Shown piece after piece: positions 1 to 36,513 of a stretch of DNA of 36,513 nucleotides. How positions within the stretch are numbered: the first letter of the stretch is position 1; the number at the start of each line of letters is the position of its first letter. A model generated the notes under the pieces. That model was given only the letters and a program-made list of their open reading frames with translations, made no database searches and was not told the DNA's origin. The DNA lies in contig JAFRJV010000104.1 of NCBI GenBank assembly GCA_017432075.1, forward strand, positions 1-36,513, in the 5' to 3' direction. Source of the DNA: Mogibacterium sp. (GTDB lineage: Bacteria > Bacillota > Clostridia > Peptostreptococcales > Anaerovoracaceae). Position numbers and translations under genes: made by a program.

Positions 1-6
1 AGTTCG

Positions 7-84
7 TGGGTTTTTCAAAACAGCGATCCCGCAATCTGTTGAAAACACTGGGCTACAGAAAAACGATGTTGGACACCTGCTCCA
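7..84 (+). ncRNA. 78-nt structured repeat, copy 1
   Basis: First of four dispersed copies of one intergenic element (others at 1290, 4052 and 8867). It shares TTGAAAACACTGG, a CTACA-GAAAAACGAT core and the terminal ACACCTGCTCCA with the other copies, and it has the same length when measured to the TGGG at its 5' end. This copy is the most divergent, and its outer stem (TGGG with CTCCA) is weaker. Whatever lies upstream is outside the window. I do not recognise a named RNA family. The orientation is inferred from the hairpin that follows. Confidence 0.5.
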
Positions 85-120
85 CTGAAAAGGGGCTTGA
101 TGCCCCTTTTCACGTGGAGC
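79..120 (+). terminator. Long hairpin after repeat copy 1
   Basis: GCTCCAC and GAAAAGGGGC (79-96) pair with GCCCCTTTTC and GTGGAGC (102-120) around a TTGAT loop, giving about 17 pairs with a small bulge. The 5' arm contains the CTCCA that would close the outer stem of repeat copy 1, so the two folds exclude each other. The T residues lie inside the stem, so termination efficiency is uncertain. Confidence 0.55.
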
Positions 121-124
121 AAAT

Positions 125-385
125 AAAGAATCGACCCTCGACGTAAGCTTAATTAATATGAGAGGGTTCGAATCGGGGTGGAGGATAGGACGCCACCCCG
201 AAAACCGCAGTCAAGGACGCCGCAGGCGCCGCGCAGCGGGCATGCTCCTTGACGGCGGGATATTCCCTTCACTCGCTCCATAAAAAATGAGCTGGCTTTG
301 CCAGCTCGATTTTTATGGAATGTGATCAGAGGAATTGAACCCTCGACGCCACGAAGGAGGGTTTGGATCCGGGCGAATAAAAGTG
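125..385. repeat. Hairpin-rich intergenic mosaic element
   Basis: This stretch holds no gene. It contains two related segments (129-180 and 330-396), each with a CCCTCGACG run followed by GAGGGTT and a GAATC- or GGATC-like end. GAGGGTTCGAATC resembles a tRNA T-arm, but no cloverleaf can be completed. Between them are three hairpins: CGGGGTGG with CCACCCCG (about 175-202), GTCAAGGA with TCCTTGAC (about 212-254), and TCCATAAAAA-GAGCTGGC with GCCAGCTC-TTTTTATGGA (about 278-320). The last could terminate transcription in either direction. The arrangement suggests a mobile or amplified intergenic repeat, which is an inference. Confidence 0.45.
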
Positions 386-457
386 AATTATAGTGGAAAG
401 ATGATCCCAGGCAAATGAATAGTTAGAAAACAAGAAAGCAACAAGGGGTTGCGTGCT

Positions 458-486
458 TTGACAAACTTTCCATAGTAAAATGAATT
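458..486 (+). promoter_or_regulatory. Possible promoter of the XRE regulator
   Basis: A perfect -35 TTGACA (458-463) is followed after 17 bp by TGAATT (481-486), which is a poor -10. The gene's ribosome site GGAGGG lies at 491, so the transcript would start very close to it. The -35 match is good but the -10 is weak, so this remains tentative. Confidence 0.35.
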
Positions 487-505
487 ACAGGGAGGGCGTA
501 TTGAT

Positions 506-1276
506 ATGACTACAAAAGATATAATATATGATCTCAGATCAAAGAGCGGTTTGTCACAGGATGATCTGGCAGAAAAGGTCTTTGTTACAAGACAGGCGGT
601 ATCACGCTGGGAAAACGGCGAAACAGTTCCTAACACAGAGACACTGAAGCTTCTGTCAAAATGTTTCAATGTTTCCATCAATACATTGCTGGGCTCGCCT
701 CGCCAGCTGATATGCCAATGCTGCGGCATGCCCCTTGAAGATTCGATCATCGGCAGGGACAAAGACGGAATGCTCAATGAGGACTACTGCAAATGGTGCT
801 ATGCTGACGGAACATACACTTACAACGACATGGACGATCTTATCGATGTCTGCGTCGGTCACATGGCAGAAAACGGTTTCACCGAAGAGCAGGCCCGTTC
901 ATACATGAAAGAGATGCTTCCTTCACTGGATTACTGGAAAAGACATGACGAACTCAGCGATGGCGGAAAGTTTGATGAATTCAAGAAGCAGCTTATCAAG
1001 GAAATAAACGATCTTCAGATTGAGGGAATGCCTGAAGTAGACGGCCTGAATGCACTCGTCGGGAGGTATGTCAATCTTGAGTATCCGCTCCCAAGCGGAC
1101 TTAATGTAAAATTTCTGGATGACAGCACTACATATCTTGGGAACCAGCTTGAACCGAAAACTGATATCGGGAGATGCTTTGGCATACTTGCAAACATTGA
1201 TTTCATTCTGGTGTGCACCTATGGAGAAGGCGGGGCTGATCCGGAGCTCCTTCTCTATAAAAAGAGACGCGGATAA
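506..1276 (+). CDS. XRE-family regulator with zinc-ribbon domain
   Basis: This 256-aa cytoplasmic regulator starts with a Cro/C1-type helix-turn-helix (about residues 5-60, with SGLSQDDLAEKVFVTRQAVSRWE typical of the family, recognition helix near 28-35). A zinc-ribbon segment follows, with Cys70, Cys72/73 and paired Cys95-x2-Cys98, matching the putative zinc-ribbon domain common in Clostridia regulators (Pfam zf-ribbon_2 type). The last 80 residues form a separate small domain of unknown role. The ATG is preceded by GGAGGG at a suitable distance. The fusion suggests DNA binding modulated by metal or redox state, which is an inference. The gene stands alone, followed by repeat copy 2. The HTH and zinc-ribbon assignments are firm; the target is unknown. 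Confidence 0.85.
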   Translation: MTTKDIIYDLRSKSGLSQDDLAEKVFVTRQAVSRWENGETVPNTETLKLLSKCFNVSINTLLGSPRQLICQCCGMPLEDSIIGRDKDGMLNEDYCKWCYADGTYTYNDMDDLIDVCVGHMAENGFTEEQARSYMKEMLPSLDYWKRHDELSDGGKFDEFKKQLIKEINDLQIEGMPEVDGLNALVGRYVNLEYPLPSGLNVKFLDDSTTYLGNQLEPKTDIGRCFGILANIDFILVCTYGEGGADPELLLYKKRRG

Positions 1277-1289
1277 TTAGCTTATGTGC

Positions 1290-1367
1290 TGGAGGAAATA
1301 AGAACAGAGTCTCTGGAACCGTTGAAAATACAGAAGCCTACAAAAGCGATTCTGTACATCTGCTCCA
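1290..1367 (+). ncRNA. 78-nt structured repeat, copy 2
   Basis: The element begins TGGAGGAAAT and ends ACATCTGCTCCA, with complementary TGGAG/CTCCA termini. The inside includes CTCTGGAACCGTTGAAA, identical in copy 3, and a hairpin TACAGAA...TTCTGTA with CAAAAGC in its loop. It starts 13 nt after the stop of the XRE gene and runs straight into a stem-loop. It could be the 3' UTR of that mRNA or an independent small RNA. Confidence 0.6.
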
Positions 1368-1375
1368 CTGAACGA

Positions 1376-1413
1376 AAGATCCCTGCCGGGCTGTTGCCTG
1401 CGGCAGGGATCTT
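1376..1413. terminator. Stem-loop between convergent genes
   Basis: AAGATCCCTGCCG pairs with CGGCAGGGATCTT around a 12-nt loop, giving a 13-bp stem. It sits between repeat copy 2 (plus strand) and the convergent minus-strand gene at 1445. Only short T-runs flank it on either strand, so it may act as a weak bidirectional terminator or as an RNA-stabilising hairpin. Confidence 0.6.
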
Positions 1414-1444
1414 CCATTACGCGTGACTGTGGTGATGGCTTATT

Positions 1445-1723
1445 TTATGCGGCCTTGAGAGGGCTGTTTACTCTTCTCCGTGTGATGGTTACATCATCAA
1501 TAAGGGCCTCGAGCGGTTTTGATTCGGTCATGAGACCGAGGATCTGTGTGGACTCCATATCCGCAAAGCATGTGGTCACTGTCCACTCGGTCTCCAGCTC
1601 AAACTCAAGCATATCGCTGTCTTTGCTGATGATTCTAACCTTATAGTTTTCATTGTCCCTGATTCCTGCCTCAGCGGCTGCCTTTGTGATGATTGTATAG
1701 ATCGTTGTAAAGCTGTTAGTCAT
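1445..1723 (-). CDS. Small hypothetical protein (92 aa)
   Basis: This is a 92-aa soluble protein of unknown family. The start is well supported: on the minus strand the ATG follows AAGGAGGAAAAAGAA. The protein begins MTNSFTTIYTIITKAA, has an acidic middle rich in beta-strand formers (VRIISKDSDMLEFELETEW) and ends in a short basic stretch (TITRRRVN). There is no signal peptide, membrane segment or cysteine cluster. It lies alone, convergent with the XRE gene and divergent from the response regulator at 2004. I cannot assign a function. Confidence 0.7.
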   Translation of the reverse strand: MTNSFTTIYTIITKAAAEAGIRDNENYKVRIISKDSDMLEFELETEWTVTTCFADMESTQILGLMTESKPLEALIDDVTITRRRVNSPLKAA

Positions 1724-1898
1724 TTCTTTTTCCTCCTTTATATTTGAGAGATTGTTTATCCTCTAAGCTCCAGCCCGTGTTGCCGGTGCTCTGTTTTCAT
1801 CTGATGGTTGTAGTATAAGACCTAAAATTAAGAGAATTATTAGAAACTGATCATTTTGAAAAAATAATTGAGCGATTTCATAAACAACATCCGGCTAA

Positions 1899-1926
1899 TT
1901 GAATTCTTAGAATTATAAGGTAGAAT
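1899..1926 (+). promoter_or_regulatory. Promoter of the first two-component system
   Basis: TTGAAT (1899-1904) and TAGAAT (1921-1926) are separated by 16 bp, in a strongly AT-rich tract about 80 nt upstream of the response-regulator start. The rest of 1735-2003 holds a GC-richer leader with a small imperfect hairpin (AAGGC...GCCTT near 1943) and no gene. Confidence 0.5.
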
Positions 1927-2003
1927 TATTTCTGTAACCGAAGGCAGGCGTGATGCCGCCTTGCCGGTGAGTCCTGTGTAATACGGAGAGAGGACCATAT
2001 AAC

Positions 2004-2678
2004 ATGAGGATCCTTGTAGTAGAAGACGAAAAAAATATGAACCGCCTCATCAGCGAGGCTATGAAAGATGAAAAGTACAGCGTTGACAGCTGCTTTGACG
2101 GGCGGGATGCTCTGGATTACGCTCTGGCAGTGGATTACGATGTGATAATCCTTGATGTGAACCTGCCTAAGATGGACGGCTTTGCCGTGGTTGAGAAGTT
2201 AAGGACCGAGGGGTGCATTTCGCCGGTGCTCTTTCTTACCGCAAGAGACAGCATAGCTGACAAGGTTGCCGGCCTTGGTGCCGGAGGCGATTACTATCTT
2301 ACCAAGCCGTTCAGCTTTGATGAGCTCCGCGCCGTGGTCAAGGTAATGGCACGCAAGTATACCGGGAACAAGACCGACGAGTATTCCATAGCGGACCTGA
2401 CAGTCGACACTTCTGCCAGGACGGTAGTCCGCGCGGGAGAGACCATAGAGCTGACATCGAAGGAGTTTGCCCTGCTCGAGTACATGATCCGAAACCGCGG
2501 TGTAGTGCTCTCGCGGGAGATGATAGAAGATAATCTTTGGAATTTCGACTATGAAGGCGGGACGAATGTGGTCGACGTATACATCGGTTATCTGCGCCGC
2601 AAGATAGATAAAGGCTTTGACAAAAAGCTCATCCACACAGTGAGGGGGACCGGCTGGGTCCTCAGGGAGGATGATTGA
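2004..2678 (+). CDS. OmpR/PhoB-family response regulator
   Basis: The receiver domain covers residues 1-115, with the acidic pocket Glu7/Asp8, phospho-acceptor Asp51 (IILDVNLPKMDG) and the conserved Lys102 (YLTKPF). A winged-helix DNA-binding domain covers about 130-222 (ELTSKEFALLEYMIRNRGVVLSRE, then VVDVYIGYLRRKID). The 224-aa length is normal. It is phosphorylated by the kinase encoded directly downstream, whose first codon lies 2 nt past this stop, so the two are translationally coupled. The GAGAGAGGA ribosome site and the upstream promoter fit this ATG. The signal sensed and the regulon cannot be told from sequence; CutR/QseB-like regulators are the nearest resemblance. Confidence 0.93.
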   Translation: MRILVVEDEKNMNRLISEAMKDEKYSVDSCFDGRDALDYALAVDYDVIILDVNLPKMDGFAVVEKLRTEGCISPVLFLTARDSIADKVAGLGAGGDYYLTKPFSFDELRAVVKVMARKYTGNKTDEYSIADLTVDTSARTVVRAGETIELTSKEFALLEYMIRNRGVVLSREMIEDNLWNFDYEGGTNVVDVYIGYLRRKIDKGFDKKLIHTVRGTGWVLREDD

Positions 2679-2680
2679 AA

Positions 2681-4024
2681 ATGTCCGCGAAACTAAGGCT
2701 GGCCCTATGGGTCACATTCATGGTGCTGCTGGTATCGATCATGGTACTTGTGTTTGTGCTGGTCATAAACAGACACAGTCTTCCGGAGGATCCGGCGGCA
2801 TATCTTGTCGATGTTGTTATAGACAATGCGAATGATGTTGAATTTGACAGGGGAACTTTTGAATGGGACGATCTGTCGGTCTATAAACGAGGCGTCTATT
2901 GCTCCTTTTATAACACTAACGGGGATCTGATGCTTTCGGCAAACAAGGAAGGCATGGATTTCTCCTCTGAACCGTTCATAGCGAACAAGATAAGGACGGT
3001 CAGTTCCGGCGGGCGGGATTTCTATCTATATGACACGTATGTGGATATGGAGGTTTCAGGGCTCTGGATAAGAGGTGCGACGTTGACTGACAGTCATCAG
3101 GGGATCACTGACATAATACTCAGGCTCACCATGGTGATGCTCCCGGCCATACTGATCATCACATTCCTTGGAGCGCTCTGGATATCATCCCGCACATTCA
3201 GGCCGATCGAAAAGATAGTCGAGACCGCTAATTCGATCAATGACGCTGACGACCTCACGGACAGAATAAACCTCAAGAGAGGCCCTAAGGAGATGAAACA
3301 GCTTGCGGGATCATTTGACAGGATGTTTGAGCGGCTCGAGAAGCTGTTTGAAGCCGAGCGCCAGTTCACTTCTGATGCATCACATGAGCTCAGGACCCCT
3401 ACGTCCGTGATACTCGCTGAGTGCGATCACGCGAAGCGCAAAGACAGGACGGCGGAAGAATATCTCGAGTCGATCGGAAACATAGAGGAGCAAGGGCGAC
3501 GCATGTCCGCGCTTATAGAGGAGCTGCTGGGTATTACAAGGCTGCAGCAGGGAACGGAAAAGTATCCGCTGAGAAAAGGTGATTTCAGCGAGTTCGTGAG
3601 CCTTACGGCGGAGGGCTTCGTCCCTCAGGATGATCGTGGGATACGGCTCGAAACGGATATCGAAGACGGGATCACATGCAGCTTCAATGCGTCACTTATT
3701 TCGCGCGCCATATATAACCTCCTGCAGAACGCGTATAAATACGGCAGTGAAAACGGATTTATAAAGCTGTCGCTCAAGAAGGATGGCGTGATGGCTGTTC
3801 TGAATGTAAAGGATAACGGGATAGGTATCGCTCCGGAGGATCAGGACAAGATCTGGCAGAGGTTCTGGCAGGCGGATCCTTCGCGGGGAGAGAACGGCAG
3901 CAGCGGGCTGGGTCTGGCCATGGTAAAAGAAATCGCTGAGTTCCACGGAGGGAGCGTGTCAGTAGCTAGTGCGCCGGAAAAGGGAAGCACATTCTCGCTG
4001 CTTATTCCGCTGGCGTCATCATGA
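2681..4024 (+). CDS. Membrane sensor histidine kinase (HAMP-HisKA-HATPase)
   Basis: This classical sensor kinase has TM1 at about residues 8-29, an extracellular sensor region of roughly 115 residues, TM2 at about 148-168, HAMP (about 170-225), HisKA with the phospho-acceptor His235 in FTSDASHELRTP, and HATPase_c with the N box (NLLQNAYKYG), G1 (DNGIGIA) and G2 (GSSGLGLAM). A TTG at 2675 in the same frame would overlap the regulator, but it sits only 4 nt from AGGGAGG. The ATG at 2681 is 10 nt away and is preferred, giving 447 aa. Repeat copy 3 begins 27 nt after the stop. The partner is the regulator at 2004. The ligand is unknown. Confidence 0.93.
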   Translation: MSAKLRLALWVTFMVLLVSIMVLVFVLVINRHSLPEDPAAYLVDVVIDNANDVEFDRGTFEWDDLSVYKRGVYCSFYNTNGDLMLSANKEGMDFSSEPFIANKIRTVSSGGRDFYLYDTYVDMEVSGLWIRGATLTDSHQGITDIILRLTMVMLPAILIITFLGALWISSRTFRPIEKIVETANSINDADDLTDRINLKRGPKEMKQLAGSFDRMFERLEKLFEAERQFTSDASHELRTPTSVILAECDHAKRKDRTAEEYLESIGNIEEQGRRMSALIEELLGITRLQQGTEKYPLRKGDFSEFVSLTAEGFVPQDDRGIRLETDIEDGITCSFNASLISRAIYNLLQNAYKYGSENGFIKLSLKKDGVMAVLNVKDNGIGIAPEDQDKIWQRFWQADPSRGENGSSGLGLAMVKEIAEFHGGSVSVASAPEKGSTFSLLIPLASS

Positions 4025-4051
4025 TAATAGTGGGGGAAATGAGTCAACAAT

Positions 4052-4129
4052 TGGAGGAAATCTGAGCAGAGGCTCTGGAACCGTTGAAATCACTGTCGTC
4101 TACAAAAGCAATTCTGTTCACCTGCTCCA
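4052..4129 (+). ncRNA. 78-nt structured repeat, copy 3
   Basis: It starts TGGAGGAAAT and ends TTCACCTGCTCCA, the same 78 nt as copy 2, with the shared CTCTGGAACCGTTGAAA. GAGCAG near the 5' end can also pair with CTGCTC near the 3' end, extending or competing with the outer stem. It lies between the kinase stop and the Bce-type regulator and is followed by a terminator that resembles the one after copy 4. Confidence 0.6.
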
Positions 4130-4135
4130 CAGAAT

Positions 4136-4170
4136 GGACTCCGGACAAGATCTCTGGAGTCCTTTGCTTT
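4136..4170 (+). terminator. Terminator after repeat copy 3
   Basis: GGACTCC (4136-4142) pairs with GGAGTCC (4156-4162), followed by TTTGCTTTG. It is close in sequence to the terminator after copy 4 (GGACTTCGG...CCGGAGTC), so this hairpin seems to belong to the repeat element itself. It probably ends the first two-component operon. Confidence 0.75.
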
Positions 4171-4209
4171 GTCAGAACAAAACAGACGACTCGGAGGTCT
4201 CTTCGTTTG

Positions 4210-4218
4210 TGGTATCAT
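4210..4218 (+). promoter_or_regulatory. Possible extended -10 promoter of the Bce-type operon
   Basis: TGGTATCAT is an extended -10 element (TGn plus TATCAT) about 50 nt before the start of the next response regulator, just after the terminator. No clear -35 is seen, which is acceptable for an extended -10. It is tentative. Confidence 0.35.
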
Positions 4219-4267
4219 TAGGCGAAAAGAGAAATACGATTGGCTGATGTGACATTGAAGGAAGAGC

Positions 4268-4957
4268 ATGGTATCAGGTAAGTATAAAGTGATCATAGTA
4301 GAAGACGACAGGGGGATCGCAGAAGGCATTGCATCCTGTCTCACAGACTGGGGAATGGAAGTGCATCAGGTAAGCGACTTCCGGCGTGTAATGGAAGTTT
4401 TTGAGGAATTCAGTCCGCATCTGGTAATAATGGATATCACACTTCCGTACATGGGCGGTTATCACTGGTGTCAGGAGATACGCAGGACGAGTTCTGTGCC
4501 AATCATATTCATTTCGTCTGCAACGGATAATATGAATATCATAATGGCCATGAATATGGGCGCTGATGACTATATCCCTAAGCCGTTTGACCAGAGCGTC
4601 CTAATAGCGAAAGTGCAGGCGCTGCTCCGCAGGGCATATGATTACAGCCGCAGCGCATTCACACTTGAGGCGGCTGGCGCTGTACTCAATACGGACGATA
4701 ATACGCTCACTTATAATGGCAGGAAGATAGAACTCTCAAGGAACGAGTACAGGATTCTTCTGATTCTGATGCAGAACCGGAATAAAGTTGTCAGCAGAGA
4801 GAAGCTCATGGAGGCGCTATGGGAGACGGACTACTTCGTTGATGAGAATACTCTGACCGTAAATGTGGGCAGACTCCGCAGAACTCTTGAAGAAGCCGGC
4901 CTCAAAGATCTGATCAGAACAAAATTTGGTGTCGGATATATTCTGGAGGCAGAGTGA
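4268..4957 (+). CDS. BceR-like response regulator
   Basis: This 229-aa OmpR-type regulator has its receiver at residues 5-120 with Asp13/Asp14, phospho-acceptor Asp56 (LVIMDITLPYMGGY) and Lys105 (YIPKPF), then a winged-helix effector (about 138-228, ELSRNEYRILLILMQNRNKVVSREKLMEALWETDYF). The DITLPxxGGYxWCxxIR signature and the gene order are typical of regulators of peptide-antibiotic ABC transporters (BceR, VraR/GraR-like). The start follows AAGGAAG at 6 nt. Its stop overlaps the kinase start by one base. The likely target is the ABC operon immediately downstream, where candidate direct-repeat sites are visible. Confidence 0.9.
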   Translation: MVSGKYKVIIVEDDRGIAEGIASCLTDWGMEVHQVSDFRRVMEVFEEFSPHLVIMDITLPYMGGYHWCQEIRRTSSVPIIFISSATDNMNIIMAMNMGADDYIPKPFDQSVLIAKVQALLRRAYDYSRSAFTLEAAGAVLNTDDNTLTYNGRKIELSRNEYRILLILMQNRNKVVSREKLMEALWETDYFVDENTLTVNVGRLRRTLEEAGLKDLIRTKFGVGYILEAE

Positions 4958-5919
4958 TGGTTTTGATTGGCTGGCTGAAATCGCGGTCCAAAGCAATAGC
5001 AGTCTGCGCCGCTGTCAATGTTATGTTTGCCGCATCATATTTTCTTTTTCAAATGCCCACAGTAGTGGTCTTATATCCGCTTATAGTAAGTGTGCTCATA
5101 TGCCTCGTGGCGGCAGCAGTTGACTATGCCTCATTCTGCGCGCGTCACAGGAAGCTTGAACACAACGAGCTTCCGGCTCCGTCCTGTCTGATCGAGTCGG
5201 ATTACCAGAAGATGATCGCTGAACTCGGGGAGAAAATGAAAAGGTCGGCGGCCGATGCTGCAGAAGACTACAACAACATGATCGACTACTATACGGTCTG
5301 GGCGCATCAGATCAAGACTCCGATAGCTGCCATGCGCCTGAGCCTGCAGTCTGAAGACACAGAAGCAGCAAGAAAGCTGACTGCCGATCTGAACAGGATA
5401 GAAGACTATGTAGAGATGGTGCTGACGTTCCTTAGACTGGATTCGGACAGCACGGATTACATTATCAGGGAATATGATCTCGACGATATGATTCGGACCG
5501 CTGTCCGGAAGTTTTCCAGGGAATTCATTCTCAAGAAGCTTTCGCTCGACTATGAGCCGGTGAGTTATACTGTACTTACCGATGAGAAGTGGCTGTTATT
5601 CGTTATTGAGCAGATCATTTCCAATGCGGTCAAGTACACTTCGGAAGGCGGTGTCAGGATCTATATGGATGAGCCGGGGATCCTTCGAATAGAGGATTCC
5701 GGAATAGGCATAAGTCCGGAGGATCTACCGCGTATATTTGAAAACGGATACACAGGCTTCAACGGCCGTGAAGACAAGCGGGCAAGCGGGATCGGCCTGT
5801 ACCTCTGCAAGAGGATAACGGACGATCTCGGGCACACAATAAGCGCTGAATCACAGCCGGGAGAGGGCACAGCCGTCATACTCGATCTTCGGACCGCGAA
5901 ACTCGGTGTTGAGGAATGA
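4957..5919 (+). CDS. BceS-like intramembrane-sensing histidine kinase
   Basis: The two N-terminal helices (about residues 13-32 and 36-60) are joined by only a few residues, so there is almost no extracellular domain. This is the hallmark of intramembrane-sensing kinases that detect their signal through a Bce-type transporter. The phospho-acceptor is His117 in VWAHQIKTPIAAM, followed by the ATPase motifs IISNAVKYT, DSGIGIS and ASGIGLYLCK. A GTG at 4954 is also in frame, but GGAGG lies 8 nt from the ATG at 4957, so ATG is preferred. The length (320 aa) is normal for BceS. The partner is the upstream regulator, and the sensor partner is probably the permease at 6796. Confidence 0.9.
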   Translation: MVLIGWLKSRSKAIAVCAAVNVMFAASYFLFQMPTVVVLYPLIVSVLICLVAAAVDYASFCARHRKLEHNELPAPSCLIESDYQKMIAELGEKMKRSAADAAEDYNNMIDYYTVWAHQIKTPIAAMRLSLQSEDTEAARKLTADLNRIEDYVEMVLTFLRLDSDSTDYIIREYDLDDMIRTAVRKFSREFILKKLSLDYEPVSYTVLTDEKWLLFVIEQIISNAVKYTSEGGVRIYMDEPGILRIEDSGIGISPEDLPRIFENGYTGFNGREDKRASGIGLYLCKRITDDLGHTISAESQPGEGTAVILDLRTAKLGVEE

Positions 5920-5937
5920 TTTCAAATGTGACAAACA

Positions 5938-6006
5938 TGTAAGATTAGTGTAAGCAGATCCGATGGAACGGCTCTGCTTATATTATTATCATCAGACTGT
6001 AAGATT
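5938..6006 (+). promoter_or_regulatory. Direct repeats and promoter upstream of the ABC operon
   Basis: TGTAAGATTAG (5938-5948) is followed directly by TGTAAGCAGAT (5949-5959), an 11-bp direct repeat like those bound by OmpR/PhoB-family regulators. TGTAAGATT recurs at 5998-6006, exactly 60 bp after the first. A -10-like TATATT/TATTAT lies at 5979-5986. The arrangement suggests activation of the transporter genes by the BceR-like regulator, but the binding is inferred. Confidence 0.45.
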
Positions 6007-6034
6007 CTTATAAATACGAGGAGGAATTACAGTA

Positions 6035-6799
6035 ATGAGTTTACTCGAAGCAAAAGGAATCAAGAAAACATACAAGACGCGTTTCGGCGGAGCGTCCGTT
6101 GAAGCACTGAAGAATGTCAATTTCACAGTTGAAAAGGGTGAATATGTCGCGATCATGGGGGAATCCGGCAGCGGGAAGACAACACTGCTAAATATAATCG
6201 CGGCACTGGACAAACCGACAGAAGGAACGGTCATCCTTGACGGTATGAAGCTCAATTCGGTAAAGGATTCTGATCTGGCCAGGTTCCGCCGCGACAACCT
6301 CGGTTATGTGTTCCAGGACTTCAACCTGCTGGATACATTTTCGCTTGAAGACAACATCTACCTGCCGCTCGTTCTGGCCGGAATGAAGCATGAGGAGATG
6401 GAGAAGAGGCTTGCGGCAATATCAGAGCCTCTTGGGATCGGCAGACTGCTCAAGAAATATCCGTATGAGGTGTCTGGCGGGCAGAAACAGAGGGCCGCAG
6501 TTGCGAGGGCCCTCATCACTGACCCACGCATCATTCTGGCTGATGAACCGACCGGCGCTCTCGATTCAAAGTCATCGGATGAGCTGCTCGATCTATTCGC
6601 AAAGGTGAATGGAATGGAACATACCATACTTATGGTCACTCATTCGACAAAAGCGGCGAGCCGCGCGTCGCGCGTAATGTTCATAAGGGATGGAGTCGTA
6701 TTTCATCAGATATACAAGGGCGGTGCCACTGATCAGCAGATGTATCAGAAGATCAGCGATACATTGACACTTCTCGCGCAGGGAGGTGACAGAAAATGA
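6035..6799 (+). CDS. Bce-type ABC transporter ATPase (BceA-like)
   Basis: The 254-aa ATPase has Walker A GESGSGKT (42-49), Q-loop (YVFQDFNLL), signature VSGGQKQR (146-153), Walker B IILADEP (166-172) and the D-loop (TGALDSK). The sequence is of the MacB/LolD-like subgroup that powers FtsX-type permeases without substrate transport across a channel. With the 676-residue permease it forms a complex thought to remove or detach cell-wall-active peptide antibiotics from their lipid targets (established for BceAB of Bacillus). The start follows GAGGAGGAA. The stop overlaps the permease start by 4 nt (ATGA). Confidence 0.93.
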   Translation: MSLLEAKGIKKTYKTRFGGASVEALKNVNFTVEKGEYVAIMGESGSGKTTLLNIIAALDKPTEGTVILDGMKLNSVKDSDLARFRRDNLGYVFQDFNLLDTFSLEDNIYLPLVLAGMKHEEMEKRLAAISEPLGIGRLLKKYPYEVSGGQKQRAAVARALITDPRIILADEPTGALDSKSSDELLDLFAKVNGMEHTILMVTHSTKAASRASRVMFIRDGVVFHQIYKGGATDQQMYQKISDTLTLLAQGGDRK

Positions 6800-8826
6800 A
6801 GACAGGACTCTATCCGAAACTGGCGGCAAACAGCATGCGCAAGAACGGAAGACTTTATGCACCATACATCGTGACATGTATCATGATAGTCGCTGTATAC
6901 TATATACTTCACTTTCTAGGGTATTCAGGGATCATGGACGGTATGCCGGGCGGACATACCGCAACCGATATGATGCAGTTGGGCACATATATAATGACTC
7001 TATTTGGACTCCTCTTCCTTTTCTATACTCAGGCAACGCTGATCAAAGGCAGAAAGAAGGAGTTCGGACTGTACAGCATACTGGGGATGAACAGATTCAA
7101 TCTGGGAAGGATACTGTTCTTCGAGACACTGTTCACATGGTCAGCTGCGATAGTCGGCGGGCTTATTGCCGGTATAGGACTTTCCAAACTGGCGGAGCTC
7201 GGGTTCACAAAGCTGATAGAGGCTCCTGTAAGGTATACATTCTCGATATCAGTCAATTCAGTGATCATGACAGTTCTTACTTACAGCGCGATCTTCTGCC
7301 TGATCTACATCAATTCGATAAGGCAGGTGGGCTTTGCAAGTCCGATCGAGCTGGTGACTGCGGACAAAGCAGGCGAGAGACCGCCTAAGTCAAACTGGCT
7401 GGTCGGGATCCTGGGCCTGGTGAGTCTCGGAGCGGGTTACTATATCGCGCTCAGGATACAGCAGCCTATGGCAGCGCTTATGTGGTTCTTCGTTGCTGTG
7501 ATACTGATAATGATCGGCACCTACCTGCTTCTGATAGCTGGATCGGTCATCCTGTGCAGGATGCTGCAGAAAGACAAAGACTATTACTACCGGACGAATC
7601 ATTTTGTGTCGGTTTCGTCGATGATATATCGCATGAAGAGGAATGGCGCAGGGCTTGCGTCGATCTGCATCCTCCTGACGATGATCCTGGTTATGATGTC
7701 ATCGACTTCGGCGCTTTATACAGGAGCGGAGCAGTGTCTCAATGTGCGCTATCCCAACGAAGTAGGAGCCTTCGCATGCAAGTACGGTTATGACGAGAAC
7801 CTTGAGGATCTGGCTGATAAGCTGGATGCTGATCTCAAGGCTGCAGCTGAGGAGCACGGTGCTGAAATCACGAATAATAAGACATATTACGAGTGGTCGA
7901 TCAGCGGCTATTTTGATAACAGCAAGCTGGATGTCACACTCAATTCAAAGTCGAATCTTGCTTTCATCAATTATGACAAGGTGGCACAGATACTGTTTAT
8001 CGATGCAGATGTCTACAACAGAGTATTTGGCTATAACGAGACAGTGGCTCCGGGTGAAGCGCTGGTAGGGACTGCAAAGAACATTGATATCGGTGATGTG
8101 ATAACAATCGGAGATGTTCCGTTCAAGGTCACAAAGAGGATCGATGACAGGATAGCTGAGATCGATCCGGCCGCAGAGGTCTCTGCATCTCCGGGGATCT
8201 TCATGATCGTGAATGATGTCAAGGAAGTAGCAAAGAACTACACCAAATACGCAGACTACGACGGCGAGCCGATGCTGGCATGGTTCTGGGACTGCCGCTT
8301 TGATACAGGCCTTGATGCCGATGAGCAGGTCGCGCTTGCAGATACTTTGGACAAACTGATAAAAGAAGAACTGCAACCGCTGGACTTTGACAACTGCTAC
8401 TGCGAGAGCCATGAGGCAGAACAAGGAGACTTCGTAAGCACATTCGGAGGGCTGTTCTTCCTTGGCATTCTGCTGAGCATCATATTCCTGGTATCCTGCG
8501 TGATCATCATGTATTACAAGCAGGTCTCAGAAGGGTTCGAGGATCAGTCGAGATTCGACATAATGCAGAAGGTAGGGATGACGAAGGAAGACATAAGAAA
8601 GAGCATAAACTCGCAGATGCAGACAGTATTTCTTATCCCGATAATCTTTGCCTGCATACATCTGGCTGTTGTATTACCGATAGTCAATAAGCTGCTTATG
8701 CTGTTCGGACTATTCGACATACCGCGTCTGATCATTTCTTCCGGTGTCTGTATCCTGATATGCAGCATAGTATATGCAGTTATATACAGAGTTACATCTA
8801 ATGCATATTACAGGATCGTATCCTGA
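6796..8826 (+). CDS. Bce-type ABC transporter permease (BceB-like)
   Basis: This 676-aa permease has the BceB layout. TM1 is near residues 20-40 and helices follow to about 160. Two helices (about 200-255) precede a further helix near 285-305. A large extracellular domain then runs from about 310 to 540, and the last three helices are at about 550-575, 610-635 and 640-665. FtsX/MacB-like segments flank the big loop. That loop is thought to recognise the peptide-lipid complex and to pass information to the kinase in the characterised systems. Length and neighbours (regulator, kinase, ATPase) all fit. Specificity (bacitracin, nisin, cationic peptides) cannot be predicted. The stop codon lies inside a stable hairpin. 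Confidence 0.92.
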   Translation: MKTGLYPKLAANSMRKNGRLYAPYIVTCIMIVAVYYILHFLGYSGIMDGMPGGHTATDMMQLGTYIMTLFGLLFLFYTQATLIKGRKKEFGLYSILGMNRFNLGRILFFETLFTWSAAIVGGLIAGIGLSKLAELGFTKLIEAPVRYTFSISVNSVIMTVLTYSAIFCLIYINSIRQVGFASPIELVTADKAGERPPKSNWLVGILGLVSLGAGYYIALRIQQPMAALMWFFVAVILIMIGTYLLLIAGSVILCRMLQKDKDYYYRTNHFVSVSSMIYRMKRNGAGLASICILLTMILVMMSSTSALYTGAEQCLNVRYPNEVGAFACKYGYDENLEDLADKLDADLKAAAEEHGAEITNNKTYYEWSISGYFDNSKLDVTLNSKSNLAFINYDKVAQILFIDADVYNRVFGYNETVAPGEALVGTAKNIDIGDVITIGDVPFKVTKRIDDRIAEIDPAAEVSASPGIFMIVNDVKEVAKNYTKYADYDGEPMLAWFWDCRFDTGLDADEQVALADTLDKLIKEELQPLDFDNCYCESHEAEQGDFVSTFGGLFFLGILLSIIFLVSCVIIMYYKQVSEGFEDQSRFDIMQKVGMTKEDIRKSINSQMQTVFLIPIIFACIHLAVVLPIVNKLLMLFGLFDIPRLIISSGVCILICSIVYAVIYRVTSNAYYRIVS

Positions 8827-8845
8827 GAAAACCAGGATACGATCC
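8813..8845 (+). other. Hairpin over the permease stop codon
   Basis: GGATCGTATCCTG (8813-8825) pairs perfectly with CAGGATACGATCC (8833-8845) around a 7-nt loop. The TGA stop is at the end of the 5' arm. No T-run follows, so this is more likely a 3' mRNA-protecting hairpin than a terminator; the actual terminator lies after repeat copy 4. Confidence 0.6.
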
Positions 8846-8866
8846 TGGGGTAAATCGAACGATAAT

Positions 8867-8945
8867 TGGAGGAATCTTAAATAGATGACTTGAGACCCTT
8901 GCAATCACTGGTGTTCAAAAAAAGCGCTTCTGTACACCTGCTCCA
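8867..8945 (+). ncRNA. 79-nt structured repeat, copy 4
   Basis: It begins TGGAGGAAT, keeps GCAATCACTGG, AAAAAGCGCTTCTGTACA and the terminal CACCTGCTCCA, and is one nt longer than the other copies. The middle (GACTTGAGACCCTTG) has diverged from copies 2 and 3, while both ends stay complementary. It lies downstream of the ABC permease and runs into a strong terminator. Confidence 0.6.
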
Positions 8946-8951
8946 TTATCT

Positions 8952-8985
8952 GGACTTCGGACAAAACTCCGGAGTCTTTTATTTT
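8952..8985 (+). terminator. Terminator after repeat copy 4
   Basis: GACTTCGGA pairs with TCCGGAGTC around a short loop (one G-T pair), followed by TTTTATTTT. This is a classical rho-independent terminator closing the Bce-type operon, and it resembles the one at 4136. Confidence 0.85.
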
Positions 8986-9331
8986 GCCTGGTTTCCTTGA
9001 AAACACAGCACTTAAGACATTCGTTCAAAGTCCATTCAAGTCCATACAGATCCGTGTTGCTGGGGTAAAATGGTGGATGGAACATAATAAATCAGGCTTG
9101 CAACCCTGTTGGTACCTAAAGTATCAAATCCGGATTTAGAGTACCAATTAATTGGTGCTTAATGAAAAAATCCGCTGATAGTTGTATAAATATAATATCA
9201 GCTATAAAGAATCCCATTACTGTTGATACCGTGACCTTCGGCAGGTCTTCGGAAATATCAGGAATCAAGGTTCTCAGGGAAGTGACACAGGATCTGGCAT
9301 ACAGCAATTATGAGAAAAGAGAGGTTATAAG
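8986..9331. other. Intergenic region without a supported gene
   Basis: No convincing gene is present. There is a short inverted repeat TTGGTAC (9109-9115) with GTACCAA (9140-9146), a tandem AGTCCATTCAAGTCCATA (9029 region) and an AT-rich tract with TATAAT (9191-9196) that may serve the downstream gene, although its -35 is poor. An open frame of 66 codons from 9162 lacks a ribosome site and overlaps the next gene, so it is not called. The region may be a decayed remnant. Confidence 0.4.
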
Positions 9332-10201
9332 ATGTACGGGGCGATTCTCGGAGATATCATAGGAAGCATCTATGAACAAAACGGAATAAAGAGCAAAGAT
9401 TTTGAGCTCTTTGGTCCCAATAATAGTTTTACAGATGATACAGTAATGACGATCGCTGTTGCGGAAGGCTATATGTTCTTCCTGCGCGACAACTATCCTG
9501 ACTTTTATGAGGGGAAGTCAGGGGATGGGGACGGATCCCGGAGTGCAGCACCATTCTCGATCGATGATGACCGGATCCCTGCTCTGAAGGCTTCGATAGT
9601 AAGAAGTATGGTATTCTGGGGGAGGAAATATCCTTATGCGGGATACGGCAGAAATTTCATCCGCTGGCTGAAATACAACCCGAAACCGTATTTCAGCTGG
9701 GGCAACGGATCTGCGATGAGAACATCATCGGCAGCCTGGATCTTTGATGATATTAATACTGCAAGGAAGATGGCTGCAGTACAGTCGGAGGTCTCTCACA
9801 ATCATCCGGCAGGCATCATCGGCGCAGAGGCAATAACATCTGCGATATTCCTTGCAAGGACCGGAAGCACCAAGGAAGAGATAAGAGATTACATTACGAA
9901 AGAATTCGGATACGACCTTGCCCGTACTGTGGACGGAATAAGGCCTGGGTACAACTTCGATATATCCTGCCAGGGAAGTGTTCCTGAAGCTATTATTTCC
10001 TTCCTTGACGGTGAGGATTTTATAGATACAGTAAGAAATGCAGTGTCTCTCGGCGGTGATTCGGACACTCTCGGTGCGATGGCAGGTTCAATCGCGGAGG
10101 CGTATTTCGGAGTGCCGGAAGAACTCAAGGCAAAGTGCGAGACATATCTGCCTAAGATGATGCTCGATACATTGCACACCTTCAGAAAACGCTGGCAGTA
10201 G
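9332..10201 (+). CDS. ADP-ribosylglycohydrolase family protein
   Basis: This 289-aa cytoplasmic hydrolase is of the DraG/ARH type, which removes ADP-ribose from proteins or small molecules using two Mg ions. The metal ligands are visible: GDIIGS (7-12), FTDDT (33-37) and GGDSDTLGAM (241-250, Asp243/Asp245/Thr246). HNHPAG (156-161) and GNGSAMR (124-130) are also conserved. A glycine- and acid-rich segment (about 61-80) is probably a surface loop. The ribosome site is GAGAGG. It leads a small cluster with a membrane protein and a HAD phosphatase. No ADP-ribosyltransferase is seen nearby, so nucleotide-sugar clean-up is as likely as reversal of protein modification. Confidence 0.9.
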   Translation: MYGAILGDIIGSIYEQNGIKSKDFELFGPNNSFTDDTVMTIAVAEGYMFFLRDNYPDFYEGKSGDGDGSRSAAPFSIDDDRIPALKASIVRSMVFWGRKYPYAGYGRNFIRWLKYNPKPYFSWGNGSAMRTSSAAWIFDDINTARKMAAVQSEVSHNHPAGIIGAEAITSAIFLARTGSTKEEIRDYITKEFGYDLARTVDGIRPGYNFDISCQGSVPEAIISFLDGEDFIDTVRNAVSLGGDSDTLGAMAGSIAEAYFGVPEELKAKCETYLPKMMLDTLHTFRKRWQ

Positions 10202-10248
10202 TTCAGACATGATATTGTCTAATAAATAATTAAAGGAGCCTGATAACA

Positions 10249-10758
10249 ATGATTCAACTGCATATAGAAAAAGAAAGCGATTTATATAATTCCTACGATC
10301 CTTCCGGGATGAGGATCAATGAAGGCGTATATCACTACCTGAAATCATTTTGTTCGCCTCTTGATGCTTCGAAACACGTTCATGACACTCTTCAGATCGT
10401 TACGGACACTCCGATAGATGCGGACAGGTTTCAGAAGGTTCTTCATGATGCTGTTGAAAAGGACATTGCGGAATTTGACAGGCAGATAGCCAGGAACAAC
10501 CGGAGAGCTATATGGGAATGTGTTTTTGGTGTTTTATTCTGCGCTCTCGGTATAATGCTTTCGCTCTACCTGGATCAGCTGCTTTTGACGATCATTTCGC
10601 TTCTCGGTACTATGGGCGTCAAAGATGCCGTCACGATCGTTACGACGTTTAATCACGACCTTAAAAATCTGAAAAAACTGCTGGAACCTATCAGAGACAT
10701 CAGGCTGGAAGTGATCAGGGATAAATCAGACGATAACCGGAGGAGGTCAGGACAATGA
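10249..10758 (+). CDS. Two-helix membrane protein of unknown function
   Basis: The protein has 169 aa. Residues 1-85 are soluble and acidic, with a pattern (MIQLHIEKESDLYNSYDPSGMRINEGVYHYL) seen in small Clostridia proteins of unknown role. Two membrane helices follow at about 88-107 and 109-127, separated by the short DQLL, and then a basic tail. The start follows AAAGGAG. Its stop overlaps the HAD gene start (ATGA), so the two are co-translated. I recognise no named family. It could tether a partner at the membrane, but nothing in the sequence shows which. Confidence 0.75.
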   Translation: MIQLHIEKESDLYNSYDPSGMRINEGVYHYLKSFCSPLDASKHVHDTLQIVTDTPIDADRFQKVLHDAVEKDIAEFDRQIARNNRRAIWECVFGVLFCALGIMLSLYLDQLLLTIISLLGTMGVKDAVTIVTTFNHDLKNLKKLLEPIRDIRLEVIRDKSDDNRRRSGQ

Positions 10759-11396
10759 AATACAAATACTACCTGTTTGATCTTGATGGAACCCTGACCG
10801 ATTCCGGCATTGGCATAACCAACTCTGTCATGTATGCGCTGGAAAAGTTCGGCATACATATATCAGACAGAAGCGAGCTCTATCCGTTCATCGGTCCGCC
10901 GCTTACTGATTCATTCAGAAAGTATTTTGACTTTACTGAGGATCAGGCGCTTCAGGCTGTTGAATACTACAGAGAATATTTCCGTGCAGGCGGGATCTTT
11001 GAAAACGAGGTATATAAAGGAATACCGGAGATGCTGGAAGAACTGAAGGCCCGGAACGCAGTAATTGCGCTTTCCACATCCAAGCCGTATGAATTTTCGG
11101 TCCAGATACTTGAGCACTTTGGCCTGCGTCAGTACTTTGACTTTATCGGAGCGGCAACTATGGATGGGCGCGTCAGCAAAAAAGCAGATGTTATCAGGCA
11201 GATCCTCGATGAGCTGGGAGATATAGATGCGGCATCTGTTCTGATGGTCGGCGACAGGGATCAGGATGTTGACGGGGCGAAAGCAAACCATCTGCACTGT
11301 GCCGGAGTGCTGTGGGGGTACGGAAGTAAAGATGAACTGATGAATGCAGGAGCAGACTACATAGTTTCCGTACCATCAGATATTCCTGTTCTATAA
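10755..11396 (+). CDS. HAD-superfamily phosphatase (phosphoglycolate phosphatase-like)
   Basis: This 213-aa HAD subfamily IA hydrolase has motif I with Asp9 nucleophile and Asp11 (FDLDGTLTDSG), motif II in ALSTSKP, a Lys in VSKKADVI (motif III) and motif IV GDRDQDVDGA. The helical cap lies between motifs I and II. Such enzymes dephosphorylate small metabolites (phosphoglycolate, nucleotides, sugar phosphates). GITNSVMYAL and the short length resemble the PNPase/phosphoglycolate phosphatase group in Firmicutes. The 4-nt overlap with the membrane protein links them. With the ADP-ribosylglycohydrolase upstream, a role in nucleotide or sugar-phosphate housekeeping is possible, but the substrate is not determined. 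Confidence 0.88.
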   Translation: MKYKYYLFDLDGTLTDSGIGITNSVMYALEKFGIHISDRSELYPFIGPPLTDSFRKYFDFTEDQALQAVEYYREYFRAGGIFENEVYKGIPEMLEELKARNAVIALSTSKPYEFSVQILEHFGLRQYFDFIGAATMDGRVSKKADVIRQILDELGDIDAASVLMVGDRDQDVDGAKANHLHCAGVLWGYGSKDELMNAGADYIVSVPSDIPVL

Positions 11397-11421
11397 ACAA
11401 CTGCTGACCGGAGACAATACT

Positions 11422-13137
11422 ATGATAAGAAAATGGTGGCATGACAAAACAGCGTATCAGATATATCCGAAAAGCTTCTGTGATTCCAACGGAGACGGAG
11501 TCGGAGATATTCAGGGTATTATATCCCGTCTCGATTATCTGAAATCGCTTGGTGTTGATATAATATGGATCTCGCCGTGCTATCCTTCTCCGTGGGCGGA
11601 TCAGGGGTATGATATTTCCGATTACTATAATGTAGATCCAAGATTCGGCACCATGGATGACATGGATCAGCTGATCAGAGAGGCGCGCAGGCGTGACATG
11701 TATATACTGATGGATCTGGTAGTGAACCACTGCTCGGATGAGCATGAGTGGTTCAGGAAAGCCTGCGAGGACCCTGACGGCAAATTTGGGAAGTACTTTT
11801 ACATCGAGGATATGGATCCATCGGGTGGGGTGCCGTGCAACTGGCGCTCTGCTTTCGGAGGCTCTGTCTGGGAACCGCTTCCGGGTCATCCGGATAAGTG
11901 CTACCTCCACATTTTTCACAAAAAACAGCCCGATCTGAACTGGGAAAACCCCGAAGTGCGCGAAGAAGTGTATGACATCATAAAGTGGTGGATGGAACGA
12001 GGCATTGCGGGGTTCAGGATCGATGCCATAATCGACATCAAAAAGGCACTGCCTTTCAGGGACTATGAAGCCGGGAGAGATGACGGCCTGTGCGATATAA
12101 GCGCAATGCTTGAGAATGCCGAGGGTATCGGAGAATTCCTCGGCGAAATGAGAGATGTGGCTTTTGCACCATATAAGGCTCTCACGATAGGCGAAGTGTT
12201 CAATGAGAAGTATGATGAACTGGAAGATTTCATAGGGGAAAACGGGTATTTTTCTTCGATGTTCGACTTCTCTCATGTGGTGGAAGGGCAGAGCCGTCTC
12301 GGCTGCTATGCACACAGGAGGATCGGTGTTGATGATTATAAGCGCTGCGTCTTTGCTGCACAAAAAAGAATAGGAGATACGGGCTTCTTCTCAAACGTGA
12401 TCGAGAACCACGACAGACCGCGTGCGGCAAGTTATTACCTGCCGGAATCAGGAAGGACGGAAGCAGGCAAAAAGTGTCTCGCGCTGGCATATTTCATGCT
12501 CAGAGGCCTTCCTTTTATTTATCAGGGACAGGAGATCGGCATGGAAAATACCGTATTCAGTTCACCTTACGAATTCGATGATATCGGAACTATCGGTGAG
12601 TATCACGTATCGATCGATGCGGGCCTGAGCGAAGAAGAAGCTATGAAGGTGGCGAGCCTGTATTCGAGAGACAATGCCAGAACGCCGATGCAGTGGAATG
12701 ACGGACATAATGCCGGATTCAGCGAGGCGGATCCGTGGCTGCCGGTCAATCCGAATCATAAGCTGATAAATGCGAACGAACAGACTGAGCGCTCTGATTC
12801 CGTTTACAGTTTTTACAGACAGCTCATCGCGCTGAGGAAGGATCCTGAATACCGGGAGACTTTGGTCTGGGGGGATTTTGAACCGGCGTATGAAGACAGG
12901 GAAGGCTTGATTGCGTATTGCCGCAGGGCGGATCGCAATTTGCTGATACTTGCCAACCTCAAATCAGAACCTGAAAAGATAGACATAGGCTGTGAGTACA
13001 GGATCCTCCTGGACAATCTGGATCCGGTCATTACGCATAAGGACGAGACACAGCGCAGCATACAGCTGCAGGCCTGGCAGGGCGTGCTCCTGGAGTTAAT
13101 ACATCCTGCTTTTGAGAAAAAACACAAAATTGGATAA
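11422..13137 (+). CDS. GH13 alpha-glucosidase (oligosaccharide hydrolase)
   Basis: This 571-aa cytoplasmic GH13 subfamily 31-type enzyme releases glucose from short alpha-glucosides. The nucleophile is Asp201 (GFRIDAI), the acid/base Glu258 (TIGEVF) and the transition-state Asp331 (ENHDRPR). The calcium-type loop DSNGDGVGD (21-29) and the substrate motifs WISPCYPSP and DLVVNHCSDEH are present. The residue after the nucleophile is Ala202. In this family Val there favours alpha-1,6 links, while Ala or Thr favours alpha-1,4, so maltose-type substrates are likelier than isomaltose (inference). Trehalose-6-phosphate hydrolase is a possible alternative. It starts 25 nt after the HAD gene with GGAG nearby. 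No sugar transporter adjoins it. Confidence 0.9.
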   Translation: MIRKWWHDKTAYQIYPKSFCDSNGDGVGDIQGIISRLDYLKSLGVDIIWISPCYPSPWADQGYDISDYYNVDPRFGTMDDMDQLIREARRRDMYILMDLVVNHCSDEHEWFRKACEDPDGKFGKYFYIEDMDPSGGVPCNWRSAFGGSVWEPLPGHPDKCYLHIFHKKQPDLNWENPEVREEVYDIIKWWMERGIAGFRIDAIIDIKKALPFRDYEAGRDDGLCDISAMLENAEGIGEFLGEMRDVAFAPYKALTIGEVFNEKYDELEDFIGENGYFSSMFDFSHVVEGQSRLGCYAHRRIGVDDYKRCVFAAQKRIGDTGFFSNVIENHDRPRAASYYLPESGRTEAGKKCLALAYFMLRGLPFIYQGQEIGMENTVFSSPYEFDDIGTIGEYHVSIDAGLSEEEAMKVASLYSRDNARTPMQWNDGHNAGFSEADPWLPVNPNHKLINANEQTERSDSVYSFYRQLIALRKDPEYRETLVWGDFEPAYEDREGLIAYCRRADRNLLILANLKSEPEKIDIGCEYRILLDNLDPVITHKDETQRSIQLQAWQGVLLELIHPAFEKKHKIG

Positions 13138-13155
13138 CAATTTAACCTGAAATTG

Positions 13156-13184
13156 TTGACGGTTAACAAATTCAATGCTAAATT
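13156..13184 (+). promoter_or_regulatory. Promoter of the trpB T-box leader
   Basis: TTGACG (13156-13161), a 17-bp spacer and TAAATT (13179-13184) make a strong sigma-A promoter 20 nt before the T-box leader. The -35 overlaps the right arm of a perfect 8-bp inverted repeat (AACAATTT 13136-13143, AAATTGTT 13150-13157), which could be an operator. Confidence 0.75.
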
Positions 13185-13199
13185 ATCATTAATTTAATA

Positions 13200-13500
13200 C
13201 CAATAAACCTTTGAGGGAGAGTGAGTAGGTCACGATACTTACATATGAGCGAGCTGCCGATGGTGAGAGGGCGGCATGGAAAGGCGTAACTGAATGGACT
13301 CCTGAGGGCGACAGGAAAGGGATGAAGATCCTGAGTATGGGAGACGGAGAGAAAACTTCGTTAACAAATGATGCATATGATGGTATGCAGTGAGTGGGCA
13401 GGGGCGACCCTGTCAAGCCGGGTGGCACCGCAGAAGTATTGTATTATCGTGCTTCTGTCCCAGCATGTATTTTGCCGGGACGGGAGCATTTTTGTTTCTC
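13200..13500 (+). promoter_or_regulatory. T-box riboswitch, tRNA-Trp specific
   Basis: This is a full T-box leader upstream of trpB. Stem I starts near GAGGGAGAGTGAGTAGG. Its specifier loop reads GAATGGACTCC, with codon TGG (Trp) at 13295-13297 flanked by A residues. The T-box sequence GGGTGGCACCGC lies at 13420-13431. Its bulge TGGC would pair with a GCCA acceptor end, and bacterial tRNA-Trp has discriminator G73, so the two recognition sites agree. The terminator (13451-13496; TGCTTCTGTCCC with GGGACGGGAGCA, then TTTTT) ends before the gene. Uncharged tRNA-Trp would stabilise the antiterminator and turn on trpB. Confidence 0.93.
13451..13496 (+). terminator. T-box attenuator terminator
   Basis: TGCTTCTGTCCCAGC pairs with GCCGGGACGGGAGCA, followed by TTTTTG. 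This is the regulated terminator of the T-box leader. Its 5' part follows directly after the T-box sequence that forms the competing antiterminator. Confidence 0.88.
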
Positions 13501-13585
13501 CCTTTCAGGCACAGGGCAGTGCTTTGATAAGGCTTGCCCGCATACATTAACTCACAAACCGGAGACTGGAGAAAAGGAGAACAAA

Positions 13586-14953
13586 ATGGAAAACTACCGC
13601 ATCTATCTGACAGAGGAAGAGATCCCTACACATTATTACAATCTGAGAGCAGATATGAAGAAAAAGCCCGCGCCGCTGCTCAACCCGGGCACGATGCAGC
13701 CTATGACAGCGGAAGAGCTTACAGGCGTCTTTTGTGAGGAACTGGTAGCTCAGGAGCTCGATAATGATACAAGATACATCGAGATCCCGGAGGAAATACG
13801 AGACTATTACAAGACTTACAGGCCGTCTCCTGTTGTCCGCGCGTACAACCTGGAGAAGGCACTCGGAACACCGGCAGCTATCTACTTCAAGTTCGAGGGA
13901 AATAACACTTCCGGATCGCATAAGCTCAACTCGGCAGCAGCTCAGGCATACTATGCCAAAAAGCAGGGCCTGAAAGGAATCACGACTGAGACCGGCGCCG
14001 GTCAGTGGGGTACGGCTATGTCGATGGCATGCGCGCACTTCGGACTTGAGTGCAAGGTGTTCATGGTCAAGGGATCGTATGAACAGAAGCCGTTCCGCCG
14101 CGAGGTGATGCGTACGTACGGCGCAGATGTTGTTGCTTCTCCGTCAGACACTACGCAGGTGGGGCGTGCTCTCCTCGAGCAGTTCCCGGGAACAACAGGG
14201 AGTCTGGGATGTGCGATCTCAGAGGCCGTGGAAGTCGCTGTTGGGACGGAGGGATACAGGTATGTCCTCGGCAGTGTGCTCAATCAGGTCTTGCTGCATC
14301 AGAGTGTAATAGGTCAGGAGGCATATACAGCACTTCAGAAAGCCGGAGTGAAACCGGACATAATCATCGGATGCACCGGAGGCGGGTCAAATCTGGGAGG
14401 GCTCATTGCGCCATTTATGGGAGAGAAACTCAGAGGCGAGAAAGACTACCGGTTTATTGCAGCTGAGCCTGCTTCATGCCCAAGCCTGACCAGGGGCAAA
14501 TACCTGTATGACTTCTGCGATACGGGCAATGTATGCCCGCTCGCCAAAATGTATACTCTCGGAAATAAATTTATTCCTTCTCCGATACATGCAGGCGGAC
14601 TCAGATTTCATGGCATGAGTACTATAATCTCGGAACTGTATGACCAGGGCATGATGGAAGCAGTCGCATATGAGCAGACAGAAGTTTTCGAGGCTGCTGA
14701 AATGTTCGCAAGAGCAGAGGGCATACTCCCGGCTCCTGAAAGCAGCCATGCAATCAAAGCTGCCATAGATACCGCACTCGAATGTAAAGAGAGCGGAGAA
14801 GCTAAGACTATACTGTTCGGACTTTCCGGGACAGGTTATTTTGATCTTGTTGCCTATCAGCAGTTCAACGACGGCACCATGACGGACTATATCCCTACCG
14901 ATGAAGATCTGGCAGAAGCGATCAAATGCGTTCCGCCTCAGCCTGCAGAATAA
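13586..14953 (+). CDS. trpB: Tryptophan synthase beta chain, TrpB2 type
   Basis: This PLP enzyme joins indole and serine to make tryptophan. The 455-aa length and the N-terminal extension (IYLTEEEIPTHYYNLRADM) mark the TrpB2 group rather than the ~400-aa TrpB1. The PLP Lys113 sits in SGSHKLNSA, the catalytic Glu135 in TETGAGQWG, and the phosphate-binding glycine loop is CTGGGSNLGG. The start is the ATG after AAAGGAGAAC; a longer open frame upstream runs through the T-box and is not coding. No trpA or other trp gene is adjacent, so it may salvage free indole or pair with a distant TrpA. Expression is controlled by the tRNA-Trp T-box. Confidence 0.93.
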   Translation: MENYRIYLTEEEIPTHYYNLRADMKKKPAPLLNPGTMQPMTAEELTGVFCEELVAQELDNDTRYIEIPEEIRDYYKTYRPSPVVRAYNLEKALGTPAAIYFKFEGNNTSGSHKLNSAAAQAYYAKKQGLKGITTETGAGQWGTAMSMACAHFGLECKVFMVKGSYEQKPFRREVMRTYGADVVASPSDTTQVGRALLEQFPGTTGSLGCAISEAVEVAVGTEGYRYVLGSVLNQVLLHQSVIGQEAYTALQKAGVKPDIIIGCTGGGSNLGGLIAPFMGEKLRGEKDYRFIAAEPASCPSLTRGKYLYDFCDTGNVCPLAKMYTLGNKFIPSPIHAGGLRFHGMSTIISELYDQGMMEAVAYEQTEVFEAAEMFARAEGILPAPESSHAIKAAIDTALECKESGEAKTILFGLSGTGYFDLVAYQQFNDGTMTDYIPTDEDLAEAIKCVPPQPAE

Positions 14954-14959
14954 ATTCTG

Positions 14960-14968
14960 TGCTATAAT
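14960..14968 (+). promoter_or_regulatory. Extended -10 promoter after trpB
   Basis: TGCTATAAT is a consensus extended -10 (TGn plus TATAAT) seven nt past the trpB stop. A transcript would begin near 14975 and run straight into the hairpin at 14985. It could produce a very short RNA or act as an attenuated promoter for the operon that starts at 15067. Confidence 0.55.
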
Positions 14969-14984
14969 ATATAAGATGTTTGCT

Positions 14985-15036
14985 GGTGGCCGGCCTGTTT
15001 GAGTAATACACTGCAAACGCCGGCCGCTGTTTTTTC
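14985..15036 (+). terminator. Terminator between trpB and the xyloside locus
   Basis: GTGGCCGGC and GTTTG (5' arm, to 15001) pair with CAAAC and GCCGGCCGC (15014-15028), followed by TTTTTT. It is a strong terminator for trpB. The segment GTTTGC (14978-14983) could instead pair with GCAAAC (15013-15018), opening the upper stem, so it may also work as an attenuator. Confidence 0.85.
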
Positions 15037-15066
15037 TATAAAATAATAGCAGTACCAGAGGTAACA

Positions 15067-15213
15067 ATGTTCGGCAAGATCTTTTTAGCTCTATATGTTA
15101 TAGTACAGATCCTGATATCTACACTTACGGAATACTCAATAAAAAACAGCAGGCTCTTCAGCAGGTTCGGCCGCAAAACAAGAATAATCAGAAACAGACT
15201 GACAACCGGATAG
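15067..15213 (+). CDS. Small single-helix membrane protein (48 aa)
   Basis: This short open frame (ATG 15067, TAG 15211) encodes one hydrophobic helix at the N-terminus (IFLALYVIVQILISTL, residues 5-20) followed by a strongly basic tail (RLFSRFGRKTRIIRNR). It would insert with the tail in the cytoplasm. An AGAGG lies 8-9 nt upstream. The stop overlaps the AGGTAAG that serves as ribosome site for the GH120 gene 9 nt later, which points to translational coupling. I recognise no family. It may assist the transporter or enzymes of the locus, but this is a guess. The call rests on position, coding potential and hydropathy. Confidence 0.5.
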   Translation: MFGKIFLALYVIVQILISTLTEYSIKNSRLFSRFGRKTRIIRNRLTTG

Positions 15214-15222
15214 GTAAGTGAA

Positions 15223-17109
15223 ATGGATATTTATGTAGATATAAATGCGAAATCCGGCGGTGACGGAAGCATAGAAAGACCATTCAGAAACATAAATGAC
15301 GCGGCGGCAGCCGCATGCCCGGGGGACACTGTCAGGGTCGCTCCCGGGATCTATCGTGAAAAGGCAGATCCGGTAAATTCCGGAACTGAAGACAACAGAA
15401 TAACATATGTCAGCACCGAACCTCTGGCCGCAGTTATCACAGGAGCCGAGAGGATATCCTCATGGGAACGGTACGACGGCAATGTCTGGTTCACAAGGGT
15501 CGATAACAGTTTGTTTGGAGATTACAATCCATACACGACCCTTGTTTATGGTGACTGGTATTTTGCAAGGGCGGATAAGCATACGGGCTGTGTTTACCTG
15601 AACGATGAGGCCATGTATGAGACTTCCAGCCTTGATGAATGCATACGCGGAGAGATCAGTGATGTCAGCTGGGATCCGGATAATTCCGTGTTTAAATGGT
15701 ACACGGAGCAGGATGAGGAACGCGATGAGACCGTGATCTATGCAAACTTTCATGGCGCGGATCCGAACTCCGAAAAGGTTGAGATCAATGTAAGGAGAGA
15801 ATGTTTCTGGCCTTCCGAAACAGGGAGAAACTACATAACTGTCAGAGGCTTCAGGATAGAGAAAGCCGCTACGACATGGGCGCCTCCTGCAGCTTTTCAG
15901 GATGGCATGATCGGACCTCACTGGAGCAGGGGCTGGATCATAGAAGACTGTGAGATAGTGAACAGCAAGTGTGCGGGCATCTCTCTCGGCAGATACTATG
16001 ACCCTGAAAACGACAACTATTTTTCAACGAAATATGTCAAGAGCCCTACGCAGATGGAAAGGGATTCCGTGTGCCGCGGGCAGTATCACGGATGGCTCAA
16101 AGAGAACATAGGCGGGCATATCATACGCCGCAACAACATACATCATTGCCAGCAGGGCGGGATCATCGGCCGTATGGGAAGCGTCTTCAGCATAATTGAA
16201 GACAACCACATCCATCATATTAATAATATGATGGAGCTGGGCGGAGCCGAGATAGCCGGCATCAAACTGCATGCCGCAATAGATGTCATCATCAGGAGAA
16301 ACCATATACACCACTGCACGATGGGCATCTGGTGCGACTGGGAAGCGCAGGGCACGAGAATAAGCTGCAATTATCTGCATGACAATCAGCGCCCGCAGGG
16401 CGTTAAGCAGCTGAAGGGCGGAATGATGTCGCAGGATCTGTTCGTTGAAGTCAGTCACGGACCGACTCTGATCGACAACAATATTCTTCTTTCTGACGTA
16501 AGTCTGCGATTCGCCGCCCAGGGGATAGCAATGGTCCATAATCTTATCTGCGGAGCATTTACATGCGTGGGTGCCGGTACAGACTGGCGGTATACGCCAT
16601 ATCACATACCGCATCGCACGGAAGTCATGGGGTTTATGACTATCCTGCACGGTGACAACAGATTCTGCAATAACATCTTCATACAGACATGGCCGGCGGA
16701 TGACGCGGAGATACTGCATGATACCGACGACGGCCGCGAGTATGAGAACCGCAGAGTCGGAACATGGGTATTCGATGAGTATCCGACTTACGGGGAATGG
16801 TATTCGCAGTTCGACTTTTCAAGACCGGCGAACATGTCCGAACTGGAGAAAGCACATTTCGGGCATCTGCCAATATGGTCGGAAGGGAATATCTATCTCA
16901 ACGGGGCCAAAGCCTGCAGGCAGGAGAAGAAAGGAAAGTGCAGGATCATAACATCTGATATTCTCGGCAAGGCGTTCGAACCGGAAGCAAGGTTTGAGTC
17001 ACCTGACGGATCGGATATTGTTCTGGATACAGATTATTTCGGAGATAAGCGGACAGGCAGCATAATCCCGGGCCCGTTCGCAGAACTGCATGCCGGCAGA
17101 AAAATATAA
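15223..17109 (+). CDS. GH120-family beta-xylosidase (beta-helix)
   Basis: This 628-aa right-handed parallel beta-helix enzyme matches my memory of XylC of Thermoanaerobacterium along its whole length. Shared stretches include ITY near 61, VW...FGDYNPY, IYANFHGADPN, VEINVRRECFWPSETG, WIIEDCEI, EIAGIKLHAAIDV, DWEAQGTR and VEVSHGP, plus the ending LDTDYF. Asp372 in CDWEAQG and Glu409 in LFVEVSHGP correspond to the catalytic Asp382 (nucleophile) and Glu405 (acid/base) of XylC. No signal peptide is present, so it acts in the cytoplasm on imported xylosides or short xylo-oligosaccharides. Oddly, Asp372 and Glu409 are 37 residues apart instead of 23; a 14-residue insertion (about residues 390-404) lies between them. 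Confidence 0.85.
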   Translation: MDIYVDINAKSGGDGSIERPFRNINDAAAAACPGDTVRVAPGIYREKADPVNSGTEDNRITYVSTEPLAAVITGAERISSWERYDGNVWFTRVDNSLFGDYNPYTTLVYGDWYFARADKHTGCVYLNDEAMYETSSLDECIRGEISDVSWDPDNSVFKWYTEQDEERDETVIYANFHGADPNSEKVEINVRRECFWPSETGRNYITVRGFRIEKAATTWAPPAAFQDGMIGPHWSRGWIIEDCEIVNSKCAGISLGRYYDPENDNYFSTKYVKSPTQMERDSVCRGQYHGWLKENIGGHIIRRNNIHHCQQGGIIGRMGSVFSIIEDNHIHHINNMMELGGAEIAGIKLHAAIDVIIRRNHIHHCTMGIWCDWEAQGTRISCNYLHDNQRPQGVKQLKGGMMSQDLFVEVSHGPTLIDNNILLSDVSLRFAAQGIAMVHNLICGAFTCVGAGTDWRYTPYHIPHRTEVMGFMTILHGDNRFCNNIFIQTWPADDAEILHDTDDGREYENRRVGTWVFDEYPTYGEWYSQFDFSRPANMSELEKAHFGHLPIWSEGNIYLNGAKACRQEKKGKCRIITSDILGKAFEPEARFESPDGSDIVLDTDYFGDKRTGSIIPGPFAELHAGRKI

Positions 17110-17125
17110 AGACGCAAGGATAATG

Positions 17126-18163
17126 ATGAAACAATACTACGATATGGAATTCCACAGGGGCGGCAGGGATGCGCGCCCTGAAAATACACTATGGTCTTAT
17201 CAGTACTCGCTTGAGAAAGGTGCGATGACCATTGAATGCGATATGCAGCTGACCGGTGACGGTCAGATCGTGATGTCACACAATCCGGCACTGAATCCGG
17301 ATCTGACAACGGATGCTGAAGGCAGACGCATAGAAGGTCATGACCGCTATATCCATGATATGACGCTTCAGGAGGTGCAGTCGTACAACGTCGGCCGCAT
17401 GGATCCCTCCATAGAGTACTATGAGCTGCACGGCCGCACCCAGGTGCAGGCGGACGCATTCATACCGTCGCTCCGCCAGATGTTTGAACTGGTAAGGGAC
17501 AGCGGCAACGAAGAGATCAGGATGAGTATAGAGGCTAAAGCGTATCCTGACCCCGCGCTGGGAACGAGATATGAGAAGAATCCGGACTATGATAAGCTGC
17601 TCAGAGAGTTCCTTGCTCTGGTGAACGAATTCGATTTCCGGGACAGGGTGATACTTCAGTCATTCGACTGGCTGGTCCTTGTGAAGATGAAAGAGCTCGA
17701 TCCGGAAATCAGGACTATAGCGCTTTACAGCGAACAGCCGTCATGGGGCGTACCTGAAGGTACAACACTGTGGCTTGACAGGGATGAGCCGTCACCATGG
17801 CTGGGCGGAGTCGATATCCGTGATTTTGACGGAGATCCGGTCCGCGCGGCACACTCGCTCGGTATCGATGATGTCAGTCCGTACTTCAAGGATATAACAA
17901 AGGAGCTTACTGATGAGGCGCATGAACTCGGAATGAAGGTCGTGCCGTGGACAGTGAATTCCAGGGACGATTTTGAGACAATGTATGAGATGGGAGTCGA
18001 CGGCATCATCACCGACAGACCGTGGGCTCTGAGAGAGTTCCTGGAGGGAAAGGGCGAAAAGCTGCTTCCGGCAAGGAAGGTGGATCTGCCTTATCACCTC
18101 GAACCGGACCACATCGAGGCTGAGGACAAAAAGTCTGAAAGCGGAAGAGATGCTGCATACTAG
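17126..18163 (+). CDS. Glycerophosphodiester phosphodiesterase family protein
   Basis: This is a 345-aa TIM-barrel PLC-like phosphodiesterase. Motifs seen are HRGGRDARPENT (His10, Arg11, Glu19, Asn20), IECDMQLT (Glu37, Asp39), SHNPAL (His52), MSIEAKAY and the C-terminal GMKVVPWTVN and GVDGIITDRPW. The usual HD pair is HN here (Asn53). No secretion signal is seen, so it should be cytoplasmic. An ATG at 17090 overlaps GH120 but has no ribosome site; AAGGA lies 5 nt before the ATG at 17126, with a second ATG at 17123. The family cleaves glycerophosphodiesters to glycerol-3-phosphate and alcohol. Its place between a xylosidase and an esterase is unexpected. Confidence 0.85.
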   Translation: MKQYYDMEFHRGGRDARPENTLWSYQYSLEKGAMTIECDMQLTGDGQIVMSHNPALNPDLTTDAEGRRIEGHDRYIHDMTLQEVQSYNVGRMDPSIEYYELHGRTQVQADAFIPSLRQMFELVRDSGNEEIRMSIEAKAYPDPALGTRYEKNPDYDKLLREFLALVNEFDFRDRVILQSFDWLVLVKMKELDPEIRTIALYSEQPSWGVPEGTTLWLDRDEPSPWLGGVDIRDFDGDPVRAAHSLGIDDVSPYFKDITKELTDEAHELGMKVVPWTVNSRDDFETMYEMGVDGIITDRPWALREFLEGKGEKLLPARKVDLPYHLEPDHIEAEDKKSESGRDAAY

Positions 18164-18178
18164 CGAAGGCAGGGAAGA

Positions 18179-19525
18179 ATGATGAAAAAAGTAACCATCG
18201 AGACAGGACTCGGAAAGGTGACGGGGACAGAAGAAAACGGAATACGCATGTTCCGCGGCATACCTTATGCAGTTACGGAACGTTTTGAGCTTCCGAAGCC
18301 GTATCCGGCCTGGGACGAGTTTGATGCGACCGGTCCGGAAACCGACTGCTTCCAGTTCAGGGCGTATCACAAGGAATCCATTGGCCGTTACTGGTTCTAT
18401 CACAGTGAATTCAGATACGGTCAGGACATCCCGGACTGGAAATTCGCTGAATCCCCGATGACACTGAATGTGATCGCCCGTTCAGAGGCGAAGAAAGACC
18501 CTGTGCTGGTCTTCATTCACGGAGGTTCGTTCGAGAACGGAAACGTGGGAGAGCACCCGTACGGAACGAGCACCGAATATGCTGAGCGCGGAATAGTATA
18601 CGTATCGCTCGGGTACAGGCTCAATGTGTTCGGCCTCTACAAATCCGGCAACTACGGACTTCATGACATGGTGTTCGGTCTTAAATGGATCAAAGAGCAT
18701 ATAGCGGATTTCGGCGGTGATCCTGAGCGTATCACGATAATGGGACAGTCCGCCGGAGCGATGGCGGTCATGGATCTGCTTTACACTCAGATACTGAAGG
18801 ATGTGGTAAAAGGCGCGGTAATGATGTCGGGCGCAGGTAATGTCCCTGACTTTGCCGGTCCTTACACTCCTGAAGAATCCGATGAAAAATTCTGGTCAAA
18901 AGTCAGAGAACGGGCCGGAGCGAAGAATGAAGAAGAATTCAGGACTCTTCCGGATCAGACGATCTTTGATGCATGGTACACCACCGGCCGCGAGATCGGC
19001 AGTGTACGCACCCAGCAGCCGGGTATCGACGGCACGATAATCCCAAAGATGCCGTCAAAAATAATGAAAGAGGGATCCTATCTTGATGTTCCGATCATAG
19101 CCGGCGTAACATCGCAGGACTTCATGCCTTATCTGATATACGATCTTGCGCTCAGTCTGGGAAAGCTGCACGCGAAACGCGGACAGTCGCCGGTCTGGGG
19201 CTACATGTTCGACAAGACTCCGCCGGGAGACAGGTTCAAGGCTTATCATGCTGCGGATCTCTGGTACATGTTCGGAAACTTTGACAAGAGCTGGCGCCCG
19301 TTCGATGAGAACGACCGCAGACTCAAGGACGAGATGGCGGACTACGTGGCTAATTTTGTGAAGTCCGGCGATCCTAACGGAGCGGGTCTGCAGGACTGGC
19401 CGGCTATCAGCAAAAAGAACAGTAAATTCCGTCTGTTTGACGGAAAAGGCGGCGGACTGATCGGCCCGGCACAGTGCCGTCTGAAAGAGTGGAACAGCTT
19501 CCTTCGCGACAAGGGCCCGATGTAG
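18179..19525 (+). CDS. Type-B carboxylesterase family protein
   Basis: This 448-aa alpha/beta hydrolase is of the carboxylesterase (COesterase) family. The oxyanion-hole motif is FIHGGSFENG (112-121), the nucleophile Ser191 (MGQSAGA), a likely acid Asp314 (GVTSQDF) and the His357 (AYHAADLWYMFG). Arrangement and spacing fit the family, though it is shorter than the usual ~500 aa. There is no signal peptide. It probably removes acyl groups from the imported sugar or its aglycone, an inference from its place between GH120, the GDPD-like gene and the symporter. The start is ATG 18179 or 18182; AGGGAAG lies just upstream. It starts 15 nt after the GDPD gene. Confidence 0.87.
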   Translation: MMKKVTIETGLGKVTGTEENGIRMFRGIPYAVTERFELPKPYPAWDEFDATGPETDCFQFRAYHKESIGRYWFYHSEFRYGQDIPDWKFAESPMTLNVIARSEAKKDPVLVFIHGGSFENGNVGEHPYGTSTEYAERGIVYVSLGYRLNVFGLYKSGNYGLHDMVFGLKWIKEHIADFGGDPERITIMGQSAGAMAVMDLLYTQILKDVVKGAVMMSGAGNVPDFAGPYTPEESDEKFWSKVRERAGAKNEEEFRTLPDQTIFDAWYTTGREIGSVRTQQPGIDGTIIPKMPSKIMKEGSYLDVPIIAGVTSQDFMPYLIYDLALSLGKLHAKRGQSPVWGYMFDKTPPGDRFKAYHAADLWYMFGNFDKSWRPFDENDRRLKDEMADYVANFVKSGDPNGAGLQDWPAISKKNSKFRLFDGKGGGLIGPAQCRLKEWNSFLRDKGPM

Positions 19526-19560
19526 ACCGGTTTGTGATTTGGTATTACATGTGCGGACTA

Positions 19561-19569
19561 TGTTAATAT
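19561..19569 (+). promoter_or_regulatory. Possible extended -10 promoter of the symporter
   Basis: TGTTAATAT forms an extended -10. It lies inside a small inverted repeat (TATGT with ACATA, 19559-19576) that could be an operator. The 84-nt gap before the symporter therefore may carry a second promoter within the locus. Confidence 0.35.
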
Positions 19570-19609
19570 AGACATAACAGTTTTTCTAAATCGATAAGAG
19601 GGAGATCAG

Positions 19610-21106
19610 ATGAAAGAGGAAATCGCAGGCAGAAAGCCGGGTTATGGTTTTTTTAACAGACTGACTTACGGAGTAGGTGAGATTTTCGGAGGAGGATGCT
19701 TCGTTATCATAAACGCATTCTTCATCGTCTTTCTCACGGACGCCATGGGAATGAACGCAGCGCTCGCCGGAACGATCCCTATGGTCGGTAAGATCTGGGA
19801 TGCCATTACAGACCCTATCATGGGCAATATCACAGAAAGGACGCACTCGAAGTTCGGCGCCAAGAGGTTCTACATACTGATCGGCAGCTTTGCCTCGGCC
19901 ATCACTTTTGTACTCATATGGATGAACATCAATGCACCGTCCATGACTGCGAAGTACGTGTTCTATATGGTGATGTACTGCCTTTTCAACACGGCGTTCA
20001 CAGTCCTCAGTGTGCCGTATAACGGACTGCTTCCGGACATGATGGACGACTACAGGATGCGTGCGAAATTCTCCAACATGCGCATGATCTTCTCGACTCT
20101 GGGAGCGATGATCTGCGGTCTGGTACCGGGAATGATCATCAACCCTACCAATGAGCCGGCGTTATACATGAAGTGCGGACTCATCTTCGGAGTGCTGTTT
20201 TTCGCAGTGTCGATAACCGTTTTCTTCGGAACATGGGAAAAGCAGAAGGAACCTGTGAAGACTACCCTCGGAGAGAGTTTCACACAGGCGGCCAGCGTAT
20301 TCAGAAGCCGCTCGTTCCTGCTCTTCCTCGGGCTTTATCTTTTCGGACAGGGCGGCATGGACTTTATTTCGGGTATGGCAGTCTACTATGTAAAGCATAC
20401 TCTTTATGCTTATAACGATAGAGTGAACTACTATCTGCCTATACTGGCAGTCCTGATGATCGCACAGCTTATAGGCATGCTCATCTTCGGACCTTTGATG
20501 AGAAAAACATCGAAGAAGATGGCTATAGTCATCGCTGCTCCTGTAAGGCTGATCGGTGTTCTGGGACTGTTTGCCTTCTCACATCCGGGCGTATCGCTTG
20601 TGCCTGTTCTGGCGCTGGCGGCACTGATCGGACTCGGCAACGCAGGATCGCTCACCGGTATATTCGCGATCATGGCAGATATGACAGACGTAGATGAGCT
20701 CATTACATCGATCCGCAGACCTGGGATCGTATCCAGCATGGCCACATTCATCAGAAAGATCGCTTCAGGACTTTCAGCAGCGATCATCGGTTTCATGCTG
20801 TCGGCGGTACACTACGATGAAGCCCTCGCGAATGCAGGCATGGCTCAGAGTGCTGCGACACAGCACGGCATCGGCATCTGCTTCATCATGGCACCGGCGA
20901 TCCTTTCGGCACTTCTGCTGATCGTAGCCGTGCTGTTCCCGATGACCAGCACTGAATTCGATCTCGTTCAGAAAGAAGTTGCGCGCCGCAAGGGAGAAGA
21001 TACAGGCGTGACTACTGAAGAGGAGAAAAAGATGCTTGAAAAAGTGACAGGATTCTCCTATGACAGGCTCTGGAACAAAGGGAATGCAGGCCTGAAAAAT
21101 ATGTAA
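19610..21106 (+). CDS. GPH-family glycoside:cation symporter
   Basis: This 498-aa, 12-helix MFS transporter is of the glycoside-pentoside-hexuronide (MelB/XynP-like) family. Diagnostic pieces are LTYGVGEIFGGG near residues 20-31, KIWDAITDPIMGNITERTHSKFGAKRFYI (cation site, about 62-90) and a central loop near 200-225. It would import a di- or oligosaccharide with Na+ or H+. Next to a GH120 xylosidase the likely cargo is a xylo-oligosaccharide or plant xyloside, as for XynP, which is an inference. It starts after GAGGGAGATC and ends 7 nt before a strong terminator, closing the locus. Confidence 0.9.
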   Translation: MKEEIAGRKPGYGFFNRLTYGVGEIFGGGCFVIINAFFIVFLTDAMGMNAALAGTIPMVGKIWDAITDPIMGNITERTHSKFGAKRFYILIGSFASAITFVLIWMNINAPSMTAKYVFYMVMYCLFNTAFTVLSVPYNGLLPDMMDDYRMRAKFSNMRMIFSTLGAMICGLVPGMIINPTNEPALYMKCGLIFGVLFFAVSITVFFGTWEKQKEPVKTTLGESFTQAASVFRSRSFLLFLGLYLFGQGGMDFISGMAVYYVKHTLYAYNDRVNYYLPILAVLMIAQLIGMLIFGPLMRKTSKKMAIVIAAPVRLIGVLGLFAFSHPGVSLVPVLALAALIGLGNAGSLTGIFAIMADMTDVDELITSIRRPGIVSSMATFIRKIASGLSAAIIGFMLSAVHYDEALANAGMAQSAATQHGIGICFIMAPAILSALLLIVAVLFPMTSTEFDLVQKEVARRKGEDTGVTTEEEKKMLEKVTGFSYDRLWNKGNAGLKNM

Positions 21107-21112
21107 ACAAAG

Positions 21113-21138
21113 AGGCTTCCATACCGGAAGCCTTTTTA
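21113..21138 (+). terminator. Terminator after the symporter
   Basis: AGGCTTCC pairs with GGAAGCCT around ATACC, followed by TTTTTATGTTTTT. It ends the xyloside locus and separates it from the redox pair that follows. Confidence 0.88.
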
Positions 21139-21227
21139 TGTTTTTGCTTCTTTTCAAAGAAGCGGAAGGTTATAATTAAATCAACAAGGTTGACATTCTT
21201 ATATGTTTACATAAGGGGGTGTGATGA

Positions 21228-22769
21228 TTGGGAAAAAAATATGATATTGTCGTTGTCGGCGCCGGCAACGCGGGCCTTTCCGCAGCTCTGCACTGCGCGT
21301 GTGAGGGAAAGAAGGTCCTGCTGATCGAACAGCACAATCTGCCGGGCGGCTGCGCAACGAGTTTCAGAAGAGGAAGGTTCGAATTTGAGCCTTCGCTGCA
21401 TGAGCTCTGTGACATCGGAAGCGCTGATGATCCGGGAGAGATCCGTCAGATGATGATGGATTACGGTGTCGAAGTGGACTGGTCTGAAGTGCCTGACTGT
21501 TTCCGCATTATCAGCAGGTATTCGGACGGCACACCGATGGATGTGAGCATGCCTTTCGGCTGCGAAGCTTTCATCGACAAGATGGAATATTATGTTCCGG
21601 GCTCGCGTCCGAAGATGGAGGAGTACTTCGAGCTCCTGAATGAGACCATGGACGGCACTGCTTATATAAGCGCATCCAACGGTCACGCAGACTCGAACGT
21701 GCTCAAGGAGAAGTATCCTAATCTCCTGAGGACCGGTGCTTATCCGGTCAGCAAGGTGTGGAAGGCCATCGGGCTTCCGCAGAAGTGCCGTGACATACTG
21801 TCGACATACTGGGGCTATCTCGGCATCGACATGGACCGCATGGCATTCATCCATTACTGCAACATGTCAATGAAATACATTGCGCGTTCAGCGTATATTC
21901 CTGCACACACTTCGCATGAGATCAGCAACGCGATGGTCGAGAGACTGCGCGAGCTGGGCGGCGACATCTGGTTCAACTGCAGGGCCGAAGAGTTCCTGTT
22001 TGACGGAGACCGCCTCTGCGGGGTACGCACAACGAGCGGTGACGTGGAATGTGATTACGCCCTGGCAAATATCAACCCGGATATCATCTATGCCAGAATG
22101 ATGCCTAAGGAACTGATCCCTGAACGCGAGAAGAAACTCTCGGCAGCCAGGAATCATAACTACAGTGCCAGAATGTACACTGTATATGTAGGACTCAACA
22201 AAACTGCAGAAGAGCTCGGTATCGAGGACTACTGCATATTCATGGCAGATACTGCCGACTCCGTAAAAGAGTACAAAAATATCCTGGGCGGATATGACAC
22301 CAACAACTTCAGCATATTCCTCTGCCAGAATATTGTGAATCCTGACGCGTCGCCTGAGGGCACGTCGGTGGGATTCTTCACCTCCATGGGCAACCGCGAT
22401 GAGTGGGGCGATCTTGATCCTGAGGACTACGTCGCTTATAAGAACAAATACGCGAAGAAGTTCATCAAATGTCTCAAGGACCGCACCGGCATCGATATCG
22501 AGCCGTACATCGAGGAGATATGCGTGGCATCGCCGTGGACCTTTGCGAGATATCTCGGAACTCCGGAAGGTTCTGTATACGGCTATGAGACAGCCGGGTG
22601 GGATGCCATGATGGCAAGAATGATGATGCTCGGTTCCGACTATCCTATCAAAGGCCTCAGGCCGATAGGCGCGGCAGGACCGAGAGGCGACGGCTACAGC
22701 TCCGCATATGTATGCGGCAGACTGATGGCGCGCCTTGCTCTCAAGGATCTGAAGGAAGAAGGGAGGTAG
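21228..22769 (+). CDS. FAD-dependent oxidoreductase, CrtI/phytoene desaturase-like
   Basis: This 513-aa flavoprotein has an N-terminal Rossmann motif YDIVVVGAGNAGLSAALHCA (GAGNAG 11-16), an acidic strand end (VLLIEQ) and GGCATSF, typical of the phytoene desaturase/carotenoid isomerase/retinol saturase superfamily. The C-terminal FAD motif includes GLRPIGAAGPRGDGYSSAYVCGR. The start is TTG at 21228: a TGA stop lies directly before it in frame and AAGGGGGT lies 6 nt upstream. The ferredoxin-type flavin reductase follows 4 nt later, suggesting it is the electron donor. The substrate is probably an unsaturated compound, but no carotenoid gene is nearby. A TATAAT at 21171 may be its -10. Confidence 0.85.
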   Translation: MGKKYDIVVVGAGNAGLSAALHCACEGKKVLLIEQHNLPGGCATSFRRGRFEFEPSLHELCDIGSADDPGEIRQMMMDYGVEVDWSEVPDCFRIISRYSDGTPMDVSMPFGCEAFIDKMEYYVPGSRPKMEEYFELLNETMDGTAYISASNGHADSNVLKEKYPNLLRTGAYPVSKVWKAIGLPQKCRDILSTYWGYLGIDMDRMAFIHYCNMSMKYIARSAYIPAHTSHEISNAMVERLRELGGDIWFNCRAEEFLFDGDRLCGVRTTSGDVECDYALANINPDIIYARMMPKELIPEREKKLSAARNHNYSARMYTVYVGLNKTAEELGIEDYCIFMADTADSVKEYKNILGGYDTNNFSIFLCQNIVNPDASPEGTSVGFFTSMGNRDEWGDLDPEDYVAYKNKYAKKFIKCLKDRTGIDIEPYIEEICVASPWTFARYLGTPEGSVYGYETAGWDAMMARMMMLGSDYPIKGLRPIGAAGPRGDGYSSAYVCGRLMARLALKDLKEEGR

Positions 22770-22773
22770 AGCC

Positions 22774-23985
22774 ATGGCAGTAGAAGTTAAGGTCGGACTT
22801 ATCGGTGCTCTCGACATGCTCAAGTTCAAAAACATGGCAAAGGTTCGTGAAAAAGCCATAAAGGCTGCGCCTGCCCTCGAGATCACGGCAGATTACGCCA
22901 TAAACAATAAAGCGAAGGCTCTGCATCCTGACTATCAGGAGCTTGTTGTCGACAAGGTGATAGACCATGAAGGCGCAGGAGCCAAGACATTCGTAATGCG
23001 TTCAAAGGACGGAGGACCTGTTGCTTTCTTCCGCGCAGGCCAGTATCTTTCGCTGAAACTGAAGATCGGTGAAAGCGCTGTATCGAGGCCGTACTCTATC
23101 AGCTCATCGCCTAAGGACGCTCTCAACGGAGTCGTATCCGTGACCGTCCGCAGCAATCCGGACGGATTTGCGGCAGGCTACATGCTTGACGAATTCAAGG
23201 AAGGCGACGAGGTGCTGTCATCCGGACCGCAGGGCAATTTCTACTATGAGGAGCTCCGCGATCCTAAGAATATAGTCGCTCTTGCCGGCGGAAGCGGGAT
23301 CACGCCATTCCTCTCGATGGCCCAAGCGATCGCGGAAGGAACTGAAGATTTCGATCTCACTATACTCTTCGGAAGCAGGACCAGAGAGCAGATACTGTTC
23401 AGAAAGGAGCTTGACTGGATAGCTCTTAAATGCAATAAAGTGCATGTGGTACATGTTCTTTCCGATGAAGAGGCAGAGGGCTTCGAGCATGGATTCATCA
23501 CTGCGGATCTTATCAGGAAGTATGCAAAGGAACCTTACAGCGTATTTGTATGCGGACCTGAAGCAATGTATAAGTTCCTGAAAGGCGAACTCGACAAGCT
23601 CGGACTTCCTAAGAAGAATATCCGCTGCGAGATGCTCGGAGTGACCAGGAAGATCGCTGATGCTGAAGGATTCCCTGCGGAGGCAAAAGGCAAGGAGTTC
23701 AGCATCAAGGTAAGACAGGGCGCCGGGGAATACGATATCAAGGCAAGCTCTGAAGAACCGATCCTGGTTGCTGTCGAAAGAGCCGGCATAACCGCACCTT
23801 CACGCTGCAGGAGCGGTGAATGCGGCTGGTGCCGCTCCAAGGTAATCTCGGGAACATACTATGCGCCTGCTGAAAATGAAAACAGGAGATGGGCGGATGT
23901 CAAATGGGACTACATCCATCCGTGCGCAAGCTTCCCTACATCGGACATGGTGATAGAAGTGCCTGCCGAGTACACGCCTAAATAA
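22774..23985 (+). CDS. Flavin reductase with C-terminal 2Fe-2S ferredoxin domain
   Basis: This 403-aa electron-transfer protein has a unique N-terminal ~50 residues, an FAD-binding barrel (about 55-160, with RPYSISSSP at 105-113), an NAD(P)-binding domain (AGGSGITPF at 171-179, FVCGPEAMY at 258-266), and a plant-type ferredoxin domain (about 308-400) with Cys345-x4-Cys350-x2-Cys353 and Cys384. The architecture matches the NAD(P)H:ferredoxin reductases of oxygenase or reductase systems, so it would pass electrons from NAD(P)H through FAD and 2Fe-2S to a partner. GGGAGG overlaps the end of the upstream gene. The partner is most likely that CrtI-like flavoprotein. Confidence 0.9.
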   Translation: MAVEVKVGLIGALDMLKFKNMAKVREKAIKAAPALEITADYAINNKAKALHPDYQELVVDKVIDHEGAGAKTFVMRSKDGGPVAFFRAGQYLSLKLKIGESAVSRPYSISSSPKDALNGVVSVTVRSNPDGFAAGYMLDEFKEGDEVLSSGPQGNFYYEELRDPKNIVALAGGSGITPFLSMAQAIAEGTEDFDLTILFGSRTREQILFRKELDWIALKCNKVHVVHVLSDEEAEGFEHGFITADLIRKYAKEPYSVFVCGPEAMYKFLKGELDKLGLPKKNIRCEMLGVTRKIADAEGFPAEAKGKEFSIKVRQGAGEYDIKASSEEPILVAVERAGITAPSRCRSGECGWCRSKVISGTYYAPAENENRRWADVKWDYIHPCASFPTSDMVIEVPAEYTPK

Positions 23986-24004
23986 TATGTAAAAATGAGC
24001 CAAA

Positions 24005-24036
24005 GACCTCCGGACACCGCTCCGGAGGCCTTTTTC
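24005..24036 (+). terminator. Terminator of the redox pair
   Basis: CCTCCGGA pairs with TCCGGAGG around CACCGC, followed by CCTTTTTC. It closes the two-gene redox operon. The extended -10 promoter of the next operon begins 4 nt later. Confidence 0.88.
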
Positions 24037-24039
24037 ATG

Positions 24040-24048
24040 TGGTATAAT
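24040..24048 (+). promoter_or_regulatory. Extended -10 promoter of the methyltransferase operon
   Basis: TGGTATAAT is a consensus extended -10 located directly after a terminator and about 57 nt before the methyltransferase start. No good -35 can exist, because that position lies in the terminator stem. Confidence 0.6.
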
Positions 24049-24104
24049 CCTTTATTAACAACGCTGCCGTAAGGCATTAACGACCAAAGTGAAGGGAAGG
24101 GGCA

Positions 24105-25091
24105 ATGAGAAAAGCAACCATACAGGATGTTCTTGATAAAACCGGGATAATGGTGATAGACGGATCCATGTCTGCGATACTCGAAGAGCTCGGAGCAGAC
24201 AACAGCAGCAGTCTGTGGACAGCTGCCGCCCTGGCGGAACGGCCTGAGCTTGTGAAGCAGGTGCATCTGGACTATTTCCGTGCAGGAGCTGACTGCGGCA
24301 TCACGTGCAGTTACCAGGCTACCATACCGGGTCTGACCGCACATGGCTATTCCGCAGAGGAAGCTGAGAAGATAATCGCTGACTCTGTAAAGATGTTTCT
24401 TGAAGCCAGGGAAGAATGGTGGAATGAAGAAGGCAGAGAGGCTGACAGAGCTTATCCTGTCTGTCTGGCCGGCATCGGTCCTTACGGAGCATATCTTGCG
24501 GACGGATCAGAATACAGGGGCAACTACGGTGTAAGTGATCAGACTCTGTATGGTTTTCACAGGAGAAGAATGGAGATACTTGCGGATGCTGGTGCGGATG
24601 TATTTCTTATAGAGACCCAGCCGTCGCTTAATGAAGCCCTTATAGAGGCAGAAATAGCGGAGGACCTTGGCGTGGATTACTGGATCAGCTTCTCGTGCAG
24701 AGACGGGATGCGCATAAACGAGGGCGATCTGATACGGGACTGCGCTGCAGAGCTGTCCAAGGGACACCCGGGGCTCAGAATGATAGGTGTCAACTGCTCC
24801 AAGCCTGAGTATATAGTGAGTCTCATACATGAGCTCAGAAATGCGACGGATCTTCCGGTCGGGGTCTACCCGAACAGCGGTTTCGTTTACGATCCGGCAA
24901 CGAAGACCTGGGTCGTGCCTGAAGGAAGGCCGGACTTCAGAGCCTATGCTCTTGAATATATGAAAGCCGGGGCATCAGCCGTGGGAGGCTGCTGCACTAC
25001 AAATGCTGACCACATAAGACAGGTCGCTGAAGTAAGGGACAAATATGTGGCTTCGGGCGCTTCGCCGCTCAGCTACAAAGGATATAAATAA
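24105..25091 (+). CDS. mmuM: Homocysteine S-methyltransferase family protein
   Basis: This 328-aa zinc-dependent TIM-barrel enzyme transfers a methyl group from S-methylmethionine or a similar donor to homocysteine, giving methionine. The zinc ligands are Cys231 (GVNCSKP) and Cys296/Cys297 (GGCCTT). IDGSMS (18-23), TCSYQAT (67-73) and FLIETQPSLNEA are also family motifs. Length and domain match MmuM/YbgG. It begins after GAAGGGAAGGGG. The AGCS transporter follows 18 nt after the stop and probably imports its substrate or a related amino acid, an inference. The usual partner MmuP (APC family) is absent. Confidence 0.88.
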   Translation: MRKATIQDVLDKTGIMVIDGSMSAILEELGADNSSSLWTAAALAERPELVKQVHLDYFRAGADCGITCSYQATIPGLTAHGYSAEEAEKIIADSVKMFLEAREEWWNEEGREADRAYPVCLAGIGPYGAYLADGSEYRGNYGVSDQTLYGFHRRRMEILADAGADVFLIETQPSLNEALIEAEIAEDLGVDYWISFSCRDGMRINEGDLIRDCAAELSKGHPGLRMIGVNCSKPEYIVSLIHELRNATDLPVGVYPNSGFVYDPATKTWVVPEGRPDFRAYALEYMKAGASAVGGCCTTNADHIRQVAEVRDKYVASGASPLSYKGYK

Positions 25092-25109
25092 GAAAAGGGG
25101 GAACCGGGA

Positions 25110-26531
25110 ATGGGATCATTATCTGATTTTCTGTACATGATCGACGATTTCATGTGGGGGTCGTGGATGACGGTGCTGATACTGGCGACCGGAATCACTC
25201 TTTCGGTATGTTTCAGGTTCAGGTATCAGCGTAAGATCGTTTTCAACTTCCGCAACACTTTCGCTAAGATGCTGTCACCGGGAGAAGGCGAGGGCACGGT
25301 TTCGGGCTTCCGGGCGGCATGTACGGCGCTGGCTAATACGGTCGGCACGGGCAATATCAGCGGCGTAGCTACAGCCATCGTAAGCGGCGGACCGGGAGCG
25401 CTGGTCTGGATGTGGATATCGGCGTTCTTCGGCATGTCTACCAAGGCGTGCGAGATCATCATCGGTCAGCGTTACCGCGAGCACTACAGGGAATCGATGA
25501 ACGAGTACGTGTGCGACCGTTCATTCGTTCTGAAGAACGCGTTCGGATGGAAGAAAGGCGCGGTTGTACTTGCCGTGTTCTGCTTCATGTTCGGACCGTG
25601 GACATGCTGCGTTCAGACAGAAGCAGTGACAAGCTCGATGAAGGAAGCGTTCGGGCTGCCGAGCATCGTCACCGTGATCATCATCGGAGTCACCTGCATG
25701 GTTACCATCTGGGGCGGACTCAGGAGGATATCCGGAGTCATGTCCAAGGCGGTCCCTATTATGGCGGTCCTCTATATCGTAATGGGACTTGGCGTCATCG
25801 TCATCAACTGGAGAGAGATACCTGCTGTCGTGGCGCTTGTATTTAAGAGTGCGTTCAGTCCTGTAGCTGCGGCCGGCGGATTTGCCGGAGCAACAGTCAG
25901 AGACGCGATCCAGTTCGGCGTGGCAAGAGGTATTTATTCCAACGACGCGGGCACGGGCTACGGCATGATAGCTCACGCATCCGCCAAAACAGACCACCCT
26001 GTGAGGCAGTCTCTCTGGGGGTGGGGCGAAGTCTTCATTGACACATTCATCATCTGCGCGGTGACCGCCTTCACCATAATCATGACCGGTTCATACTATA
26101 CGAGCGATGCGACTTCAGGCGCGCTGACTACCATAGCATTCACCAATGCCTACGGCGGGATCGGCGGTAAACTGACAGCGATCGCCATAACCGTTTTTGC
26201 ATGGACCACGATCATCGGCATGTACTATACATGCGAAAAGTCAGTCAACTACGCATTCGGTGACACGGAAAGAAACAAAAAGATGATGCCTGTATACATG
26301 ATCTACTACATGGTGCCGTGCGTCATCTTCTACAACATAGAGGCAGATGTGCTGTGGGCGTTCACGGATATCCTTTCTGCCGTATACGTTCTGATAACCA
26401 TTTTCATCATAGCAGCACGTCATAAGGAGATATTCAGACTGTTCAGAGATTTCTGGGACAGGTATCTCCCTGCAAAGGAAAGGGGAGAGAACCCGCCGTA
26501 CGTTTCGTTTGACTGCCATGAAGAGGAGTAG
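25110..26531 (+). CDS. AGCS-family Na+/amino acid symporter
   Basis: This 473-aa transporter of the alanine-or-glycine:cation symporter family has about 11 helices. Family signatures seen are GEGEGTVSGFRAACTALANTVGTGNISGVATAI (about residues 58-90), PGALVWMWISAFFGMSTKACE, GVARGIYSNDAGTG (about 273-286) and TMF-like helices to the C-terminus. It moves small neutral amino acids with Na+. AAAGGGGGAA lies before the ATG. Co-transcription with the homocysteine methyltransferase suggests a methylated amino acid or methionine precursor as cargo, but alanine or glycine remain possible. Confidence 0.92.
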   Translation: MGSLSDFLYMIDDFMWGSWMTVLILATGITLSVCFRFRYQRKIVFNFRNTFAKMLSPGEGEGTVSGFRAACTALANTVGTGNISGVATAIVSGGPGALVWMWISAFFGMSTKACEIIIGQRYREHYRESMNEYVCDRSFVLKNAFGWKKGAVVLAVFCFMFGPWTCCVQTEAVTSSMKEAFGLPSIVTVIIIGVTCMVTIWGGLRRISGVMSKAVPIMAVLYIVMGLGVIVINWREIPAVVALVFKSAFSPVAAAGGFAGATVRDAIQFGVARGIYSNDAGTGYGMIAHASAKTDHPVRQSLWGWGEVFIDTFIICAVTAFTIIMTGSYYTSDATSGALTTIAFTNAYGGIGGKLTAIAITVFAWTTIIGMYYTCEKSVNYAFGDTERNKKMMPVYMIYYMVPCVIFYNIEADVLWAFTDILSAVYVLITIFIIAARHKEIFRLFRDFWDRYLPAKERGENPPYVSFDCHEEE

Positions 26532-26536
26532 GCGGC

Positions 26537-27346
26537 ATGTTTCTGAACGCAAAAAACGAAAACATAAGATTCAACGGCCATGACTGCGACTATATAAGCT
26601 TCGGATCGGGAAATGATGTGCTGATCATGCTTCCGGGAGTGGGCGATGGCTTCAAAACTGCAAAAGGGGTAGCCGTACCTTTTTCGCTCATGTACCGTAT
26701 CTTCGCAAAGGACTTCAGGGTGCTGGTTTTCAGCCGGCGCAACAGGATGCTCAAAGGTTTCACCACAAAAGACATGGCGGATGACCTTGATGCCATCATG
26801 GCGAAGCTCGGTATGGACTCTGCGCATGTATTCGGGGTGTCGCAGGGAGGTATGATAGCCCAGCAGATGGCGATACGCCATCCCGGAAGAGTGAAAAGCC
26901 TTGTGCTTGCTGTGACAGCTTCATATCCGACTGATGTGATGAAAGAAGCCCTGTGCACCTGGCTTGATATGGCGGACAGGGGTGACTATAAAGGCATAAT
27001 GCTCGATACAGCAGAGCGCTCATATACAGGAGCGTATCTGGAAAGAGGACGGAAACTGAACAATCTGCTTGCACTTGCAAAACCTAAAGACTATACGAGA
27101 TTCCGGATACTCTGCGAATCATGTCTTGAGCATGATTCGCGTGAAGACCTGGGCAAAATAAACTGTCCGGTGCTGGTGATCGGCGCTTCTGAAGACAAGG
27201 TGCTCGGAGGGGAGGCATCGAAGGAGATCGCTGCGGGGATACCCGGTGCCGAACTGTACATATATGAAGGATACAGCCACGGAGCATATGAGCAGGCAAA
27301 GGACTTCAACAGCAGAGTACTGGATTATCTTCTGAAACAGAAATAG
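26537..27346 (+). CDS. Alpha/beta-fold hydrolase
   Basis: This 269-aa cytoplasmic hydrolase has its nucleophile Ser102 in FGVSQGGM, a probable acid in ASEDKVLGG (Asp near 220) and His in YEGYSHGAYEQ (His near 250). The HG-like oxyanion segment is MLPGVGDG. It resembles the general family of esterase/lipase/peptidase-like hydrolases with no narrower signature. It starts 5 nt after the symporter stop, with GAGGAG at the ribosome-site position, so it belongs to the same operon. It could release the amino acid or acyl part of an imported conjugate. The substrate is unknown. Confidence 0.87.
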   Translation: MFLNAKNENIRFNGHDCDYISFGSGNDVLIMLPGVGDGFKTAKGVAVPFSLMYRIFAKDFRVLVFSRRNRMLKGFTTKDMADDLDAIMAKLGMDSAHVFGVSQGGMIAQQMAIRHPGRVKSLVLAVTASYPTDVMKEALCTWLDMADRGDYKGIMLDTAERSYTGAYLERGRKLNNLLALAKPKDYTRFRILCESCLEHDSREDLGKINCPVLVIGASEDKVLGGEASKEIAAGIPGAELYIYEGYSHGAYEQAKDFNSRVLDYLLKQK

Positions 27347-27349
27347 AAA

Positions 27350-27372
27350 AAGGGAGCTATTTGCGCTCCCTT
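27350..27372. terminator. Bidirectional terminator
   Basis: AAGGGAGC pairs with GCTCCCTT around TATTTGC. On the minus strand a run of T follows (CTCCCTTTTTC), so it terminates the SPFH-RHH operon. Its stem contains the last codons and the stop of the RHH gene. On the plus strand it also follows the hydrolase gene closely, with a TTTTT run slightly further on. Confidence 0.8.
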
Positions 27373-27638
27373 ACACTTTTTGTGAGCAGATACTCGATCT
27401 GCCCGTTTATAGATCTGAAGTCGTCTTCAGCCCACCGCGCTATTTCATTCCATAACGATTCGGGCAGACGAAGCACTATCTGCTTGCGTTTGGATTCTTT
27501 CGCTGCGAGCTCACGCTCCCTGGCCTTGATATCTGCCTCTAAAGCGTCGAGTTTTTCCTTGCGCTTAAGCAGCTTTTCTTCGCGCGAATCCAGATCGGGT
27601 CCGCTTATTCCTTTACTTTCGTTATTAGTCTTGGGCAT
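27357..27638 (-). CDS. Ribbon-helix-helix (Arc-like) protein
   Basis: This 93-aa protein has a charged coiled-coil N-terminus (about residues 17-50, EEKLLKRKEKLDALEADIKARERELAAKE) and an Arc-family ribbon-helix-helix at about 51-93. The strand is KQIVLRLP, and the two helices are ESLWNEIARWAEDDF and SINGQIEYLLTKSV. RHH proteins dimerise and bind short operators. It is encoded 18 nt downstream of the SPFH gene on the same strand and shares its promoter, with a modest GAGG ribosome site. It is a plausible autorepressor acting on the triple repeat at 28765-28794, though no test is possible here. Unlike in toxin-antitoxin pairs, the partner is not a toxin. Confidence 0.85.
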   Translation of the reverse strand: MPKTNNESKGISGPDLDSREEKLLKRKEKLDALEADIKARERELAAKESKRKQIVLRLPESLWNEIARWAEDDFRSINGQIEYLLTKSVRERK

Positions 27639-27656
27639 GGAAACCTCACAAAGTCA

Positions 27657-28742
27657 TTAATAGATCGAGCCGCTGTTGACTATAGGCTGGGCATCCTTGT
27701 TGCCGCAGAGTACCACGAGCAGGTTGGATACCATCTGCGCTTTGCGTTCCTCGTCGAGATTCACGATGTCTTCGTCGTTGAGCTTGTCGATGGCCATTTT
27801 TACCATGCTGACAGCACCGTCTACGATCTTTGCACGCGCCGCGATTATTGCGGAAGCCTGCTGCCTCTGAAGCATGGCCGCGGCGATCTCTTCCGCGTAA
27901 GCAATGTGGGTTATGCGTACTTCCTCGATGACGAGTCCTGCGAAAGCGACTTTCTCAGCGAGCTCCACCTGCATCTTCTCGGCGATCTCCTGCGAACTTC
28001 CGCGGAGTGTCTGCTCAGCCTTGGCTGAGTCATCGTCGTCAAGTCCGTCGTCGAACACATCATAAGGGTAGAGTCTTGCCATGTTTCTGATGGTGGAGTC
28101 CGTCTGTATCGACAGGAATTCCGTGTAGTTCTCTACATTGAATACTGCCTTGGTCGGATCCTCCACATGCCAGAGAACGACGGCTCCGATGATGATAGGG
28201 TTACCCAGAGCATCATTGACTTTCTGCGTGCCGTTGTCGAGAGTAGCGCGCTTGAGCGATACGGTCTTTCTGACTCTTGTGCCGCCGGTCTTGCTGCTTT
28301 TGAGGCTGCTTCCCTTTAAAGAGTTGCTTACCTCTGTCATGTCAGCTGCAGCCTGACTTTCATAAGCAGGGTTGTTGTATCTTGCGAACGGGTTCACGAA
28401 GAAGAATCCCGGCTTCACGATCGTGCCGTAGTACTTTCCAAAGAGGGTGAGCACGAGAGCTTCATTCGGTCTTACGCTGCGGAGTCCCGCGAACAGGAAC
28501 GGAAGCACGATGCAGAGCAGCATCGCGAGAATTATCCTGAAGCCTCCGCCGCCCCATGCGGTCACTCCGCTGATGAAGAGAACAGGCACCATAAGGCACA
28601 GGAATATAAGTATGCAGAGTACAAGTATGCCGCTCGGCGGATTTATGATCTTCTGCACTACAGGCTCTGCCTTGGCGACTGCCTTGATCTCAGCAGCTTC
28701 TTCGACCTGAGTTTCAAATTCTACATGTTTATCGTCTGCCAT
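27657..28742 (-). CDS. SPFH/Band-7 membrane-scaffold protein
   Basis: This 361-aa protein has an acidic cytoplasmic N-terminus, two adjacent helices (about 39-60 and 68-87) and an SPFH (stomatin/prohibitin/flotillin) domain at about 88-300. Typical parts are [53 protein letters not shown] and the helical [31 protein letters not shown]. Such proteins form ring- or cage-shaped membrane assemblies often linked with proteases or quality control. AAGGAGG precedes the ATG. It is first in a two-gene operon with an RHH regulator. No protease gene is adjacent. Confidence 0.9.
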
Positions 28743-28764
28743 AATATAAACCTCCTTTGAGAAG

Positions 28765-28794
28765 TGATATCAATTTGATATCATTCTTATATCA
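28765..28794 (-). promoter_or_regulatory. Triple 11-bp operator repeat at the SPFH promoter
   Basis: Three near-identical 8-mers, TGATATCA (28765-28772), TGATATCA (28776-28783) and TTATATCA (28787-28794), are spaced exactly 11 bp apart. The first two are self-palindromic. They cover the -10 and start region of the minus-strand promoter, where binding would block transcription. Tandem, helically phased short sites are typical for RHH proteins, and one is encoded in this operon. Confidence 0.65.
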
Positions 28795-28814
28795 CTGATA
28801 AATTACAAAGTCAA
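28786..28814 (-). promoter_or_regulatory. Promoter of the SPFH-RHH operon
   Basis: On the minus strand TTGACT (28809-28814), a 17-bp spacer and TATAAG (28786-28791) form a near-consensus sigma-A promoter about 45 nt before the SPFH start. Its -10 lies in the third operator-like repeat. Confidence 0.75.
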
Positions 28815-28881
28815 GTATAAAAAAGCCTCGGAATTATCCCTGAAAGAGTAAGATTTTGAGTCTTTTCAATTGAAACTATTG

Positions 28882-28890
28882 TGTTATAAT
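28882..28890 (+). promoter_or_regulatory. Extended -10 promoter of the metal-exporter-like gene
   Basis: TGTTATAAT is a perfect extended -10. Transcription would be expected to begin about 7 nt after position 28890, which is the A of the ATG at 28897, so the mRNA may have no leader. Confidence 0.6.
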
Positions 28891-28896
28891 GGGCGC

Positions 28897-29769
28897 ATGG
28901 CTGTAATAATGGACTCACTGAAAGACACAATAAAGGATACGGTCACGCTTATACCGTTCCTGTTTATTACATATCTGGCGATGGAATGGCTCGAGGACAA
29001 GACCGAGGACCAGTCAGTCGCTGTACTTTCGCGTATCAACAGATTCAGTCACGTACTGGGAGCCGGCATAGGACTCATACCGCAGTGCGGATTCTCGGCC
29101 GGCGCCGCGAGTCTGTACTCGGGAGGAGTGATCACGGCGGGCACGCTTATTGCCGTGTTCCTCTCCACCTCCGATGAGATGATCCCGATCTTTATAAGCT
29201 CATCGGTGGCACCGGCTGCTATCGGCAGGATACTCGCAGCCAAGTTCATCATCGCTCTTATCAGCGGGATCATCGTAGACGCTGCCTCGCGCGTTATCCG
29301 TTACGGCTTTCACGCCGACAAACACATACATGACCTCTGTGAGCGTGATCAGTGCGGATGTGAAGATGAAGAGGGCAGCATAATCCGTTCTGCGTTCGTT
29401 CATACACTGAAGATCACCGGATTCATCTTCATGATATCCCTCGCGCTGAGTCTGATCATCGGTTTTGCAGGCGAAGATACTGTTGCTTCGATCATGACGG
29501 CAGTTCCTTTGCTTGCCACTATCATCACGGGAGTCATCGGACTGATCCCGAACTGTGCCGCATCTGTCGTCATCACGCAGATGTATCTTGAAGGTCTTCT
29601 TACATGCGGCCAGCTTATGTCAGGCCTCCTGGTGGGCGCCGGCGTAGGACTGCTCGTGCTGTTCAGGACCAACAACCACCACAGGGAAAACATCGCGATC
29701 ACGGCAGTCCTGCTCATGCTCGGCATCTGCTGGGGCGTACTTATCGACGCTATAGGCATTTCATTTTGA
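28897..29769 (+). CDS. Putative 10-TM metal exporter (ArsP_2/manganese-transporter type)
   Basis: This 290-aa polytopic membrane protein matches the family described as putative 10-TM heavy-metal exporter or putative manganese transporter (Pfam ArsP_2). Two related halves carry the motif GIGLIPQCGFSAGAASLYSGG (about 48-70) and its counterpart GLIPNCAASVVITQMYLEG (about 215-235), each with a conserved Pro-x-Cys. A cytoplasmic loop has HADKHIHDLCERDQCGCEDEE (about 133-155), rich in His, Cys and acids, probably metal binding. No ribosome site precedes ATG 28897, and the TATAAT lies 7 nt upstream, so a leaderless start is likely; ATG 28909 is an alternative. The transported ion is not established. 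Confidence 0.82.
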   Translation: MAVIMDSLKDTIKDTVTLIPFLFITYLAMEWLEDKTEDQSVAVLSRINRFSHVLGAGIGLIPQCGFSAGAASLYSGGVITAGTLIAVFLSTSDEMIPIFISSSVAPAAIGRILAAKFIIALISGIIVDAASRVIRYGFHADKHIHDLCERDQCGCEDEEGSIIRSAFVHTLKITGFIFMISLALSLIIGFAGEDTVASIMTAVPLLATIITGVIGLIPNCAASVVITQMYLEGLLTCGQLMSGLLVGAGVGLLVLFRTNNHHRENIAITAVLLMLGICWGVLIDAIGISF

Positions 29770-29787
29770 TCCATGCTGAATTGAGGA

Positions 29788-29816
29788 TTGCCTGAAAGCG
29801 CCGTCAGGGCTATAAT
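29788..29816 (+). promoter_or_regulatory. Promoter of the acidic-tail membrane protein
   Basis: TTGCCT (29788-29793), a 17-bp spacer and a perfect TATAAT (29811-29816) lie about 36 nt before the start codon, with AGGAAGAGAG as ribosome site. Confidence 0.65.
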
Positions 29817-29851
29817 ATACGGGAATTTGTAACAGGAAGAGAGATATAAAA

Positions 29852-30523
29852 ATGGCAGATAACAAAGAACTCAAAGCATCAACCGAAGCAAAGCGCCAGA
29901 AGAAGGCGGACAGAAGAGACGCAAAGGCAGCACGTAAGGAAGCAAACAAGGTAGAAGAGAAGAAGAGCAGACCAAACAACATTATACTTGCTCTCATGAT
30001 CTTCGGAGTGCTCATTATAATGTTCGCTGCTGCAGGCGGATACAACTACTTCAGCAAGCCGGCAAACATTGAAAAGTACATGAAGGACAACGGCATGCTC
30101 GATATGTACAAAGAAGTTCCTATGAGTGAGCATACAACACTTAAGCTCGGCGCTGACGACAATACGGTCAAGATCTGGATCAATATTGACGAAGACGCAA
30201 CCAAGGAAGAAGTAGAGCAGTACAAGGGCGAGGAAGGCACCAAGACTCTCAAGGATATGGGTGCGTATTTCCTGACTTCCACAAAACCGCTCACCCGCGC
30301 TCTCAGCGGAACAGTAAAGGTGAAAGTGAAACAGGGTGATGAGACGGTCAACTACGTCAAGATGTCATACCGTGAAGCAAAGAAGTTCGCAAAGGAAGCT
30401 CAGAAAGAAGCCGAAGAAGCGGCAAAAGCCGATGAAGAAGCTGATCATGATCATGACCATGACGCAGAAGCCGATGCTGAAGCTGAAGCAGAAACCGATG
30501 CAACTGAAACTGAAGGAGAATAG
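29852..30523 (+). CDS. Single-pass membrane protein with Asp/His/Glu-rich tail
   Basis: This 223-aa protein of unknown family has a highly basic cytoplasmic N-terminus (residues 1-43, Lys/Arg-rich), one helix (about 44-64, IILALMIFGVLIIMFAAAGGY) and an extracellular domain (about 65-180) with the repeated feature of being Lys- and Asp-rich. The last 40 residues are almost only Glu, Ala, Asp and His, including DHDHDHD. Such a tail can bind divalent metal ions weakly. The neighbour upstream is a metal-exporter-like gene, but this gene has its own promoter and terminator. It may be a metal buffer or a surface anchor; no enzymatic motif is seen. Confidence 0.75.
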   Translation: MADNKELKASTEAKRQKKADRRDAKAARKEANKVEEKKSRPNNIILALMIFGVLIIMFAAAGGYNYFSKPANIEKYMKDNGMLDMYKEVPMSEHTTLKLGADDNTVKIWINIDEDATKEEVEQYKGEEGTKTLKDMGAYFLTSTKPLTRALSGTVKVKVKQGDETVNYVKMSYREAKKFAKEAQKEAEEAAKADEEADHDHDHDAEADAEAEAETDATETEGE

Positions 30524-30549
30524 GATCCTATAATCACTTTAGTCAAATC

Positions 30550-30596
30550 AAAAAGTTACATATACGGAGCGAGCTGCCCGGATATGTAACTTTTTT
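30550..30596 (+). terminator. Terminator between convergent genes
   Basis: GTTACATAT (30555-30563) pairs with ATATGTAAC (30582-30590), followed by TTTTTT; the 5' flank has AAAAA, so it can terminate in both directions between the membrane protein gene and the minus-strand regulator. Confidence 0.88.
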
Positions 30597-30623
30597 CAAT
30601 TTATGCAGACAGCCTGATGGCAG

Positions 30624-31313
30624 CTATCTGACTGTGAAACGGTATCCCAGACCGCGTACCGTGATAAGGTAGCGCGGATTGGAAGGATCGTCCTCGATTT
30701 TCTGTCTGAGCCTGTTGACATAAACCATGATTGCGTTTTCATCAATGATGGTCTCGCCCCAGATCACGCTGTAGATCATGTCTTTTGAGAAGATGTGATC
30801 TACGTTGTCAATGAAGAGCTTGATCATGGAGTTTTCCTTGGCGGACAGGGGGATCTCCACGTCATTCTTGTAGAATCTCAGTGTAGATGTGTTATATGTG
30901 AACGGACCTGCCTCGATAATGTTCGATGTGCTCTGAGGTGTGCGCTCGCGGCTCCTTCTGATGAGAGCTTTTGCCTTAGCTACAAGCGTTACGGGATTGA
31001 ACGGCTTTATGATGTAATCGTCTGCACCGATCTCGAGTCCGTAAAGCGCGTCCTTATCCTCCTTGCGTCCGCTGACTACCATGATCGGCGTGGTCAGGCC
31101 TCTGGACCTGATGAGCTGAATAACTTCAAACCCGCTGATGCCGCGCATGTTGATGTCCAGCAGTATAAGATCGTAATTATTGACCTCGAGCAGCTCAAGC
31201 GCAGCCTCGCCGCTGATTGCCAGGTCGTTTTCAATGCCATTGCTCTTGAGAGCTTTATGGAGCATAGTCAGGATCGCTTTATCGTCGTCCACTACCAGGA
31301 CTTTGTCTGCCAT
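30624..31313 (-). CDS. OmpR-family response regulator
   Basis: This 229-aa regulator has its receiver at residues 1-118 with Asp9-Asp11, phospho-acceptor Asp53 (LILLDINMRGISG) and Lys103 (YIIKPFN), then a winged helix (about 135-228, PLSAKENSMIKLFIDNVDHIFSKDMIY, then IMVYVNRLRQKIEDDPSNPRYLITVRGLGYRF). AGGAGG precedes the ATG on the minus strand. It is transcribed away from the kinase at 31481, which is the only candidate partner nearby. The kinase has an NtrB-like histidine box, so the pairing is plausible but not proven. The target is unknown. Confidence 0.92.
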   Translation of the reverse strand: MADKVLVVDDDKAILTMLHKALKSNGIENDLAISGEAALELLEVNNYDLILLDINMRGISGFEVIQLIRSRGLTTPIMVVSGRKEDKDALYGLEIGADDYIIKPFNPVTLVAKAKALIRRSRERTPQSTSNIIEAGPFTYNTSTLRFYKNDVEIPLSAKENSMIKLFIDNVDHIFSKDMIYSVIWGETIIDENAIMVYVNRLRQKIEDDPSNPRYLITVRGLGYRFTVR

Positions 31314-31410
31314 ATGAGCCTCCTATCTTTGTTGATCTGTTCTCAGACCCCATACCTAGTGTAATATTAGCACACTTGCCCCATAATATGTACTTTTTTG
31401 TTTCTCTTCG

Positions 31411-31419
31411 TGTTAAAAT
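31411..31419 (+). promoter_or_regulatory. Extended -10 promoter of the divergent kinase
   Basis: TGTTAAAAT is an extended -10 about 60 nt before the kinase start. The leader between them folds a perfect 7-bp hairpin (GCAGGCT 31437-31443 with AGCCTGC 31451-31457) just upstream of the GGAGG ribosome site. Confidence 0.5.
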
Positions 31420-31480
31420 ATGACTCGTAAAGATGCGCAGGCTGATCGTGAGCCTGCCGGGGACAGCGGAGGTATAACTG

Positions 31481-33319
31481 TTGAAAAAGAGGACTGCCGG
31501 AAGAGAAATATTCGCTATAGCTCTCGTGGCAGCGGTTTTGTGCATAGCTTTTGGTATATACGGCGTATGGAGATCTTTCGAGAGGTTTGACAACAGCATC
31601 CTCACCGAGAAAGACACCCAGCTGTATAGCTTGATGCGCTCCGGAGATATCAACCTTGAGAACTCCATAAACGCGATACAGCGCGAAGCCGAGACCTTCC
31701 TGGGAAGAGAGAGACTGAAATCGGAGATCGCTTACTGGAAAGAAAGCGGAAGCACGACAGACCTCAAAAGCTACATCAGCAGCAACACTCTTGCCACGAA
31801 CCCTATCTATGCCGATCTTGTCATGAACCACAAAGGCAAGATAGTCTGCACTGCGACCGGAAATAAATCATATACGCCGGTTACAGGCAGCGACACCAAC
31901 GGCATGTCCCTGTGGAAAGACGACAGCAACGCGTACTACATGGCCTGGCATCAGGAAGCTGCGGGAAACATTACTTACGATATACTGATCGATCTCTCAA
32001 GGCTCTACAGTATGGCTATAGGAAGCAGCAACGACCGCGAGATAATGCTCCTTGATGCTGCAGCCGCGATCGCGATGACTTCAGGGCATGACGGCCCGGT
32101 CATCATTGAGACTGATGCTGAAGCCGATGAAAGGCTTTCGAACTTCAGGGACTTCATGGTGAGCTGTCAGAAAGAGGGGATCGCCGACGGCATATCAGTC
32201 GATACCACTGATGATGCCGGCCATCCGTACACTGCCAGAATGGTTGCGCTTCCGAGCGAAAGCACGGTAAACGGCGAATTTGCCATGGGCATACTTGCGA
32301 ATTATGAAGAGGCGATCGCTCCGTCAAGGAAGGCAGCTGGGGAGATCCTGCTTTACGGCGGTCTTGCAGTAGTCGGCGTAGCAGGACTGCTGCTGCTCCT
32401 CGTCCTGATGAGACGTGCCAACGCCGCAAGTTCGGCTGAGCTCCGAGTTCTCAAAAAGAAGAACGAAGCGATGGAGGAGATCAACCAGAAGATGCAGGCC
32501 CTTGCGCATCATCAGAGGCTGGAGACCATCGGCACCATGACTGCGAGCATAGCTCATGATTTCAACAATCTTCTTACGCCTATTATGGGCTACAGCATCA
32601 TGACCATGGAGATGCTGCCTACGGATGCGACCGATCTTCAGGAAAATCTGATGGAGATATATGACGCTTCGGTCAAGGCAAAGGACATCGTGACAAGACT
32701 GGCCGAGCTCACCAAGAAAGGCAATGAAGAGAACTTCAAAGAGATCGAAGTGGACGAGGTCATACAGAGCGCTCTCAAGGTGACTCTGCCTGCCAAGCCG
32801 AAAGAGGTGGAAGTGAAGGCCAGCTTCGACGCCGAGGGCGAAAAGATAAAAGCCGACCGCACACAGATCTCACAACTCGTCATGAACATAGTTCTTAACG
32901 CTTATGATGCCATGAGAGAAAACGGCGGCACGCTGCTTGTTTCAACCAGGATATCCGGTGAAGAAGTGGTGCTCAGGTTCAAGGATAACGGATGCGGCAT
33001 GGATACCGAGACGATGTCCAGGATATTCGACCCGTTCTATACTACCAAGGAATCCGGCAAGGGAACCGGCCTCGGCCTGGCCATAGTGGCACAGATAGTG
33101 GAGACCCACGGAGGCAAGATATATGTGGATTCCGAACCGGGAACAGGCACCGAGTTCAGGATATACATACCGCTCGCCGGAGCCGAGATGGAGAGCCTCG
33201 CATGGGGTCCTGGCGGCGAAGGAAAGTTCGATACGAAGCGTTACAGCGTCAATCTGATCCGGAAAGAAATGGCCAGGATACAGGCAGAGAAAGAAGCAGA
33301 GGATTCAGTACAAAATTAA
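31481..33319 (+). CDS. Membrane sensor histidine kinase with large extracytoplasmic domain
   Basis: The kinase has 612 aa. TM1 lies at about 10-30, followed by a ~255-residue extracellular region (about 31-286) that may be a dCache-like ligand-binding domain, and TM2 at about 288-310. A coiled coil (about 318-343) leads to the dimerisation helix with His359 in SIAHDFNNLLTPIMGY, an NtrB-like H-box. ATPase motifs are NIVLNAYDAM, DNGCGMD, DPFYTTK and GTGLGLAIV. The start is TTG at 31481, 8 nt after GGAGG; no ATG is near. A ~45-residue C-terminal extension follows the ATPase. The gene is divergent from the OmpR-type regulator at 30624. The ligand is unknown. Confidence 0.9.
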   Translation: MKKRTAGREIFAIALVAAVLCIAFGIYGVWRSFERFDNSILTEKDTQLYSLMRSGDINLENSINAIQREAETFLGRERLKSEIAYWKESGSTTDLKSYISSNTLATNPIYADLVMNHKGKIVCTATGNKSYTPVTGSDTNGMSLWKDDSNAYYMAWHQEAAGNITYDILIDLSRLYSMAIGSSNDREIMLLDAAAAIAMTSGHDGPVIIETDAEADERLSNFRDFMVSCQKEGIADGISVDTTDDAGHPYTARMVALPSESTVNGEFAMGILANYEEAIAPSRKAAGEILLYGGLAVVGVAGLLLLLVLMRRANAASSAELRVLKKKNEAMEEINQKMQALAHHQRLETIGTMTASIAHDFNNLLTPIMGYSIMTMEMLPTDATDLQENLMEIYDASVKAKDIVTRLAELTKKGNEENFKEIEVDEVIQSALKVTLPAKPKEVEVKASFDAEGEKIKADRTQISQLVMNIVLNAYDAMRENGGTLLVSTRISGEEVVLRFKDNGCGMDTETMSRIFDPFYTTKESGKGTGLGLAIVAQIVETHGGKIYVDSEPGTGTEFRIYIPLAGAEMESLAWGPGGEGKFDTKRYSVNLIRKEMARIQAEKEAEDSVQN

Positions 33320-33349
33320 GAGCAATAATAAGCCCGATAGGGTAGAGAG

Positions 33350-33386
33350 ATCCGCATTATTGTGATACAATATATGCGGATTTTTA
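33350..33386 (+). terminator. Terminator after the sensor kinase
   Basis: ATCCGCAT pairs with ATGCGGAT, with an inner ATTGT/CAAT stem, followed by TTTTTAG. A strong terminator ahead of ackA. Confidence 0.85.
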
Positions 33387-33420
33387 GCGACGTTTAAGAC
33401 GTTCTCCAGTCTTACGTTGC
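33387..33420 (+). promoter_or_regulatory. Leader hairpin upstream of ackA
   Basis: GCGACG and TAAGAC (33387-33400) pair with GTCTTA and CGTTGC (33409-33420) around an 8-nt loop, leaving two bulged T residues. It lies about 20 nt before the ribosome site AAAGGA of ackA and directly after a terminator. Its function is unknown. No clear -35/-10 pair for ackA was found in this gap. Confidence 0.45.
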
Positions 33421-33452
33421 GTCTAAAAATTAAAAACGAAAGGAAACAAAAC

Positions 33453-34649
33453 ATGATAATTCTGGTAGTCAACACAGGAAGTTCATCCCTGAAGTATCAG
33501 CTGATCAACATGGACAACGAGGCAGTTCTTGCCAAGGGTCTCTGCGAGAGAATCGGCGAAGACGGTCACATGAATTACAAGACAGATGCGGGCACAGTAT
33601 TTGACAAGGACATCGCACTGCCTGATCACGGCGTCGCAATGCAGCTCGTAATCGATGCCCTGACCGACAAGGAATACGGCGTTATCGCAGACATGAGCGA
33701 GATCGGCGCTGTAGGCCACAGAATCGTACAGGGAGGATATATCTTCGACAAGTCGGAGATCATCACAGATGAGGTAGAGGCAGGAATCGAAGAACTCTGT
33801 ACACTCGGACCTCTCCACAACCCACCAGCACTCGTAGGAATCAGAGCCTGCAAGAAGGTTCTGCCTAACACACCGGGCGTTGTAGTATTCGATACCACAT
33901 TCCACAGAACAATGCCTGATGAGTGCAAATACTATGCTATCCCTTGGGTATATGCCGAGAAGTATCATGTTCAGAGATACGGAGCTCACGGCACAAGCCA
34001 CCGCTATGTTGCCAACAGAGTTGCTGAGCTCATGGGCAAAGACCTTAAGGATATAAACGTTATCACATGCCACCTCGGCAACGGTTCCTCCATCACAGCT
34101 GTCAAAGACGGAAAGTGCTATGACACATCGATGGGCCTCACGCCGCTCGAAGGTCTCGTAATGGGAACACGCTGCGGATCGATCGACCCGACAGTAGTCA
34201 GCTTCATCTATGAGCAGACAGGAATGCCTGTAAAAGAGATCACAGACATGATGACAAAGAAGTCCGGACTCCTCGCTATCTCCGAGATCTCCGGTGACTG
34301 CAGAGACATCACAAAAGCGGAGGCTGAAGGCAACCACAAGGCTCACGTAGCAAGAGAGATGCTTCTCAGATCCGTTAAGCGCTTCATCGGTGCTTATGCT
34401 GCAGAGCTCGGTCATGTAGACGCCATGGTATTCACAGCAGGTATCGGCGAGAACGATATCGAGCTGAGAGAGAAAGTCTGCGACAACCTCGGATTCATGG
34501 ATCTTTACATCGACAAAGAGAAGAACAACTGCAGAGGCAAGGAAGTTGAGATCACAGGCGAAGGTTCCAAGGTCAGAGTATTCGTTATTCCGACCAACGA
34601 AGAGCTGATGATCGCAAAGGATACACAGGCTCTTGTAGAGGCTATGTAA
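33453..34649 (+). CDS. ackA: Acetate kinase
   Basis: This 398-aa ASKHA-fold kinase converts acetyl phosphate and ADP to acetate and ATP in fermentation. Motifs present are VVNTGSSSLKYQL (4-16), GHRIVQGG, VFDTTFHRTMP (Asp near 148), HLGNGSS, GLTPLEGLVMGTRCG and TAGIGEND. The ATG at 33453 follows AAAGGAAAC; an upstream in-frame TTG has no ribosome site. Pyruvate:ferredoxin oxidoreductase lies 121 nt downstream on the same strand, so the two feed one another through acetyl-CoA and phosphotransacetylase (gene not in the window). Arginine codons are almost all AGA or CGC, with no AGG seen, a sign of high expression compared with the neighbours. Confidence 0.97.
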   Translation: MIILVVNTGSSSLKYQLINMDNEAVLAKGLCERIGEDGHMNYKTDAGTVFDKDIALPDHGVAMQLVIDALTDKEYGVIADMSEIGAVGHRIVQGGYIFDKSEIITDEVEAGIEELCTLGPLHNPPALVGIRACKKVLPNTPGVVVFDTTFHRTMPDECKYYAIPWVYAEKYHVQRYGAHGTSHRYVANRVAELMGKDLKDINVITCHLGNGSSITAVKDGKCYDTSMGLTPLEGLVMGTRCGSIDPTVVSFIYEQTGMPVKEITDMMTKKSGLLAISEISGDCRDITKAEAEGNHKAHVAREMLLRSVKRFIGAYAAELGHVDAMVFTAGIGENDIELREKVCDNLGFMDLYIDKEKNNCRGKEVEITGEGSKVRVFVIPTNEELMIAKDTQALVEAM

Positions 34650-34770
34650 CAAAAGGGGCATCGGGACTAAACTACCAACGGAAATAATTATTTCACCATA
34701 TTATTTCAAAAAAGTGCTTTTTTACTAACTATCACTCAATTTCAAAATCTTTATTAAGGGAGATGAAAGA

Positions 34771-36513
34771 ATGAAGAGACAATTCAAAACAATGGACGGC
34801 AACAACGCTGCTGCACATGTCTCCTACGCGTTCACAGAGGTATCCGGAATCTATCCGATCACTCCGTCTTCGCCGATGGCAGACTATGTAGACCAGTGGG
34901 CAGCTGCAGGTCGCAAGAACATCTTCGGATCGACAGTACAGGTAGTCGAGATGGAGTCTGAAGCTGGTGCTGCTGGTGCTGTACACGGCTCACTCGGAGC
35001 TGGCGCACTCACCACAACTTACACAGCTTCCCAGGGACTTCTCCTGATGATCCCTAACATGTACAAGATCGCTGGTGAGCTTCTTCCGGCAGTATTCCAT
35101 GTATCGGCTCGTACAGTTTCGACTCACGCGCTGAACATCTTCGGAGACCACTCAGACGTTTATGCTTGCCGTCAGACAGGATTCGCTATGCTTGCAGAGA
35201 GCAACGTACAGGAAGTTATGGACCTCGGTCCTGTAGCTCACCTGGCTGCTATCGAGGGCAGAGTTCCTTTCCTGAACTTCTTCGACGGATTCAGAACATC
35301 CCACGAGATCCAGAAAGTCGCTGTATGGGACTATGAAGACCTCAAGGAAATGTGCGACATGGATGCTGTCAAGGCATTCCGTGATGCATGCCTGAACCCT
35401 GATCATCCTCATCTGAGAGGATCTCACGAGAATGGCGACGTCTTCTTCCAGCACAGAGAAGCATGCAACAAGTTCTATGATGCAGTTCCTGATGTTGTTG
35501 AGAAGTACATGGCCAAGATCAACGAGAAACTCGGAACAGACTATCAGCTCTTCAACTACTATGGTGCACCTGATGCTGACAGAGTCATCATCGCAATGGG
35601 ATCCATCTGCGACGTTGCTGAGGAAGTTATCGACTACCTCAACGCAAAGGGCGAGAAGGTCGGTCTCATCAAGGTAAGACTTTACAGACCGTTCAGAGCA
35701 GACAAGCTGATCGCTGCACTGCCTGAGACATGCAAGAAAGTTGCTGTTCTCGACAGAACAAAAGAGCCTGGTGCTCTCGGCGAGCCTCTCTACCTCGACG
35801 TAATGACAGCATTCGCTGAGGCAGGAATGAACGATGTAAAGGTTATCGGCGGACGTTACGGACTCGGTTCGAAGGATACTCCACCGGCATCGGTATTCGC
35901 AGTTTATGATGAGCTTCTCAAGGACGAGCCAAAGAGAAAGTTCACTATCGGCATCGTAGATGACGTTACAAACCTCTCGCTCGAAGAGAAGCCGGCACCG
36001 ATCACAGCTCCTTCGGGAACTATCGAGTGCAAGTTCTGGGGTCTCGGCGGCGACGGAACAGTCGGAGCCAACAAGAACTCCATCAAGATCATCGGAGACC
36101 ACACAGACAAGTACGTACAGGCTTACTTCCAGTATGACTCCAAGAAGACAGGCGGCGTTACAATTTCTCACCTGAGATTCGGTGACAAGCCAATCAAGAG
36201 CTCATACTACATCAACAAGGCTGACTTCGTAGCTTGCCACAACCCATCATACATTGATAAGGGATTCAAGATCGTTCAGGACGTTAAGCCGGGCGGAATC
36301 TTCCTGATCAACTGCCAGTGGAAGCCTGAGGAAGTCGGACAGCACCTCGATGCTGCTGCCAAGAAGTACATCGCTGAGAACAACATCCAGCTGTACATCA
36401 TCGACGCTATCGATCTCTGCGCTAAGATCGGAATGGGCAAGAGAACAAATACAACTCTCCAGTCCGCATTCTTCTCACTCGCAGAGGTACTGCCAAAGGC
36501 AGACGCAATCAAG
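34771..36513 (+). CDS. nifJ: Pyruvate:ferredoxin oxidoreductase, N-terminal part
   Basis: This is the first 581 codons of a gene that continues past the window. The ATG follows AAGGGAGATGAAAG. Domain I carries YPITPSSPMADYVDQWAAAGRKN, EMESEAGAAGA, TTTYTASQGLLLMIPNMYKIAGE and VSARTVSTHALNIFGDHSD. Thr31, Glu64 and Arg114 fall at the residue numbers of the Desulfovibrio africanus enzyme's pyruvate and TPP contacts. Domain II follows, and domain III starts near residue 410 (FWGLGGDGTVGANKNSIKIIG). The enzyme oxidises pyruvate to acetyl-CoA, CO2 and reduced ferredoxin. The single-chain form is typical of Clostridia. It neighbours acetate kinase and shows the same high-expression codon preference. 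The C-terminal ferredoxin and TPP domains are outside the window. Confidence 0.97.
   Translation, partial: MKRQFKTMDGNNAAAHVSYAFTEVSGIYPITPSSPMADYVDQWAAAGRKNIFGSTVQVVEMESEAGAAGAVHGSLGAGALTTTYTASQGLLLMIPNMYKIAGELLPAVFHVSARTVSTHALNIFGDHSDVYACRQTGFAMLAESNVQEVMDLGPVAHLAAIEGRVPFLNFFDGFRTSHEIQKVAVWDYEDLKEMCDMDAVKAFRDACLNPDHPHLRGSHENGDVFFQHREACNKFYDAVPDVVEKYMAKINEKLGTDYQLFNYYGAPDADRVIIAMGSICDVAEEVIDYLNAKGEKVGLIKVRLYRPFRADKLIAALPETCKKVAVLDRTKEPGALGEPLYLDVMTAFAEAGMNDVKVIGGRYGLGSKDTPPASVFAVYDELLKDEPKRKFTIGIVDDVTNLSLEEKPAPITAPSGTIECKFWGLGGDGTVGANKNSIKIIGDHTDKYVQAYFQYDSKKTGGVTISHLRFGDKPIKSSYYINKADFVACHNPSYIDKGFKIVQDVKPGGIFLINCQWKPEEVGQHLDAAAKKYIAENNIQLYIIDAIDLCAKIGMGKRTNTTLQSAFFSLAEVLPKADAIK

Follow-up and report, generated by a model that had tools for sequence, protein, structure and literature searches.

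Four intergenic repeats in Mogibacterium as probable attachment-site ends of gene cassettes accreted at tRNA-Gly

In integrons, every cassette has a single recombination site at its 3' end, the arrays run in one orientation, and exchange takes place near the site end; the cores of their attC sites read GTTRRRY/RYYYAAC. CIMEs, as outlined in excerpts of a review of ICEs and IMEs, have lost their integration and transfer genes and kept their att sites (PMC5704250). In the excerpted report on Dehalococcoides, the ssrA islands lie in tandem behind one RNA gene and have borders formed by direct repeats copied from its 3' end; 28 such repeats are given, with a conserved motif of 15 bp ahead of the repeat, and the 15 islands lacking an integration module are described as possible cis-mobilizable elements (PMC3146451). 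Excerpts on additive flexible genomic islands describe a conserved tRNA targeted by gene cassettes in Alteromonas (PMC4119200, PMC5217437) and Methylophilaceae (PMC10872708). Tycheposons, in an excerpt of the latter source, are tRNA-bordered elements of 4–200 kb with a tRNA target, a tyrosine recombinase and metabolic cargo (PMC10872708). Our literature search retrieved no paper on an integron-like tRNA-gene cassette system with attC and a tyrosine recombinase.

Here we analysed a 36.5-kb stretch of Mogibacterium DNA (the window), in which four repeats, c1 to c4, probably represent right-end attachment sites (attR-like) of gene cassettes that have integrated and accumulated at tRNA-Gly, most of them without an integrase; we put the probability of this reading at about 0.88. 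Most likely, the repeats are DNA junctions that mark the insertion and swapping of small gene blocks in gut bacteria related to Mogibacterium. This kind of system is already known; in the collections searched, no other genus yielded the present variant. Like CIME accretion arrays, the locus has tandem blocks, target-gene 3' ends at the borders, and whole-block presence or absence with precise ends. Unlike the CIMEs of the excerpted review, its blocks go down to about 175–200 bp or single genes, several share one locus, and each junction has a long arm-like region (PMC5704250). As far as the excerpts go, the Dehalococcoides islands use a tmRNA target, the serine recombinase DsiB and a 15-bp motif, whereas here the targets are tRNA-Gly or tRNA-Thr, tyrosine recombinases lie nearby, and a conserved region of about 60–85 nt precedes the tail (PMC3146451). 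An arm-like region and a separate left end also set the locus apart from the additive islands as the excerpts describe them (PMC4119200, PMC5217437, PMC10872708). A tycheposon was rejected, with window blocks of 0.2–4.8 kb and no integrase match on the window contig, C16. A site at each cassette's 3' end, the single orientation and the exchange near the site end are integron-like, in part as in the excerpt of PMC4119200. Unlike integrons, the sites give no evidence of folding, and a tRNA gene serves as the primary site. Furthermore, an integron was rejected on two grounds: the exchange end, read from alignments, is GCTCCA and not an attC core, and the nearby integrases score far under the cut-off (265) of the integron-integrase model TIGR02249, with 43.9 bits for that of genome G023, 21.9 for locus L139 and 25.6 for locus L083.

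The sequence-only reading had listed four copies of fixed length with complementary ends, each followed by a hairpin or terminator. All four were recovered on the + strand, at 7–84 (c1), 1290–1367 (c2), 4052–4129 (c3) and 8867–8945 (c4), scoring 32.0, 80.0, 101.0 and 86.2 bits, respectively, against a profile of 17 seed copies that include c2–c4, c1 being a non-seed; a second model search gave c1 an E of 2.4e-8. The length also holds, with 78 nt for c2 and c3 and 79 nt for c4; among 28 aligned copies from 11 genomes, 25 measure 78 nt and three 79 nt. Copy c1 (GTGGGTTTTTC) has no TGGAG start and was aligned by the models only over 16 or 17 to 84 or 85, so the complementary TGGAG/CTCCA ends stand for just three of the four window copies. 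It is a diverged att-site subtype without TTGGAG repeats, ending in ...GGACACCTGCTCCA and comparable to a subtype at loci L154 and L143; its upstream context lies beyond the contig start. Folding places a hairpin within about 10 nt of all four copies, while the terminator scan lists one only after c3 and c4. The 5' part of the repeat consists of TTGGAG direct repeats and TTGmAAnnACwG, and resembles the arm region of a recombinase site, with constant spacing. In the window, the motif TTGMAANNACWG is present at five places, always on the + strand, once per copy and once in the element end past c4 (8997), against a mean of 0.26 in 200 mononucleotide shuffles. The first arm repeat of c4 lies near 8846 and that of c3, diverged, starts near 4031; c2 is without the upstream TTGGAG repeat present in genome G004, seemingly through deletion between direct repeats. 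Some copies are partly degenerate.

The last ~20 nt of the repeat match the 3' end of tRNA-Gly(CCC) of the same genus, whose common 3' half reads AAGCTTACGTCGAGGGTTCGATTCCCTTCACCYGCTCCA. ARAGORN called tRNA-Gly(CCC) in 13 of 25 loci of one set and 14 of 15 of another; it found no tRNA gene in the window or in 26 loci examined, and a reading of the repeat as a tRNA gene was rejected, as ARAGORN makes no call there and the repeats hold only the tRNA 3' end. Intact tRNA-Gly and repeats share a contig in three cases (G015:C51, G069:C33 and G035:C27), with the repeats downstream in tRNA orientation in all three. In the window's own genome (G000, a draft, 83% complete) no intact tRNA-Gly(CCC) with a matching end was found, and the tRNA therefore cannot be placed beside the window. 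A second conserved end, the left end (LE), begins directly past GCTCCA; what precedes it is an intact tRNA-Gly in some places and a repeat copy in others. It comprises a terminator-like hairpin, a TTGAAAACACTG-like motif and, mostly, AGTCCA repeats. The LE profile gave 21 hits, 18 of which start exactly past GCTCCA; ten are seeds pre-cut at that point, and nine of the other 11 start exactly there. In six loci the DNA ahead of LE is an ARAGORN-called tRNA-Gly; in L057 it is a tRNA 3' end situated where the contig ends. Blocks are flanked by tRNA-derived 3' ends on both sides, as GCTCCA tails at junctions and with LE behind tRNA-Gly. A parallel set of repeats has tails matching the 3' end of tRNA-Thr(CGT), with integrases near such sites at L139 and L140, and the DNA past the L140 copy (GAAATTGGTCTCCG...) resembles that past the tRNA-Thr gene of L141.

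On the + strand of the window, c1 is followed by Unit X (85–280), a block of ~200 bp without an assigned gene, bordered by GCTCCA ends on both sides, which starts with a hairpin, ends in ...TATTCCCTTCACTCGCTCCA and contains an inverted, decayed tRNA-Gly 3' half on the - strand (~112–155). Related stretches occur at L072, L079, L081 and L154, and partial ones at L077 and L099. Cassette 1 (281–1367, 1087 bp) consists of a regulator gene (506–1276), whose HTH_3/Zn_ribbon_2 families were named from the G023 homologue, and c2 as its right end; its homology to G023 and G004 stops at 1367. Cassette 2 (1368–4129) holds a response regulator gene (2004–2678, by eye), a histidine kinase gene (2675–4024) and c3 as its right end, together with a small - strand ORF (1445–1723) for which the family search returned none; its homology to G026 and G065 begins at 1371. 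Cassette 3 (4130–8945) opens with a terminator-like hairpin (4136–4162, terminator scan), encodes a response regulator and an ABC ATPase (both by eye), a histidine kinase and an FtsX-type permease, a gene set we take to be BceRS-AB-like, and ends with c4; the stretches of G065 and G026 used for comparison hold no match to it. Copies c2, c3 and c4 begin 14, 28 and 41 nt past stop codons at 1276, 4024 and 8826, respectively. Past c4 comes the left end of the next element (8946–9060; profile hit 8949–9059, 91.5 bits, itself a seed), with a terminator-like hairpin (8952–8977), the motif TTGAAAACACAG (8997) and two AGTCCA repeats. The remaining variable region (9061–10231) contains an ADP-ribosylglycohydrolase gene (9332–10201), and homology to G026 and G065 picks up again at 10232. 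Left ends are diverse or decayed, since the hairpins opening the blocks after c2 and c3 fail to match the LE profile. Positions 368–8985 match G016 at 93.8%, and tandem same-orientation arrays are present in the window, G023, G016, G070 and G015. Overall, blocks span 0.2–13 kb.

These features enable us to propose a putative mechanism. A tyrosine recombinase would bind the arm sites, namely the TTGGAG pair, the TTGmAAnnACwG motif and the AGTCCA repeats, and recombine the tRNA 3' end with the identical sequence on a circular element. Because each junction rebuilds the site, elements would accumulate one behind another on the downstream side of the tRNA. A hairpin or terminator opening a block would stop the transcript of the upstream tRNA or gene. 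Most elements would be integrase-less, either through loss or from the start, and thus may be either cis-mobilizable elements or cassettes that depend on an integrase supplied in trans. We infer the cognate recombinase of the repeats. The G023-type integrase has 387 aa and a small ORF upstream. In only four places is an integrase of this type separated from a Gly-type copy by no more than about 1.5 kb, two of them with fragments: in G023 its stop is about 176 nt ahead of a site, in G065:C18 a 79% identical integrase lies about 1.3 kb ahead of a truncated site, in G026:C54 an 80% identical fragment abuts a site, and in G024:C25 a fragment lies about 1 kb from a truncated site. Only in G023 does a full repeat copy follow within the 420 nt past the integrase gene (by eye), and no single contig was found to hold a complete element (LE, integrase and right end). 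Genome G000 has eight integrase places, none on the window contig. Within the attachment-site reading, the mover might instead be another integrase, of 393 aa (G026:C45, G024:C20), a version that we find rather doubtful. This integrase lies behind intact tRNA-Gly and faces it, and its islands are bounded by a second ~37-bp tRNA-Gly 3' half; given this position and these bounds, it probably recombines the same tRNA end. However, the TTGGAG/TTGmAAnnACwG region of the cassettes is missing from these islands, whose end is just a tRNA 3' half.

Evidence for attachment sites also comes from the flanks of 38 copies, a hand-assembled list that omits some truncated copies (e.g., G035:C59, G024:C25, G065:C18) and the tRNA-Thr type. 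Among the 703 pairs, 46 have common flank DNA, and 37 of these share it on one side only (16 upstream, 21 downstream, with nine on both sides); 584 share none, and 73 were not scorable because the flank was too short. Six of the nine two-sided pairs fall among four near-identical places in four genomes. In the upstream-only pairs (all 16 used), ungapped identity is 0.93 at -12..-7 and 0.98 in GCTCCA, and then 0.49, 0.42 and 0.26. The downstream-only pairs (all 21) give 0.64 at -23..-13, 0.85 at -12..-7 and 0.98 in GCTCCA, followed by 0.64, 0.59 and 0.60; for all remaining pairs the values are 0.65, 0.77 and 0.98, and then 0.35, 0.39 and 0.32. As judged from these alignments, the partner switch is located in about the last 12 nt (CACCYGCTCCA), with GCTCCA as its end, and the whole repeat tends to accompany the upstream block. 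GCTCCA itself shows single-base departures in two of the 38 copies. Since c2 differs from G023_3 and G004_2 within the tRNA-like part, the place of exchange may shift within a range of about 20 nt. Furthermore, cassette 1 is missing at the corresponding junction of G026 and G065, precise to ~5 nt, where 181–280 and 1368–1467 of the window align as a single stretch; the G065 junction is imperfect, with GCT and then divergence, without CCA. Most assemblies are drafts. Several copies are located at the ends of contigs, the parts most prone to assembly error, and loci L144 and L145 represent one genome with the same copies twice. Homologous recombination or unequal crossing-over between repeats could also shuffle blocks, as many pairs of copies are similar enough for RecA-type exchange and c2 seemingly lost an arm repeat by deletion. 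This process would scatter exchange over 78 nt, whereas the whole repeat tends to stay with the upstream block; moreover, left ends also lie directly past GCTCCA at intact tRNA genes without a repeat. We thus consider site-specific recombination the better explanation and the homologous route improbable.

The sequence-only reading had suggested a small RNA family, a 3' UTR regulator or a mobile element, and had taken constant length with variable middles as a sign of selection on structure. A structured RNA would fit the constant length, the position of c2–c4 14–41 nt past stop codons and ahead of hairpins, and the conserved TGGAG/CTCCA ends, which are able to pair; this inverted repeat is real, given that the ends are conserved (97.1% of cells paired). 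However, the covariation expected of stems is absent from the 28 aligned copies: RNAalifold found no compensatory changes and, as the sole helix, the five-pair TGGAG/CTCCA, and a named 12-pair structure had a covariation score of 0.080 (shuffles, 0.076), which 135 of 500 shuffles attained as well. On their own, the 83-nt copies are no more stably folded than shuffles (z -1.08 to +0.86); adding the 3' hairpin lowers z to -1.51 to -4.29, owing to the hairpin itself. Rfam gave no match. Together with a tail that is a tRNA 3' end and flanks that switch where the repeat ends, these results largely refute both RNA options, which we regard as very unlikely. Constant length is accounted for by a fixed spacing from arm repeat to crossover core, and the mobile-element option came closest of the three, except that the repeat reads as the attachment site ending a mobile block and not as the element. 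A fixed-length, partly conserved intergenic repeat ahead of terminators can thus pass for a small RNA. A coding reading was also rejected by eye: c2 and c3 are readable in one frame from TTG, with most differences between them altering the residue, and the frame is shifted in c4. Also very unlikely is a non-autonomous transposon (MITE) bounded by TGGAG/CTCCA terminal inverted repeats, for despite the 5-bp inverted ends and the repeated, partly degenerate copies, the right end consists of tRNA sequence, it is blocks of 0.2–13 kb and not the repeat that come and go, and the neighbour in the places compared is always the same GCTCCA instead of varied targets.

At E 1e-5, the model R1 matched two of 198 genomes of the order, G000 and G023, both of the same genus; the third genus member, G005, had no match in this search, in which strict filters were on and weak matches were lost. 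BLAST with an 84-bp query found matches in 11 of 60 genomes, the window's own among them and none from outside the genus, and a degenerate pattern found eight stretches in genome contigs, four labelled Mogibacterium sp. and four labelled uncultured Clostridiales bacterium. R1 matches at E<=0.01 occurred in 38 of 47 genomes, from which we kept the 37 places that reached E<=1e-10 and, after inspection, individual weaker ones; most of the dropped weak matches (E 1e-3 to 1e-2) probably arose by chance. Of the 37 strong places, 28 form the R1 building set and match their own profile by construction. Positions 8840–9070 had no match at E 0.01 in 50,697 phage and 72,556 plasmid records, on which basis a phage or plasmid origin was rejected. 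In these genomes, the GCTCCA junction may serve as a marker of gene-block gain or loss, with contents from single regulators up to a 12.8-kb stretch reading as an aromatic amino acid operon.

More tentatively, attachment sites of this design could reflect a genus-wide, integron-like capture on tRNA 3' ends, a possibility that we hold well below the main reading. Each cassette would bring one ~105-nt site (arm repeats, TTGmAAnnACwG and tRNA tail), the tRNA gene would be the primary site, tyrosine integrases would act in trans, and the site design would be retargeted between tRNA-Gly and tRNA-Thr mainly by tail swap. If cassettes are indeed moved in trans by one integrase, gut Clostridia would have a simple cassette-capture system that is not an integron.

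We read the four repeat copies of the window (7–84, 1290–1367, 4052–4129 and 8867–8945) as attachment-type junctions that end in GCTCCA, with a tail corresponding to the tRNA-Gly 3' end. Their placement by the sequence-only reading holds on inspection of the sequence, as does the constant length: among 28 aligned copies from 11 genomes, 25 have 78 nt and three have 79 nt. The TGGAG start ascribed to all four is absent in copy 1, a diverged subtype, and the hairpin described behind every copy is present in 4/4, but only two of these hairpins appear in the terminator scan. Copies 2, 3 and 4 start 14, 28 and 41 nt after a stop codon, respectively. Directly before copy 4, a long near-perfect hairpin (8805–8850), seen by eye, overlaps the end of a permease gene. 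The window is one whole contig of a 2.75-Mb draft genome (160 contigs, 83% complete).

Side-by-side listing revealed that the same upstream DNA leads to different downstream DNA, and vice versa. When the flanks of all 703 pairs among 38 Gly-type copies were scored (null maximum 27, threshold 70), 73 pairs were not scorable and 584 had no common flank; the other 46 share both flanks (9), the upstream flank only (16) or the downstream flank only (21). Ungapped identity profiles were obtained for all 16 upstream-only and all 21 downstream-only pairs. In the former, identity is 0.98 through GCTCCA, followed by 0.49, 0.42 and 0.26. The latter stay near background up to position –12 (0.54 and 0.64 versus 0.49 and 0.65), reach 0.85 versus 0.77 at –12 to –7, and exceed background behind GCTCCA (0.64, 0.59 and 0.60 versus 0.35, 0.39 and 0.32). 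Given these profiles, the exchange point lies within about the last 12 nt of the repeat, CACCYGCTCCA; one pair set, copy 2 with copies G023_3 and G004_2, permits a range of about 20 nt. As the compared sequences indicate, the site goes with the block upstream, and blocks change partner at its end. Homologous recombination across the 78-nt repeat, considered as a source of block shuffling, would spread the exchange points over 78 nt, whereas the points here fall in about the last 12 nt.

In BLAST comparisons, the window's homology to the genus genomes G023 and G004 ends at 1367, the last A of copy 2, and that to G026 and G065 begins at 1371. Window 181–280 fused to 1368–1467 aligns continuously with G026 and G065; thus cassette 1 (281–1367, a regulator gene plus copy 2) is missing at this place in both, within about 5 nt. 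At the G065 junction CCA is lost. Since homology resumes in these two genomes at 10232, window 1–10231 represents a variable region. At the start of cassette 2 (1368–4129, including copy 3) lies a 92-aa minus-strand ORF (1445–1723), also found in G016, without a Pfam match.

The tail consensus in relatives' copies is GATTCnnTTCACCYGCTCCA, and the pattern TTCGAWTCCNNTCACCYGCTCCA with up to two mismatches is present in 44 of 47 genus genomes, other tRNAs being among the matches. ARAGORN called tRNA-Gly(CCC) in 13 of 25 loci in one set and 14 of 15 in another. It called no tRNA gene in the window or in 26 further loci, so the repeats hold the tRNA 3' end only, not a whole tRNA gene. Unit X (85–280), about 200 bp with no assigned gene and with GCTCCA at either side, contains a hairpin together with tRNA-Gly halves, inverted or decayed, which lie at about 112–155 on the minus strand and at 258–280, its end. 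Related stretches recur in several genomes (excised loci L072, L079, L081 and L154). Truncated copies fused to a decayed tRNA-Gly half in inverted orientation occur in L099 (about 3010–3070; G065:C21) and L155 (about 1412–1510; G024:C25); the L099 break lies at the second TTGGAG, as if TGGAG had been an inverted-orientation exchange point.

A second conserved end, LE (window example 8946–9060), was modeled from ten seeds cut by us directly behind GCTCCA. The profile gave 21 matches at E≤0.001 in the searched loci, ten being the seeds themselves; nine of the 11 non-seed matches begin exactly behind GCTCCA (18 of 21 with the seeds, which were cut there), the exceptions being L095, 5 nt later, and L099, without a preceding GCTCCA. 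LE stands behind an ARAGORN-called tRNA-Gly in six loci (L055, L067, L082, L090, L091 and L092), and in L057 it follows a tRNA 3' end at the edge of a contig; eight other exact-start matches are preceded by repeat copies. Its components are a terminator-like hairpin, a motif resembling TTGAAAACACTG and AGTCCA units, of which eight of ten seeds have one to four, spaced by about 10 bp, and G015_3 and G070_3 have none. The repeat carries two TTGGAG units and the same TTGAAAACACTG-like motif. Within the window, TTGMAANNACWG matches five times, only at the four copies and the LE (shuffles, 0.26). This anatomy suggests that the TTGGAG/AGTCCA units and the common motif are putative recombinase arm sites.

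G023 encodes a 387-aa tyrosine integrase (PF00589, 91.1 bits) whose gene stops about 176 nt short of the first of four copies. An integrase 79% identical to it precedes a truncated copy by about 1.3 kb (G065:C18), and a fragment with 80% identity abuts a copy (G026:C54); in G024:C25, another fragment and a truncated copy are separated by about 1 kb. Homologues at E≤1e-30 occur in 21 of 47 genomes; by eye, a full copy within 420 nt after the gene was seen in G023 only. A different 393-aa tyrosine integrase stands behind an intact tRNA-Gly(CCC), facing it, in G026:C45 (L083) and G024:C20 (L084), on islands delimited by a further tRNA 3' half (about 37 bp); the G026:C45 island has a MobA/MobL-type gene. 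Both integrases are candidates for the cognate enzyme.

The structured RNA suggested earlier was rejected, with Rfam, folding against shuffles, RNAalifold and covariation all against it. Rfam gave no match over the window at gathering thresholds, and over 1–9300 at E≤10 four sub-threshold matches, none convincing and none on any copy. Folding of the 83-nt copies was no more stable than that of shuffled sequences (z –1.08 to +0.86); z ranged from –1.51 to –4.29 once the hairpin behind them was included. RNAalifold of 28 copies yielded five pairs, TGGAG with CTCCA (–2.33 kcal/mol), without compensatory changes; with the best-looking inner helix (GAACAGA/TCTGTTC) added, covariation was 0.080 versus 0.076 in shuffles, 135 of 500 being as high. 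The outer helix is paired in 97.1% of cells and the inner in 70.9%; the inverted ends are therefore conserved, as described, but without covariation anywhere. An integron is ruled out by the exchange end and the integrase score, despite a similar manner of working.

Tandem accretion of this kind is known. The available excerpts describe tandem accretion of integrase-less elements retaining att sites (PMC5704250), Dehalococcoides ssrA island arrays bordered by repeats of the RNA gene's 3' end (PMC3146451), and additive cassette-like islands at tRNAs (PMC4119200, PMC5217437, PMC10872708). Those excerpts of the five papers do not describe a long fixed-length arm region kept at junctions, such numbers of blocks down to about 200 bp, or one arm design shared between two tRNA targets.

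Cargo of the cassettes and array blocks includes an HTH/zinc-ribbon regulator, two-component systems, an FtsX-type ABC transporter, and Fic, SUKH, AAA_14/DUF4143 and YhcG-type proteins; response regulators and the ABC ATPase were named by eye. In G015:C51, 12.8 kb (L082 6808–19598) between tRNA-Gly and the first copy reads, by eye from translations, as a putative aromatic amino acid (shikimate) operon; its right end has the same flanks in G017, G009 and G035 (L149, L150 and L157). R1, a profile from 28 copies, had matches at E≤1e-10 in 15 of 47 genus genomes, with 37 places in all, 28 being the copies that built it. No R1-type repeat was found outside the genus in the order sample, order members of the BLAST search, phages or plasmids.

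Weaker model matches have the tail ATCAGCTCCA. In L141, a tRNA-Thr(CGT) with the 3' end GGGTTCGACTCCCCCCATCAGCTCCA adjoins an integrase, and the DNA behind its gene is similar to that behind the L140 copy (GAAATTGGTCTCCGAAACCGGAGACC), a likeness that mirrors the tRNA-Gly case. Thr-type copies also stand before hairpins and switch partners (L144, L145, L152, L153 and L158). Directly behind the copies of L139 and L140 lies a 453-aa tyrosine integrase ORF (Pfam search on the L139 ORF). Downstream of other integrase homologues, L181, L188 and L189 have tails like GTGTCCTCCGCCA, which we take to be tRNA-Ser-like; related elements may have a third target here. In L188, a TTGAAATTACTG motif lies nearby, inverted.
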